Below are positions 1 to 52,062 of a DNA stretch of 52,062 bases, piece by piece (position 1 is the first letter of the stretch; every line of letters begins with the position of its first letter). The notes under the pieces were generated by a model. It was not told the DNA's origin, did no database searches, and was given only the letters and a program-made list of their open reading frames with translations. This DNA is from Anaerolineaceae bacterium UBA4799 (GTDB lineage Bacteria > Chloroflexota > Anaerolineae > Anaerolineales > Anaerolineaceae). A program made the position numbers and the translations under genes. The stretch covers positions 1 through 52,062 of the forward strand of contig DHGL01000013.1 in assembly GCA_002402725.1 (NCBI GenBank), read 5' to 3'.

Positions 1-3000
1 CCTGATAGCGGTTCACACGCAGGAAGGTTTGTACCTGGGGATCTGTAAACCAGCGGGATACGATTTCTTCGACCGGTTCATTTTTCGTCGCGTCGTACCA
101 ACCCTGGTGAGCGATGCCAATGCGTAAGAGGAGGGTTAAATTCTGTATCTCCTGTTTGCTTGTGGCCATAGATTGCAGCGTCTCAACGAAAGGTTTATTG
201 AGACGGAGCTCGTCCAGCCAGGAAAGGGATTGTTCAGAAAAATCCTCCTTATCGGCGAGTTTGCCCAGGCGGCTCGTCAACGCCAGGGTTAGCAGGGTCA
301 CCCGCCTGTCCGGACCTGTATGTAGTGGTTTTAGAAGAGTATTCGAAATCTTAATGGCTTTGGGTGTTGAACCTTTGATAGACCTTTTCATTTTTCCTGA
401 AAGGATGAGAGCGGTCGAAAATAGAGAACTGACCTCACGTTTGAGTTCATCATTTTCACCAGGATTACCGGCGTACAAAGCAACGCCATCAAGGAATCTG
501 CCAATCCTTTCTGGAATCTCGCGGATTTCTACACGGTCTAACTCCTGGCCGGATGCATACTTTTGAAGCAGATAATCCAGGTAACCATTATCGATGATAA
601 CGCGGTAAGGCTCCAACACCGGTTTGAGGGTTAGTTCGTTCAGAGCCTGGTCAACATCCGGCACACCCTGGTTGCCTGTGAAGTCATACAAAGCAGCGTA
701 ATCATGCGCGGGGTCAGAATGGACGACATGAAAGTCAAGCAGCGTGTGATATTGATATGCGTGCAACCTGAAAGAGAAGCCGCGGTCAATCACTTGTGCT
801 AAGGGGCGCAGATATTGGAGTTGTGTAACCTGGTCCCGATAGATTAACCAGCCGTTACGGTCAGCGGGCAGTTGCAAAGCCTGGGCGATGGCAACCTGTT
901 CGAGTTTCTTTTCCTGCCCGAGGCGGCGGATCTGGGGAATGGAATAATTGATCCAGCCCTCAGTGTCTTCGAACTTATTATTAAAAACTACCAGTGCGGA
1001 TTTGCCATCTTCGAAATTCGTATAGGCATAGACATTTTCATTCACGTTACCATATGACGTGATAAAGTCGTAAAGGTTAAAGTGGTCAACCCCGGCAAAT
1101 AAGCGGCGTTGATGCAGCAGCGGGAAGATCTCCCGTTCATGCCTTGAAATCAGGTCATTATCCACCTGTTCTTCCCAGTAGGCTTTCCTGAATTCCATGC
1201 CATATTTTTCCGAAAAACCTTCGATCTGCCCGTGACCCAGCATGGGAAGCCCGGGCATGGTGGTCATGAGCATGCAGATGCCAAAATACTTGTCGCCTTT
1301 TCCGAATTGCTCGACAGCGGTGCGTTCATCCGGGTTGTTCATGAAATTGACGTAACGCTTGAGGATTTCGGGGTCAAATTCCAGCGTGTTGCGGATAAGT
1401 TTGCGGTAGCCGGCGTTGTCTTCATTACGCAGCATGTTCATAAATGCGCTGTTGTACACCCGGTGCATCCCCAGAGTGCGTACGAAGTATCCTTCCATGA
1501 GCCAGAAAGCTTCTGCGAGAAGCAGGGTATCAGGGGCTTCTACCGCCACCCTGTCCACCACTTCACGCCAGAATTCCACAGGGAAAGCGCGATTAAATTC
1601 ATCCGTGCTGAGACTATGTTCGGAGCGCGAAGGAATCGCACCACCGGAGCCGGGGGTTGGGAACCACAGGCGCTGGTAATGCTTTTTTGCCAGCGTCATC
1701 GCCGCGTCAAAACGGATGACGGGAAACCTGCGGGCGACCTCCAGGATGGTCTGGATGACCGCCTCACGGACTTCAGGGTTGAGGTAATTTAATTGGGCAG
1801 TGTCATTCCACGGCATGGAGGTTCCGTCGTTGCCGTGATAAACATAATTCACCTGACCGTTACGCAAATCCTGGCGCTTGAATACCACGGCGGCATCTGT
1901 GCGGTCAAAATAATGGTCTTCAATCTGTATGAGCACATCAGGGTTCGAAGAAAGATTCTCGCCATTGAAACTGTAGGAAGGATACGGGCAATAATCCAGC
2001 GAAAGGAATCGGTCGGGATGATATATCATCCATTCAGAATCAATGCCCATATGATTGGGAACCATGTCGCTGGCCAGGCGGATGCCAAAACGTGAGGCAT
2101 TTTCCTTGAGTACCGCATACGCATTCTCCCCGCCCAGGTCAGCTGCAATCTGGTATGAATGCAGCGAATACGCCGAAGAGATGGCTTCGGGGTTTCCACA
2201 TAATTGTTTTATGCGCGCAGAAGCCGGGCTGCGTTCCCACAAACCGATCAGCCACAAACCGGTTATTCCCCAGCGGGATAAGGTCTCGAGTTCTTCAAGC
2301 GGGATCTGGTCCAGGTGGCGAATCTCCCGTTGGAATTTCTTGCTCAACTGGTCAAGCCAGACATAGCTGTTTTTGGCGATCAGCACCAGCCGCGGCATCC
2401 ATTCACGGTCCATGCTGAAGGCCTCGATATCCGCGGAGCTGCCAGCGCGCAGGAATTCATCGCGGTCATAGACAGGGATGGGGATGATGCCGGGGCCACT
2501 GAAACCGAGCTTGTTTTCTTCTTTGATCAGGTCAAGGCTTGAAAGCAGGCGATACAGGTAATCACCCAGTAAAGCAGCCCAATGTTCACGGATGTACTCA
2601 AGTTGTCCGGTGATGGAATCAGGCACCTCGATTGCCGGGCTGCGCAACATCTGTGTCAGAGGGAGATTCGCGGGTCCAAAATATGGCTGTAAAGAGAAAA
2701 ACTTATTAATTTCTGAAGTAATCTGGATGTAACGAATGTCGTTGGTGAACCTATTTTCGGCAAACAACTCCCGGTAAGGATCAAGCGCAGGGTTTTCAAG
2801 CGCCAGCCAAAGCATCACCAGTTCTTCTACCAGTAGTTCCCGGTTAGCGGTACCAGCGGTAAAGCCCTGCAGATAGTCCTTGGCGTCAACCTGTTTCTTA
2901 TAAACTGCTGAAGGAGGAAATTCCTGTACGAACAATTCAAGTAAAGCATCCAGAGCGGAGGCTGACAATTGCTGTTCGAGGTAGGCGAGCGCTTGTTTTA

Positions 3001-3256
3001 TGACCTGTGGATTCTTTTGCTCTTTATACAACTTGAAGATGTGGTGGAATATCTCATCAATCAAGCCCATAGCATTCACATGGCTGGTCTTGGCGGCGTG
3101 CTCAGGGAATGTTGCCAGGTCTCGTTTGGAATTTAGCTTATGCACAAACTTGCGGGCGGCGTGGAAGTTAGCAAAAATAACATTGCCGTCATAGCTGAAG
3201 AGCGTGTCATCGAATGCGTATTTTTCCCGGGCTCGTCTGGAGATATGAAATTCCAT
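1..3256 (-). CDS. GH13 alpha-amylase-family glycosidase, large, 3' end outside window
   Basis: An open frame of 1085 codons starts at ATG 3256-3254, 8 nt after an SD (GGAGCG), and stays open to the left edge, so the C-terminus is missing. The GH13 barrel signatures are readable: region I 'SDMVPNHMG' with Asp397, region II 'VIRFDAAMT' with the predicted nucleophile Asp517, region III 'LLAEAFW' with the acid/base Glu582, and region IV 'MNNPDERTA' with Asp643. About 330 residues of unassigned sequence precede the barrel, and over 350 residues follow it, so the protein is much longer than a simple amylase. The family acts on alpha-1,4/1,6-glucans or transfers glucosyl/maltosyl units; the substrate cannot be told from sequence. 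No signal peptide is visible (start MEFHISRRAREKY), which suggests a cytoplasmic enzyme acting on glycogen or maltodextrin. GlgA and MalQ lie about 27 kb away. Confidence 0.88.
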   Translation of the reverse strand, partial: MEFHISRRAREKYAFDDTLFSYDGNVIFANFHAARKFVHKLNSKRDLATFPEHAAKTSHVNAMGLIDEIFHHIFKLYKEQKNPQVIKQALAYLEQQLSASALDALLELFVQEFPPSAVYKKQVDAKDYLQGFTAGTANRELLVEELVMLWLALENPALDPYRELFAENRFTNDIRYIQITSEINKFFSLQPYFGPANLPLTQMLRSPAIEVPDSITGQLEYIREHWAALLGDYLYRLLSSLDLIKEENKLGFSGPGIIPIPVYDRDEFLRAGSSADIEAFSMDREWMPRLVLIAKNSYVWLDQLSKKFQREIRHLDQIPLEELETLSRWGITGLWLIGLWERSPASARIKQLCGNPEAISSAYSLHSYQIAADLGGENAYAVLKENASRFGIRLASDMVPNHMGIDSEWMIYHPDRFLSLDYCPYPSYSFNGENLSSNPDVLIQIEDHYFDRTDAAVVFKRQDLRNGQVNYVYHGNDGTSMPWNDTAQLNYLNPEVREAVIQTILEVARRFPVIRFDAAMTLAKKHYQRLWFPTPGSGGAIPSRSEHSLSTDEFNRAFPVEFWREVVDRVAVEAPDTLLLAEAFWLMEGYFVRTLGMHRVYNSAFMNMLRNEDNAGYRKLIRNTLEFDPEILKRYVNFMNNPDERTAVEQFGKGDKYFGICMLMTTMPGLPMLGHGQIEGFSEKYGMEFRKAYWEEQVDNDLISRHEREIFPLLHQRRLFAGVDHFNLYDFITSYGNVNENVYAYTNFEDGKSALVVFNNKFEDTEGWINYSIPQIRRLGQEKKLEQVAIAQALQLPADRNGWLIYRDQVTQLQYLRPLAQVIDRGFSFRLHAYQYHTLLDFHVVHSDPAHDYAALYDFTGNQGVPDVDQALNELTLKPVLEPYRVIIDNGYLDYLLQKYASGQELDRVEIREIPERIGRFLDGVALYAGNPGENDELKREVSSLFSTALILSGKMKRSIKGSTPKAIKISNTLLKPLHTGPDRRVTLLTLALTSRLGKLADKEDFSEQSLSWLDELRLNKPFVETLQSMATSKQEIQNLTLLLRIGIAHQGWYDATKNEPVEEIVSRWFTDPQVQTFLRVNRYQ

Positions 3257-3337
3257 GCTTGCGCTCCAATCTCTTATCAATAGGGATGCCTGAATTATAT
3301 ACACAGACTGAATAACGCGTCACGCCTGCCATTACAT

Positions 3338-4234
3338 TCATGTCTTTAATAATTCGAAGAGGCAATAATGATTCTCAGTCCTGCCTTCAAGCTTTACATC
3401 ATTTATTATGAATCCTGAATTAACCAACCGCTCAATCGACTTTAAAGTCAACCCCGTATCCCACCTGAATGTGTTGGTCACCTGGCGCAGACTGGCGGCT
3501 CCGAGTGATTTGAAAAACAAGCGCAGAATATGGTCCATCGCCTGGTTTTCTGTGATATAGCGCGCACTTTCAGGGAGGTGCGGGTAGTAACGATGCGTCA
3601 GGTCATAAACGAAAGCGTACTTCCAGGCGCCGGCTTCACTGATCGCCACCGGGAGAACGCGCAGCTGCGCTTGAAGGATATCCAGAGCGCGGTTGAAGGG
3701 GGATTGTGAATTGGCGCCTGCCAGGCGGGCTTCTTTACGAAGCGAAATTGTATCCAGAGGGCCGTTTTTGTTCAGCGCCTCGAAGATTAATTTCGCTTCC
3801 AATGGTAAGGCTCCCTGGTTGTACTGGTCAATGAGGTCCAGTTCGGGTTCACCATAATTAGGGGAAAGGGCGTAGAAGTATTTTACCGTGTCCATCGAGA
3901 TAAGCGTGTTCTTATGCCGGAGCACCCTGGCGTAATACCAGACTTTTTTATCGATCAGCATGTCCTTCCAGTTCCATGAGATGTGCCCGGGGTCATCGTG
4001 TTTATCGGCAACAGCTTTATTGCCTGCTACCGCTCCCCAAAGGCTGGGAAAAGCGAAACCTTTCACTGGCCAGAAGAAGATGAAACCGCGTTCTTTCACA
4101 AATCCTACAGCCTGTTCAGGAGTAGCGAGGTGAGAACCCGGTGCGAAGCGAAAAGTCAGCGCCTGGTATTCAATCAGTGTGGAAATGGAGATGGAATCCA
4201 TCATGTATACAGGTCCAATCATATCAGGATTCAT
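3338..4234 (-). CDS. AlkZ-related winged-helix DNA-binding protein
   Basis: 298 aa. It resembles the winged-helix HTH_42/YcaQ (AlkZ) group found in Chloroflexota and Actinobacteria: a 'PSLWGAVAGNKAVADKHDDPGHISWNWKD'-type segment around residues 63-90 (quoted in part: HDDPGHISWNWKD), then 'KVWYYARVLRHKNTLISM', 'FYALSPNYGEPE' and 'FNRALDILQAQLRVLPV'. AlkZ proteins are DNA glycosylases that unhook crosslinks or excise alkylated bases. I cannot point to the catalytic QxQ/QxD motif here, so glycosylase activity is uncertain and it may only bind DNA. The start is weakly supported: ATGs at 4234, 4222 and 4201 all lack a clear SD. It ends 81 nt before the GH13 start and may be co-transcribed with that gene. 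Confidence 0.72.
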   Translation of the reverse strand: MNPDMIGPVYMMDSISISTLIEYQALTFRFAPGSHLATPEQAVGFVKERGFIFFWPVKGFAFPSLWGAVAGNKAVADKHDDPGHISWNWKDMLIDKKVWYYARVLRHKNTLISMDTVKYFYALSPNYGEPELDLIDQYNQGALPLEAKLIFEALNKNGPLDTISLRKEARLAGANSQSPFNRALDILQAQLRVLPVAISEAGAWKYAFVYDLTHRYYPHLPESARYITENQAMDHILRLFFKSLGAASLRQVTNTFRWDTGLTLKSIERLVNSGFIINDVKLEGRTENHYCLFELLKT

Positions 4235-4280
4235 GAAAGGAACTGAATCAATAACTTAGCGTAGAAATCCTGGATCAAAC

Positions 4281-4321
4281 CTGAAAAAACCCTTGAAAAG
4301 GTTACAAAGAACCTTTTCAAG
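4281..4321 (-). terminator. Rho-independent terminator of the thiolase gene
   Basis: A perfect 12-bp inverted repeat (arms 4292-4303 and 4310-4321, CTTGAAAAGGTT/AACCTTTTCAAG, 6-nt loop). Read leftward it is followed by GG and then TTTTTT, so it works on the minus strand, downstream of the thiolase. Confidence 0.8.
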
Positions 4322-4543
4322 AGTCAGAGCACAAAAAAGAACGGAGAAAAGAAGGTTCTTTATCCCGCGGGTACCCGCCAACACCTGCTCCAGTTGTTGA
4401 TAAGGCATAACATTTTTGGTGGGTTTTCAACCCAGCGAGAATACAAACTCTTTTATGCAAAATCGTTCGGTAACATTTTTATTTGAGGCAACGTTTCTAC
4501 TAAAGTAACATTTTCCTTTGAGGTATTACATCAAAGATTAATA
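4322..4543. other. Intergenic stretch with a short imperfect direct repeat
   Basis: With the preceding terminator this makes a gap of about 310 bases between the AlkZ-related gene and the thiolase stop. The only structure seen is a 19-nt direct repeat, GTAACATTTTTATTTGAGG at 4470-4488 and GTAACATTTTCCTTTGAGG at 4505-4523 (two mismatches, starts 35 bp apart). No credible ORF or RNA gene was seen. Confidence 0.4.
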
Positions 4544-5704
4544 CTAATTTTTTGTAGAGAATATATGTGTAATGATATTCGAACCGCTGCCGCCGATATT
4601 TTGTGTCATCCCAATCCTGGCGTTTTCCACCTGGGTTCCGGCTGCTTCACCGCGCAATTGTGCCACCACTTCTACGATCTGGTACATGCCGGTCGCGCCA
4701 ACCGGATGACCGCGGGCTTTCAAACCACCACGCGTGGCGATGGGAATCCTGCCGTTTATGTTAATCTCACCATCCAGAGCCAGTTGGGGGCCTTTACCCC
4801 TTTCCGCGAAACCATTCGCTTCAAGGGATAAAGTTGCCATAATGGAGAACGCATCGTGGAGTTCAAACAGGTCGATATCCTGTGGTGTGAGGGAAGATTG
4901 AGCGTAAGCCTTTGTTGCCGCTTTGTACGCGGCTTTAAGGAATAGGGCATCTTTTCGATGATGGACAGCCAGGGTATCCGTTGCTGATGAAGAAGCGACC
5001 ACCCTGATGGTCTTTTGCCCGTTGCCTTGACCTATTTTTTCCAATGGAACGACCACAGCCGCAGCGGCACCGTCACCTGTAGGAGAAGCATCCATCAGGT
5101 TGATGGGATCGGTGATCATGGGTGCTTTCAGGTAACCTTCAACCGTCACCGGTTCGTGAAAACGGGCATAGGGGTTATGCATGGCGTTTTTATGGGCATT
5201 GACAGCAAAAGGCGCGAAGTGTTCCTTTTCCCAGCCATACTCGTACATATACCGCTTCATCAGGAGCGCGTTCAAAGCCACAAACGAAAGCCCGTTGCCC
5301 GCTTCCCATTCTGCATCCGCAGCCGTGGCGAGGGCGGCAGTAATTTCGTTTAGGGGCGAATCGGTCATCTTTTCAACACCGACCGCGAGCGCTGAGTCCA
5401 CCATGCCTGAAGCAACGGCCATCACCGCGGTACGAAAACTGGCAGCGCCAGAGCTGCAAGCGGCTTCGGTGCGGATGGCTTCCGCGCCGCGCATACCAAT
5501 CCAATCAGCCAAATACGCCCCCAGGTGCTGTTGATGGTTGGCTGAGCCAGACATCATGTTACCGACGTACACGGCCTGCACCCGGTCCAGCCCGGAATCC
5601 TTTATGGCTTCCAGAGCAGCCTCACCTGCCAGTTCGCGCAGTGATTTATCCCAATGTTCATCGATTTTTGTCTGTCCAATTCCAATAACTGCGACCTGTC
5701 TCAT
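4544..5704 (-). CDS. Thiolase family protein (acetyl-CoA acetyltransferase, SCP-x/archaeal type)
   Basis: 386 aa from the ATG at 5704. That start has SD GAGG 5 nt upstream and lies downstream of a TATAAT box at 5732-5737; the longer frame opening at 5746 would begin upstream of that promoter. The active-site nucleophile is Cys83 in 'EAACSSGAA'. His-containing motifs 'LHDAFS' and 'KARGHPVGATG' follow. The C-terminal 'NIGGSGSNI' replaces the second catalytic cysteine (CxG) of classical bacterial thiolases, which is normal for the SCP-x/archaeal branch. The family condenses or cleaves acyl-CoAs; archaeal members work with HMG-CoA synthase and a DUF35 partner, neither of which is in this window. 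It is a single-gene transcript ending at the 4281-4321 hairpin. Confidence 0.9.
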   Translation of the reverse strand: MRQVAVIGIGQTKIDEHWDKSLRELAGEAALEAIKDSGLDRVQAVYVGNMMSGSANHQQHLGAYLADWIGMRGAEAIRTEAACSSGAASFRTAVMAVASGMVDSALAVGVEKMTDSPLNEITAALATAADAEWEAGNGLSFVALNALLMKRYMYEYGWEKEHFAPFAVNAHKNAMHNPYARFHEPVTVEGYLKAPMITDPINLMDASPTGDGAAAAVVVPLEKIGQGNGQKTIRVVASSSATDTLAVHHRKDALFLKAAYKAATKAYAQSSLTPQDIDLFELHDAFSIMATLSLEANGFAERGKGPQLALDGEININGRIPIATRGGLKARGHPVGATGMYQIVEVVAQLRGEAAGTQVENARIGMTQNIGGSGSNIITHIFSTKN

Positions 5705-5731
5705 CTCTCCCTCGTGAGAATTTCTATTGAG

Positions 5732-5737
5732 ATTATA
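5732..5737 (-). promoter_or_regulatory. -10 element of the thiolase promoter
   Basis: TATAAT on the minus strand, 28 nt before the chosen thiolase ATG. No good -35 is visible at 16-18 bp. It is placed divergently from the capA-like promoter, with about 40 bp between the two core elements. Confidence 0.5.
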
Positions 5738-5774
5738 CCCGCACAACCTATCAGGAACTATCAGCTTGGTCCGT

Positions 5775-5804
5775 TTTACACGAAAACCAGGACTGACTTA
5801 TAAT
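5775..5804 (+). promoter_or_regulatory. Sigma70-type promoter of the CapA-like gene
   Basis: TTTACA (5775-5780), 18-bp spacer, TATAAT (5799-5804). The predicted transcript start near 5811 lies downstream of the most upstream in-frame ATG (5727), so translation must begin later, at GTG 5829 or TTG 5835. Confidence 0.72.
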
Positions 5805-5834
5805 TCGGGAAGTCATCAACCCGGAGAAGTGAAC

Positions 5835-7508
5835 TTGCGCATCGCTGAACGCCTGATAATTACGCTAACCCTCTCATTATTCTTTTTTAGTGTTTCCTGT
5901 TCAGGGATCTCCACCCCGGGAATGGAAACATCGCCCACGCCAACCGCGCCACAACCTACCCTCACGCAGACAGCACCAATCATAGAAGATCCGGCATTGT
6001 TCATCTCAGAAGGCGTACCAGAAGACTGGCTGAGTAAGATCAGCGATTTTTCGGACATAACCGTGACAGAGAATAAAGAACAAGCCAATCTTATCTTGAC
6101 TACACAAATTGGAAAAACCGAAGAGTCCCCGGCTTTTGTTAGCACCCGAGTTTACGCGGTGGTTGTGCCCTTTTTCACCGTCCGCGATGAGATTAGCTCC
6201 AATGACCTGAAAGCCTTATGGTCGGGGAAAGAAGTCGAAGGTCAGTATCAATCAATCGCGGTCTCGAGAGAGACGGTACGAGTATTAAGCGCGGTGTGGG
6301 GAAAGCCAGGAAGTAGCGTGCAAGTACTTTCCCCTGAAGGGCTTCTGGCTTTTTGCGGAGGGAATCCGGAGGTGCTGGCAATCCTCCCGTTCGAAGCATT
6401 ATCCCCCCGCTGGAAAGTACTCAGGCTCGATGGATTGAGCCCACTGGACAAACCGCTGGCGGAAGATCAATACCCGCTGACCATCCACATATGCCTGCAA
6501 TCGTACCTGACCGATCAGGCATTGACCAGTGCAGTTGTCAAACATTTTTCAAACGCGCTCCCCGTGACCAACCGGGACGAATCGAAAATGACCGTGCTCA
6601 TGATGACCGGAACTACCGCCATCACGCGAGTGTTGGCGTATAAGATTAGTATTAAGGGCATGGACTATCCCATCGCAGCGGTGGAAGATTGGTTCGTGAA
6701 CGCGGATTTGAAGCACGTGAGCAATGAATCACCCCTTGTAGAAGGTTGCCCGGTACCGGATGAATTTTCCTCAAGTCTCGTATTTTGCACACCGCCTGAA
6801 ATGATTGAAGTGCTGGAGCTCCTGGGCATCAATGTAATCGAGCTCACAGGAAATCACATCAACGATTACGGAGCGGAAAACCTGGAATATACCCTCAAGG
6901 CTTATGAAAATAGGGGCTGGCATGTGTACGCCGCCGGCAACACAGTTGAAGAAGCACGCAGCCCTATTCTCATTGAGAGCAATGGTAATAAAGTAGCTTT
7001 CATTGGATGCAACGCGGTAGGTCCCGCGACAGTATTTGCCAAAGAGCACCAGGCTGGAGCAGCAGAGTGCGACTTCGAGTATCTGACCCGCGAGATCCAA
7101 GACCTGAAACAAAAGGGGTATGTGGTTATAACCACCTACCAGCATGAAGAAGAAGAAAACCTGATGTACTTTGAAAAAATCAGCCAAGATTTCCAACAAG
7201 CGGCTAAAGCTGGAGCGGATATTGTACAGGGTTCACAGGCGCACAGCCCTATGGGTTTTGAATTTGTGGGTGATAACCTTATCCATTATGGATTAGGGAA
7301 TTTCCTGTTTGACCAGATGGTGGAATGGAACCGGCGCGAATTCATTGACCGTCATATCATTTATGATGGTGAATACATCAGCACCGAATTGTTGACCGCC
7401 ATGCTGGTGGATTGGTCGCGTCCGACACCTATGAGCAAGGATGAGAGAACAGAATTACTCGAAGAAATATTTACTGCAAGTTTGAAGAGGAAAAATGAAA
7501 ATAAATGA
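5835..7508 (+). CDS. Lipoprotein with PBP-like domain fused to CapA/PGA_cap metallophosphatase-like domain
   Basis: 557 aa from TTG 5835, with SD GGAG 8 nt upstream; GTG 5829 is the alternative. Residues 1-22 form a lipoprotein signal ending in 'SVSC' (Cys22), so the protein should be anchored outside the membrane. Residues about 45-240 resemble a phosphate-type substrate-binding fold ('VPFFTVRDEISSNDLKALWSG'). From about residue 250 it matches the CapA/PgsA-like family: 'VIELTGNHINDYGAE', 'RGWHVYAAGNT', 'VQGSQAHSPMGFE', 'IHYGLGNFLFDQ'. CapA proteins share a calcineurin-like fold and are linked to polyglutamate capsule export, but no other cap/pgs gene is present. The N-terminal 'GD' metal motif is replaced by 'TGTTA'. 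The stop overlaps the start of the cyclase gene. Confidence 0.85.
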   Translation: MRIAERLIITLTLSLFFFSVSCSGISTPGMETSPTPTAPQPTLTQTAPIIEDPALFISEGVPEDWLSKISDFSDITVTENKEQANLILTTQIGKTEESPAFVSTRVYAVVVPFFTVRDEISSNDLKALWSGKEVEGQYQSIAVSRETVRVLSAVWGKPGSSVQVLSPEGLLAFCGGNPEVLAILPFEALSPRWKVLRLDGLSPLDKPLAEDQYPLTIHICLQSYLTDQALTSAVVKHFSNALPVTNRDESKMTVLMMTGTTAITRVLAYKISIKGMDYPIAAVEDWFVNADLKHVSNESPLVEGCPVPDEFSSSLVFCTPPEMIEVLELLGINVIELTGNHINDYGAENLEYTLKAYENRGWHVYAAGNTVEEARSPILIESNGNKVAFIGCNAVGPATVFAKEHQAGAAECDFEYLTREIQDLKQKGYVVITTYQHEEEENLMYFEKISQDFQQAAKAGADIVQGSQAHSPMGFEFVGDNLIHYGLGNFLFDQMVEWNRREFIDRHIIYDGEYISTELLTAMLVDWSRPTPMSKDERTELLEEIFTASLKRKNENK

Positions 7509-8130
7509 TGTGACACTCACAATCCGCGAGGGCATGGCAGTATGGCCGGGTGATCCAGAAATCAATCTGCATCGGATCGAGAAACTTGAAGAAGGCGCGA
7601 ATGCCAACGTGACCTATATGGGTTTCGCGGTGCACACCGGCACACATGTAGATGCCCCCCGCCATTTCCTGGCGGATGCTGATTCAGTAGACCAACTGGA
7701 TTTGGAGGTGCTGGTTGGCGGCGTAACCGTGGTGGAAATACCGCAAAAAGTTGACCAGATTACAGCGTCCGAAATTGACAAAGCGGGTTTGGTCAAGGGT
7801 ACAGAGCGGGTGTTGTTCAAAACCCGGAATTCAAATTACTGGATTGAAGGCAGTGACACCTTCCAGACTGGTTTTGCGGGGATTACCGAGGACGGTGCAC
7901 AGGCGCTGGTGGACCTGGGAGTAAAACTGGTGGGAATCGACTATCTATCAATCGCTCCCTACAAGATGAGCCGGCCTACCCACCTGGTGTTGTTGAAGGC
8001 AAGAATGGTGGTGATCGAAGGGCTGAACCTTTCAAAAATTAATGCGGGAAAATATATGCTTTATTGCCTGCCGATAAAACTGGCGAATTCAGATGGCGCG
8101 CCCGCGCGGGTGATATTGGTAGAGGAATGA
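7495..8130 (+). CDS. Cyclase family protein (kynurenine formamidase-like metal hydrolase)
   Basis: 211 aa; ATG 7495 overlaps the end of the upstream gene by 14 nt and follows SD GAGG, so translation is likely coupled. The family's metal motif HxGTHxDxPxHF is seen as 'HTGTHVDAPRHF' near residue 43. Other family features are 'GMAVWPGDPEI' at the N-terminus and 'VGIDYLSIAP' in the second half. Members (PF04199) include KynB N-formylkynurenine formamidase and other amide/lactone hydrolases. No tryptophan-degradation genes are nearby, so the substrate is open. Length fits the family. Confidence 0.87.
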   Translation: MKINDVTLTIREGMAVWPGDPEINLHRIEKLEEGANANVTYMGFAVHTGTHVDAPRHFLADADSVDQLDLEVLVGGVTVVEIPQKVDQITASEIDKAGLVKGTERVLFKTRNSNYWIEGSDTFQTGFAGITEDGAQALVDLGVKLVGIDYLSIAPYKMSRPTHLVLLKARMVVIEGLNLSKINAGKYMLYCLPIKLANSDGAPARVILVEE

Positions 8131-8142
8131 CTTAAGAAATAA

Positions 8143-8519
8143 TCATAATTCAGGTTGGCGATAAGACAACCTGAACCCGCTCGTCAAAAAGCTCACGGAT
8201 TCCCCCTGCTCAGATTCAATCCGTATTGACAAGTCCTTGAGGTTGGATACCAACTGCAGAACATTGAGCCTGGTTGAATCACCCAGAAATGGTGTGAATT
8301 TTGTCAACGCTATGGTCAGGAGCTTAACGACTCCTCTTTTGTGGTCTCGCTCCAGGTGATACAGTAGCACGCTGACCTGAACCAGTCCCCATGGTACAAC
8401 TGTCGCTGTATTTTCACTTCATTTCTCCATGCAAACTCGAGAATCTCATGCGCTTGAAAATACTCACCTTTATTGATCAAGGCGATGCCGTTTTCAACTT
8501 TTCGTGGTAAGTCGATGAC
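8143..8519 (-). pseudogene. DUF309 domain gene, frameshifted
   Basis: Minus-strand translation from 8519 gives the DUF309 hallmark 'NGIALINKGEYFQAHEILE' followed by 'FAWRNE', then loses homology after 'LYHG'. One frame over, the conserved continuation 'GLVQVSVLLYHLERDHKRG' runs on to a stop at 8143. The shift lies in 8384-8398 and is consistent with one missing or two extra bases in the GGGGA run. No in-frame ATG, GTG or TTG with an SD precedes the N-terminal part. DUF309 is an alpha-helical family of unknown function. This is either a real decaying gene or a sequencing error. The rest of the 8131-8630 gap holds nothing else recognisable. Confidence 0.7.
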
Positions 8520-8630
8520 ATTGTGACAAATAATGAACTCTATGACGAGACCGATTCCAGGAGTCCAGGATGGATGATTTATGATAGGATAAGGGTTGGG
8601 TGAAAAAAATCATAAGCAATCGAGGGACAG

Positions 8631-9980
8631 ATGATCGATATACCTGAAGCAGATATACTGCCTTATTCTCTTGAGCACAACTTTTGGACATGGTCCGCGC
8701 AATCCAGGGTCAATCCCATCCCTATCAAATCCGCAAAAGGAGTTTACTTCTGGGATGTGAATGGCAAAAGATACCTCGACCTGAATTCGATGGTGATGTG
8801 CGTGAATATTGGACACGGAGATGAACGGGTAATCAACGCGATGATCGACCAGGCGAAGGAATTGCCTTTTGCAGGACCGCATTTTGCCACCAAACCGCGG
8901 GCATTGTTGGGCAAGAAACTGGCTGAGATTTTACCTGAAGGTTTAACCAAGTACTTATACACACTGGGCGGAGCGGATGCCAACGAGAACGCCATAAAAC
9001 TGGCGCGCGCCTACACAGGCAAGCACAAGATTCTCACCCGATACCGCTCCTACCACGGAGCGTCATACGGGGCGGTAGCTTTAACAGGTGATCCCCGGCG
9101 AACAGCCTGGGAACCGGCGGTGATGCCGGGAGTGGTGCATTTCCTTGACCCTTATCGCTATCGATCAACCTTTCATCAAAATCAGGTCGAAATTAGTGAG
9201 GAAGCGTTTGCACGTGACTACCTGAACCATCTCGAGGAAATTGTGCAATACGAAGGCGCGCATACCATCGCTGCCATTATGCTTGAAAGTGTCACCGGAA
9301 CAAACGGCATCATTGTGCCGCCGGAAGGTTACATCAAGGGGGTTCGTGAAATCTGCAACCGCAACAATATTCTGATGATCGCAGATGAAGTGATGAGCGG
9401 ATTCGGCAGAACGGGTGAATGGTTTGCCGTAAATCACTGGGATGTCGTGCCAGATATCATGACAATGGCGAAAGGTTTGACTTCAGGCTATGCCCCGCTG
9501 GGGCTGGTGGCCATGAAACCTGAAATTGCCGCGACTTTTAACGAAAAAGTTTACGAAGGGGGTTTGACATACAACGGGCATCCAATATCTCTGGCGGCTG
9601 CCATCGCGGTCATAGATGTAATGCAACAGGATAAACTGGTGGAGAAAGCCAGAGAAAGCGGTGAAATCTTGAAAGGCATGCTCCAGGATTTGAAAGAAAA
9701 ACATCGCTCTGTCGGTGATGTGCGGTCTATTGGATTGTTCGCAGCAATTGAAGTGGTAAAAAACAGGCATACTAAAGAACCAGCCGCGCCATTCGGTGGT
9801 TCCAGCCTTGAAATGAGCGCGCTGCACCAGTTTCTGCTGGATAATGGTGTTTACCTGTCCACCCATTGGAATATCATCCTGCTCATCCCTCCGCTAATCA
9901 TAACCCAAGCGCAACTGGCAGAAGGGATGAGCCTCATCGATCAGGCTTTGAATATCACGGATAAGGCGGTTACTAATTGA
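8631..9980 (+). CDS. Class III PLP-dependent aminotransferase
   Basis: 449 aa; ATG 8631 with SD GAGGG about 4 nt upstream. It belongs to the class III (omega-transaminase/ornithine aminotransferase) family: 'GTGI/TNGIIVPPEGYIKGVREIC', the PLP-phosphate/pyridine segment 'LMIADEVMSGFGRTGEWFA', and the Schiff-base lysine Lys281 in 'TMAKGLTSGYAPLG'. 'LDLNSMVMCVNIGHGDERV' near the N-terminus matches taurine/beta-alanine pyruvate transaminase-like members, but the amino donor cannot be assigned. The stop overlaps the trxB start (TGATG), so the two are translationally coupled. Confidence 0.9.
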   Translation: MIDIPEADILPYSLEHNFWTWSAQSRVNPIPIKSAKGVYFWDVNGKRYLDLNSMVMCVNIGHGDERVINAMIDQAKELPFAGPHFATKPRALLGKKLAEILPEGLTKYLYTLGGADANENAIKLARAYTGKHKILTRYRSYHGASYGAVALTGDPRRTAWEPAVMPGVVHFLDPYRYRSTFHQNQVEISEEAFARDYLNHLEEIVQYEGAHTIAAIMLESVTGTNGIIVPPEGYIKGVREICNRNNILMIADEVMSGFGRTGEWFAVNHWDVVPDIMTMAKGLTSGYAPLGLVAMKPEIAATFNEKVYEGGLTYNGHPISLAAAIAVIDVMQQDKLVEKARESGEILKGMLQDLKEKHRSVGDVRSIGLFAAIEVVKNRHTKEPAAPFGGSSLEMSALHQFLLDNGVYLSTHWNIILLIPPLIITQAQLAEGMSLIDQALNITDKAVTN

Positions 9981-10921
9981 TGGAAAACATGGATGAAGAG
10001 CGCAAGATTGAATCAGTGGTCATCCTGGGAGCAGGACCGGCAGGCTTATCCGCTGCGCTCTACGCGGCCCGCGCGGAATTGGCTCCCCTGGTGATTACCG
10101 GCATGCAGCTGGGAGGTCAGGCTGCGTTAACCCATCAAATCGAGAACTACCCGGGTTTTCCTAAAGGAATCGGTGGTGCTGAACTGGGTGATCTTTTTAA
10201 GCAACAGGCGGAACGTTTTGGCGCCAGGTTCGAGTTTGATATCGTTACAGAAGTCAACTTTGCACAAACCCCATTTTGCATAAAAACTTACCATCGGGAA
10301 TATCTAACAGAAGCGGTGATTATTGCCACAGGTGCTGACCCTGTGCATCTCAATGTCCCCGGAGAAAAGGAATTGACCGGGAAGGGAGTCTCCTATTGCG
10401 CGACATGTGATGGCTGGTTCTTTAAGCAAAAGAATGTAGTTGTGGTGGGAGGCGGAGATAGCGCGCTGGAAGAAGCCATCTTCTTAACCAAATTCGCCGC
10501 TAAAGTAATTATTATTCACCGCAGAAATGCTTTCCGCGCAGGAGCGATTCTGCAAACGCGCGTGCGTGAAAACCCTAAAATCGAATATCTCATGGAATCG
10601 GTTGTTAAGAAAATCAATGGGTCTGATAAGGTCACCTCAGTGACCATACAGCATGTGAAAAGCGGCGCGCAATCAGAGATTCTTGCAGATGGTGTATTTA
10701 TTTTTATCGGTCATACTCCCAATAACGACATTTACAAAGGTCAACTGGTATTAGACGAAAAAGGGTACATAAAAGTAGATGAGAAAATGAGAACCAGTGT
10801 GAAAGGGGTGTTCGCCAGTGGCGAAGCCGCGGATGCTGAATTCAAGCAGGTGGTCATCTCGGCTGGGATGGGGGCGTCAGCGGCGATTTCCGCCGGCAGG
10901 TATCTTGAAAGCCTTGATTAA
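9980..10921 (+). CDS. trxB: Thioredoxin reductase
   Basis: 313 aa from ATG 9980, sharing a base with the preceding TGA; a TTG at 9977 is a less likely start. N-terminal FAD-binding 'VVILGAGPAGLSAALYAARA', redox pair Cys140/Cys143 in 'YCATCDGWF', NADPH-binding 'VVVVGGGDSALEEA', and C-terminal FAD motif 'GVFASGEAAD'. It transfers electrons from NADPH to thioredoxin or a related dithiol carrier in the cytoplasm. No thioredoxin gene is adjacent. The coupling to an aminotransferase is unusual. Confidence 0.93.
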   Translation: MENMDEERKIESVVILGAGPAGLSAALYAARAELAPLVITGMQLGGQAALTHQIENYPGFPKGIGGAELGDLFKQQAERFGARFEFDIVTEVNFAQTPFCIKTYHREYLTEAVIIATGADPVHLNVPGEKELTGKGVSYCATCDGWFFKQKNVVVVGGGDSALEEAIFLTKFAAKVIIIHRRNAFRAGAILQTRVRENPKIEYLMESVVKKINGSDKVTSVTIQHVKSGAQSEILADGVFIFIGHTPNNDIYKGQLVLDEKGYIKVDEKMRTSVKGVFASGEAADAEFKQVVISAGMGASAAISAGRYLESLD

Positions 10922-10924
10922 GGG

Positions 10925-10966
10925 AAAAAACCTCCACTCTGAAAATGGTCAGGGGGGAGGTTTTTT
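10925..10966. terminator. Bidirectional terminator between trxB and the LysM gene
   Basis: AAAAAACCTCC (10925-10935) pairs with GGAGGTTTTTT (10956-10966) around a 20-nt loop. The A/T ends give a U-tract in both directions, serving the two convergent genes. Confidence 0.85.
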
Positions 10967-10967
10967 A

Positions 10968-12119
10968 TTATGGGGTTGGCGTCACTGCGCTGGCAGTACC
11001 GGCCCAACCGAACACCCGGAACGGGCTCACGGTTCCATGAGCGGTGTATTCAGCCTGTCCGTCAGCGGTGGTGCCGGTTTGGCGAACAGCCACCACAGAC
11101 CAGCGGAAAATATGGAAAGTGTTATCCAGCGGGCGCAGTGAGGTGGGAACGGTTAGTTTTGTTTCAGTGGTATAGGCGGTTAGTCTATTGGCGCCACCGG
11201 AAGTTACATCCTCAATCGTCACCGCGTATGCTTCGCCTTCCAACAGCGTGCCGACAGACGACCATTGCAAAGCGATGGTTTCGTTGACATTGGCAAAAAC
11301 TGCGCCATCTTCAGGCAGCAGCAGGCTGGGGGCTGTGTAGGGTGGCAGCAGAGTGGCGGTGGGCGTGGGACCCTGGGTTGGCAGGCGTTCGCAAAGCGGT
11401 AAGCTCAGGTTCATGCCGACCCAGACATTATCAGAAGTAAGACCATTGAAGGTCTTGATGGATTCGACACTGATATTGTAATTGGCAGAAATTGAGCTTA
11501 ACGTATCGTTTTCCGTTACCTGGTAGGGAACTGTACCGCAGGCCTGTTGTGTGGCTTCAGACGCGCTAAGAGTTGAAGTCGGTAACGCGGTAGGCGTGGG
11601 GGTCGGCCAGGGGATTTTCAAGGTAGTGTTCGGGTAAAGCACACCGCAGTCAGGCGGTAATCCGTTCAGGTCAGCGATGCTTTGAATCGATACGCTGTAG
11701 GATAAAGCGATCGAACTGCAAAGGTCACCCTCTTTTATCACGTACTCGCGGGGCGGAACCGGGGTGGCGGTTGGACCTAAGGTTGGTTCAAGTGTGGCAG
11801 TGGGGGTGAGCGTAAGTGTGGGGGTATTCGTGACGGTGGGGGTGACGGTGGGTGTGGTGACGCGGCCAGTGGATTGCAAGATAACGAAAATCAAAGCAGC
11901 GCCAAGACCCAATATCAGTACAATAAGGCCGATGGCGGCCGGTAGACTGACCTTTAACTCAGGTAGTTTTGGGTTTTGAACAGGGCTGGTTTCGACCTTT
12001 CTGGTTGTGGCAGGTGTGAAGGTACGCCCGCAAACCAGGCAGCGAGTGGCATTTTCGCTCAACCTGGTGCCGCAGGTCGGACAAGTTTTTGGTGTCGAAG
12101 ATACATTTTCTGGTGTCAT
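10968..12119 (-). CDS. Zinc-ribbon / TM / double-LysM protein
   Basis: 383 aa. Order of parts: an N-terminal zinc ribbon with two CxxC pairs ('CPTCG' and 'CLVCG', residues 13-33); one membrane segment about 58-84 ('LPAAIGLIVLILGLGAALIF'); a Thr/Pro-rich linker; LysM 1 ('YVIKEGDLCSSIALSYSVSI'); a second linker; LysM 2 ('YQVTENDTLSSISANYNISV'); and a C-terminal beta-rich domain with 'ALQWSSVG' and 'FHIFRWSVVAV'. LysM domains bind peptidoglycan or other GlcNAc polymers, so the C-terminal part should be outside the membrane and the zinc ribbon inside. The SD is weak. The gene is divergent from hemW, 95 bp away. Confidence 0.82.
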   Translation of the reverse strand: MTPENVSSTPKTCPTCGTRLSENATRCLVCGRTFTPATTRKVETSPVQNPKLPELKVSLPAAIGLIVLILGLGAALIFVILQSTGRVTTPTVTPTVTNTPTLTLTPTATLEPTLGPTATPVPPREYVIKEGDLCSSIALSYSVSIQSIADLNGLPPDCGVLYPNTTLKIPWPTPTPTALPTSTLSASEATQQACGTVPYQVTENDTLSSISANYNISVESIKTFNGLTSDNVWVGMNLSLPLCERLPTQGPTPTATLLPPYTAPSLLLPEDGAVFANVNETIALQWSSVGTLLEGEAYAVTIEDVTSGGANRLTAYTTETKLTVPTSLRPLDNTFHIFRWSVVAVRQTGTTADGQAEYTAHGTVSPFRVFGWAGTASAVTPTP

Positions 12120-12214
12120 ATTTATTGTCTCGTCATGGATCGTAATCGAAAAATTCGATTCCGGATCGCTTCCTTTGCATCGATTAAAGATTGTGTTATT
12201 CTAACCTGAAATTT

Positions 12215-13423
12215 ATGGAAATCAGCCTTTATTTTCACATCCCATTTTGTCGCCGCAGGTGCGGTTATTGTGATTTTAACACATATGCCGGTATGGAAAA
12301 TCGCATTCCTGATTACGTCAAGGCGCTGAATCTCGAGTTGGAAAAGGTTCTCAACAATGCCCCTTATCAATTGAATGTGACCACCATCTATTTTGGCGGC
12401 GGCACCCCGTCGCTGTTGGATGGTTCGGATTACGCGCTTCTATTTGCGACATTGAGCAAGCTTGCCAATATTTCTCAAGATGCCGAAATTTCGCTGGAAG
12501 CCAATCCTGATACCTTATCGATGGAAAAGCTGACGAGTTACCGGCAGGCGGGGTTTAACCGCATCAGTATTGGCATGCAATCGGCTTCAAGGTTAGATTT
12601 AAAGGTACTTGACCGGGCGCACAGTAATCAAACGCTACTTGCCAGTGTGGATGGATGCAGGCGCGCAGGTTTTAAGAATATTAACCTCGACCTTATCTTT
12701 GGTATCCCGGGTCAAACCATGGAGAGCTGGCAACGTACCCTGCAGCTTGCACTCGGTTTAGAGGTCACGCATTTCTCGTTGTATTCCCTGGCCATCGAAG
12801 AAGGCACCAGGCTGAAGACTTACCACGACAGGGGCTTACTGACCGAAATAGATGAGGATCTTGCCGCAGATATGTATGAAATGGCGGCTGATGAACTGGC
12901 GCAGGCGGGATACATTCAGTATGAAATTTCCAACTGGGCCAAAAACGGAGATGCCCGCTGTCGTCATAACCTGCAGTACTGGCGATATCTTCCCTATCTT
13001 GGATTTGGCGCGGGCGCGCATGGTTTTTGGGAACATATCCGGACTGAGAACTTCCACCCGGTGGTGGATTATATTACCGCTATGAATTTGAACAGGGAGG
13101 TGTCTTTCCCGGCTAGTCCTGCATGCCAATCCACGATTACTTTGAACCGCTGGGAAATGATGCAGGAAAACCTGATGGTGTCATTACGCATGACCGATGA
13201 GGGGATATGTTTACCCGGATTTGCGAGGCGTTACGGCGTCGAATTGCATGAAGTTTTTCCTCATCAACTGGAAAAATTGGCTCGTGAAGGGTTAATCGAG
13301 TATGGTGGAGGTAACGACCGCTTGCGTTTGACGCGTAGAGGGAGATTGATTGGTAACCGGGTGTTTTCGGCTTTCATTTCCAATAAGGTGCCCAAAGGGT
13401 ACGAGCATCTATTGTCTCAGTAA
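12215..13423 (+). CDS. hemW: Radical SAM heme chaperone HemW (HemN-like)
   Basis: 402 aa from ATG 12215 ('MEISLYFHIPFC'); the in-frame TTG at 12191 has no support. The radical SAM cluster motif CxxxCxxC is Cys12, Cys16, Cys19 ('CRRRCGYC'). Also seen: 'YFGGGTPSLL', 'EANPDTLS', 'NRISIGMQS', 'NLDLIFGIPGQT', and 'RHNLQYW', typical of HemW. HemW inserts heme into respiratory proteins and lacks the coproporphyrinogen oxidase activity of HemN, although older annotations call it HemN. The stop overlaps that of the convergent L,D-transpeptidase gene by a few bases. Confidence 0.9.
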   Translation: MEISLYFHIPFCRRRCGYCDFNTYAGMENRIPDYVKALNLELEKVLNNAPYQLNVTTIYFGGGTPSLLDGSDYALLFATLSKLANISQDAEISLEANPDTLSMEKLTSYRQAGFNRISIGMQSASRLDLKVLDRAHSNQTLLASVDGCRRAGFKNINLDLIFGIPGQTMESWQRTLQLALGLEVTHFSLYSLAIEEGTRLKTYHDRGLLTEIDEDLAADMYEMAADELAQAGYIQYEISNWAKNGDARCRHNLQYWRYLPYLGFGAGAHGFWEHIRTENFHPVVDYITAMNLNREVSFPASPACQSTITLNRWEMMQENLMVSLRMTDEGICLPGFARRYGVELHEVFPHQLEKLAREGLIEYGGGNDRLRLTRRGRLIGNRVFSAFISNKVPKGYEHLLSQ

Positions 13424-14469
13424 ACGTGCACCTGTGTGCCGTAGCCGATCGTGGTCATTTTGCTCATATCGCTTGCCGGTGTAACCCAGCGGTACAACCA
13501 GCGCGCTTCTTCGGTCTTCATATTGATACAGCCATGGCTCATGGGGATGCCGAAGTTCTGGTGCCAGTAAGTGCCGTGAAAGGCAACGCCATTTTCAGGT
13601 TCGAAAAATGAAGCCCAGGGAACACCGGGCAGGACGTAGGCTGTCAGATCGTCCGTCAACTCCGCCCCTCCCATGTGTTTGGAGGGCATCTTGGTTTGAA
13701 TGTTGAATCGACCAGTTGGAGTTTTCCAGGGAATTTCGCCAGGAGGGCTGTAGTCCAGTCCGGAAGAAATCCTGGTTTTTAACACAACCCTGCCTTCTTC
13801 GAAGGCGGTCAGTTCCTGATCGGCCAGCGAAACCTCGATATATTTTTTATCCGGGTGCACATCCGGTGAAATGGGCGAGGTTTCTTCCGACGGGATAAGC
13901 CGTGCCTGCTGAGCCGGTATATAGTAATTCAGATTCTCATATCCGATGAGCTCATCCTTGATGCGGTACCAGGGTTTTTCATCTGGTCCTTCAACAATTT
14001 CAGATACCCAGTGCGTGCTGCCGTAGTATAAACGATAAACTGGTGTCCATTCACCAGGTTTGCGCTGCAGATAACTTTGCGCGTAGGGAACCGTGACCTC
14101 GGCGAGATGGATGCCTTCCTTTAATTTTTCAGGGACCGGGTTGAGCTGGACTTTTACGCGCTGCATGTGCGCGCAGTGGATATAACCACCCCATACGCGG
14201 TACCACAAGGGGTTGTACTCAGGGCTCTTATCTGATATGACCTCGTAGTAAATGTTCACTATCTCATCGCGAAAGCGCTGAAATTTGATGGTACTTTCAT
14301 CATCAGGCTGGCTGTAGACACTGACGGATTCGGTTGCGTCTATCGCGACCCTGGCAATGTTTTCTGAATCCGCCAGTTCACCGTGGTCATAGGCGGGTCT
14401 GAACGCCAGGCTGGTCAATCCCAGCGCGCTCAGTTTGAGAAAATCCCTGCGAGAGAACTTTTTACTCAT
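13417..14469 (-). CDS. Tat-exported L,D-transpeptidase (YkuD domain)
   Basis: 350 aa from ATG 14469; an in-frame ATG at 14481 lies inside a TATAAT box and is less likely. The N-terminus 'SKKFSRRDFLKLSALGLTSLAF' (quoted in part: SRRDFLKLS) is a textbook twin-arginine signal. The catalytic YkuD motif 'HGTYWHQNF...SHGCIN' lies near the C-terminus, with Cys in 'MSHGCINM'. Residues 200-340 carry the rest of the fold ('KYIEVSLADQELTAFEEGRV'). These enzymes make 3-3 crosslinks in peptidoglycan or attach proteins to it. Tat export of this enzyme suggests folding before export. It follows recJ but probably has its own promoter. Confidence 0.9.
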   Translation of the reverse strand: MSKKFSRRDFLKLSALGLTSLAFRPAYDHGELADSENIARVAIDATESVSVYSQPDDESTIKFQRFRDEIVNIYYEVISDKSPEYNPLWYRVWGGYIHCAHMQRVKVQLNPVPEKLKEGIHLAEVTVPYAQSYLQRKPGEWTPVYRLYYGSTHWVSEIVEGPDEKPWYRIKDELIGYENLNYYIPAQQARLIPSEETSPISPDVHPDKKYIEVSLADQELTAFEEGRVVLKTRISSGLDYSPPGEIPWKTPTGRFNIQTKMPSKHMGGAELTDDLTAYVLPGVPWASFFEPENGVAFHGTYWHQNFGIPMSHGCINMKTEEARWLYRWVTPASDMSKMTTIGYGTQVHVY

Positions 14470-14479
14470 CTTAGCAGGC

Positions 14480-14510
14480 ATTATAACAATGAAAATCTTG
14501 AATTAAGCAA
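14480..14510 (-). promoter_or_regulatory. Possible promoter of the L,D-transpeptidase gene
   Basis: Minus-strand TATAAT at 14480-14485, with TTGCTT at 14505-14510 at a long 19-bp spacing that overlaps the recJ stop. If used, the 5' leader before ATG 14469 would be only a few nucleotides. Confidence 0.35.
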
Positions 14511-16839
14511 GGTCTTCCAAAAGCCTATCGAGATCAACCCGCATGAGGTAACTCGAAAAAGACTGCAGTTCGTCAAAAGAGCGCTTCAGTTCCACCTGGA
14601 GCCGCGCACGCTGCCTGTCATCAACTATTCCACCCGATACCAGACGGTAGCTTGAGGGTGATTTTTCAATGATACAGAAATGTCCGGAACTCGCCATCCA
14701 TTGCAGACCGAGCGCGGCGAGTTCAGGTGTGGTTGCTGTTTGAATGGCCATGTTTGTCAGGTCAAAATACTGTTGTTGCCTGCGAAGTCCATCTTTGACC
14801 AATTTGCCAATGGTTCGCAGAAAACCGGGAACCTGGTGTTCAACTGGTGAGATTAGAAACCAGTAAACCAGGCGGGGACGCGCTAACTGAATAATCTGTT
14901 GTAACACATGGATATCCGGGGGCATCGACCAGATTGCCAGCGATTCGCTGGGTTGAATTGCCAGTCTGTCAGAGCCGGTTATGGCCAGGCTGTACGAGCC
15001 TTCTTTCCATATAGAGAGCTCCTGTGATGCAGCACACCTGGCGAGTTCTTCGGTCGGCGTCTTGGAAGCCCGGTAATCAATACTTGCGATTTTTCTTGTG
15101 TTTTGATGGATTTCAACCGCGTTATCTTGATGAGCCTGTCTGTAATCGATCCACTCAAATTGCACCTGTTCAACCCCCCGGAAATTATTGGCATGAATGG
15201 TATAAGCGAGGTCAAAATTGCCTTCGGGTAAGGGCAAATCCGCGCCATTCCACCAGATGAACCGCGATGTTTCACCATTGAGGTCTTCCAGGTCGAGCAA
15301 TAAATGTTCATTCATTTTACCGACAACGCTGCTGTTCACGACACGCATCTTTTCAGCCGCGAAGCATAAGGCGGGGTTTCCAGGTCCAAAAGGTGAGAGA
15401 ACATCCAGCGAACGGGCATACTCCAAGTTTATTATAGACGGGGGTATAAAAGCATCAATTACCAGGTCAGCGCTGACATTAAGGTTAGAGGACATTTCGC
15501 CGATCGTTCTGTACATTCTCCGCTTGAAGTCCTCAAGAGAATCAGGTTGCAGGGACAACCCGGCTGCCAATGGGTGACCGCCATAGGAAAGAAGAAATTC
15601 CTTGTTTTTTGTGAGCGCGGCAGTGATATCCAGGCCTTCAATTGAGCGCGCGGAGCCGCGAATGGCTTCACCGGGGGGAGTAACCAGCAGGATGACAGGG
15701 CGGTGAAAGATCTCCACCAAACGGCTGGCAACGATACCCACTATCCCGGCCGGCCATTCCTGGTGGTGAAGGATCAGCAACGGCTGGTCGAGCAAGGTGC
15801 GGTCTTGTTCCAGTTGGGTCAGCGCTCCCTGGAATACCTGGTCGCATAAATATTTCCGCTGCGTGTTTAGACCTTCTATCTGGTTAACCATCACCGCGAT
15901 TTCAATCGCGTTTTCCGAAAGGAGAAAATTAACCAGCGGATTGGCATCACCCAGTCTTCCGACTGCGTTGAGGCGCGGAGCAAGAGTGAAGGAGATGTGT
16001 TCTTCAGCAATTCTAAAAAAATCAACAGCGGCGGACTGTAACAGCGCTGCCAGAGCCGGGCGCGGCGCTTTACGCAGCAGATTTAACCCTGATTGCACCA
16101 GGTAACGAGTCTCACCGGTGAGATAAGCCAGGTCAGCCACACACCCAAGGGCTGCAAGGTCGTGTAATTGATGTGCTCTTTCTGCCAAATGTTTCTCGGT
16201 CAACAAAGCTTCAGCCAACTTGAAGGCGGTGCCGGCGCCAGGTAGAGAGGTTAAGGGGTGACCCGTGGGTAGACGGTGCGGATTCACGAGCGCATACGCT
16301 GGCGGGAGCATCTCGGGTAAGACGTGATGGTCGCTCACAACGACATCGACGCTGCGGGATTGCGCGTAGGTAATGGAATCAAATGCCGAAACACCTGTAT
16401 CGCAGGTAAGAATCACCTGCACTCCCTGCGCCAGGAACTTCTCCAGAGCTACCAGGCTGATACCATGCGTCTCAGGTCCTCGCACCGGGATGTGGTAGGT
16501 GTGGTCTGCACCGAGTTCTCTCAAAGCCGCCACCAGAATGGCAGTTGAGGTCTGTCCATCCACATCGAAATCTCCCCAAACACCGATCCGTTGAGCGGAA
16601 TCGACAGCGCGCAGGATGCGCGACACAGCCTTATCCATGTCCGGTAATTCGTAAGCGGATGTGGAGCGGTAACAGGCAGGATCAATGAATTGCCTGGCTT
16701 GCTGGAGGTCTGTAAAGCCCCGGCGCACCAGCGTCTGGTATACGATGTCGGGATAATCTCCAAGCACTGTCAGAGACCTGGGGACTTTCACCTGCCCCAG
16801 CGTAATCCAATTGCGGTCAATATGTGGGGGACGGTACAT
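14503..16839 (-). CDS. recJ: Single-stranded-DNA exonuclease RecJ
   Basis: 778 aa from ATG 16839, 7 nt after the upstream stop; the longer frame to 16938 would overlap the nuclease gene and has non-family sequence. DHH phosphoesterase motifs are intact: 'GDFDVDGQ' at 89-96, 'LTCDTGVSAFD', 'SDHH' at 169-172, and the DHHA1 'GGHPLAAGL'. The OB-fold region follows. E. coli RecJ is about 577 aa; here an extra C-terminal region of about 200 residues has no motif I recognise. RecJ degrades 5'-ended ssDNA in recombination and mismatch/base repair. It is the last gene of the helicase-nuclease operon. Confidence 0.93.
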   Translation of the reverse strand: MYRPPHIDRNWITLGQVKVPRSLTVLGDYPDIVYQTLVRRGFTDLQQARQFIDPACYRSTSAYELPDMDKAVSRILRAVDSAQRIGVWGDFDVDGQTSTAILVAALRELGADHTYHIPVRGPETHGISLVALEKFLAQGVQVILTCDTGVSAFDSITYAQSRSVDVVVSDHHVLPEMLPPAYALVNPHRLPTGHPLTSLPGAGTAFKLAEALLTEKHLAERAHQLHDLAALGCVADLAYLTGETRYLVQSGLNLLRKAPRPALAALLQSAAVDFFRIAEEHISFTLAPRLNAVGRLGDANPLVNFLLSENAIEIAVMVNQIEGLNTQRKYLCDQVFQGALTQLEQDRTLLDQPLLILHHQEWPAGIVGIVASRLVEIFHRPVILLVTPPGEAIRGSARSIEGLDITAALTKNKEFLLSYGGHPLAAGLSLQPDSLEDFKRRMYRTIGEMSSNLNVSADLVIDAFIPPSIINLEYARSLDVLSPFGPGNPALCFAAEKMRVVNSSVVGKMNEHLLLDLEDLNGETSRFIWWNGADLPLPEGNFDLAYTIHANNFRGVEQVQFEWIDYRQAHQDNAVEIHQNTRKIASIDYRASKTPTEELARCAASQELSIWKEGSYSLAITGSDRLAIQPSESLAIWSMPPDIHVLQQIIQLARPRLVYWFLISPVEHQVPGFLRTIGKLVKDGLRRQQQYFDLTNMAIQTATTPELAALGLQWMASSGHFCIIEKSPSSYRLVSGGIVDDRQRARLQVELKRSFDELQSFSSYLMRVDLDRLLEDLA

Positions 16840-16846
16840 GGCGGTT

Positions 16847-17653
16847 TTAGAGGGCGTCAAAATCGAAAATGAAGTCTGACTCAGTAGCATCATTTTCTTC
16901 ACCAGCCGCGAGTTTACCGGCGGAAATCCCCCGGTCACACAGAGAACGATAGCGGCAATAAGCGCAACGTTTCAGTTCGGGTGTGCGCGTAAATTCTTCT
17001 TCCTCCATGTTCAAAATTTCATCAATTAACCGGGTAAGGTAATCCATATCCAACTCGTAGTCTGCTTGCGTGTACTCAAACCTGCGGGGTGTCTCCGGGA
17101 AGGTTGGAAACCAGTAGGTCATTTCAATCTCGGGTGAGGTGATGGAGGGATTCGAACTGGATAGCAAGATAAACCATAATACCAATGGATAAATACGGCT
17201 CTGCAGACGCTTTCGAAGTTGTTGCGCGGATGGCTGATGATTGCTGGTTTTCCAATCGTAAATGGTAAAAGCATGCGCAGAATCCTGGAGCAGGAGGTCA
17301 TATTTCGCCAACAGGCGCTGACCATGCAAGGATATAGACAACAGCTTTTCAGCACGCTTTACTCCCGGTTGCTCATTGAATCGGAGAGAAAGAAAGGCAT
17401 TCCACCAGTCAGCGAGTTCAGGGATTTGTATGGATTGGGAAAGGTCTTGCGGGTTCAACCCGACAAAATACTGCTGCACCAGGCGGTGAAATTGCTGACC
17501 CAACTCCACGCGCGTTTCTTGTAACATCATGGGCTCGCTTTCAATCGCAGGCCACTCCAACAAGTTGATGTGTCTCAATAGGAAGCGGAACTTGCAGTCC
17601 ACATAATCCTGCAGGTTATATTGAGAGAATGAGAAATTATCAGGTAGCTTCAT
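16847..17653 (-). CDS. PD-(D/E)XK nuclease with Fe-S cluster motif (Cas4/AddB-type)
   Basis: 268 aa. It has a RecB-like nuclease core: 'RLLAKYDLLLQDS' then 'FTIYDWKTS', giving the D...(D/E)xK active site. Cys20 pairs with a C-terminal Cys230/Cys233/Cys239 cluster ('CAYCRYRSLC'), the 4-Cys layout that holds a 4Fe-4S cluster in Cas4 and AddB nuclease domains. The start overlaps the end of the upstream helicase gene by 14 nt. No cas genes or CRISPR array are nearby, so a role with the two helicase-like proteins in the operon is much more likely than Cas4 function. Confidence 0.85.
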   Translation of the reverse strand: MKLPDNFSFSQYNLQDYVDCKFRFLLRHINLLEWPAIESEPMMLQETRVELGQQFHRLVQQYFVGLNPQDLSQSIQIPELADWWNAFLSLRFNEQPGVKRAEKLLSISLHGQRLLAKYDLLLQDSAHAFTIYDWKTSNHQPSAQQLRKRLQSRIYPLVLWFILLSSSNPSITSPEIEMTYWFPTFPETPRRFEYTQADYELDMDYLTRLIDEILNMEEEEFTRTPELKRCAYCRYRSLCDRGISAGKLAAGEENDATESDFIFDFDAL

Positions 17654-19886
17654 CTTTACCTTTCCAGATGGCGTTAAGCGCTTCCAGCGGAAGTGCCATT
17701 GTCTTATCCTTACTGCTTCCCGTGTTCCAGGTGATTACCAGTGATCGGCGGGCTCGAGTAATACCTACAAAGAGCAGGCGCAACCGTTCAGCGGCGTAAT
17801 CAACGCGCGCGTTTTCGGTGGCTTTGCCTTCAGGAGCGAATATCATAGCTTCATCCTCGGTCATTAAACCCGTGAGACGGTCAAGCAACTCCGCTTGCGG
17901 GTTGTAATTCTCGCGGATAAACCATTTTTCACCAATGTAGGTATCATGGGGTTGGGCTGAAGGAAAATCATAATTATTGACTGACATCAGGTAAACCCGG
18001 TCCCATTCCAGCCCTTTGGCTTTATGGTATGTTGAGATAAACACTTTTCCCTTGTGTGCGTCGGGGTCAAAACGCAGTTCCTCGTCGCTGAAACCGTTGA
18101 ATTTGCGAAAGTTCCCTGATATTTCCGCGAGTTCTACAGCATAATCTTTAAGCCCATATTCAGGGTGCAATTGAGCGCTGAATTCAAGCAGCAGCGCGAA
18201 TTTGTGTGCTAACGCGAGATCAGAAGGTTCTGAGAAAAGGTCATTGGAGATGCTAAGTACCAATTGGTCGATGGGTAGGAACGAAGCGTTCTGCCATCGT
18301 ATGAACCTTACGCGCAATTCCTCAAGTTCGGCAAGGAGAGTTTCTGAAGCGGTGACTGCTTCAAACCCCGCCTTCCAAGTCTTACCAGGCTGCGGGTAGA
18401 ACAATTCCTCAAGGCGCGCGTGTTTCTTTATGGACGAGAGCAGAGATTTAACCCCTTTGATTCCTTCTTCGTCCGAACTCTCCTTGGTCCATGCCAACTG
18501 GAGGGCTTGGACCAGCTTGTTGCTGTTGCCTGGATCATCCAGTGAAAGCAGTATCTTTTCAATGAGTGCGGCAACGCGGCGTGTGGATTGGCTGCTTTTT
18601 AATAATTCAACCAAGGGGATACCGGCGTTGTGCAGCGCTTCAGCTACTTTCTCTCCATACCAGCCGATGGGAGTGAGCACGGCTATAGTTTTATCCTGGT
18701 TGCCTGGCAACCAATTCAGAATATTCTCAACCACCCGTTTTATTTCCTCTTCCGGGGATGTTTTCATTTTTCTGATATAAACAGCGTTTGGTTGATCGGG
18801 TGGGTTCGGTTGGGGGTCATCGGGAGGAGTGGGTTCGATAAGGGGGTAATCGAGCGCGGAACGCAGCGCGGGAAGAGGATGCGATTCTCTTGTCCACTGG
18901 ATGAGAGAATTGGCCAACGTGATGATGCTATGATTTGACCTGCCGGAATGCGGCAGAGTCATTTCCATAACATCCTTTTCTTTAAGGAACGCTTTTAAGA
19001 ATTTTGGATCCGCGGTAGTGAAGGTTTCGTAGATCGCCTGGTTGGGATCACCCACACGCACCCAGTTGCCTTCAGTCCCAACGAGCAGACGCAGCATCTT
19101 TTCCTGCAGGTTGGAGGAATCCTGCGCCTCGTCTTCCAGGATGAAGGGCCAACGCTGGCGCAGGCGCTTTAGAAAATCATCATCATTCTGAAGCGCGGTG
19201 TACGCCAGGCGGATGAGGTCTGAGAAATCGAGCGCGCTACGGTATCGCAAACCGCGCTGGTACTGCTGGTAAACCTCAACCCCCATTTCAAGCATAGGAT
19301 TGGAACAATCATACTGCTGTATGCGGTGACGAATATCCTCAGGCTCCGCCTGCAGGTCTTTCGCCTGGCTGATGAAGTTCTGATTCAGCACTGAAACCAG
19401 GTTTGGAAAACCATTATGCTTGCGGCCAGCTGCGGCGGGGTCTGTATCTGGTTTAAGTAGATGAGTAGCGATCTCAGGGTGTAATCCGATATAAGCAATG
19501 GATATTTGCTCGATCATACGCTCGGATTCAACATCGTCAATAATTGAAAACTGGTTGGTCACACCGGCAAGGTCGGGTCTCTCCTGGATGATATCGTGCG
19601 CCAGACCGTGCAGCGTCCTGACACGGTAACTGACATTTTCCAATAAATGAGCCTCACGAACAAAACCACCAATTCGATTGAGAAAATTATCCACTGCCGA
19701 GTTGACCAGTGTTACGATGAGGATTTCCTGGTCGTTTTGTAAATCCCCGTTGAGAATCAACTGGGCGGCGAGATAGGATAATGTGTGCGTCTTCCCGCTG
19801 CCGGGAACTGCCGAGATCCCCATTTTTCCGTGCTTGTATTGCAGGATGCGGGTCTGGTTCAAACGCGGCTTAAACATCCGACCCAT
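17640..19886 (-). CDS. UvrD/AddA-like ATP-dependent helicase (no nuclease domain)
   Basis: 748 aa. All SF1A helicase motifs are present: Walker A 'AVPGSGKTHT' at 26-35, motif II 'DEAQD' in 'FILEDEAQDSSN', motif III 'RVGDPNQAIYETF', motif IV-like 'LPHSGRSNHS', motif V 'STYHKAKGLEWDRV', motif VI 'LLFVGITRARRSLVI'. The protein ends after motif VI with no RecB-type nuclease domain, unlike AddA or RecB. The start overlaps the upstream gene; ATG 19877 is an alternative to 19886, and both have GAGGG/GGG purine tracts upstream. Predicted role: the motor of a multi-subunit DNA-end-processing complex. Confidence 0.9.
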   Translation of the reverse strand: MGRMFKPRLNQTRILQYKHGKMGISAVPGSGKTHTLSYLAAQLILNGDLQNDQEILIVTLVNSAVDNFLNRIGGFVREAHLLENVSYRVRTLHGLAHDIIQERPDLAGVTNQFSIIDDVESERMIEQISIAYIGLHPEIATHLLKPDTDPAAAGRKHNGFPNLVSVLNQNFISQAKDLQAEPEDIRHRIQQYDCSNPMLEMGVEVYQQYQRGLRYRSALDFSDLIRLAYTALQNDDDFLKRLRQRWPFILEDEAQDSSNLQEKMLRLLVGTEGNWVRVGDPNQAIYETFTTADPKFLKAFLKEKDVMEMTLPHSGRSNHSIITLANSLIQWTRESHPLPALRSALDYPLIEPTPPDDPQPNPPDQPNAVYIRKMKTSPEEEIKRVVENILNWLPGNQDKTIAVLTPIGWYGEKVAEALHNAGIPLVELLKSSQSTRRVAALIEKILLSLDDPGNSNKLVQALQLAWTKESSDEEGIKGVKSLLSSIKKHARLEELFYPQPGKTWKAGFEAVTASETLLAELEELRVRFIRWQNASFLPIDQLVLSISNDLFSEPSDLALAHKFALLLEFSAQLHPEYGLKDYAVELAEISGNFRKFNGFSDEELRFDPDAHKGKVFISTYHKAKGLEWDRVYLMSVNNYDFPSAQPHDTYIGEKWFIRENYNPQAELLDRLTGLMTEDEAMIFAPEGKATENARVDYAAERLRLLFVGITRARRSLVITWNTGSSKDKTMALPLEALNAIWKGKDEAT

Positions 19887-22017
19887 CCCTCAGGCGCACG
19901 CATGAGCGCAGAACAGTTTGCAGTGCCTGCAACAGTTGACCACGTTCTTCAAGGCCATGCTCATTATAGTTGACGCTGCACATAAAAATATGGTCACTGC
20001 AGCGCCTGACTAACCCCATAACAATGCGGGCAAGTGTCAATTGATTATTGATATACTCATTTTCATCAGTCCATTTTTCACCGACAGGCCAGTTGCGATT
20101 GAGAACGTAGGGTTGCGTCAGGGGCTGCTCCAGCCTGGACCACCAGCCGTTAGAGCCGATGTCGACCCAGAACTGGTACTTCACCGGCCGGTTGCGCATC
20201 AAGAAAGAGTAAGCAGGAGACAGGAAAACCACATCTGCGTCATTCAGCGCCAGGGAAGGCGGGTAAGCTTGAGAAGAGAGCAACCCCTTTTGCAGCACCC
20301 GGGTGAATTCCTCGCCCGACCCCGATAATTTTGTTTTATCACCCGGTTGATAAATCTTTCTGAATTCCCGGCAGGATTCGATCAGACGGCTGATGGCCGT
20401 CGCGGCATCATAATCATTGTGAAAACCAAAACCGGGTTGAGAAAGACATTCCCCAAAAAGACGACTAATCCATAGATCAAGTTCATTCCTTCCTTGTTCA
20501 AGATTCTCCTGGAGCCAGGTATGCAGCCGCTCGTAATATTCGCCAACACGAAAGGAGATGCGCGATTGCATATCGATCTGGAGCCCCTGGTAGGATAATA
20601 ACTGAAACCCTGCGTTTCCAGCCTTGAAAAGGGTGCGAGAAAGCAGGTCAGCGCGTACAAAATCACAATCAGCAATCACCATGGTAAAAGCTGACCTCGC
20701 CTGCTGCATTGAGGGTTTACGCTGCCATGAAGGATGTGCCATTTCGGCCAGCGTGAGAACCGCCTGAACTGCGGGTTCATCGTGTAAACTGCGTGAAGGA
20801 CGGTAGGTCGTGAAAGGGATACCCGCGTTTGACAAGCGGTTGGCAAAAGAAAAACGTAAGGCATCGCTGAGATACGGTGTGAGAATGGCGATTTCGCCGG
20901 GGTTTATTGAATCCTGTTTTAAAAGCGTCTCAATTTCACCTGTGACCCAATCGAGCACTTCAGGATAAAAGCGGAATGTCTGGATGGTATAGCTACTTTG
21001 CATTCCTTTGGATTCGGTCGCAATTATGCGATGCTCAAGGATGCTTTCATGCAGCGCAGATTCGAGACTTTGCAGTGGACTGGTCTGAACCAGCGAGGAT
21101 GTCATTCGTATTTGTCCGGTGCATTTTTCAGCCAAACGCTGAGCGCTGGTAGTGTCCGCGCCTAAAAAGGAACGATAGCCTCCGCCTTCATCCTGAATCA
21201 GAAGAGCAGAATCAAGGTTGGGAAGCAATTCAGCCACGAAATCATGTGCGATGGGAAAGTCTTCTTCAATATTGTCGTATATGAGATGTCGAAAGGTGCT
21301 GTAGAGATGCTGCTTGCAGAGCAGCGAAGGCCATAATTTTTCACAAAAAATGGACAATTGAAGTGAAAAATCCAGAAAGTTTTTCGCAAGGCAGAACTGC
21401 CGGAACATTAACGCGCATTCCTGCGCCTGCTCGTAGATATTGTTTTTTGAGGTTTTCCCCGCCCAGGCGGATGAAAGGCGATTGGCAATCTCAGCTGGGG
21501 GGAAACCCACCACGGCGGATTTGTTGAGATTATCCAGTATCTGACTGTATAGCCGGTTTGGGTCAATGGTGAGGCTTTCAAAATAACCCTGTTCCAGCAA
21601 AGGCTCGACAATACCCGCCAGGTAGTACTGGGCATTCTCCATGTTGAGAAAGTGTGGGGATTCAGCGGCTCGAAAACCCGCGTCAGCGGCGATGAGCGGC
21701 CAGAAAAGAGAAACTATGCGCTGTGCCAACCCGTTAAATGTGAGCAATTGCGGCTGGCTGCCTGCCGGGAAATCTGGCGCGTGGATGAGTCTGTAATATT
21801 CAGCTGCAAGACGCCGTTGTGGCACGAGCACCAGGATGCTATCGCCATCGATGCCATTTTCTACTAAGTACCGCATGCGCAGCACACCCGCAGTAGACTT
21901 GCCGGTTCCGGCTTTACCCGTTAAAAGCCGACTGCCCGTAATAGGGGCAGTAACCACCGCGGATTGATTCTCCGTGAGCATGTGATTAGCAGGAAATCCT
22001 GGCTGAAATGGACTCAA
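19870..22017 (-). CDS. Degenerate UvrD/AddB-like helicase-fold protein
   Basis: 715 aa from TTG 22017, which overlaps the preceding TGA (TTGA); ATG 21981 is the alternative. Walker A is intact ('GKAGTGKST', residues 34-42) after a Q-like motif 'LTENQSAVV'. The later helicase motifs are eroded: motif II reads 'LIYDNIEEDFP' instead of VDEAQD, motif III 'LLIQDEGGGYRSFLGAD' lacks the GDxxQ, motif V is 'VVFLSPAYSFLMRN', and motif VI lacks TRAR. This pattern recalls the inactive helicase half of AddB or RecC, which scans rather than drives translocation. It has no nuclease domain; the separate Fe-S nuclease two genes on may supply it. Confidence 0.75.
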   Translation of the reverse strand: MSPFQPGFPANHMLTENQSAVVTAPITGSRLLTGKAGTGKSTAGVLRMRYLVENGIDGDSILVLVPQRRLAAEYYRLIHAPDFPAGSQPQLLTFNGLAQRIVSLFWPLIAADAGFRAAESPHFLNMENAQYYLAGIVEPLLEQGYFESLTIDPNRLYSQILDNLNKSAVVGFPPAEIANRLSSAWAGKTSKNNIYEQAQECALMFRQFCLAKNFLDFSLQLSIFCEKLWPSLLCKQHLYSTFRHLIYDNIEEDFPIAHDFVAELLPNLDSALLIQDEGGGYRSFLGADTTSAQRLAEKCTGQIRMTSSLVQTSPLQSLESALHESILEHRIIATESKGMQSSYTIQTFRFYPEVLDWVTGEIETLLKQDSINPGEIAILTPYLSDALRFSFANRLSNAGIPFTTYRPSRSLHDEPAVQAVLTLAEMAHPSWQRKPSMQQARSAFTMVIADCDFVRADLLSRTLFKAGNAGFQLLSYQGLQIDMQSRISFRVGEYYERLHTWLQENLEQGRNELDLWISRLFGECLSQPGFGFHNDYDAATAISRLIESCREFRKIYQPGDKTKLSGSGEEFTRVLQKGLLSSQAYPPSLALNDADVVFLSPAYSFLMRNRPVKYQFWVDIGSNGWWSRLEQPLTQPYVLNRNWPVGEKWTDENEYINNQLTLARIVMGLVRRCSDHIFMCSVNYNEHGLEERGQLLQALQTVLRSCVRLRDGSDV

Positions 22018-22589
22018 TACGGCATCCCGGCAATGGCGTGCAATACAGCCCTGGTGAGCAGGGCATCGGCGGAAGACCGGTGGGCATTGGGCAAGGCAAT
22101 TTGAAAGAAAGCGCCGGCCTCAGCGAGTTTAAAGTAACGGTAAGATTTACGGAACGGGTCCCATTCCCCACGAAAATCTGAGAACAACTGCATCACATCC
22201 AGGAAATCCAGCCTTTCACGCCAGGGTAATCGGTATCGCAGATGGGTTTGTTCCATCATCCTGGCATCAAAGGATGAATTGTAAGCAGCGATTGTTCTTC
22301 CGTATAAAATTGACCTGAGCTGCGGCCAGAGGATTGGCCAGGGGTGAGCATCCATTACTTTTCGGTTGGAAATCCCATGAATCTTTTCCGCTTCCACTGG
22401 AATGGGGATGGTTGGTTTGACCATTTTTGAGAAAAGTTCGGTGCCGTCGTGGTCGATAACGGAAACCTCGATGATCTCATCACCTTTGGTAATGCCTGTT
22501 GTTTCTGTGTCCAGGTAGACGGGTTTGAGGGTCAGTTTCTGCCGCGCAATTTCGCGCACGTGCTTCTGATGGTCAGTCAGTATTGTCAA
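22014..22589 (-). CDS. DnaQ-like 3'-5' exonuclease (DEDDh)
   Basis: 191 aa from TTG 22589 with SD AGGA 8 nt upstream; no ATG fits better. Exo I motif 'YLDTETTGI' (Asp27, Glu29), Exo II 'AYNSSFDARMM', Exo III 'HRSSADALLT' with the His-x4-Asp of the DEDDh class. Stand-alone members proofread, trim 3' ends or degrade RNA. It lies 16 nt after the lipoprotein gene and its stop overlaps the next start by 4 nt, so it is part of the helicase-nuclease transcript. Confidence 0.88.
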   Translation of the reverse strand: MTILTDHQKHVREIARQKLTLKPVYLDTETTGITKGDEIIEVSVIDHDGTELFSKMVKPTIPIPVEAEKIHGISNRKVMDAHPWPILWPQLRSILYGRTIAAYNSSFDARMMEQTHLRYRLPWRERLDFLDVMQLFSDFRGEWDPFRKSYRYFKLAEAGAFFQIALPNAHRSSADALLTRAVLHAIAGMPY

Positions 22590-22605
22590 TGGAGATGTCC
22601 TTTAA

Positions 22606-23454
22606 CTATTGAAGAGTCCAAAGAGAGATCTCATCCAGGAGCACGGTGAAGTTAGGGTCTTCGAACGCTGATGCAAAGGCACCGATGTAACCTTTCTCAG
22701 TGATACCTTTATCTGTAAGTTCCTTCACCAGTGAGCCGTTGATGTAGAGGCGGAAAGTGTCTTCATTTGCCATCACTCCAAGGTGATTTACCTGGTTACT
22801 ACCCGCGTTGATCCTTGATTCCGGCGTCCAATTCAACAGGGTATTGGAACCCGAGTTATCCCAACGTAAGAAATAATATTGACCATTGCAGGACACGCCA
22901 AAATAGTAACCGATACCATCACTGTAAGTTGGCGCGCGGAATACCAGACCATACTGGTCGGTTCCGCTGCAGGAAGATGTGCGGAAGCTACCCTCCAGAT
23001 ACAGGTTTTTCGGATTTCTGGAAGTCAGCCGCCATCTTTTACCCGCGTTGATAGCGAGGCTCTTAAACACCATGGAGCCGTTTTCAACCTTGATGAGCAT
23101 GCCGTCATCCTGGTAGGGAGTCGCCAGACCAAATGAGACCCCATTAGAAAAGGTATCTGAAAATCCAGGTGTACCCAGGGTCAACACGGGGTCATTCGCA
23201 GGAGCGGTGATGGTTGCTGTCGGCGTAGCAGTGTCTGTGGGTAACGGGGTGAGGGTGGGGGTCTCAGTTGACATTCCTGTTTCGTCGGTCGGAAGCGGCG
23301 GGTTAGTGGGTATCACGGCTGTTTGCGCCGCGAATAATGTTGCCGCTACCCTGGTGGCGACCATTTCCTGGTCATTTGGAGTTTTTATCAGAGGAAAATT
23401 GCACGCGGTGAGTACGAATAACAATAAACCAATGACAAATGCAAGTTTTTTCAT
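22606..23454 (-). CDS. Lipoprotein with Thr/Pro linker and LamG-like domain
   Basis: 282 aa from ATG 23454, which has SD GAGG 5 nt upstream; a TTG at 23472 lacks one. The signal 'KKLAFVIGLLLFVLTAC' gives a lipobox Cys near residue 18. A Thr/Pro-rich stretch (about 47-85) is followed by a concanavalin/LamG-like beta-sandwich of about 190 residues ('GFSDTFSNGVSFG', 'GLVFRAPTYSDGIGYYFGVS', 'FRLYINGSLVKEL'), a fold often used to bind carbohydrate. It is the first gene of the transcript that continues into the DNA-processing genes, which may be only an accident of gene packing. Confidence 0.8.
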   Translation of the reverse strand: MKKLAFVIGLLLFVLTACNFPLIKTPNDQEMVATRVAATLFAAQTAVIPTNPPLPTDETGMSTETPTLTPLPTDTATPTATITAPANDPVLTLGTPGFSDTFSNGVSFGLATPYQDDGMLIKVENGSMVFKSLAINAGKRWRLTSRNPKNLYLEGSFRTSSCSGTDQYGLVFRAPTYSDGIGYYFGVSCNGQYYFLRWDNSGSNTLLNWTPESRINAGSNQVNHLGVMANEDTFRLYINGSLVKELTDKGITEKGYIGAFASAFEDPNFTVLLDEISLWTLQ

Positions 23455-23477
23455 CAATACCTCATTTTTCAATTTCT

Positions 23478-23483
23478 ATTATA
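23478..23483 (-). promoter_or_regulatory. -10 element for the lipoprotein/exonuclease/helicase transcript
   Basis: TATAAT on the minus strand, 23 nt before the lipoprotein ATG; no convincing -35. It is the only obvious core promoter element ahead of the run of genes ending with recJ. Confidence 0.45.
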
Positions 23484-23541
23484 GTCTCTGTCGCTGTGAA
23501 TTGTGGTACACGGACAAGAAAATTTACAGTCATCCCTACAG

Positions 23542-23547
23542 TATAAT
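23542..23547 (+). promoter_or_regulatory. -10 element for the baseplate-J-like/ruvX/mltG transcript
   Basis: TATAAT lies only 12 nt before ATG 23560, so the transcript would have a leader of about six nucleotides or none, and no SD precedes the ATG. A TTTACA at 23523-23528 is too close (13 bp) for a standard -35. Confidence 0.45.
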
Positions 23548-23559
23548 TCTGTAAACCTT

Positions 23560-25062
23560 ATGAAAACGGTAATCCTGCAAGTAGAAGCCTATGATAATGT
23601 CGCTTCAATCCGCGATAAAATCATCGGGTCCAGGGCAGAAAGGATACTGCTGGTCATTCCCCGGCAAAAACGGGCATTCCCAAATAGGGTTGAACTTACC
23701 CTTTTATCACGCCTGGCGCAAGAAAACGGTGCCGCCTTTGCGCTTGTCAGCCGCAGCGACATCACCCGAGAATACGCTGAGAGTTTAGGTATAACCGTTT
23801 TTGGGTCAATCCCCGAGGCGCAAAAGGGCGAGTGGCAACTGGTTGATGAACCTGTAAACCTGGCGGCTCGTTTCCGCGGGAAAGAGGGCGTACTCAGAAT
23901 GCGCGAGGATCTGCCAATGGCAGCCACGACAAGGTCTCCTCACCCCATAATCCGGTTATCGATGATATCCATGTCTATTCTTGCGATTTTTGCATTGCTG
24001 ATTTTCCTCATTCCATCAGCCACCATAGTTGTGTACCCAGAACCTGAAACCCAGTCGGTTACAGTAGACATCCGCGCATCCACAGCAATCTCGCATTCGA
24101 GTGTCACAGGTCTATTACCGGCGATGGAAGAGCCCTTATCCGTATCCGGCCAAAAAACGCTTACCAGCACAGGTTCGATTACGATAGGCACGGAAAAAGC
24201 GCGCGGAGAAGTTACGGTGCGCAATTTGACCACCGAAGCGCAAGAGATCCCTGAAGGCGCGTCCTTTGTGACAGGCGGAGAACAGAAATTGAGGTATATC
24301 GTTGTTGCCAGTGTGAATCTGCCTGCTGAAAGCAAAGGAGTTATCGTTCCGGTGGAGGCTTTATTGCCAGGCATCGAGGGTAACATTGGACCCGGGATGA
24401 TCACGCTTCTAGAAGGGAGCAGCGGCTTGAAGGTCGAGGTGACCAATGAAGCACCGATAACCGGAGGCGCGTCCAAAAGTGTCAACTCACCAACCGAAGG
24501 AGACTATCTACTCGCACACAGGTTGCTCTTAAGTGAACTGGAGGAAAAGGCATTGAAGGCGATTGAAAACGGCAGTTCACAAGAGAAAACACCTGTTCCA
24601 GGTAGTCTAAAATTATTCCGGGTGGAATCAGAAGAACGAGAGAACCCGGTCGGAGAGCCTTCAGATACGGTCACACTGAATATGACAGCAGCCTATACGG
24701 TACTCGTCTATGACACAATTGAATTAATTACCCTGGTGGAGGATGTGCTGAACTTCTCAATACCCGAGGGCTACCACGATGCTGAAACCCCCACAAGTAT
24801 CATTAATCAGGAGGAAGTCACAATTGACGCGGAGGGAGAAGCCTCCTGGCAGGTAACCGCTAGCCGCCAGGTTCTGAAGGACATTGAAAAACAGCCATTG
24901 ATTATGATGCTCAGAGGAATGGAAAGATCAGAGGCAATCAAAAGACTCAATGAAGAGATCACGAATGTCAAAGAAGCCGAAGTACAGACCTTTTTGAAGT
25001 GGTGGCCCTGGCTGCCTTTCTTCACTGGCCGCATTAACCTGGTTGAAGGGGTCAGCGGATAA
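23560..25062 (+). CDS. Membrane-anchored baseplate J-like protein
   Basis: 500 aa from ATG 23560. About 140 N-terminal residues look cytoplasmic ('ILLVIPRQKRAFPNRVELTL'), then one membrane segment about 150-170 ('LSMISMSILAIFALLIFLIP'), then a large external beta-rich region. The middle ('ARGEVTVRNLTTEAQEIPEG', 'LLPGIEGNIGPGMI') resembles baseplate J/gp47 proteins of phage tails and contractile injection systems, but no other tail or injection genes are near. It is conserved in position with ruvX and mltG. The function is unknown. The stop overlaps the ruvX start (TAATG). Confidence 0.7.
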   Translation: MKTVILQVEAYDNVASIRDKIIGSRAERILLVIPRQKRAFPNRVELTLLSRLAQENGAAFALVSRSDITREYAESLGITVFGSIPEAQKGEWQLVDEPVNLAARFRGKEGVLRMREDLPMAATTRSPHPIIRLSMISMSILAIFALLIFLIPSATIVVYPEPETQSVTVDIRASTAISHSSVTGLLPAMEEPLSVSGQKTLTSTGSITIGTEKARGEVTVRNLTTEAQEIPEGASFVTGGEQKLRYIVVASVNLPAESKGVIVPVEALLPGIEGNIGPGMITLLEGSSGLKVEVTNEAPITGGASKSVNSPTEGDYLLAHRLLLSELEEKALKAIENGSSQEKTPVPGSLKLFRVESEERENPVGEPSDTVTLNMTAAYTVLVYDTIELITLVEDVLNFSIPEGYHDAETPTSIINQEEVTIDAEGEASWQVTASRQVLKDIEKQPLIMMLRGMERSEAIKRLNEEITNVKEAEVQTFLKWWPWLPFFTGRINLVEGVSG

Positions 25063-25496
25063 TGGGTAGAGTACTGGCGGTTGACCCTGGTGAAAAACGC
25101 TTAGGGATTGCTATCAGCGATCCGTTCTGCCTTCTGGCAACACCTCTGACAGTAATCAAACATGAGAACATGACAACCGATTGCCGGAAGATCATTGACT
25201 TATGCGAACAAAATGATGTTGGCCTGATTCTGATCGGACAGGCGCTTTCATCAAGTGGTGATGAAAATGCGCATATCAGGCATACCCACAAACTGGCGCA
25301 AACGATTGCTTTATTGTCAACTTTGCCGGTACTCTTTTGGGATGAAAGCGAAAGCACCAACATGGCTAAGCGAGCCGCCATTGATATGGGAATGAAGAAA
25401 AAAAAGCGCGCCGGTCACCTGGATGACCTCGCCGCCGCAGTCATCCTGCAATCTTACCTTGACGTACAACAGGGCAGGAGTGCTGATGAAGCATAG
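25062..25496 (+). CDS. ruvX: Holliday junction resolvase-like / pre-16S rRNA nuclease RuvX (YqgF)
   Basis: 144 aa, usual length. RNase H-like start 'RVLAVDPGEKRLGIAISDP' with the first catalytic Asp8; 'LILIGQAL', the acidic 'FWDESEST', and the C-terminal 'HLDDLAAAVILQ' carrying the last Asp. In E. coli YqgF is an essential nuclease for 16S rRNA 5' maturation; a role in recombination is also proposed. It overlaps both neighbours by a few bases, as is typical of a coupled ruvX-mltG pair. Confidence 0.92.
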   Translation: MGRVLAVDPGEKRLGIAISDPFCLLATPLTVIKHENMTTDCRKIIDLCEQNDVGLILIGQALSSSGDENAHIRHTHKLAQTIALLSTLPVLFWDESESTNMAKRAAIDMGMKKKKRAGHLDDLAAAVILQSYLDVQQGRSADEA

Positions 25497-26613
25497 AAGA
25501 CGGTCAGTTTTCTCAGGCTGCGCCTTGCTGGTATTTATCTCAGGTTTATTTTTGCTAACCGCATGGTTTGCCGTTCCAGCGATGGCGCGGGAGTATTTTG
25601 GCGAGCCCGCGGAACACCTGGCTGGTTTTTCGCGTTGGAATTTCAGCCTGCAAACCCTGCTGCACCGTAATGATCTTATTACCGGGACCTCTACAACAGA
25701 TGGTGATATCGACTTTTCGATAGAGAATGCAGAATCCATTTCCAGCATCAGCCACAGATTGGCAGAGGCGGATTTGATCAATGACGCAACGGGCTTCAGA
25801 GCTTACCTGGTCTACAAGGGATTGGATTCACAAATCAAAGCCGGAGCGTTTAAATTGAATCCCTCCATGACCAGCCTGGAAATCGCGGAAAGAATACAGA
25901 CGGCATATTCGCCAATTGTTCCCTTCTATATTTACCCCGGCTGGCGGGCGGAGGAAATCGCTGCCGCATTGCCATCCTCGGGTATTGAGGTTTCTCCAGA
26001 GGATTTCCTTTCCATTATCCGTGACCCAACATCCCTTGGTGATTTTCCTCCGCTGAGCGAGCAAGAATCTTTGAATGGTTTTCTTTTCCCTGGAGAATAC
26101 CAAATCGATAGAAAAGTCAGTGCGAAAGAACTAGTGCTCATTTTTGTGGATCGTTTTAATGAAAACGTGGATGGCGATATCATAAACGCCATCAACGGGC
26201 AGGGATTAAGCCTTTACGAGGGCATCACCCTGGCATCCATCATTCAGAGGGAGACATTTGAAGATGAAGAACGCGCGTTGATAGCTTCCGTTTTCTACAA
26301 CCGCTTGCGCGATGGGATTAAACTCGAGACCGATCCCACAGTCCAATACTCACTGGGTTATTCAGAAGAGTGGGGCGGGTGGTGGAAAACACCTTTGCAG
26401 CATAAGGACCTGGACGTTATTTCTTCTTACAACACCTACATCATCCAGGGTTTGCCACCAACTCCCATCTCCAACCCGGGGCTGCCTTCAATACTAGCAG
26501 TAGCGTATCCTGAGGAAAGCTCGTTCTATTTCTTCAGGGCAAAATGCGATGATTCAGGATTGCATGACTTTTCGATTACTTTTGCGGAACACCTCTCAAA
26601 GGAATGCCCATAA
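25486..26613 (+). CDS. mltG: Endolytic murein transglycosylase MltG
   Basis: 375 aa from ATG 25486, with SD AGGAG 5 nt upstream inside ruvX; the longer frame to 25423 has no family sequence. One N-terminal membrane segment ('GCALLVFISGLFLLTAWFAV'). Then the YceG domain: 'LASIIQRETFEDEERALIA' with the catalytic Glu, 'VFYNRLRDGIKLETDPTVQY', 'SSYNTYIIQGLPPTPISNPG'. MltG cuts nascent glycan strands and so sets their length at the outer face of the membrane. Confidence 0.93.
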   Translation: MKHRRRSVFSGCALLVFISGLFLLTAWFAVPAMAREYFGEPAEHLAGFSRWNFSLQTLLHRNDLITGTSTTDGDIDFSIENAESISSISHRLAEADLINDATGFRAYLVYKGLDSQIKAGAFKLNPSMTSLEIAERIQTAYSPIVPFYIYPGWRAEEIAAALPSSGIEVSPEDFLSIIRDPTSLGDFPPLSEQESLNGFLFPGEYQIDRKVSAKELVLIFVDRFNENVDGDIINAINGQGLSLYEGITLASIIQRETFEDEERALIASVFYNRLRDGIKLETDPTVQYSLGYSEEWGGWWKTPLQHKDLDVISSYNTYIIQGLPPTPISNPGLPSILAVAYPEESSFYFFRAKCDDSGLHDFSITFAEHLSKECP

Positions 26614-26635
26614 AAAAGGAGACCCGCAGGTCTCC
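26612..26635 (-). terminator. Terminator of the SOD-ferredoxin operon
   Basis: Stem GGAGACC/GGTCTCC (26618-26624, 26629-26635) with loop CGCA. On the minus strand it is followed by TTTTTT (26612-26617). On the plus strand the U-tract is poor, though the hairpin sits right behind mltG. Confidence 0.8.
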
Positions 26636-26661
26636 ACTTCCTCTTCAATCAAAATTGATCA

Positions 26662-27066
26662 TTAAGCGTTGTAACCTGGTCCTGATTTGAAAAACTCAGC
26701 GTTGGTTTCAATGCAGAAAGTCAGGTCAACGGTTTCGCCAGCCGCGAGGGTGCGGGTACCTTCAAGGTGAACAGCCGCGCCGTCGTGGTTTTTGCCATCA
26801 TAAACCTCAGTGAAACCCTCAGTTCCCACGGGCATGGATAGTTTTTCGCCACCTTTGGCTTTGTAAGCCGTGGGGACTTCGCTATCCGGAAAAATTGCCT
26901 CAAAGGGGCATTCTGCAACGCAGGCACCGCAGTCGATGCAGGTGTCCGCATCGATGTAATACCATGGCCACTTGTCTTCCGGTTTTCCAGCAACAATGCA
27001 TTCCACCGGGCAAACGGTTGCACAACCACCATCACGTAAACATAAACTGGTAATTACATGAGCCAT
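26662..27066 (-). CDS. 7Fe-type ferredoxin with C-terminal extension
   Basis: 134 aa; SD GGAGG 6 nt before ATG 27066. Cysteines 9, 15, 19, 23 ('CATVCPVEC') and 43, 46, 49, 53 ('CIDCGACVAEC') follow the layout of 3Fe-4S/4Fe-4S ferredoxins such as those of Thermus. A ferredoxin of this kind normally ends after about 80 residues; here 55 more residues ('MPVGTEGFTEVYDGKNHDGA' onward) form an unassigned tail with one further Cys. It is an electron carrier in the cytoplasm. It lies 30 nt downstream of the superoxide dismutase gene on the same strand, so the two are probably one operon. Confidence 0.85.
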   Translation of the reverse strand: MAHVITSLCLRDGGCATVCPVECIVAGKPEDKWPWYYIDADTCIDCGACVAECPFEAIFPDSEVPTAYKAKGGEKLSMPVGTEGFTEVYDGKNHDGAAVHLEGTRTLAAGETVDLTFCIETNAEFFKSGPGYNA

Positions 27067-27096
27067 CTGTATCCTCCTTGTTGATTATTGTTAACT

Positions 27097-27708
27097 TTAT
27101 TTTATCGCAGAAAAGCGATTTTCAATTTCTTTCCAATTGATAATGTCCCAAAAACTGGCAAGGTAATCCGCGCGGCGGTTCTGATATTTGAGATAATAGG
27201 CATGTTCCCAAACATCGACCACCAGGATAGGTTCGAGTCCTTCCTGTAGAGGAGAATCCTGGTTGGCGGTTGAGTGGAGCACGAGTTCACCACCCGGTTT
27301 AGCGCTCAACCAGGCATATCCACTGCCAAACCTGGCAAGGCCGGCTTTTTCAAATTCAGCTTTGAAGGTGGAAAAATCGCCAAACTTTTTCACCAGGGCA
27401 TCCATCAGCTTCCCGGATGGTTCATGAGCGCTGTCAGGCGCAAGGCAGAACCAGTAGACATTGTGATTGTAGACCCCGCCGCCATTGTTTCTGATAGCGG
27501 TGCGGATATCCTCCGGGATGTGGTCGAGGTTGCCAAGTATTTTTTTCAGCGACCACTCGAAAAATTGAGGATATTTCTCAAGCGCAGCGTTGAGGTTCTT
27601 TAGATAAGTCGCATGATGTTTTCCATAATGGATTTCCACAGTTTTCGCATCAATCACGGGTTCCAAAGCGTCGTACGCGTAGGGCAGAGCGGGCAGTTCG
27701 AACGGCAT
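27097..27708 (-). CDS. Superoxide dismutase (Fe/Mn)
   Basis: 203 aa from ATG 27708, with SD GGAGGG just upstream; the in-frame TTG at 27720 is part of that SD region. Family signatures: 'FELPALPYAYDALEP', the first metal-site His region 'HYGKHHATYLKNLN', 'VYNHNVYWFCL', and the C-terminal metal site 'DVWEHAYYLKYQNRR'. It removes superoxide in the cytoplasm. Metal choice (Fe or Mn) cannot be settled by eye. Its presence in a probably anaerobic or micro-aerobic lineage fits oxygen defence. Confidence 0.93.
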   Translation of the reverse strand: MPFELPALPYAYDALEPVIDAKTVEIHYGKHHATYLKNLNAALEKYPQFFEWSLKKILGNLDHIPEDIRTAIRNNGGGVYNHNVYWFCLAPDSAHEPSGKLMDALVKKFGDFSTFKAEFEKAGLARFGSGYAWLSAKPGGELVLHSTANQDSPLQEGLEPILVVDVWEHAYYLKYQNRRADYLASFWDIINWKEIENRFSAIK

Positions 27709-27796
27709 TTTTCCCTCCAATCAGTTGATTTGATATTTATTTTGAGGTCATTTCAGTTAAAATTCTAGTCATCAGGCAGGTGTTTGTCAAGGAAGG

Positions 27797-28807
27797 ATGC
27801 CAGCACTCGATGCCAGCCCGGAGGTTCTTGTTAACAGCGCACATGCAAAGATGAATCAAGAGAATCAGCATCATACCAGGGCTGTTTACCTGGTGGGTTT
27901 ATTTGCAGGTATTCTGGCGGTTTCGACAGCGTCTATTTTTATTCGCTTCGCGCAGCAGGAGGTCCCATCGCTGGTAATTGCGGCTGGAAGGATGGTCATT
28001 TCTACTCTCGTGATGCTGCCCTTTGCGTTATCTGAACTGAAGCGCAATCCAGTCATCTTCACCAGGAAGAAGGTTTTATTATTAGTTTTCGCGGGAGTCT
28101 CCCTGGGACTGCACTTTGCCACCTGGATCACATCACTTGAGTACACTTCTGTCGCCAGTTCAGTGGTGCTGGTGACCACCGCTCCGTTGTGGGTGGCTTT
28201 GTTTTCGCCGTTGATCCTGAAAGAGCGAATAACAAAACAGGTACTCATTGGCCTAATCGTCTCGTTGGTTGGCGGAATCATTGTCGGGATAAGCAGCAAT
28301 TGCGCAGCCACTGGTGGAAAGATTACTTGCAGCGGGTTAGGCGACTTGTTGGGAGGCGCGAACTCGCTTGGGAACCTGCTCGCCTTCGCCGGAGCACTGC
28401 TTTCAGGTGCTTATCTCATCGCGGGTAGAAAAGTGAGGAGTACAATTGCACTTCCCGTCTATACCTTTATTGTGTATGGTATCGCCGCGCTGATATTGAT
28501 GGTGCTGATGCTGCTTAAAAGGGATAGCATCACGGGTTATTCACCGATGAGCTATGTATGGATTCTGACGCTGGCGCTCATCCCGCAGTCGATTGGACAC
28601 ACGGCCTTCAATTGGGCGCTCAAGTTTCTGCCTGCAGCTTATGTTTCCATCGCGCTGCTTGGGGAACCAGTCGGGACGATCATGCTGGCGGCTTTACTTT
28701 TGCATGAGGCGCCAACTTCACTTGAGTTATTGGGCGGGCTACTGGTTCTGACTGGAATCGTTGTGGCGACACAAAGAATTTCCCCAAAGAAAAGACCTCC
28801 AGAGTGA
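27797..28807 (+). CDS. EamA/DMT-family transporter
   Basis: 336 aa; ATG 27797 follows AAGGAAGG, with ATG 27851 as an alternative start. About ten hydrophobic segments form two EamA repeats: repeat 1 from about residue 35 ('VGLFAGILAVSTASIFIRFA') to 'LVSLVGGIIVGIS', repeat 2 from 'LGNLLAFAGALLSGAYLIAG' to the end. 'LLGEPVGTIMLAALLLHEAP' is a typical EamA signature. These are inner-membrane drug/metabolite exporters; the substrate is unknown. It is a single gene, divergent from the SOD gene. Confidence 0.88.
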   Translation: MPALDASPEVLVNSAHAKMNQENQHHTRAVYLVGLFAGILAVSTASIFIRFAQQEVPSLVIAAGRMVISTLVMLPFALSELKRNPVIFTRKKVLLLVFAGVSLGLHFATWITSLEYTSVASSVVLVTTAPLWVALFSPLILKERITKQVLIGLIVSLVGGIIVGISSNCAATGGKITCSGLGDLLGGANSLGNLLAFAGALLSGAYLIAGRKVRSTIALPVYTFIVYGIAALILMVLMLLKRDSITGYSPMSYVWILTLALIPQSIGHTAFNWALKFLPAAYVSIALLGEPVGTIMLAALLLHEAPTSLELLGGLLVLTGIVVATQRISPKKRPPE

Positions 28808-28820
28808 ATCTGGAGGTCTT
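28792..28820. terminator. Terminator between the EamA gene and malQ
   Basis: A perfect 12-bp stem AAGACCTCCAGA/TCTGGAGGTCTT (28792-28803, 28809-28820) with a 5-nt loop that contains the EamA stop codon. The U-tract is better on the minus strand (TTTTCTTT), so it mainly serves malQ. Confidence 0.8.
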
Positions 28821-28825
28821 GTGTG

Positions 28826-30313
28826 CTAGCGGCTGTAAAGGAAGTTCAATTCTTTCACCCAGCGCTGCAGTTCCGCGTTGATCTGTTGAGGCTGGTACCG
28901 CCAACTCCAATTACCTGAAGCGCGGCCAGGGTAGTTCATGCGAGATTCACTACCCAATCCTAAGAAATCCTGAAGTGGACTGATGGCGAAAGCAGCGGGA
29001 GATTTCCACAACTCGCGTATCATGTCCAGGTGAATTTGCTCGCCAGAACTGGACAAGTACCTGCGGCACAGGTCTTTTTCAGGTTCTGGCGCGCTTTCAT
29101 ACCAACCCCTTGAGGTATCGTTATCGTGTGTTCCGGTATAAGCAACGCAGTTCAGTGGATAATTGTGTGGCAGAAAAGGGTCCTCAGGTGTGCTGCCGAA
29201 AGCGAATTGTAGTATCTTCATCCCGGGGAGGTGGAAAAAATCACGTAGCTCGATTACATCAGGTGTAATCAGACCCAGGTCTTCAGCAATGATAGGCAAA
29301 CCATGAATCGCTTTACCGATTGCTGACAGAAAGCTTTTTCCAGGTCCTTTAACCCAACGACCAATTTCAGCGGTAGGGTTGCCGGCGGGAATCTCCCAGT
29401 AACCCGCGAACCCCCGAAAATGATCCAATCGCGCTATATCCACTGTGTTGAGCACCGCCCTGAAGCGCTTTATCCACCAGGAGTAACCCTGATGCTTATG
29501 GGTAGACCATCTGTACAACGGGTTACCCCACAATTGCCCTGTTGGAGAAAAATAATCCGGTGGAACACCAGCGACCACGGTTGGGCGGCTGTCTTTACCC
29601 AGAAAGAACAGGTCAGGATTCGCCCAGGCATCAGCACTGTCGTAGGCAATAAAAATGGGGATGTCTCCGATGATTTGAATTCCGCGGGAATGCGCGTATT
29701 CTTTTACATTCTGCCATTGGGTAAAGAAGATAAATTGTCGGAATCTATGTTTTTCAACAACAGCCGCTTTTTCTGTGGAAAACCCGGAGAGGGCATCTGG
29801 ATGGCGCAAGCGGAGTGCTTCAGGCCAGCCGTCCCAGGAACCTCCCCCCTGAACTTCTTTGATCGCCATGAAAAGAGCAAAATCATCGAGCCAGCCGGCT
29901 TCATGAACGCAGAAATCAAGGTATTGTTGGTGCAGTTTCGCCGACCTGGATTTCTTGAATTTTCGAAAAGCCCGGTCAAGTATGGTGATCTTCCACGTGA
30001 TGGCAGTACCAAAATCAACGCGGTCGGTTGGAAAATCAGGCCTGTCGAGGAAATCATCACGGTTGAGTAGATGTTGTTCAATCAGCAGTGTGGGGGAGAT
30101 CAGGTATGGGTTACCTGCAAATGCGCTGAAACACTGATATGGTGAGTCGCCGTAACCGGTAGGACCAAGCGGAAGGATTTGCCATAGTGAACAATCACAG
30201 TCGTGTAGGAAATCCAACCAACGGTAGCACTCCGGTCCAAGGTCACCGATACCGTCAGGGCCGGGTAGACTGGTAGGGTGGAGCAGGATACCTGATTTTC
30301 GCGGAAGTGTCAT
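28826..30313 (-). CDS. malQ: 4-alpha-glucanotransferase (amylomaltase, GH77)
   Basis: 495 aa; SD GAGG 5 nt before ATG 30313. It begins 'RKSGILLHPTSLPGPDGIGD' as GH77 enzymes do. Catalytic motifs: nucleophile Asp in 'DIARLDHFRGFAGYW', acid/base Glu in 'PIIAEDLGLITPDV', and Asp in 'YTGTHDNDTSRGW'. It disproportionates maltodextrins in the cytoplasm, feeding or trimming glycogen. Downstream of glgA with only 2 nt between them. Confidence 0.95.
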   Translation of the reverse strand: MTLPRKSGILLHPTSLPGPDGIGDLGPECYRWLDFLHDCDCSLWQILPLGPTGYGDSPYQCFSAFAGNPYLISPTLLIEQHLLNRDDFLDRPDFPTDRVDFGTAITWKITILDRAFRKFKKSRSAKLHQQYLDFCVHEAGWLDDFALFMAIKEVQGGGSWDGWPEALRLRHPDALSGFSTEKAAVVEKHRFRQFIFFTQWQNVKEYAHSRGIQIIGDIPIFIAYDSADAWANPDLFFLGKDSRPTVVAGVPPDYFSPTGQLWGNPLYRWSTHKHQGYSWWIKRFRAVLNTVDIARLDHFRGFAGYWEIPAGNPTAEIGRWVKGPGKSFLSAIGKAIHGLPIIAEDLGLITPDVIELRDFFHLPGMKILQFAFGSTPEDPFLPHNYPLNCVAYTGTHDNDTSRGWYESAPEPEKDLCRRYLSSSGEQIHLDMIRELWKSPAAFAISPLQDFLGLGSESRMNYPGRASGNWSWRYQPQQINAELQRWVKELNFLYSR

Positions 30314-30315
30314 AT

Positions 30316-31806
30316 CTACCTCACGGAAGGTGAATTATTGGATAACTGCGTGTAGAGGTCCAGATAGTTACGGGCTGAAGCAGCCCACGAAAAATCACCT
30401 GCCATGGCATTGGATTGCATAATTTCCCACTGCGCTCGCTTCTTATAGAGGCGCAACGCGCGTATTAAAGCCGTTGTGAATGAGTCAGCATCCGCGTTCG
30501 GGAAGAGAAACCCGGTAGGTTTAGAAGAATTATCCGCGTCAGATATCGTGTCTGCCAATCCTCCGGTAGCCCGGGCGAGGGGCAGGCAACCATAGCGCAT
30601 GGCATACATCTGTGAAAGGCCGCAGGGTTCGTAGCGTGAGGGCATGAGTAATATGTCAGCACCCGCGTACATGCGCCTGGAGAGATTAACATCAAATTGG
30701 ATGGAAGCCCGTACTTTATCTGGCATTTCCTCTTCGAGTTCTCTGCAAGCCTGTTCAAGGTTGCGGTCTCCGGTGCCGAGCAAAACGGCACGCCACGCAA
30801 GGTTTTTAACATTACGTAGTCCTTCAATAACAAGATCCACGCCTTTTTGCCTGTCCATACGGCTGATGAGCACCAGCAACGGGATGTTGCTTTGCGCAGA
30901 AAAAGCAAATTCATTGAGCAAAGCCAGTTTATTTTCCTTGCGTGCGGCTAGATTTTCACCATCATAGTTGGTCTTGATGGCGGGGTCTACCGCCGGATCC
31001 CAGGATTTGACATCAATGCCGTTTAGAATACCGCTGAGTTGACCAACCCTGGTTTTGAGAAAATCTTGAAGGTCACAACCATACTCCGGTGTGAGGATTT
31101 CTCGCGCGTATGTCGGTGATACGGCCACAATATGATCAGCCGCGGCCAAACCCATGGGAAGAGGTTGGGTTTTCCCCCATTTCGGGAGGTTGTTATCAGG
31201 AGAGGGTTTGATCTTATAATCCACCAGGGCTTCATCAGCCCCGCTGCCCATAAAGGGCAGGTTATGTACTGTCAGCACCGACCTGGTTGTTTTCAGACTG
31301 GTATCTTTTTTACTTACAATACGCAGCTGATGCACTGCCAACGCTGTATGCCAGTCATTGGCGTGCAATATGTCACAATTCCATTTGAGAATAGAGGAGA
31401 TTTTGAGGCAGGCGAGGGAGAAGAATACGAACTTTTCAGCATCCGCTTTAAAATCGCTTCCATAAGTTACATCAGACCTGCTCACCGGTTCGCCGGAAAC
31501 CAGGTAAGTGACCACATCCGACAGTCTAGTTTCGAACAATTCGGCTTCTACCGGTCCTTTTATGGTGCTTACTTTGAATTTCCGTATTGGAACAACTGAT
31601 ATGTCACTGGCTTTGATGTGGTTGTAATAAGGAATAACCAGCCGGATATCCACTGACGCTCCTCGCGGGGAATGATTCAGGTTATTTATCGCGGCTGGTA
31701 AAGCGCCTGCTACATCTCCGAGTCCACCAGCTTTGACAAGGGGGGCTGCTTCGGAAGCGATGAAGAGAACATTCAAAACTTTTTTTGTGTGAATCTCATC
31801 GCTCAT
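30316..31806 (-). CDS. glgA: Glycogen synthase (GT5)
   Basis: 496 aa from ATG 31806, with SD AGGTGA 8 nt upstream. A GTG at 31818 overlaps the previous stop (GTGA) and is the alternative. GT5 signatures: the sugar-nucleotide loop 'APLVKAGGLGDVAGALP', 'ILHANDWHTAL', 'GILNGIDVKSWDP', and the C-terminal 'RYEPCGLSQMYAMRYG' followed by 'ATGGLADT'. It transfers glucose from ADP- or UDP-glucose to glycogen. It forms an operon with malQ. No glgC or glgB is in the window. Confidence 0.95.
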   Translation of the reverse strand: MSDEIHTKKVLNVLFIASEAAPLVKAGGLGDVAGALPAAINNLNHSPRGASVDIRLVIPYYNHIKASDISVVPIRKFKVSTIKGPVEAELFETRLSDVVTYLVSGEPVSRSDVTYGSDFKADAEKFVFFSLACLKISSILKWNCDILHANDWHTALAVHQLRIVSKKDTSLKTTRSVLTVHNLPFMGSGADEALVDYKIKPSPDNNLPKWGKTQPLPMGLAAADHIVAVSPTYAREILTPEYGCDLQDFLKTRVGQLSGILNGIDVKSWDPAVDPAIKTNYDGENLAARKENKLALLNEFAFSAQSNIPLLVLISRMDRQKGVDLVIEGLRNVKNLAWRAVLLGTGDRNLEQACRELEEEMPDKVRASIQFDVNLSRRMYAGADILLMPSRYEPCGLSQMYAMRYGCLPLARATGGLADTISDADNSSKPTGFLFPNADADSFTTALIRALRLYKKRAQWEIMQSNAMAGDFSWAASARNYLDLYTQLSNNSPSVR

Positions 31807-31814
31807 AAAGATGT

Positions 31815-33785
31815 TCACCTGACCATCTCAATGTAATCATCGGATGTGACTTCGTCCAGGTCAGCGCCGAGGAAACTGATCAATTCTGTGATGAGCCGGG
31901 ATTTCATTTCTGCGTCTTGCCGGCTCCAGGTGCGGCTTTTTACTTCGGCAAATTGACCAATGGCTGGTTTCATGATTTCATCAAAATTGATAAAGAATTC
32001 AACATCCTTATATCTCACCAGGTAGCGGATACGGTCTTTTTCGACCTCTTTTTCTAGATGAGGTTTGAAGTATTCCCGGTAGAAACGCGGACTCTGAGTG
32101 GCTGGGGCAAGGTAGCGGCTGCGCGAGAGCAAAACTTCCTGTTCAAATTTATCTTCACTGGTTGGACCGATCAAAGTGAGCCTTGAACGCACCTGTTCGA
32201 TCTTACCCAGTTCATCGAGGAATTCATCTTCTCGGTAGCGCAGGATACCCTGGTCGAGGTCCGCGAAGAAGAAGTAGATGTCAAATTCGCGGTAATGGCG
32301 CTTACGGATGACTTCCATATCTGATTCCAATAATTTATCTATCATCTTCGCGCGGTCGTTGATACGCACTTTTAGCTGAATTTCAAAACTTTCCTCTTCA
32401 GAGGTACCACCGATGGCGACGAGCTTGGACAGCACTGAAGACTCGCGCTTGATGAGGAATTGGTCGATTTTGCGTGAATACTCCCGGCTATGCGCCAGCA
32501 ATTCTTCCTCATTCAGACCGATAATTTGTTGGTCCCGCATCAACCACTTACCATTGACCATCACATCCTTAACATCTGTGGCTTTGGCGGCGTAAATGAT
32601 TTGGGCATAGGTACCGTTTGGGTCGTGCCGGAACCTTGGACTGTTGTGCAGAGGGTCAATATCGACCAATATAAGATCCGCCCGTTTACCACGCTCAAGC
32701 GAACCTGTAAGATGACCGATGTGCATGGCCTGGGCTCCCAGCCGCGTGGCCATAAGCAAGGTGGTCCTGGCGGGTAAGGTTGTCGGGTCTCCACTGAAAC
32801 CCTTTTGCAGGAAAGAGGTAAGGCGCATTTCCTCAAACATATCCAGGTCATTATTTGACGCTGGTCCATCAGTACCTATGCCAACATTTAGGCCGATTTC
32901 AAGCATGCGGGTGATAGGCGCAACACCGGAGGACAGTTTCATGTTGGAAGACGGGTTGTGCGCAACGCCGGCATTCGCATGAAGCAAAGTGTGCATTTCG
33001 CCGTCATCGACATGCACGCAGTGGGCGGCGAGGACTTTCGCGTCGAAAAGATTTTGTTTTTTTACATAAGGAATCACCGGCATGCGGTTCTCGCGGCGCA
33101 TGTTTTCTACTTCCACGGCGGTTTCTGATAAATGAGTGTGCAAGGGAACATCAAACTCGGCGGCCAGTGCAGCGGTGGCCTTCAGAATCTCGGCTGTGCA
33201 GGTGTACGGGGCGTGAGGTGCCACTGAAGGGATGATAAGGTCATGGGCTTTCCAGCGCGAGATAAAATCACGAGACATTTCAAGCGATTCTTCATAAAAC
33301 TGAGCGTCAGGTGTCGGAAACTTAAGAACGGTTTGCGCGCATAACGCGCGCATGCCAAATTCGGCGGTGGCTTTGGCAACCTCTTCTTCGTAATAATACA
33401 TATCAGCGAAAGTCGTAATCCCTGAGCGGGTCATTTCGAGACAGGCAAGCTGTGTACCCAAACGCACAAAGTCAGGAGAAACAAACTCGCGCTCAACCGG
33501 CATCATGTATCCCATCAGCCATACATCCAGCCGCAGGTCATCAGCAAGCCCGCGTAGCAATGTCATGGGCACGTGCGTGTGCGCATTGACCAGGCCTGGC
33601 ATTAGAATTTTACCCGCGCAATCCACCACCTGGTGTGCTGTATACTGAGCGAGGATTTCCTTTTCTTCACCAACAGCTTCGATTTCTTTTCCATTGATCA
33701 CCAGGGCACCGCACTCATAATGATGAAAGTCCGGGTCCATAGTAAGAACTTCAGCGTTATGTAGCATGATGTCGACTGTTTTCAT
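31815..33785 (-). CDS. Amidohydrolase (SAH/MTA-deaminase-like) fused to a CYTH-like domain
   Basis: 656 aa; SD GGAG 6 nt before ATG 33785. Residues 1-450 are a metal-dependent amidohydrolase of the TrzN/5'-methylthioadenosine-S-adenosylhomocysteine deaminase group: 'VNAHTHVPMTLLRG' (His69, His71), 'LHTHLSET', 'AHCVHVDD', and 'GIGTDGPASNNDLDMFEEMR' with the metal-binding Asp. Residues 466-656 look like a CYTH domain (class IV adenylate cyclase/triphosphatase): 'FEIQLKVRI' in place of ExExK, alternating charged strands ('FDIYFFFADL', 'RIRYLVRYKDV'), and 'FAEVKSRTW'. CYTH domains bind triphosphates in a tunnel. The fusion is unusual and its role is unknown. In line with cinA, glgA and malQ. Confidence 0.82.
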   Translation of the reverse strand: MKTVDIMLHNAEVLTMDPDFHHYECGALVINGKEIEAVGEEKEILAQYTAHQVVDCAGKILMPGLVNAHTHVPMTLLRGLADDLRLDVWLMGYMMPVEREFVSPDFVRLGTQLACLEMTRSGITTFADMYYYEEEVAKATAEFGMRALCAQTVLKFPTPDAQFYEESLEMSRDFISRWKAHDLIIPSVAPHAPYTCTAEILKATAALAAEFDVPLHTHLSETAVEVENMRRENRMPVIPYVKKQNLFDAKVLAAHCVHVDDGEMHTLLHANAGVAHNPSSNMKLSSGVAPITRMLEIGLNVGIGTDGPASNNDLDMFEEMRLTSFLQKGFSGDPTTLPARTTLLMATRLGAQAMHIGHLTGSLERGKRADLILVDIDPLHNSPRFRHDPNGTYAQIIYAAKATDVKDVMVNGKWLMRDQQIIGLNEEELLAHSREYSRKIDQFLIKRESSVLSKLVAIGGTSEEESFEIQLKVRINDRAKMIDKLLESDMEVIRKRHYREFDIYFFFADLDQGILRYREDEFLDELGKIEQVRSRLTLIGPTSEDKFEQEVLLSRSRYLAPATQSPRFYREYFKPHLEKEVEKDRIRYLVRYKDVEFFINFDEIMKPAIGQFAEVKSRTWSRQDAEMKSRLITELISFLGADLDEVTSDDYIEMVR

Positions 33786-33798
33786 AATTTACTCCGGT

Positions 33799-34932
33799 CT
33801 AGGCTTCGGTTAGATTGCGCCAGATAAAATCCAGGCAGGTATTTTCTATCCACTTTTCCAATTGCGTAGCAGCGCCATTGAACTGTTTTCTTTGGGTCGC
33901 TTGCTTACCCTGACTAGTATAAAACAAATCCAGGGTAAATAATTCCTCATGCCGGGAACAGTTCAAAGCAAAATAACGCTCACCCGCGTCTGGTTTGAGC
34001 TTTTGCTGAAAAGTAAACGGCTGATCGAGGTGCTCAACTATAAAAACCATATCGCTGGGCTGGTTCAATATTTTAAGGGGCTTTTTTTCTGCATTATAAA
34101 TATAAAGAGTCAGGGATATTCCTTTATTTAATGCGATTTCTTTGATTTTATCCAGAAGAGTGTCCTCATCAAAACCATATACATGTTTTGGGAGGCGCGC
34201 GATTATTTTTTGTTCAACGTCATGAATCATCCTGTCAGCTTCTTGCGGTGAAGCCGCCTTGGATGTAATGCGAATGTCGACACAACCAGGATGGGCGGAG
34301 AGACCCACGGTCGGGTTGCTGAGTGTTTCCAGGTCCGCGATGAGGTCGTCAACCACGGATTCACCAATCCCGCTGGTGTGGATAACCCGAGTCTTGATCA
34401 GTTGACAAAGTGTATACTGTTCTCGCAGCAGTGGTACCACTGACTCCTGGAAAATAGTTTCCATCTCCGCGGGAACACCTGGCAGGCAAACCAACAGTTT
34501 TCCTTGGTCCGCAATGTAGAACGCAGGAGCAGTTCCAACCGGGTTGTGAATGGCGACCGCACTGGCTGGGAGGTAAGCCTGTTTCTGATTATTATCAGAG
34601 GGGATAATTCCCCTGACCTGAAATCTTTGGTAGATTTCCTTCCAGAGGTCAGCATGGAAAATCATCTCAACGTTAAAAGCAATTGCTGCGGCATTACGGG
34701 TCGGGTCGTCTATTGTAGGACCGAGCCCACCAGTGGTGATGACAATATCCGCTCTCGAGAGGCTTTCCCGTATCATGTCGGCGATGCGCAACGGGTTATC
34801 ACCGATAGTGGTAACCCGAAACAGGTCAATGCCGAGTTGGCGCAACTGGCGTGCGAGGTGGCGTGTGTTGGTGTCCTGGATCTCGCCCAGCAGGAGTTCG
34901 GTCCCAATCGTGATGATTTCAGCCTGTGTCAT
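33799..34932 (-). CDS. CinA-like protein with degenerate C-terminal domain
   Basis: 377 aa; SD GGAG 5 nt before ATG 34932. The N-terminal MoCF/COG1058 domain is intact: 'AEIITIGTELLLGEIQDTNT', 'ITTGGLGPTIDDPTRNA', 'NPVGTAPAF', 'LPGVPAEMETI'. In CinA this part hydrolyses ADP-ribose or similar nucleotides. From about residue 255 the start of a PncC (NMN deamidase) domain is still recognisable ('LLDKIKEIALNKGISLTLYI'), but the catalytic 'AESCTGG' segment is replaced by 'YIYNAEKKPLK', and the rest does not match PncC. NMN deamidase activity should be absent. First gene of the operon with the amidohydrolase, glgA and malQ. Confidence 0.85.
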   Translation of the reverse strand: MTQAEIITIGTELLLGEIQDTNTRHLARQLRQLGIDLFRVTTIGDNPLRIADMIRESLSRADIVITTGGLGPTIDDPTRNAAAIAFNVEMIFHADLWKEIYQRFQVRGIIPSDNNQKQAYLPASAVAIHNPVGTAPAFYIADQGKLLVCLPGVPAEMETIFQESVVPLLREQYTLCQLIKTRVIHTSGIGESVVDDLIADLETLSNPTVGLSAHPGCVDIRITSKAASPQEADRMIHDVEQKIIARLPKHVYGFDEDTLLDKIKEIALNKGISLTLYIYNAEKKPLKILNQPSDMVFIVEHLDQPFTFQQKLKPDAGERYFALNCSRHEELFTLDLFYTSQGKQATQRKQFNGAATQLEKWIENTCLDFIWRNLTEA

Positions 34933-34953
34933 CCCAACTCCAGTGAATAAATC

Positions 34954-34959
34954 ATTTTA
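34954..34959 (-). promoter_or_regulatory. Possible extended -10 of the cinA-glgA-malQ transcript
   Basis: Minus-strand TGATAAAAT places a TG one base before TAAAAT, an extended -10 form, 22 nt before the cinA ATG. No clear -35. Confidence 0.35.
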
Positions 34960-35057
34960 TCAGGTTTTAGTGAGTGTCACCGCTAGCAATTTTTCTGGTG
35001 TTGTTACGGTGGGGATAAGGTAGAATTATTTAGTGGATATAAGAGGATAAGGCAGCG

Positions 35058-35432
35058 ATGAAGGACCGGTCACAGCGAATCAAAACCGGGAGATGGGGTG
35101 AAACTACCGCTCTCAATTTTCTTGATAGTAAGGGATATTCCTTGTTGCAGCGAAATTTCAGGTCACCTGATGGTGAAATTGATCTGGTAATGGTCAAGGA
35201 TGGTGAACTCGTATTAGTGGAAGTTAAAACCAGAACCACAAGTGACTTCGGTTTTCCAGAAGAGGCGGTTGATGATGAAAAACTGGAACATATCGAAGCC
35301 GCAGCCGGGTGGTATTTGCTCGAACACGCAGAGTATGAAGATAATTGGCGGTTTGATGTGGTCGCTGTAACCGGAAAACCGGGCTGCGCACCGCCAGAAA
35401 TCAATTGGTTTGTCAATGTCGGCAACATATAA
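35058..35432 (+). CDS. YraN/UPF0102 family putative endonuclease
   Basis: 124 aa; AAGG 5 nt before ATG 35058. Family features: 'KTGRWGETTALNFLDSKGY', 'LLQRNFRSPDGEIDLVM', 'LVLVEVKTRT' (Asp and ExK of a restriction-endonuclease-like fold), and 'RFDVVAV' near the end. The function of YraN is not settled. It overlaps miaA by 17 nt. Confidence 0.9.
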   Translation: MKDRSQRIKTGRWGETTALNFLDSKGYSLLQRNFRSPDGEIDLVMVKDGELVLVEVKTRTTSDFGFPEEAVDDEKLEHIEAAAGWYLLEHAEYEDNWRFDVVAVTGKPGCAPPEINWFVNVGNI

Positions 35433-36369
35433 TCGCAACACCGTTCTGCTAATTGTTGGACCAACTGGGGTCGGAAAAACCAGCCTGGCTATCGAACTGG
35501 CAAAACAAATTAACGGTGAAATTATCTCAGCGGACTCACGCTATTTATACAAAGGGATGGATATTGGTACAGCCAAACCCACAGCCGACCAAATCGCTTC
35601 TGTAACTCACCATCTGATCGACGTTGCCGAACCAGATGAGAACTGGTCTTTAGCGCGGTTTGTGGAAAAAACGCTTGAACTGATCGATGAAATTCATAAT
35701 CGCAAGCGTATCCCCATTATTAGCGGAGGAACCGGGCAATATATTCGAGCACTGACAGAAGGTTGGAAGATTCCTGAATTTGATGCGGACCAAAATTTGA
35801 GGAAAGTCTTGTACCAATGGGGAGAAGAAATCGGTACGCAAGGATTGCATGAAAAACTCAGGGTCATTGATGAGGCAGCGGCAGATAATATCGACGCCAG
35901 CAATATGCGTAGGACAATTCGCGCGCTGGAGGTGATTTTCGCGACTGGAAAACGATTCTCTGATTTACGTCGTAAAGACGGTCCTGCCCATAAATATTGG
36001 ATCATTGGACTAAGCCTGGAGCGGGAAGAACTGTACAAAAGAGTGGATACAAGGATCGATCAAATGATTACACAAGGTTTAGAAGACGAAGTAAGAACCT
36101 TACTCACCAGAGGTTATAGTGTTGATCTACCCGCGATGTCAGCCATTGGATACCGTGAGATGATCCGCTTTATCCATAAGGAAATTGATATAGAAACTGC
36201 CAGGGTGCTCATGCGCAGGAATACGCGACACCTGGTAAGGCGCCAGGCTAATTGGTTCAAATCAAGCAACCCTGAGATTCACTGGTACGCTGTTAATGAT
36301 AATACTTTAGACCAGGTTTTAAACGACCTCTCAGGCGCAGGAATTGGAATAGCAAATGTTCAAAAATAA
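35416..36369 (+). CDS. miaA: tRNA dimethylallyltransferase
   Basis: 317 aa from ATG 35416 inside yraN; TTG 35410 is also possible, and neither has a clear SD, so coupling to yraN translation is likely. P-loop 'LIVGPTGVGKTSLA', 'ISADSRYLYKGMDIGTAKPT', 'ISGGTGQYIRAL', and the C-terminal 'AIGYREMIRF' and 'RRNTRHLVRRQANWFK'. It adds an isopentenyl group to A37 of tRNAs reading UNN codons. Confidence 0.95.
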   Translation: MSATYNRNTVLLIVGPTGVGKTSLAIELAKQINGEIISADSRYLYKGMDIGTAKPTADQIASVTHHLIDVAEPDENWSLARFVEKTLELIDEIHNRKRIPIISGGTGQYIRALTEGWKIPEFDADQNLRKVLYQWGEEIGTQGLHEKLRVIDEAAADNIDASNMRRTIRALEVIFATGKRFSDLRRKDGPAHKYWIIGLSLEREELYKRVDTRIDQMITQGLEDEVRTLLTRGYSVDLPAMSAIGYREMIRFIHKEIDIETARVLMRRNTRHLVRRQANWFKSSNPEIHWYAVNDNTLDQVLNDLSGAGIGIANVQK

Positions 36370-37975
36370 ACCCTGGCTAAGAAGTTATGACAAAGGAGTG
36401 CCGTCTTCCCTAAATTACCAGAATATTTGTGTCCACGATTACCTTGAGGTGCAAGCAAGAACATATCCAGATAGAACCGCGATCATCTATGGTGAAAGCA
36501 GTGTCAATTATCAGTGTCTGCACCAACTGGTGAAGGATTTCTCTAATCAGTTGATGTACTCAGGTCTTGAACCCGGGGACAGGGTAGGAATTTGCCTGCC
36601 GAATACAACAGGTTTCGTGGTCGCATTCTTTGGGGTATTGATGGCCGGGGGTGTGGTGGTAGCGATGAACCCGTTGTTTCCGAAAAGAGAATTGGAATTC
36701 CAGGTCAAAACCGCGAAAGTGAAACTGGTCATCACGAACCACAATAAAGTAGAGGAATTTCGGTCGATGGAATTACTAGAAAAACCAGAGGTGTTTCAAA
36801 TTTCAGATTCATTCGACCTGACAGGATGCACGGACAGGAATCCTTCATCCATGCAGAGAACGGTTGAATTCTGCTCGCAAGTTCAATTTCCCGCACTCAA
36901 TTCATCAGCGCCTGCAGTGCTGCAATTCAGCGGTGGCACCACTGGAATACCCAAGCTGGCTATTGGAACCCACAAGAACCTTGTAGCTAATGTTACCCAA
37001 TTCAGAAGCTGGTTGGTCAACCTAAAGGATGGTCAGGAAACCTACCTGGTTGCCATCCCCTTGTACCATGTGTACGGGTTAGTATTGGGGTTGTTATTGG
37101 GAGTTGCTACCGGGGCAACGCTGGTATTGCTGGAGAATCCGGGTGATGTGGACGAAATGTTGCATTCTATATCTAAATACCCGATAAGTTATTTTCCTGC
37201 AGTACCATCCATATTCAATCTCATCAATAATCACCCGGATGTCATCAGAGGTGAATACAGTATGGACCGTATAAAAGCCTGCATCTCTGGTTCTGCCCCG
37301 CTACTGCGGTCGGTTCGTGAGGGTTTTGAAAAACTTACAGGTGGCTCTCTTGTGGAAGGATATGGGCTCTCAGAAGCACCTACAGCCACGCATTGCAACC
37401 CTATTTTAGGTGAGAAGCGTGCAGGTTCAATCGGGTTACCCTTGCCCGATGTGGATTGCAGGATCGTCAGCCTTGAAAACGACCAGGTGGATTTACCCCT
37501 GGGTGAAGAAGGGGAACTCTTAGTTCGTGGTCCACAAGTAATGTCAGGATACTTTAACAACCAGCAAGAAAGCGCACTTATGCTGGCTGGTAACTGGTTA
37601 CACACCGGCGACGTTGCCAGGATGGATGCTGAGGGTTATTTTTACCTTTCTGGTAGAACCAAAGACCTGATCAAAGTGCATGGTATGCAGGTTTGGCCAT
37701 CAGAGGTTGAAGGAGTGATAAGTCAACACCCATTAGTAAAAGAATGCGCGGTAGCCGGGGTGCCTGATGATAAAAGCGGGGAGCGGGTGAAAGCCTGGTT
37801 GGTCTTACAGACTGATAAAGTGATAACGCTCGAGGAAGTCCGTCAATTCTGCCGGGGGAAGCTGGCGGCATATAAGATTCCCGCAGCAGTGACCATTTGT
37901 ACTTCATTACCCAAAACATCTGTTGGCAAGGTGCTGAGGCGGGAACTGATCAGGGAGCATATTGAACGAAAATGA
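36356..37975 (+). CDS. Acyl-CoA ligase (AMP-dependent synthetase)
   Basis: 539 aa; ATG 36356 overlaps the end of miaA by 14 nt. ANL superfamily motifs: P-loop-like 'LQFSGGTTGIPKLAIGTH', 'YGLSEAPTATHCNP', 'LHTGDVARMDAEGYFYLSGR', hinge 'KDLIKVHGMQVWPSEVE', and the C-terminal catalytic Lys in 'SLPKTSVGKVLRREL'. It activates a carboxylic acid, probably a fatty acid, to its CoA thioester with ATP. The thiolase about 32 kb away is not linked. Confidence 0.92.
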   Translation: MFKNKPWLRSYDKGVPSSLNYQNICVHDYLEVQARTYPDRTAIIYGESSVNYQCLHQLVKDFSNQLMYSGLEPGDRVGICLPNTTGFVVAFFGVLMAGGVVVAMNPLFPKRELEFQVKTAKVKLVITNHNKVEEFRSMELLEKPEVFQISDSFDLTGCTDRNPSSMQRTVEFCSQVQFPALNSSAPAVLQFSGGTTGIPKLAIGTHKNLVANVTQFRSWLVNLKDGQETYLVAIPLYHVYGLVLGLLLGVATGATLVLLENPGDVDEMLHSISKYPISYFPAVPSIFNLINNHPDVIRGEYSMDRIKACISGSAPLLRSVREGFEKLTGGSLVEGYGLSEAPTATHCNPILGEKRAGSIGLPLPDVDCRIVSLENDQVDLPLGEEGELLVRGPQVMSGYFNNQQESALMLAGNWLHTGDVARMDAEGYFYLSGRTKDLIKVHGMQVWPSEVEGVISQHPLVKECAVAGVPDDKSGERVKAWLVLQTDKVITLEEVRQFCRGKLAAYKIPAAVTICTSLPKTSVGKVLRRELIREHIERK

Positions 37976-37978
37976 AAA

Positions 37979-37994
37979 GGGAGCTTGCGCTCCC
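37979..37994. terminator. Hairpin between the acyl-CoA ligase gene and ftsH
   Basis: GGGAGC/GCTCCC (37979-37984, 37989-37994) with loop TTGC. It is flanked by TTTTCATTTT on the minus strand and TCATTTC on the plus strand, and so probably serves both convergent genes. Confidence 0.65.
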
Positions 37995-37999
37995 TCATT

Positions 38000-39862
38000 T
38001 CAATTGTGATTGATCTCTGGAGTTCCGGAATGGTGCGATACGGGGGGCGGGAAGATCTTTTCAAACTCGTCACGCGAGAGCGTTTCAACCTCAAGCAGGC
38101 GATTGGCGACGTCCTCGAGTTCTTTGCGGTAGGTGGTCAAAATGGATTTTGCCTGGTTATAGGCATCGTTGACCAAATCGCGCACTTCCTTGTCAATCTT
38201 CTCAGCAACTAATTCAGAATAATCGCGCTGTTCAGAGATTTCCCTACCCAGGAATATTAATTCCTCCTTCTGACCATAAACCATAGGTCCAAGTTCAGTG
38301 CTCATTCCCAGACGGGTGACCATATTGCGGGCGAGCTGGGTGACGCGTTCAATGTCATTAGATGCGCCAGAAGTGATGTCGTCAAATACAATTTCTTCTG
38401 CCGCGCGGCCGCCAAGCAGACCAACCATTTCGGCGATCAACTTCTTGCGGGGTATCAACGTACGGTCATCCATCGGTAACGCGATGGTATAACCGGCTGC
38501 CATACCGCGCGCGATAATGGAAACCTTTTGCACCAGGTCAGCTTCAGGTAGTGCGTTCATTACTACGGCGTGACCGGCTTCATGGAATGCCACAATGCGT
38601 TTTTCCTCTTTACTGATTAAACGGCTTTTACGTTCGGGACCGGCGATAACCCGCTCTATGGATTCTTCGAATTCAGCCTGACCGATGCTTTTTTTATTGC
38701 GTCGAGCGGCCAAAATAGCGGCTTCGTTTACCAGGTTTTCAATATCCGCGCCTACAAAGCCGGGTGTCGCCTTGCCTAACACAGATAAGTCCACCTCAGG
38801 ATCAACTGGTTTGCCTTTGATGTGAACCTTAAGAATCGCTTCGCGACCCCGTACATCCGGGCGGTCAAGAACCACGCGCCGGTCAAAACGACCGGGTCGC
38901 AGCAGTGCCGGGTCGAGGATGTCAGGCCGGTTGGTAGCGGCAATGATAATGATGTTTGTATCGGTATCAAACCCGTCCATTTCGACCAGCATTTGGTTGA
39001 GCGTTTGCTCTCTTTCATCATGAGAGCCGCCAAGACCAGCACCGCGTTGACGACCCACCGCGTCAATTTCATCCACAAACACGATACACGGGGAATTCTT
39101 TTTCGCCTGGTCGAAAAGGTCTCTTACACGGCTGGCGCCTACACCGACGAACATTTCGACGAATTCCGAGCCAGAAATCGAAAAGAAAGGAACGCCGGCT
39201 TCACCCGAAACTGCTTTTGCGAGCAAAGTCTTACCGGTTCCAGGGGGACCGACAAGCAAAACACCCTTGGGGATGCGCGCACCCAGGGCGACAAACTTCT
39301 GTGGTTCCCGCAAGAATTCAACAACCTCTTTCAACTCTTCCAAGGACTCTTCGATGCCCGCTACATCCGAGAAGGTCACTGTAGGGTGATCTCCTGTGAA
39401 CATGCGCGCACGCGATTTACCAAATGACATGGCTGCGTTATTGCTCCCCTGAGCCTGACGGAAAATGAAGAAGAAGGCACCGCCAAACAGCAAGAAGGGG
39501 AGAATGTAAAACAACGCGTTTAGAATCCCTGCGAAAGCTCCGGGTGATTTGACCTCAATTTTGATCCCTTTTTGGGGGTTGAGATCTTCAGGTGAGACCC
39601 CAAGAGCAAGCAACTGTTCCACCAAAGTGGTTTCTGTTTCCTTGGTGGAAGTTTTTTCGTCACCAGAGTTCATAATGATCGTGAGTTCGTTTTCTTCTTC
39701 AATGATCCTGGCAACACTGCCTTTTTTTACTTCATCGGCTAACTGGTTGATTGTGAGTACACTGTCTGTTGTATTCCCGCGATTCAAAGAGAACATCACC
39801 AATAGGATGATCGATGCAAAGAGGAGTAAATAGACAAGGTACGATGGATTTTTAGGTTTCAC
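38000..39862 (-). CDS. ftsH: ATP-dependent zinc metalloprotease FtsH
   Basis: 620 aa from GTG 39862, with SD GGAG 6 nt upstream. Two membrane segments ('[19 protein letters not shown]' near 9-27 and '[18 protein letters not shown]' near 117-134) flank a small external domain. Then the AAA+ module: Walker A '[20 protein letters not shown]', Walker B '[12 protein letters not shown]', SRH '[20 protein letters not shown]'. The zinc site is 'HEAGHAVV'. It degrades misassembled membrane proteins and short-lived regulators. Confidence 0.97.
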
Positions 39863-39896
39863 AAGCTACTCCAAAATAATCTATATAACTACAGAG

Positions 39897-39925
39897 ATTA
39901 TACCAATGCTTAATCAACATTTCAG
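39897..39925 (-). promoter_or_regulatory. ftsH promoter
   Basis: On the minus strand CTGAAA (39920-39925), 17-bp spacer, TATAAT (39897-39902), 34 nt before the ftsH GTG. Apart from this, 39863-40039 holds nothing recognisable. Confidence 0.55.
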
Positions 39926-40039
39926 AGAATGGAAGGTAAAAATCGAAAGATTAATAGATTTCTAATAATGGATTTCTATCTAGAATTGACAGCGAGCAAA
40001 ACCACATGAATGTGCAAATTCGAGTTGAATGACTCACTA

Positions 40040-40369
40040 CTATTCGTTGGGGTCAGAAAAAACCAGTTCGTGACACTGACCACATCCGATATGTGGTTGC
40101 TCAACCTTAGTTTTTGAAAGATGGCAATAGGCTATTACCACTACATATCGTTTTAAGAACCCAAGCCGCCTTTTTATTACCGCGGTTAGTTGCATATTTT
40201 CACAAGCATTTGCGCGTTTTATGGAGGGCACAGGACAGGTTTGGCAAAGGTCAGCAGTCCAATGGCGTGGAGGAGGGGCGTTGCCAATCAAACGGCATTC
40301 CTCGAGATTTCTCCCGCGGTAGTAATCACCATAAAAATAAGGACACTCAGTTCCTGCAGGTGTGCGCAT
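40040..40369 (-). CDS. Small Cys-rich protein, conserved-looking, function unknown
   Basis: 109 aa; GAGAG just before ATG 40369. Eight cysteines are arranged as 'TECPYF', 'EECRL', 'LCQTCPVP', 'NACENM', 'AYCH', 'GCGQCHEL', strongly suggesting a zinc or Fe-S binding protein. The even spacing of Cys, Pro and Gly and the good ribosome site argue that it is real despite its size. It lies 53 nt downstream of efp on the same strand and is followed by ftsH, which has its own promoter. I do not recognise a named family; I recall similar 'CPVP...GCGxCH' proteins from Chloroflexota, but I cannot check this. Confidence 0.7.
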   Translation of the reverse strand: MRTPAGTECPYFYGDYYRGRNLEECRLIGNAPPPRHWTADLCQTCPVPSIKRANACENMQLTAVIKRRLGFLKRYVVVIAYCHLSKTKVEQPHIGCGQCHELVFSDPNE

Positions 40370-40422
40370 ATTCTCTCAAACAGAATGCCTGGTCCAAACA
40401 TTGATCGGGCAAGGTGTACGCA

Positions 40423-40980
40423 TCAGACCCTGGTTACGTACTCGCCAGTGCGTGTATCCACGCGGATAGTGTCACCGGTTTGAACGAAATATGGAACACC
40501 AACTTCCAAACCGGTTTCCGTGACGACTTTTTTGGTTACACCAGTGGCGGTATCGCCTTTAACAGCCGGTTCGGCAAAGGTAACTGCAAGGTCGACAGTG
40601 GTAGGAAGTTCGATGTCAATTGGCTCGTTTTCAAAGAAGGTCAGTTTTACTTCCATTTCAGGTTTTAAAAATCCGGCGTAATCACCAATAACCGAACCTG
40701 GGATAGCGGGTTGTTCGTAAGTCTCCAGGTCCATGAAGTGATAAATCTCGCCATCGTTATACAGGTACTGGACATTGTGAAAATCCAGCCGCACATCCTT
40801 AATACGCTCACCGGATGTGAATGTTTTTTCCAATGAGTTACCTTTGCGAAGGTCACGTGCTTTGATGCGGATGGTGGCGTTGCCGCGACCGGGTTTGTTA
40901 AAGGAATACTCCATCACGCGATAAAGATTGCCATCCATTTCAAAAATCACGCCTTTACGTAAATCATTTACATCGATCAT
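40423..40980 (-). CDS. efp: Translation elongation factor P
   Basis: 185 aa, full length. It begins 'MIDVNDLRKGVIFEMDGNLY'; all three domains are visible ('LEKTFTSGERI', 'YHFMDLETYEQ', then 'VPYFVQTGDTIRVDTRTGEY' at the end). The loop that reaches the peptidyl-tRNA reads 'NKPGRGNA', placing Arg32 at the tip where many bacteria have a lysine. EF-P relieves stalling at polyproline; this would suit a genome with many Thr/Pro-rich linkers. Confidence 0.97.
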   Translation of the reverse strand: MIDVNDLRKGVIFEMDGNLYRVMEYSFNKPGRGNATIRIKARDLRKGNSLEKTFTSGERIKDVRLDFHNVQYLYNDGEIYHFMDLETYEQPAIPGSVIGDYAGFLKPEMEVKLTFFENEPIDIELPTTVDLAVTFAEPAVKGDTATGVTKKVVTETGLEVGVPYFVQTGDTIRVDTRTGEYVTRV

Positions 40981-41018
40981 TAAGAATACCTCTTTTCAAC
41001 TTCAAATTTAACCTTGAA

Positions 41019-41047
41019 ATTATAGCCTAGCCAGGTATGAATGGCAA
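41019..41047 (-). promoter_or_regulatory. efp promoter
   Basis: On the minus strand TTGCCA (41042-41047), 17-bp spacer, TATAAT (41019-41024), 39 nt before the efp ATG. It is the best sigma70-type match in the window. Confidence 0.75.
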
Positions 41048-41055
41048 GGAAAATG

Positions 41056-41098
41056 GGGAAAACGGGTGTGAGGGAAAACGGGCGTGATTACCCGTTTT
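41056..41098 (-). terminator. Terminator of the SDR operon with tandem repeat
   Basis: AAAACGGG (41075-41082) pairs with CCCGTTTT (41091-41098); read leftward the stem ends in TTTTCCC. The upstream arm lies in the last codons of the SDR gene. The downstream arm sits in a tandem 16-nt duplication, 41056-41071 and 41072-41087, differing at one base. Confidence 0.55.
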
Positions 41099-41906
41099 GC
41101 TGTGTCTTTTTCATGCGTTTGAGTAAAAGTGGACCCACCTGATCGATGATAAATGAGAATAACACTTCAAGCAGCGGTGAGAATACCATGTAGAAGGGAA
41201 CATAAATAACCTTCCTGGGAATCTTTACCGCGCTCCATATTGCCTTCGCTACGCGCTCAGAAGGAATGGCGAATCTCTCGGCGGGGATTGGCCCACCGTT
41301 TGGCAGGTTACGAGCAGCGTCAAAAAACTCAGATTTTACCGGACCGGCACGGATGATGGTTATGTTTACACCCGATTGTTTTAATTCACGGTGAGTGGAG
41401 GTTGTAAACGCATCCAGGTAAGCTTTCGAGGCGGAATAGACTGCGATTCCCTGTTCATTCAATTTTCCAGCTATGGAACCAATGTTGATCACACAACCGT
41501 ATTTATTCATAACCATGGATGGCAGGAATAGAAGGGTCATATGTGTGGCCGCCACGATATTCAAATCGATAATGTTTCTGGAGATTGTCCAGGGCATCTC
41601 GTAGAAGTAGCCGTACCAGGCCAATCCGGCATTGTTCACGAGTATGTCTGGTGTTAAGTTGGATTTTTTCATTTCATCAAATAATCGCAACCGCTCGGAT
41701 TCCCGCGACAAGTCTGCCTGGATTATGGTTGCCCTACCGCCTGAAGAGGTGATTTTTTCTTCAATTTCCTGCAGACGCTCAAATCGGCGGGCGGTGAGGA
41801 CGACATGGACCCCTTTTTGGGCAAAGAGAAGGGCTGTAGCAGCGCCAATGCCGCTGGAAGCACCCGTGATTAACGCAATCCTGGGGTTATCAATGATTAT
41901 TGGCAT
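41088..41906 (-). CDS. Short-chain dehydrogenase/reductase
   Basis: 272 aa. Classical SDR: cofactor motif 'ALITGASSGIGAATALLFAQ', 'NNAG' in 'DILVNNAGLAWYGY', catalytic Ser region 'GCVINIGSIAG', and YxxxK in 'AVYSASKAYLDAF'. Arg residues after the second strand ('LTARRFERLQ') favour NADP(H). The C-terminus has a hydrophobic stretch ('FYMVFSPLLEVLFSFIIDQV') that may attach it to the membrane. It lies 7 nt downstream of the epimerase-like gene. Substrate unknown. Confidence 0.9.
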   Translation of the reverse strand: MPIIIDNPRIALITGASSGIGAATALLFAQKGVHVVLTARRFERLQEIEEKITSSGGRATIIQADLSRESERLRLFDEMKKSNLTPDILVNNAGLAWYGYFYEMPWTISRNIIDLNIVAATHMTLLFLPSMVMNKYGCVINIGSIAGKLNEQGIAVYSASKAYLDAFTTSTHRELKQSGVNITIIRAGPVKSEFFDAARNLPNGGPIPAERFAIPSERVAKAIWSAVKIPRKVIYVPFYMVFSPLLEVLFSFIIDQVGPLLLKRMKKTQQNG

Positions 41907-41913
41907 TTGGGGG

Positions 41914-42918
41914 TCAGTGTTTGGTCGATTTTGTCTTGCGCTTGACCGGGTTTTGTGTCCACCAGTTTATGGTATCGCAAATTGTTTCCCTGGTCGTGCG
42001 TGGGATATAACCGAGGGTTTGGCGCGCTTTTGCGTTGCTGATAACAGCATTGCTTTGTAGGGTTTCAATGCTGTACCTGGTAAATTTTGGCTTGGTGCGG
42101 GTTATTTTGTAATACAGTTCCGCAAAATTGGCGAAAAAACGTGCCAGTCTCACTGGTATATTCACCAGGCGTGATTTTACTGAGAAGAGCTCTTTTACGA
42201 GGTTCCACAGGTCAGAAACTCGGATTAATTCACCTGAGAGGATGTACAGTTGACCAATTTTCCCTTTTTCCCGCGCCTGGATCATCCCCAGCACGACGTC
42301 GCGGACATCAACGAAATCGTAGCTTCCATTGATCATGTAATTGACCTTCTTCAGCATCCAGCTGTTCATCAACTCTCCGAGTTCAGATCCTTTGTAGTCA
42401 AATGGTCCGATCACCCCTGTAGGGCAAACGATGACCGCCGGCAATCCTTCTTTGACCTTCTGCAGAACTAAAAGCGTGGCCTCGGCTTTTGACCGATCAT
42501 ATGCGGCGACATTGAAACTCGGGTCGATGGGGGTCGTTTCATCAATGACCATACCGTGCGGGATGCGCCTAAAAGCGTGTATGGAACTTGTATAAATGAA
42601 TTTCCGTACGCCGGCTTTCATGGCAGCGTCGATCATGTTTCGGGTGCCTTCAACATTTACTTCATGCACGAACTCATCCTGACCAGATGAGATTGATATT
42701 ATCCCCGCGAGGTGAAACACAGTATCAATCCCAGCAACTGCCGTTGCCAGGCATTGAGAATCGAGAATGTTTCCAAAATGGATATCCAGGTTAAGCCCAT
42801 CGATAGGTGCCAGGTCTTCCTCCGGGAGCACCAGAACACGTACTGCTTCACCGCGGTTGAGCAATTCTCTCACCAGGACATTGCCGATATGCCCGGTCGC
42901 GCCGGTAACCAGATTCAT
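41914..42918 (-). CDS. NAD-dependent epimerase/dehydratase (extended SDR)
   Basis: 334 aa; SD GGAGG 8 nt before ATG 42918. N-terminal 'NLVTGATGHIGNVLVRELL' (GxxGxxG), 'DTVFHLAGIIS', 'FIYTSSIHAF', and the active-site 'YDRSKAEAT'. Such proteins act on nucleotide sugars, dihydroflavonols or sterol-like ketones; 'NVEGTRNMIDAAMKAGVRKF' fits the dihydroflavonol-reductase-like group. It forms an operon with the SDR gene downstream. Confidence 0.88.
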   Translation of the reverse strand: MNLVTGATGHIGNVLVRELLNRGEAVRVLVLPEEDLAPIDGLNLDIHFGNILDSQCLATAVAGIDTVFHLAGIISISSGQDEFVHEVNVEGTRNMIDAAMKAGVRKFIYTSSIHAFRRIPHGMVIDETTPIDPSFNVAAYDRSKAEATLLVLQKVKEGLPAVIVCPTGVIGPFDYKGSELGELMNSWMLKKVNYMINGSYDFVDVRDVVLGMIQAREKGKIGQLYILSGELIRVSDLWNLVKELFSVKSRLVNIPVRLARFFANFAELYYKITRTKPKFTRYSIETLQSNAVISNAKARQTLGYIPRTTRETICDTINWWTQNPVKRKTKSTKH

Positions 42919-43096
42919 CTAATAAACCTCCAGGAAAGTATCAAGGCATTGAATACAGGTATGTTTCGCACGAAAACCCCACATAAGGCGTTGATTCATA
43001 AAATTGAAAAACCAGCCAAGTTAGATTACTTTGATTCTATTCGCATGAGCAACATTCGGGATGTGACGTAAGTTAGATAACAGGTCATATTTAATC

Positions 43097-43124
43097 AAAA
43101 ACCGGGTCGCTGATTGCGACCCGG
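43097..43124 (-). terminator. Terminator of hpf
   Basis: A perfect 9-bp stem CCGGGTCGC/GCGACCCGG (43102-43110, 43116-43124) with a 5-nt loop, followed on the minus strand by TTTTT (43097-43101). The rest of the 42919-43142 gap shows nothing else. Confidence 0.85.
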
Positions 43125-43142
43125 CAGGAGGGATCAATTTAT

Positions 43143-43703
43143 TCAGCCAATCTTTGGTTCGATTAACCCGTAATCGCCATCCCGGCGCTGATACAGCACA
43201 TTGATCGAGTTGGTATTGACGTTGTAGAAAATGAAGAAATCCTCATGGTCGAGGAGTGCCATCTGTTCGATAGCTTCATTTTCGTCCATCGGCACAAGCG
43301 TGAAGGTTTTTCTGCGCACAATCGCTGTTTTTTGCTCCGGCTCATTTTCTGCTGGGACAGGGGTCACTTCAGAGGCGGGGATACCATCACCACGCCCACG
43401 GGTGCGTTTGCCCTTAAAGCGCTCTATCTGGCGTTGCATTTTATCAACCGCCTTGTCGATTGCAGCTAATAGGTCTACGTCGCGTTCTTCTGTGCGTAGT
43501 ACGAACCCTTTTCCGGCAATGGTTATTTGCGCAATCTCCCGGTCAGAACGGTTCCTGGCGTTCTTTGCATAAGAGAGATCAAATTTCACTGATTCAATGT
43601 CGGGCAACAACCTTTCCAGCCGTGGGGTTTTTTTATCAACATAATCTCTGATGCGGTCCGTCAATTCCATGTTTTTTACGGTGATCATAATTTTATCGTC
43701 CAT
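43143..43703 (-). CDS. hpf: Ribosome hibernation promoting factor, long form
   Basis: 186 aa from ATG 43703, behind SD GGAGG; the TTG at 43715 overlaps the SD. The N-terminal half is the ribosome-binding domain ('MITVKNMELTDRIRDYVDKK', 'AAIDKAVDKMQRQIERFKGK'). A linker (about 105-130) leads to the C-terminal dimerisation domain ('IVRRKTFTLVPMDENEAIEQ', 'FFIFYNVNTNSINVLYQRRD'). The long form joins two 70S ribosomes into inactive 100S dimers in stationary phase. It lies downstream of comF. Confidence 0.95.
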   Translation of the reverse strand: MDDKIMITVKNMELTDRIRDYVDKKTPRLERLLPDIESVKFDLSYAKNARNRSDREIAQITIAGKGFVLRTEERDVDLLAAIDKAVDKMQRQIERFKGKRTRGRGDGIPASEVTPVPAENEPEQKTAIVRRKTFTLVPMDENEAIEQMALLDHEDFFIFYNVNTNSINVLYQRRDGDYGLIEPKIG

Positions 43704-43756
43704 CTTTACCTCCAAATGAATTTAGATTTGATCATCTGCTTGCTCCAATTTTTTCT

Positions 43757-44473
43757 TTATTCTCTTCTCAAGGTCTTCGCAATTGAAATTGCATATACCT
43801 TAGACGCGCCGGCTTCCTTAAGTGCCTTCGCGCAGTGATTGATCGTTGATCCGGTGGTGATGATATCATCAACAAGCAATACTTTCCTCCCTTTAAGTGT
43901 AGCAGCATTTGCAGAAAATGCGTCATTCAGAAACAAATCACGCTCAATTTTTGAGTGATTTACCTGTGTCCCTGTATCCTTGATCCTAATTAGTGTTTTT
44001 GATGAATGAGGCAGTTGAAAATGAAGGGCGATGGGACTAGAGATAAGCTCAGACTGGTTGTATCCCCGCTCCTTTCTTCGGTCTTGAGAAATGGGAACGG
44101 GAAGGACAAGATCAAAAATCCAACCCCGGTTTCTAATCAGGGTGATGAGGAATGTTGAAAAGAATTCACCAAGTCCCATATCCTGCTTGTATTTAAGCGC
44201 ATGAATGGCTTCCCGCAGCTCACCCCCATATATAGCCCAGGAAGCCGCGCCTTCAAAAAATACAGTAGCGCTACTGCATTGTGGACATACTGAAGAACAA
44301 TCTGAGGTTTTGTTACCACAGAAGGCACATAATGAACCCGTAATAACATTGACTTGGGAGAGACAATCTGAACAGAAGCGTTGCCCACCACGACCGCAAC
44401 CCGCACAAACCGGTGGGTAGAGCCAATCAGCGGCAACCCAGAGGAGACGGTGCAGGTCATAAGCAAGATTCAC
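43757..44473 (-). CDS. comF: ComF family protein (phosphoribosyltransferase-like)
   Basis: 238 aa, probably from GTG 44473; the ribosome site is weak. The N-terminal zinc-binding region has three CxxC pairs ('CAGCG', 'CSDC', 'CAFCG') plus 'CPQC'. The C-terminal PRTase fold has 'VLPVPISQDRRKERGYNQSE' and the PRPP loop 'VLLVDDIITTGST'. ComF helps DNA pass into the cytoplasm during natural transformation. It is only 24 nt downstream of tadC and probably transcribed with the pilus genes. Confidence 0.9.
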   Translation of the reverse strand: MNLAYDLHRLLWVAADWLYPPVCAGCGRGGQRFCSDCLSQVNVITGSLCAFCGNKTSDCSSVCPQCSSATVFFEGAASWAIYGGELREAIHALKYKQDMGLGEFFSTFLITLIRNRGWIFDLVLPVPISQDRRKERGYNQSELISSPIALHFQLPHSSKTLIRIKDTGTQVNHSKIERDLFLNDAFSANAATLKGRKVLLVDDIITTGSTINHCAKALKEAGASKVYAISIAKTLRRE

Positions 44474-44497
44474 ATGGATATTTTACTGAAGAATCGT

Positions 44498-45442
44498 TCA
44501 GCCGCCAAATATTCCCGACTCAATAATCTGCATCACTGCCGGGGCTAGAAGGATGATCAAGAGGGAGGGGAACATGATAAAAGCCATTGGTACGAGCATT
44601 TTGATAGGGGCTTTATGGGCCTCCTCTTCGGCAAGTTGGCGCCGCCTGACGCGCATTTGATCCGCCTGTACTCGCAGCACCTTAGCCATGCTGACGCCGA
44701 GCTGCTCACTCTGGATGATGGCTGCCACAAAACTGGTTAACTCGCTGATGCCGATGTTCTCTTGCATGTCGTGCAGGGCTTCACGGCGTAATTTACCCAG
44801 TTGAATCTCCTGGATAACGCGAGCGAAAGCCAACGAAAGTGGAGAAGTCCATTTTTCAGCCACCCTGGCCATGGCTGCGTCAAAACCAAGCCCGGCTTCA
44901 ACGCAAATCGTTAAAAGATCGAGCGCATCCGGCATGTCTTTGCGTACTTGTTTTTGGCGCCTGGTAATTGAACTTGACAGTTGGAAGTGTGGCATGTAAA
45001 AACCAATTAGCGTCAAAACCAGGGTAAAAAGGAATATCCTGCCAGAGGGTATATTACTTCCCAGCAATTTCAAAAGCGTGAAGGTAAGTCCGCCAATTAG
45101 AATTCCGAAGATGAATTGCAGGGTGAGGAATATTGTCGCGTCCATTCTGGAAGACCGCCCCGCCAATTCAAGCCTTCGATTAATTCGGCTCAGCCAGTTT
45201 TGTGGCGTAAAGCGCAGGGTAATTTCACCAAGTTTCCGCGCCAGCGGGTATATAACACGTTCTGTAAATGGTAGAGATAATTCCAATTTTTCAAGGTCAA
45301 CCTGGTTACCGCTTTTGCTGAATTCCTCAAGGCGGTCAAACAATCGCATATCATTTTCAGAATATGGATTGCGGATGCCAATAACTACCAGCACAACCGC
45401 GATGGCTGAAATGACACCCAGAAAAGCCAGTATCACCCACAT
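44498..45442 (-). CDS. tadC: Tad pilus membrane protein TadC (type II secretion F family)
   Basis: 314 aa; SD GAGGA 7 nt before ATG 45442. An N-terminal membrane segment ('WVILAFLGVISAIAVVLVVI'), a pair of middle segments (about 95-150), the T2SF domain ('LDLLTICVEAGLGFDAAMAR', 'SFVAAIIQSEQLGVSMAKVL'), and a C-terminal segment ('FIMFPSLLIILLAPAVMQII'). It forms the inner-membrane platform with TadB. Confidence 0.92.
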   Translation of the reverse strand: MWVILAFLGVISAIAVVLVVIGIRNPYSENDMRLFDRLEEFSKSGNQVDLEKLELSLPFTERVIYPLARKLGEITLRFTPQNWLSRINRRLELAGRSSRMDATIFLTLQFIFGILIGGLTFTLLKLLGSNIPSGRIFLFTLVLTLIGFYMPHFQLSSSITRRQKQVRKDMPDALDLLTICVEAGLGFDAAMARVAEKWTSPLSLAFARVIQEIQLGKLRREALHDMQENIGISELTSFVAAIIQSEQLGVSMAKVLRVQADQMRVRRRQLAEEEAHKAPIKMLVPMAFIMFPSLLIILLAPAVMQIIESGIFGG

Positions 45443-45454
45443 ATCAGATTCCTC

Positions 45455-46429
45455 TTAGACCTCGATTTTTGAAAAACGATTCATGACAATATAACCGATA
45501 ATGGACAGGAGCACTGCTGCGACAATCGCGATATAACCACAAGGGAAGGGGGTATTAGCTTCCGGGTCAATGAGTATCAAAAGATATTCACGGTTGATCA
45601 CCAGGATGGCCACAAAAACAAAAGCGGGAAGAAGCGCTAAAAATTGCGCGGAAAATTTCATTTGCGCGGTTAATACGCGAATTTCGCCTTTGATGCGCAC
45701 TCGTTCACGGATGGTATGAGAGATGGTATCCAGGATTTCTGCCAGGTTACCGCCGACCTCTCTCTGTACTTTGATGGCTGTTATTACCAGGTCAAGGTCT
45801 TCGCTGGGTATCCTTCTCAAAAGGTTATCCAGCGCTTTTTCAGTCGAGACACCGAGTGAAACTTCCTGAACGACACGGCGAAACTCTTCACTTATCGGTG
45901 TGGGCATTTCCCTGGCAACCGCTTCCATAGCTTGAAGTGTGGAATAACCGGCCCTAAGACCGTTAACCATCAGGCTGAGCATATCACTCAGCTGATTGTT
46001 GAACTTGATCAATCTGCGGTTTTTTTGAGACCGAAGATAAATTCCGGGCAGGAGGAATCCCAAAAATGCCCCGCCAACCGCCAGCAGGATTGATTTTGAC
46101 CCTAAAAAATAGCCCAACACTGCAACTACCAGCACCGAAGCAATGATTACCAGCAAGTATTCGCCAGGCTTCAACTTGATATCCGCCTGTACGAGGTCCT
46201 TGGAAATCTTCTCAGACCAGGAGGTTTTGGCTACTTTTTTTGTCAGCCATTCAGAAATTATGGATTCCCTGGTGGAGACCTTTTCATCAATGGGGACACC
46301 ACGCTCAGCAAAAGCCTCCAGCCTGGCTTCTTCAGCAGAGCGTTGACCGGATATGGTGAGAAATACTCCTAGCCCGATAACTACTGCTACCAGTCCACCG
46401 CCTATCCACAAAAAGATCGCAGGATTCAT
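45455..46429 (-). CDS. tadB: Tad pilus membrane protein TadB (type II secretion F family)
   Basis: 324 aa; AAGG 6 nt before ATG 46429, 3 nt after the cpaF stop. An N-terminal membrane segment, two middle segments ('YLLVIIASVLVVAVLGYFLG', 'ILLAVGGAFLGFLLPGIYLR'), the T2SF domain ('LSDMLSLMVNGLRAGYSTLQ', 'AIKVQREVGGNLAEILDTIS'), and two C-terminal segments. Partner of TadC in the pilus assembly platform driven by CpaF. Confidence 0.92.
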   Translation of the reverse strand: MNPAIFLWIGGGLVAVVIGLGVFLTISGQRSAEEARLEAFAERGVPIDEKVSTRESIISEWLTKKVAKTSWSEKISKDLVQADIKLKPGEYLLVIIASVLVVAVLGYFLGSKSILLAVGGAFLGFLLPGIYLRSQKNRRLIKFNNQLSDMLSLMVNGLRAGYSTLQAMEAVAREMPTPISEEFRRVVQEVSLGVSTEKALDNLLRRIPSEDLDLVITAIKVQREVGGNLAEILDTISHTIRERVRIKGEIRVLTAQMKFSAQFLALLPAFVFVAILVINREYLLILIDPEANTPFPCGYIAIVAAVLLSIIGYIVMNRFSKIEV

Positions 46430-46432
46430 GCT

Positions 46433-47827
46433 TTACCTTCTCACACCGATTCCAAAAACGGATGGCGGCAAGTGAATACCGGAGGCTTCAATTTTTTCGA
46501 TGAACTTGGGACGAAGACCGGTGGGGCGCAACTTACCGATCACACGGTTATTTTCATACCCAAGTTGTTCAAACACGAAAATATCCGTCATGGTGATGAC
46601 TTCTCCTTCCATGCCGGAGACTTCGGTGATATTGACCACTTTTCGGGACCCATCTCGTAATCGCTCTTGATGAACTACCAGGTCAATGGCAGAACTCACC
46701 TGTTCCCGGATCGCGCGCACAGGTAAATCCATACCTGCCATCATGGTCATGGTTTCGATTCTCGAAAGGCTATCGCGCGGGGTGTTGGAGTGGCACGTGG
46801 TCATTGAACCATCATGGCCGGTATTCATGGCTTGCAGCATATCCAGCGCGGCTTCATCGCGGATCTCGCCAACGATAATGCGGTCAGGGCGCATGCGCAG
46901 GGCGTTGATCACCAGATTGCGGATGGTGATTTCACCTTTGTTTTCAATATTGGGTGGCCTGGATTCCAGGGTGACCACATGTTCCTGACGCAACTGGAGC
47001 TCAGCTGCGTTCTCGATCGTGATGATGCGTTCATCAGAGGGAATGAAAGCGGAAAGGACGTTCAACAGTGTTGTTTTACCAGAACCCGTACCCCCTGAAA
47101 TGACGATATTGATGCGTGATTTGACACAGGCATCCAAAAATTGAATGGCTTCAGGGGTGATGGATCCCAATTGAACGAGCTGATCCACTGAAAATGGAAT
47201 ACGGGCAAACTTACGAATTGTCAACACAGGGCCTACCAGCGAAATAGGCGGGATGATGGCGTTTACACGGGAGCCATCAGGAAGTCGCGCGTCTACATAA
47301 GGGCTGGATTCATCAATGCGCCTGCCTAGCGGCGATACGATCCTTTCAATGATGCGCATGACATGTTCATCATTTTCAAAAGTGAGGGGTAGCTTGCTGA
47401 TCTTTCCGCGTCGCTCAATGTAGATGTTGCGTGCACCGTTGACCATGATTTCGGTGATGGAATCATCATCCAGCAAGGATTGTAACGGTCCCAGACCGAG
47501 GATTTCTGCTGCGATTTGTTCGAACAAGCGGCTTTTTTCAGTACGTGAGAGGACGAAATTTTCCTCGGCTAAGATCTGTTCAAACAATTCCTGTATGGTC
47601 CGTCGAACTTCGTTGACTCTGGATACATCAACGCTGGGATCCAATTCAGATAACAGTTTATTTTGTACCCGGGTTTTCAGGTCCTGGTAAGTATCCTGGC
47701 TGGTTTGCGCCGTGGAGGATAAAACACGCCTCGTCTGTAAAGGAGGGGTCGAAGAAGAATCTACAGTGCCATTTTGAACAGGTACTGGTTGATTGTCAGT
47801 GGATTGGATGCGCCGTAATATTGACAT
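46433..47827 (-). CDS. cpaF: Tad pilus assembly ATPase CpaF/TadA
   Basis: 464 aa; SD GGAG 8 nt before ATG 47827. Secretion-ATPase (VirB11/TadA) features: '[20 protein letters not shown]', '[18 protein letters not shown]', Walker A '[19 protein letters not shown]' near 244-252, an Asp box, Walker B-like '[20 protein letters not shown]', and the His box '[13 protein letters not shown]'. It powers pilin extrusion, and in Caulobacter CpaF drives both extension and retraction. Confidence 0.96.
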
Positions 47828-47844
47828 TAATAATGCTCCTCAAA

Positions 47845-49077
47845 TCAGGAAGCGTTTTTTTCATTGGTATGATTCACGCATTCTTTTACCTGGTCAGCTA
47901 ACGCGTGCATTGCCTTTGCAGCAAGAAGGTTTTTGTTTTCGAGGATGAAAGGAACTCCACGATTCACCGCGTTGCTAATAATGCGGTCTTCAAAGGGAAT
48001 AGTTACTTTCACTGGTTGTTTCAGAGTGTCGCCGACCCTTTCAGGTGTAATTGAAACGCGGCGGTCATATCGATTCATCACAAAGAGAATTCTCTCACGT
48101 TCAATCCCCGAAGCATCAGCCAGGGAGAGGAATTGGTGAGAGTTTTTAATCGATGGAATATCCTGAGTGGTCACGAGGATGATCAAATCAGCGATATCCA
48201 GGCAAGTCTGAACCAGTTCAGTAAGGTAAGTGGAGGAATCGACAATGATGTAAGTGTATAACTGGCGCATATAGGTCAGGATCCGGGAGATGGATTCCCC
48301 TTTGCCGCCATCTGCAAATTCAGGTTGCTTGGGAGCGGTCATGATGTGGATGCCGGTTTTCTGGTTAACTGCCATTACATCTTCAATAATCTCAGGGTCC
48401 AGTTCATCCGAATGCTCCAGCAGTTCCAGGAAAGTATTACGCGTGTGTTCATTGAAGAAAACAGCCACGTCACCAAAAAGCAAGTTCGTATCCACCAGCG
48501 CAACTGTATTCTCATCTGTTTTCAGAATGGTGGCAAGATTCGTGGCGATGGTTGTGGTGCCAACGCCACCTTTGGGGCTGTAAACGACAATGATTTTCCC
48601 TGACGGAGGATTCGGTAAAACCATGCCGAGAGGCATGGTAGCAGGTGTGCCATTGGTTTGATAAGGCGCGATCACGAACTTGGATTTTTCCTCGATGGCG
48701 AAATCCCCCGCGCGCCTGACAGCCGTCGTCAAATCATCGATCAAAGGCGGTTTTGAAAGGAAATCCCGCGCACCCGCCAGCATGGCGCGGCGCATGTAAT
48801 TCGGGTCATTCTGGACGGAGAGGATAATCACCTGGATAAAAGGCACTTTCTTACGAATGGTCTCGGTAGCGGTGATGCCGTCCATATCCGGCATATTGAT
48901 ATCCATAACCATGACATCAGGCTTCAACTGTTGTGCTAACTCAATGGCTTGCACTCCAGAACGGGCGCTGCCGATCACCTCGATGAACGGCTCAAATTGC
49001 AGCATGCGCAGAATCATCTCGCGAGATTCATTAATGTCATCCACCACAACTACGGTAATCTTCTCCTGCTCGGTCAT
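47845..49077 (-). CDS. cpaE: CpaE/TadZ: response-regulator receiver plus MinD/ParA-like ATPase
   Basis: 410 aa; ATG 49077. Residues 1-125 are a receiver domain with all key residues: acidic pair Asp13/Asp14, phospho-acceptor Asp59 in 'VMVMDINMPDMDG', Ser87, Lys109 in 'FLSKPP'. Residues about 158-400 are a MinD/ParA ATPase with deviant Walker A 'SPKGGVGTTTIATNLA' and 'VALVDTNLLFGDVAVFFNEH'. TadZ/CpaE proteins place the pilus at a site in the cell. Many have a degenerate receiver; this one looks able to be phosphorylated. No kinase is adjacent. Confidence 0.92.
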   Translation of the reverse strand: MTEQEKITVVVVDDINESREMILRMLQFEPFIEVIGSARSGVQAIELAQQLKPDVMVMDINMPDMDGITATETIRKKVPFIQVIILSVQNDPNYMRRAMLAGARDFLSKPPLIDDLTTAVRRAGDFAIEEKSKFVIAPYQTNGTPATMPLGMVLPNPPSGKIIVVYSPKGGVGTTTIATNLATILKTDENTVALVDTNLLFGDVAVFFNEHTRNTFLELLEHSDELDPEIIEDVMAVNQKTGIHIMTAPKQPEFADGGKGESISRILTYMRQLYTYIIVDSSTYLTELVQTCLDIADLIILVTTQDIPSIKNSHQFLSLADASGIERERILFVMNRYDRRVSITPERVGDTLKQPVKVTIPFEDRIISNAVNRGVPFILENKNLLAAKAMHALADQVKECVNHTNEKNAS

Positions 49078-49116
49078 GCACTCTCCAGGGTCAAGTTGAT
49101 TTTATACAGGTGGCTG

Positions 49117-50226
49117 TTAAGGCTGGTTCAGGATGTAATCATCGAAAGTCGGGTAAAGGAGTGTATCCACGCGCGGTTCAACACCATAAGGCAATTTGAC
49201 AGGCGCGGGGATATTCTTCTGGTCCATGATGTACTGCAACGTGACCGGGTCGGTTGAGAACTGCGCGCTATCGCCGGCGCTCTTCAGCGCGAGAGAAAGT
49301 TTGGCTCCGGCGAGCGAGAGGTAATTGAGGATGAGCGTATCTTGAGGAGAGACGACAATAGTAATTGAACCGGGGTAAGCAGGACCGGTTGGTGCCGGGG
49401 CTTCTTCAGTCACTACAGCCTCGGTCGGTTCCGCAGCCGGGGCTGCAAGCGAATCTTCGAGCGCGAACATCCCCACGTTCAATACCATGGCATCCTGGAT
49501 AACCGTCTGGCAGACCAACCTGGGACGCTGGATTTCCGATGGGACAACGTAAATGGGTTGGTTCACCGTACTGTCCAGTTCAAAACGGCCGCGTGAGATG
49601 GCTTCTCCATCAACATACGCGCCACCGGAGAGTAGGCTCATCGAGAGGGCTCCGGTTGGCTCAGTAACCGTGGACTGGGCTCCAAAAGTGATGACTGTGT
49701 CGTTAGGAAGTCGGGTTTGATAACTGGTGTCTACGTCAGTAATCAGCAAACAGCCGACGACCAGCACATGGTCACCCTGGCGCGGGGCGTACGCCACTGC
49801 GGTTTCAGGGCTGACCGCCAGGGAATAAGCGGTCATACCGGCGGGGATATCAAAGGCGGCCAGGGAGCCGCTGCCTTCGTGAATGACCATGCTTGAGGTG
49901 AGGGGCACAGCGGGATCAATGTTGTACTTGGCCTTAGTGCCGATGGCGTCATCTATCGAGGTAAAGAAGGTTCCCTGTACCAGCTGATTTTTAGGATAAG
50001 CCAATGTCGTCAAAACATCAGCGCTGATAATCTGACCGCGCGGGATGAATTGGGACGCTACCACGATATCCACCATTTCAAATGCGGGAGTGGGTGTTCC
50101 AGCTACTTCACCCCTGGTGGTGCTGCGCCCTCTTGAAAGCAGGAGGTACGCCAATATCGAAGCGGCGATGAGTATCAGTAAAACATAAATGATGATCCTT
50201 CCCGAACGTTTTTTCATGGCAGCCAT
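49117..50226 (-). CDS. cpaB: Tad pilus assembly protein CpaB/RcpC
   Basis: 369 aa; SD GGAGG 5 nt before ATG 50226. One N-terminal membrane segment ('IIIYVLLILIAASILAYLLL'), a SAF domain ('VVASQFIPRGQIISADVLTT' and 'TSSMVIH'), and a RcpC-type domain ('PAGMTAYSLAVSPETAVAYA', 'GDHVLVVGCLL'). An Ala/Pro/Glu-rich linker ('APAAEPTEAVVTEEAPAPTG') precedes a second conserved part ('ITIVVSPQDTLILNYLSLAG'). In diderms CpaB works with the secretin; no secretin is present here. Confidence 0.9.
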   Translation of the reverse strand: MAAMKKRSGRIIIYVLLILIAASILAYLLLSRGRSTTRGEVAGTPTPAFEMVDIVVASQFIPRGQIISADVLTTLAYPKNQLVQGTFFTSIDDAIGTKAKYNIDPAVPLTSSMVIHEGSGSLAAFDIPAGMTAYSLAVSPETAVAYAPRQGDHVLVVGCLLITDVDTSYQTRLPNDTVITFGAQSTVTEPTGALSMSLLSGGAYVDGEAISRGRFELDSTVNQPIYVVPSEIQRPRLVCQTVIQDAMVLNVGMFALEDSLAAPAAEPTEAVVTEEAPAPTGPAYPGSITIVVSPQDTLILNYLSLAGAKLSLALKSAGDSAQFSTDPVTLQYIMDQKNIPAPVKLPYGVEPRVDTLLYPTFDDYILNQP

Positions 50227-50337
50227 CGAGCCCTCCTGAAATTAATTATTGAACAGGGAAACCAGCTTTAATTATACGGCAAATAGAAAATTTGTTTAAT
50301 TACTATAATTATAAATCGATTGCGATGCACTTAACAA

Positions 50338-50372
50338 ATAAGAAAGGCTATAAGAGTCATAGCCTTTCTTAT
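50338..50372. terminator. Hairpin downstream of the flp genes
   Basis: A perfect 14-bp inverted repeat (50338-50351 and 50359-50372, ATAAGAAAGGCTAT arm) with a 7-nt loop and a T-rich exit on the minus strand. It separates the two pilin genes from cpaB and may lower downstream expression relative to the pilins. The region 50227-50337 upstream of cpaB shows no other element. Confidence 0.75.
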
Positions 50373-50393
50373 CTGAAATCTTGAGAATGTGAA

Positions 50394-50552
50394 CTAGGTA
50401 ACCGGCTCTAGTTCGTTCGTGATTCGATTGAAAACGTTGCCAATCTGTGGTCCGAGCAGGGTGAGGGCAGCGATCACAACGATGGCAATTAAAACGATGA
50501 TCAATGCGTACTCAACTAAACCTTGGCCTTTCTCTTTCGCTGCGAATAACAT
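50394..50552 (-). CDS. Flp/Fap pilin 1
   Basis: 52 aa from ATG 50552, with SD AAGGAGG 9 nt upstream; the longer frame to 50609 has no family sequence. Leader 'MLFAAKEKG' then the class IVb prepilin motif 'GQGLVEYALI' (cleavage expected after the Gly at position 9) and the hydrophobic helix 'IIVLIAIVVIAALTLLG', ending 'NVFNRITNELEPVT'. It is the main subunit of the Tad/Flp pilus. No prepilin peptidase (TadV/CpaA) is in the window. Confidence 0.93.
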   Translation of the reverse strand: MLFAAKEKGQGLVEYALIIVLIAIVVIAALTLLGPQIGNVFNRITNELEPVT

Positions 50553-50611
50553 AGGATATATCCTCCTTTCTTTAGATATTTGGATTCGACTTAATATACT
50601 ATATATCAAAA

Positions 50612-50663
50612 AAACCTGGCTTTACATTACAAAAAGTTAACAGGAAATGAGATTACCAGGTTT
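50612..50663 (-). terminator. Long-loop hairpin between the two flp genes
   Basis: AAACCTGG (minus-strand 50663-50656) pairs with CCAGGTTT (50619-50612) across a 36-nt loop, then runs into TTTTTTT. It looks like a terminator or attenuator just after the second pilin's stop. Confidence 0.5.
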
Positions 50664-50667
50664 CCTT

Positions 50668-50823
50668 TCAGGCTTCCGGAATCTGATTGGTAATAAAGTT
50701 GAACGTATTACCGAGAGTTGTGCCGAATAGCGTGACTGCCAAAATGACCACCAGTGCGATAAGTACAATGATCAAGGCATACTCAAGCAGACCCTGCCCT
50801 TTTTCTGAATTTGTAGATAACAT
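50668..50823 (-). CDS. Flp/Fap pilin 2 (51 aa)
   Basis: 51 aa from ATG 50823, with SD AAGGA 6 nt upstream, stop at 50668-50670. It reads 'MLSTNSEKGQGLLEYALIIV' and continues 'LIALVVILAVTLFGTTLGNT' to 'FNFITNQIPEA'. The prepilin site 'KGQGLLEYAL' matches that of pilin 1, and the proteins share the 'EKGQGLxEYALIIVLIA' core but differ in the C-terminal half. It is the promoter-proximal gene of the Tad locus. A paralogue of pilin 1 by duplication. Confidence 0.9.
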   Translation of the reverse strand: MLSTNSEKGQGLLEYALIIVLIALVVILAVTLFGTTLGNTFNFITNQIPEA

Positions 50824-50855
50824 GATAAATCCTTTTTAATAATAATGATGAATTC

Positions 50856-50861
50856 AGTATA
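50856..50861 (-). promoter_or_regulatory. -10 element of the flp/tad transcript
   Basis: Minus-strand TATACT, 32 nt before the pilin 2 ATG; the hexamer 17 bp upstream (TGAAGA) is a poor -35. Confidence 0.4.
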
Positions 50862-50902
50862 GCAAAATTTTCTGATTTCTTCATGATAAATCTGCAAACC
50901 TT

Positions 50903-50933
50903 TTGCTCCCTTTCACCAATATTTCCGTATAAT
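50903..50933 (+). promoter_or_regulatory. Possible promoter of the 50994 gene
   Basis: TTGCTC (50903-50908), 19-bp spacer, TATAAT (50928-50933). The long spacing makes the -35 doubtful; the -10 is good. Confidence 0.45.
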
Positions 50934-50993
50934 ATATGGTAAGCCTGACTATCAGTGGGTTAAAAATTCGTCATCGAAAAATGGAGGAAAATG

Positions 50994-51512
50994 ATGAGTG
51001 ATCTTTTAGAAAGAGTTGTTGGTCAACGGGACGCCTTGAAAAAACTAATCGCAAAGTTACCTGGATTCAAGGGGTATTACGAAAGGGCAGACAGGCGCTC
51101 TGCCGACAAGTTGCTGCGCGAGACCATCTCGGATAAGTTTCAGGTGCAATGGGGAAGACTCTCGAGTATCCAACGCGATCTGATCACGGGCGGGCACCTG
51201 GATGTGCTTGATGAGGTTGAAGTAGGCGCCATCAGGCTGCGCCAATTCATCGACCGGGTCAAGACCGCCGCTTATGGTTATTCCGGTTTATTTGACGCCG
51301 TCAAGGTCAACGAAGCTGAACTGGAGAAGATCTATCAGTATGACCTGACGCTTATGGAACTGGCGGATGAAATCGCCAGCGCCATCGATAATCTCGAAGC
51401 ATCGATTGGCAGCGATGGTTTCCCGGCAGCAATCCGCAATGTGAATCAAAAAGCGCAGGATTGCCTGGACGCGTTCAACCAGCACTCGGAGTTGTTCAAA
51501 TTTGGCGGGTAA
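50994..51512 (+). CDS. Helical protein of unknown function, partner of SPFH gene
   Basis: 172 aa from ATG 50994; ATG 50991 is also possible, both behind SD GGAGG. No signal or membrane segment. The sequence is charged and helix-rich ('LLERVVGQRDALKKLIAKLP', 'GYYERADRRSADKLLRETI', 'RLRQFIDRVKTAAYGYSGLF', 'YQYDLTLMELADEIASAIDN') and predicted to form a helical bundle or coiled coil. I do not recognise a named family. It is followed 47 nt later by an SPFH-domain gene on the same strand, so a role at that membrane scaffold is a reasonable guess. Confidence 0.75.
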   Translation: MSDLLERVVGQRDALKKLIAKLPGFKGYYERADRRSADKLLRETISDKFQVQWGRLSSIQRDLITGGHLDVLDEVEVGAIRLRQFIDRVKTAAYGYSGLFDAVKVNEAELEKIYQYDLTLMELADEIASAIDNLEASIGSDGFPAAIRNVNQKAQDCLDAFNQHSELFKFGG

Positions 51513-51559
51513 TTCACCACCCGGCACAATCCAACCATTTACGATAAGGGAGTAATCAC

Positions 51560-52062
51560 ATGGCTAGAATTTTTGATGTAGTTGAATATCCGAGCGAGAT
51601 GACCGATGAATTGGTGCACCGCTTCCCTGAAACCGGCGTGGCTGACCTGCGCATCGGCTCACAGATCATTGTGCGTGAATCACAGCGCGTGGTTTTCATG
51701 CGTGACGGTCACGCGCTGGACGTGTTCCCTCCCGGGCGGCATACCATCGTCACAGCCAATATTCCGCTGTTGATCGACTTTGTGGGTAAGGCGTTCAACG
51801 ACCGTACACCGTTCACCGCGGAAGTGTATTTCGTTTCCATGCGCGAGTTTGTTGACCGCAAATGGGGTACCCCGCAGCCCATCCTCGTGCGCAATGCTGG
51901 CGTGGGTTTGGGCATCGCCTTGTTGCAGGGTTTTGGCACCTACAGCTTCCAGGTAGCCGACGCGCAGCAGTTTGTCACCCAGGTGGTTGGCGCACAGGGC
52001 ACCTACCGCATGGCAGACATTGAGAACCGCCTGCGCACCATGCTGCTTTCCAAGATACAGGA
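51560..52062 (+). CDS. SPFH/band-7 domain protein (YdjI-like), 3' end outside window
   Basis: 167 codons from ATG 51560, with SD GGGAG 7 nt upstream, running off the right edge. It begins 'MARIFDVVEYPSEMTDELVH', then 'GSQIIVRESQRVVFMRDGHA', 'FPPGRHTIVTANIPLL', 'FTAEVYFVSMREFVDRKWGT' and 'QVADAQQFVTQVVG', the order seen in SPFH/virion-core (YdjI-like) proteins without an N-terminal membrane helix. Bacterial relatives are linked to PspA and membrane stress. The C-terminus, which often has a zinc ribbon, is not visible. Confidence 0.85.
   Translation, partial: MARIFDVVEYPSEMTDELVHRFPETGVADLRIGSQIIVRESQRVVFMRDGHALDVFPPGRHTIVTANIPLLIDFVGKAFNDRTPFTAEVYFVSMREFVDRKWGTPQPILVRNAGVGLGIALLQGFGTYSFQVADAQQFVTQVVGAQGTYRMADIENRLRTMLLSKIQ

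Follow-up and report, generated by a model that had tools for sequence, protein, structure and literature searches.

The minus-strand gene run described here, carried by a poorly studied group of bacteria, looks like it encodes an undescribed machine that trims DNA, probably at broken ends. The window, a 52,062-nucleotide stretch from Anaerolineaceae bacterium UBA4799, contains five open reading frames that the original prediction had joined into a single operon. All five are encoded on the minus strand, at the predicted positions (14503..22589), and the open reading frames and domain matches show that the run is real, with only small start-codon corrections needed. The real unit is the four genes HB, HA, NUC, and RecJ-L, with EXO as an accessory gene in some relatives. 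The features are listed below in the order of transcription.

22014..22589, minus strand: EXO, DEDDh 3'-5' exonuclease, 191 aa (PF00929, E = 1.1e-14)
19870..22017, minus strand: HB, pseudo-helicase with a UvrD fold (Pfam, motif alignment, model, and fold matches)
21895..21918, minus strand: Walker A of HB, GKAGTGKS (Lys in 89/89 ungapped rows)
21259..21276, minus strand: motif II of HB, DNIEED replacing DExxD (Asn in 90/90 rows)
17640..19886, minus strand: HA, active SF1 (UvrD-type) helicase without nuclease domain, 748 aa (Pfam and motif residues)
16847..17653, minus strand: NUC, stand-alone Fe-S PD-(D/E)XK nuclease, 268 aa (PF12705, E = 2.2e-25)
14503..16839, minus strand: RecJ-L, long RecJ paralogue, 778 aa (TIGR00644, 471.7 bits)
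14506..15048, minus strand: RecJ-L C-terminal extension, roughly residues 598-778, beyond the OB domain of RecJ (alignment)

HB (715 aa as listed) matched only the UvrD N-terminal domain in Pfam searches. Either TTG 22017 or ATG 21981 could be its start codon, and P0001, a relative with 99% identity, is 703 aa long. As predicted, HB combines a UvrD fold and an intact Walker A motif with an eroded later motif. The Walker A lysine is kept in all ungapped rows of the alignment, and Asn takes the place of the catalytic motif II Glu in every row, giving the form DNxEE. The same Asn was found in 24/24 rows of a set that included distant HBs and a plasmid copy. The predicted model of HB (pLDDT 89.2) matched the folds of UvrD, AdnB, and AddB, and comparison of its sequence with solved structures matched mainly the ATP-binding stretch. 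HB thus appears to be a hydrolysis-dead helicase copy that presumably still binds ATP. It should be noted that the helicase-like domain of AddB holds a nucleotide analogue in its crystal structure, and that domain 2A of AddB has an ionic latch helix (PMC4824097). Residues 618-649 of the HB model contain no helix of four or more residues, the position of the AddB latch helix not being aligned residue by residue. Relatives of HB numbered at least 120 in each of two listings, with lengths of 536-732 aa and without PF12705. Open frames of HB reach 1320 aa in GC-rich genomes, which we took for upstream extension rather than fusion, and no protein fusion between subunits of the module was seen.

HA contains the UvrD N- and C-terminal domains and lacks PF12705. 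All 13 motif residues checked were invariant in 54/54 sequences, in agreement with the prediction of a fully motif-positive UvrD-like helicase without a nuclease domain. Its predicted model (pLDDT 86.8) aligned over the full length with UvrD, AdnB, and AddA, and UvrD/PcrA were the closest solved structures by sequence. In fold searches with HB and HA, UvrD, Rep, and PcrA ranked top by Z, while AdnB and AddB aligned over more residues, and AddB was not singled out as a unique fold counterpart.

The identification of NUC as a stand-alone Fe-S PD-(D/E)XK nuclease also stands. Besides the PDDEXK_1 match, its four Fe-S cysteines (C20, C230, C233, and C239, that is, an N-terminal Cys plus CX2CX5C) and seven catalytic-site residues (H56, E102, D119, D133, K135, Q151, and Y155) were invariant in 44/44 sequences. 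Profile and PADLOC searches gave weak Cas4 matches, and solved structures gave only marginal sequence matches.

RecJ-L scored above the curated TIGR00644 cut-off of 396.9 bits and contains PF01368, PF02272, and PF17768 (DHH, DHHA1, and OB). GDxDxDG and DHH were present in 40/40 related copies and GGHxxAA in 39/40. Its start is most likely ATG 16839 (778 aa) rather than GTG 16938, so that an overlap with NUC is not required. The gene predicted as RecJ therefore does have the RecJ domains and score; in relatives, however, it is a second, longer paralogue and not the housekeeping RecJ. In the 26 genomes checked, two RecJs were found in 15/16 HB-positive genomes and one in 10/10 HB-negative genomes, and in HB-positive relatives with two RecJs the other one is shorter. 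In G014, the second RecJ is a fragment scoring below the cut-off. A phylogenetic tree built with every second of the 40 long RecJs, and with the extension left out, grouped the plasmid RecJ with 27 long RecJs in one clade, apart from the other 24 RecJs (support 100). L235, an HB-negative genome whose RecJ has an open frame of 1073 aa, was grouped with the HB-negative genomes, where its RecJ core also falls in the tree.

The C-terminal extension of RecJ-L was detected in 60 of the 80 HB-positive genomes and in none of the 70 HB-negative ones. At least nine of the 20 HB-positive genomes in which it went undetected belong to a distant HB branch, of which G055, G154, G276, and G466 do carry it. 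Nothing convincing was found for the extension among solved structures: the 30 weak matches, many of them winged-helix regulators, included no RecJ chain.

The gene order HB-HA-NUC-RecJ is kept in relatives, where the original prediction had proposed to look for it. Among 80 related loci, HA lies downstream of HB within 6 kb in 61/67 loci of sufficient length, and NUC comes after them in 50/65, making the HB-HA-NUC order far beyond chance. EXO, which has an RNase_T/DEDDh domain, lies upstream of HB in just 24 of the 71 related loci with room for it (within 300 bases in 21), and no match to it was found in the Salinibacter run described below. The prediction of a single unit thus holds for the four genes but not for EXO.

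Across 150 genomes of the class, HB was found in 80, HA in 77, and NUC in 72, with all three in 68. HB and HA occurred together in 76 genomes (HB alone in four, HA alone in one) and HB and NUC in 70; these co-occurrence counts follow kinship, and Fisher values are thus not true probabilities. In the 76 genomes, HB and HA were within 6 kb in 54, apart on one contig in three, and on different contigs in 19, in some cases perhaps because a contig ends between them. In eight genomes (L133, L135, L140, L141, L148, L149, L150, and L152), the contig extends 3 kb or more past the downstream end of HB and does not contain HA there; all eight encode HA elsewhere and seven encode NUC. Distance correlations (Pearson, 10 genomes, 45 pairs) were 0.82 for HB-HA, 0.59 for PcrA-HB, and 0.70 for PcrA-HA, and since the PcrA-HB value is only 0.59, we do not claim vertical inheritance. 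Furthermore, HB, HA, NUC, and RecJ form one run on plasmid pSR56 of Salinibacter ruber, which belongs to another phylum, and this copy could represent a mobile function. Plasmid matches in Ilyobacter and Methanomethylovorans were weak or partial and lacked the neighbours. The co-occurrence, the retention of the genes even when scattered, and the four-gene run in another phylum suggest that the products very probably work together. Of the predicted single complex, this joint work is what co-occurrence and order support; the assembly itself we infer.

The original prediction had also proposed to check whether AddAB is missing from genomes with the module. AddB-like genes were found in 26 of the 80 HB-positive and 14 of the 70 HB-negative genomes, and nothing indicates that the module takes the place of AddAB. 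A complete AddAB, AdnAB, or RecBCD coupled with an unconserved gene order was not what we found, the order being conserved. The RecC model scored above its cut-off in three of the 150 genomes, all HB-negative. By these searches, 53 of the 150 genomes have neither HB, AddB, nor RecC, so the absence of AddAB is not telling on its own. In HRD-7, titled a complete genome, the only PF12705 protein is its NUC, and no AddB match was found.

The explanation we favour, with somewhat more confidence than doubt, is that HB, HA, NUC, and RecJ-L act as the subunits of a single DNA-end processing machine for recombination. HA would be the only motor and would unwind the duplex from a DNA end, and HB would form a second arm of the complex that guides or senses one separated strand, as AddB and RecC do. 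NUC would cut one of the unwound strands, most probably the one with the 5' end, since it resembles the AddB Fe-S nuclease and no second, AddA-type nuclease is present. RecJ-L may dock via its extra C-terminal region and digest the 5'-ended strand onward, which would leave a 3' overhang for RecA, and EXO, in the window and some relatives, could trim 3' ends. The polarity, the strand cut by NUC, and double-strand breaks as the substrate are likewise what we infer for this scheme.

The module might instead maintain the genome at gaps, stalled forks, or lesions, beside AddAB/RecFOR, rather than at double-strand breaks, which we consider rather unlikely. The coexistence of AddB-like genes with HB fits this explanation, as do the sequence closeness of HA to UvrD/PcrA and the role of RecJ in the RecF pathway, which it serves as 5' nuclease (PMC4846377). 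However, HRD-7 has no PF12705 match besides NUC. Moreover, a helicase, a pseudo-helicase, and a Fe-S RecB-type nuclease together are a hallmark of end-processing enzymes. A role in defence against phages or plasmids, as a helicase-plus-nuclease module, is quite unlikely: although GajB proteins are the best PADLOC matches of HA, NUC has its weak Cas4 matches, one intact copy is on a plasmid, and UvrD-Cas4 fusions are described in restriction-modification contexts (PMC5704561), none of the ten neighbour genes in the window gave a defence-type Pfam match, and GajA was not among the listed matches. In several genomes the genes are also retained when apart on the chromosome, and HB occurs in more than half of the sampled genomes of one class. 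In addition, 64 stretches of viral contigs fitted the search pattern but none was confirmed as a relative, and the phage records searched contained none. Genes for RecJ and for UvrD-type helicases are common, and so housekeeping genes without joint function could in principle become neighbours by chance; with the gene order, the co-occurrence, the plasmid run, the two RecJs, the extension, and the RecJ clade all opposing it, this is scarcely credible.

A further alternative concerns origin only and is compatible with the end-processing machine: AddAB (or AdnAB) may have been split by gene fission, HB and NUC once having been AddB, and HA being AddA minus its nuclease. The parts list is identical, HB and NUC hit AddB profiles at E values of about 1e-11 to 1e-13, HA matches AddA over 669 columns, and the HB and HA folds align with AdnB and AddA/AddB over ~585-665 residues. 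However, the apparent one-to-one match to AddA and AddB in the first hhalign comparison was gone once PcrA and UvrD-Cas4 controls were added, and we therefore dropped descent from a split AddAB. By hhalign score, HB is as near to PcrA (103.7) and UvrD-Cas4 (111.4) as to AddB (104.8), and NUC is as near to the UvrD-Cas4 nuclease (101.2) as to the AddB nuclease (94.8). In a quick, midpoint-rooted tree with a long HA branch and Chloroflexota references only, HA (23 rows: every third of 54, plus five) and AddA (19 rows) formed separate groups (support 100 each). AddA grouped with UvrD-Cas4 helicases (support 95) and not with HA, whose clade was also apart from five UvrD-Cas4 fusion helicases. Signature residues differ as well: DNxEE was found in 0/25 Chloroflexota AddBs, of which 18 matched DG[FY], and 24/25 have the cysteine spacing CX3CX5C in place of CX2CX5C. 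The AddB Walker A regular expression, which may be too strict, matched 0/25 and carries no weight here. We regard fission as very unlikely. The predicted split AddAB thus survives as an analogy, a parallel parts list without fusions, while trees, profiles, and signatures do not support descent.

Tentatively, the module may represent a further class of resection machine beside RecBCD, AddAB, and AdnAB, independent of AddAB, characteristic of Anaerolineae, and present as a unit on the Salinibacter plasmid, with a separate motor, an ATP-binding pseudo-motor, a Fe-S nuclease, and a dedicated RecJ. We did not find a description of it in the literature searched, which yielded no papers on RecJ in Anaerolineae or on pSR56 of Salinibacter ruber. 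If true, one RecB-type nuclease with a built-in 5' exonuclease would allow resection without prior destruction of the 3' strand; such a machine might need no Chi switch. Resection in bacteria without RecBCD/AddAB is often ascribed to RecF-pathway enzymes, and the present module, which has a RecJ paralogue of its own, would be a candidate enzyme in about half of the Anaerolineae sampled. It would also test whether motor-nuclease fusion is required for resection, and would be a case of pseudo-helicase evolution parallel to that of AddB and RecC. With Leptolinea and Salinibacter ruber among its carriers, the module can be put to the test.

Several known systems resemble parts of the module. GajB of Gabija is the top PADLOC match of HA; however, HA aligns with UvrD, AdnB, and AddA over its full length, and no GajA partner turned up in the cluster among the PADLOC matches listed, which for HA were the best 25 of 50. 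Operons of UvrD and Cas4-like genes in Clostridiales, and UvrD-Cas4 fusions, place an SF1 helicase beside or fused to a pfam12705 nuclease, but their description in section 8 of PMC5704561 mentions neither a pseudo-helicase nor a RecJ. The Deinococcus RecJ with HerA/NurA likewise has an extra C-terminal domain, which binds the motor HerA (PMC4663267), a precedent for the proposed machine, whereas the presumed motor here is SF1. In RecBCD, RecC is an inactive helicase fold, as HB is, and acts as scanner and guide; the cluster, in contrast, has no RecD and its motor has no nuclease, and neither RecC nor RecD models were among the matches listed for the five proteins. HA and HB align with the fold of AdnB over ~585-640 residues, but both subunits of AdnAB bear nuclease domains, making two motor-nuclease fusions, and none is fused in the module. 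AddAB, like the module, combines an active SF1 helicase with an inactive helicase-like partner and a four-cysteine Fe-S RecB-type nuclease such as NUC. However, AddA carries a C-terminal nuclease where HA has UvrD domains only, and its clade in the quick Chloroflexota tree excludes HA; AddB fuses its inactive helicase to the Fe-S nuclease, whereas HB, with its DNxEE motif II, and NUC are separate open reading frames. The module thus comprises three separate proteins with one nuclease instead of two, together with an extra RecJ paralogue.

The five-gene run originally predicted at 14503-22589 was confirmed as five minus-strand ORFs, for which the following domains were identified.

Within 14503-22589, minus strand: EXO, a DEDDh exonuclease
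Within 14503-22589, minus strand: HB, a UvrD-fold pseudo-helicase, 715 aa
Within 14503-22589, minus strand: HA, an SF1 helicase, 748 aa
Within 14503-22589, minus strand: NUC, a stand-alone Fe-S PD-(D/E)XK nuclease, 268 aa
Within 14503-22589, minus strand: RecJ, probably 778 aa from ATG 16839

The sequence suggests ATG 16839 as the start of RecJ, and the predicted gene overlaps need revision for RecJ and NUC, since that overlap is produced by a GTG upstream of this likelier start. Two starts are possible for HB, TTG 22017 and ATG 21981. The ten neighbours scanned included housekeeping genes (HemN-like radical SAM protein, L,D-transpeptidase, RuvX, and YceG), and none of the ten had a defence-type Pfam match. 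Next to ruvX, at 23503-25062, is a gene for a protein of 519 aa that matches Baseplate_J.

Scanning genome contigs for HB revealed 262 encoding places, of which the best 80, all with titles that indicate Chloroflexota, were kept; HB of the closest locus was 80% identical to that of the window. Among loci with contigs long enough for the given gene, 61 of 67 had HA no more than 6 kb downstream of HB, 50 of 65 had NUC downstream, and 35 of 51 had RecJ downstream, which supports the expected conservation of gene order for these genes. However, EXO was upstream of HB in only 24 of 71 loci (no more than 300 bases away in 21), and of the 80 loci, some of them too short to show it, 19 had all five genes in order. 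HA was split into two ORFs in three contigs (L044, L071, and L077), which may reflect either sequencing error or decay.

HB, HA, NUC, and recJ also form a single run on plasmid pSR56 of Salinibacter ruber M8 (Rhodothermota). The plasmid HB, HA, and NUC scored 836, 936, and 316 bits against the family profiles, and its RecJ scored 516 bits in a single-sequence comparison. The plasmid HB, whose highest identity was 46%, grouped with the window's HB and 51 others (support 82), outside a distant HB branch. The simplest reading is that the four genes were transferred together. EXO was absent from this run; the genes upstream of it (NC_014028.1, 7954-9823) encode an XRE/M78 regulator and a hypothetical protein of 202 aa, which belongs to no clear family and did not match EXO. 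Therefore, the minimal unit is HB-HA-NUC-RecJ-L, where RecJ-L is a long RecJ paralogue with a C-terminal extension, and the predicted five-gene unit stands without EXO.

Among 26 genomes searched, two RecJs were found in 15 of 16 HB-positive genomes (counting G014, whose second copy is a fragment below the cut-off; the exception, G379, has a single RecJ) and one in each of the 10 HB-negative genomes. A tree based on the RecJ core, with the extension left out, divided the sequences in two: the plasmid RecJ grouped with 27 long RecJs (support 100), and all 10 RecJs from HB-negative genomes were among the 24 that fell on the opposite side. The extension was detected in 60 of 80 HB-positive vs. 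0 of 70 HB-negative genomes, and in 54 of the 68 with all of HB, HA, and NUC. At least nine of the 20 HB-positive genomes lacking it belong to the distant HB branch, of which four other members have it.

HB was found in 46 of 400 sampled genomes of the phylum. In a class sample of 150 genomes, with a separate E-value limit for each family, HB was found in 80 (1e-10), HA in 77 (1e-90), and NUC in 72 (1e-20). HB and HA occurred together in 76 genomes (HB only, 4; HA only, 1; neither, 69), HB and NUC in 70 (HB only, 10; NUC only, 2; neither, 68), and all three in 68 of the 82 genomes with any member, figures that are inflated by kinship and come from genomes of which many are fragmented. In the 76 genomes, HB and HA were less than 6 kb apart in 54, apart on the same contig in 3, and on different contigs in 19, some of which may merely be contig breaks. 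In eight genomes (L133, L135, L140, L141, L148, L149, L150, and L152), the contig extended 3 kb or more past HB on the downstream side and carried no HA there; all eight had HA elsewhere, and all except G276 had NUC. In G379, HB, HA, and NUC are located at about 2.22, 0.20, and 1.03 Mb of a contig of 3,989,163 bases.

The motifs agreed with the prediction of an intact Walker A but an eroded later motif in HB and of a fully motif-positive HA. The Walker A lysine of HB was kept in 89 of 89 ungapped alignment rows, motif II had Asn instead of Glu in 90 of 90, and its DNxEE form recurred in all 24 rows when distant HBs and the plasmid copy were included. We infer that HB could bind ATP but not hydrolyse it. 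Most HB rows examined also share a strongly conserved loop (QPLTHPYVLSRxW-like, residues about 629-642), which is located between motifs V and VI. Thirteen checked motif residues of HA (54/54), four cysteines and seven catalytic-site residues of NUC (44/44), and GDxDxDG and DHH of RecJ (40/40; GGHxxAA, 39/40) were conserved, by which all three look like active enzymes. We think that HA would unwind DNA, HB would guide or sense one strand, NUC would cut DNA, and RecJ-L would digest the 5' strand to leave a 3' tail, a proposed mechanism that goes beyond the observed gene content, motifs, and evolution. In AddAB, the AddB nuclease acts on the 5' strand and the AddA nuclease on the 3' strand.

The predicted absence of AddAB and RecBCD from module carriers held for RecC but not for AddB. 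RecC was above the cut-off in three of the 150 class genomes (two more matches were weak), i.e., in 0 of 80 HB-positive vs. 3 of 70 HB-negative genomes (G146, G471, and G496), too few to prove exclusion. The AddB model matched 40 of the 150 (limit 1e-8), comprising 26 of 80 HB-positive vs. 14 of 70 HB-negative genomes, and AddA adjoined AddB in 20 of 25 AddB loci read. In Leptolinea sp. HRD-7, whose genome is titled complete, no AddB match was found and the single PF12705 match was its NUC. A 1092-aa helicase-like ORF (DEAD and Helicase_C matches) lies directly upstream of addB-addA in L154 (3435-6710).

The module had been proposed as a split AddAB, which our comparisons do not support as descent. 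With PcrA and UvrD-Cas4 as controls, hhalign scores were 104.8 (AddB), 103.7 (PcrA), and 111.4 (UvrD-Cas4) for HB, 94.8 (AddB) and 101.2 (UvrD-Cas4) for NUC, and 320.6 (AddA), 359.7 (PcrA), and 343.9 (UvrD-Cas4) for HA, with HB and NUC no nearer to AddB than to the control families. A quick tree built from 62 helicases set HA apart as a separate group (support 100) and placed AddA with UvrD-Cas4 (support 95). Unlike HB, none of 25 Chloroflexota AddBs (L153-L154, L167-L169, and L173-L192) had DNxEE at motif II, where 18 matched DG[FY], and 24 had CX3CX5C instead of CX2CX5C. We therefore rejected AddAB membership as tested; at most, the module would work like AddAB. Several Anaerolineae, among them the genome with the closest HB locus, carry fusions of the UvrD-Cas4 type, with open frames of 913-987 aa (L155-L159; domain scan of L155).

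A published survey lists RecBCD, AddAB, and AdnAB as known end-processing enzymes, with one of them in 88% of genomes and AdnAB in Actinobacteria only (PMC6452273). Deinococcus RecJ also has an extra C-terminal domain, which binds the motor HerA (PMC4663267); the weak solved-structure matches of the RecJ-L extension included no RecJ chain. Operons of unfused UvrD and Cas4-like genes occur in Clostridiales (PMC5704561), and whereas the passages of that paper on these operons mention neither a pseudo-helicase nor RecJ, the module described here has both.
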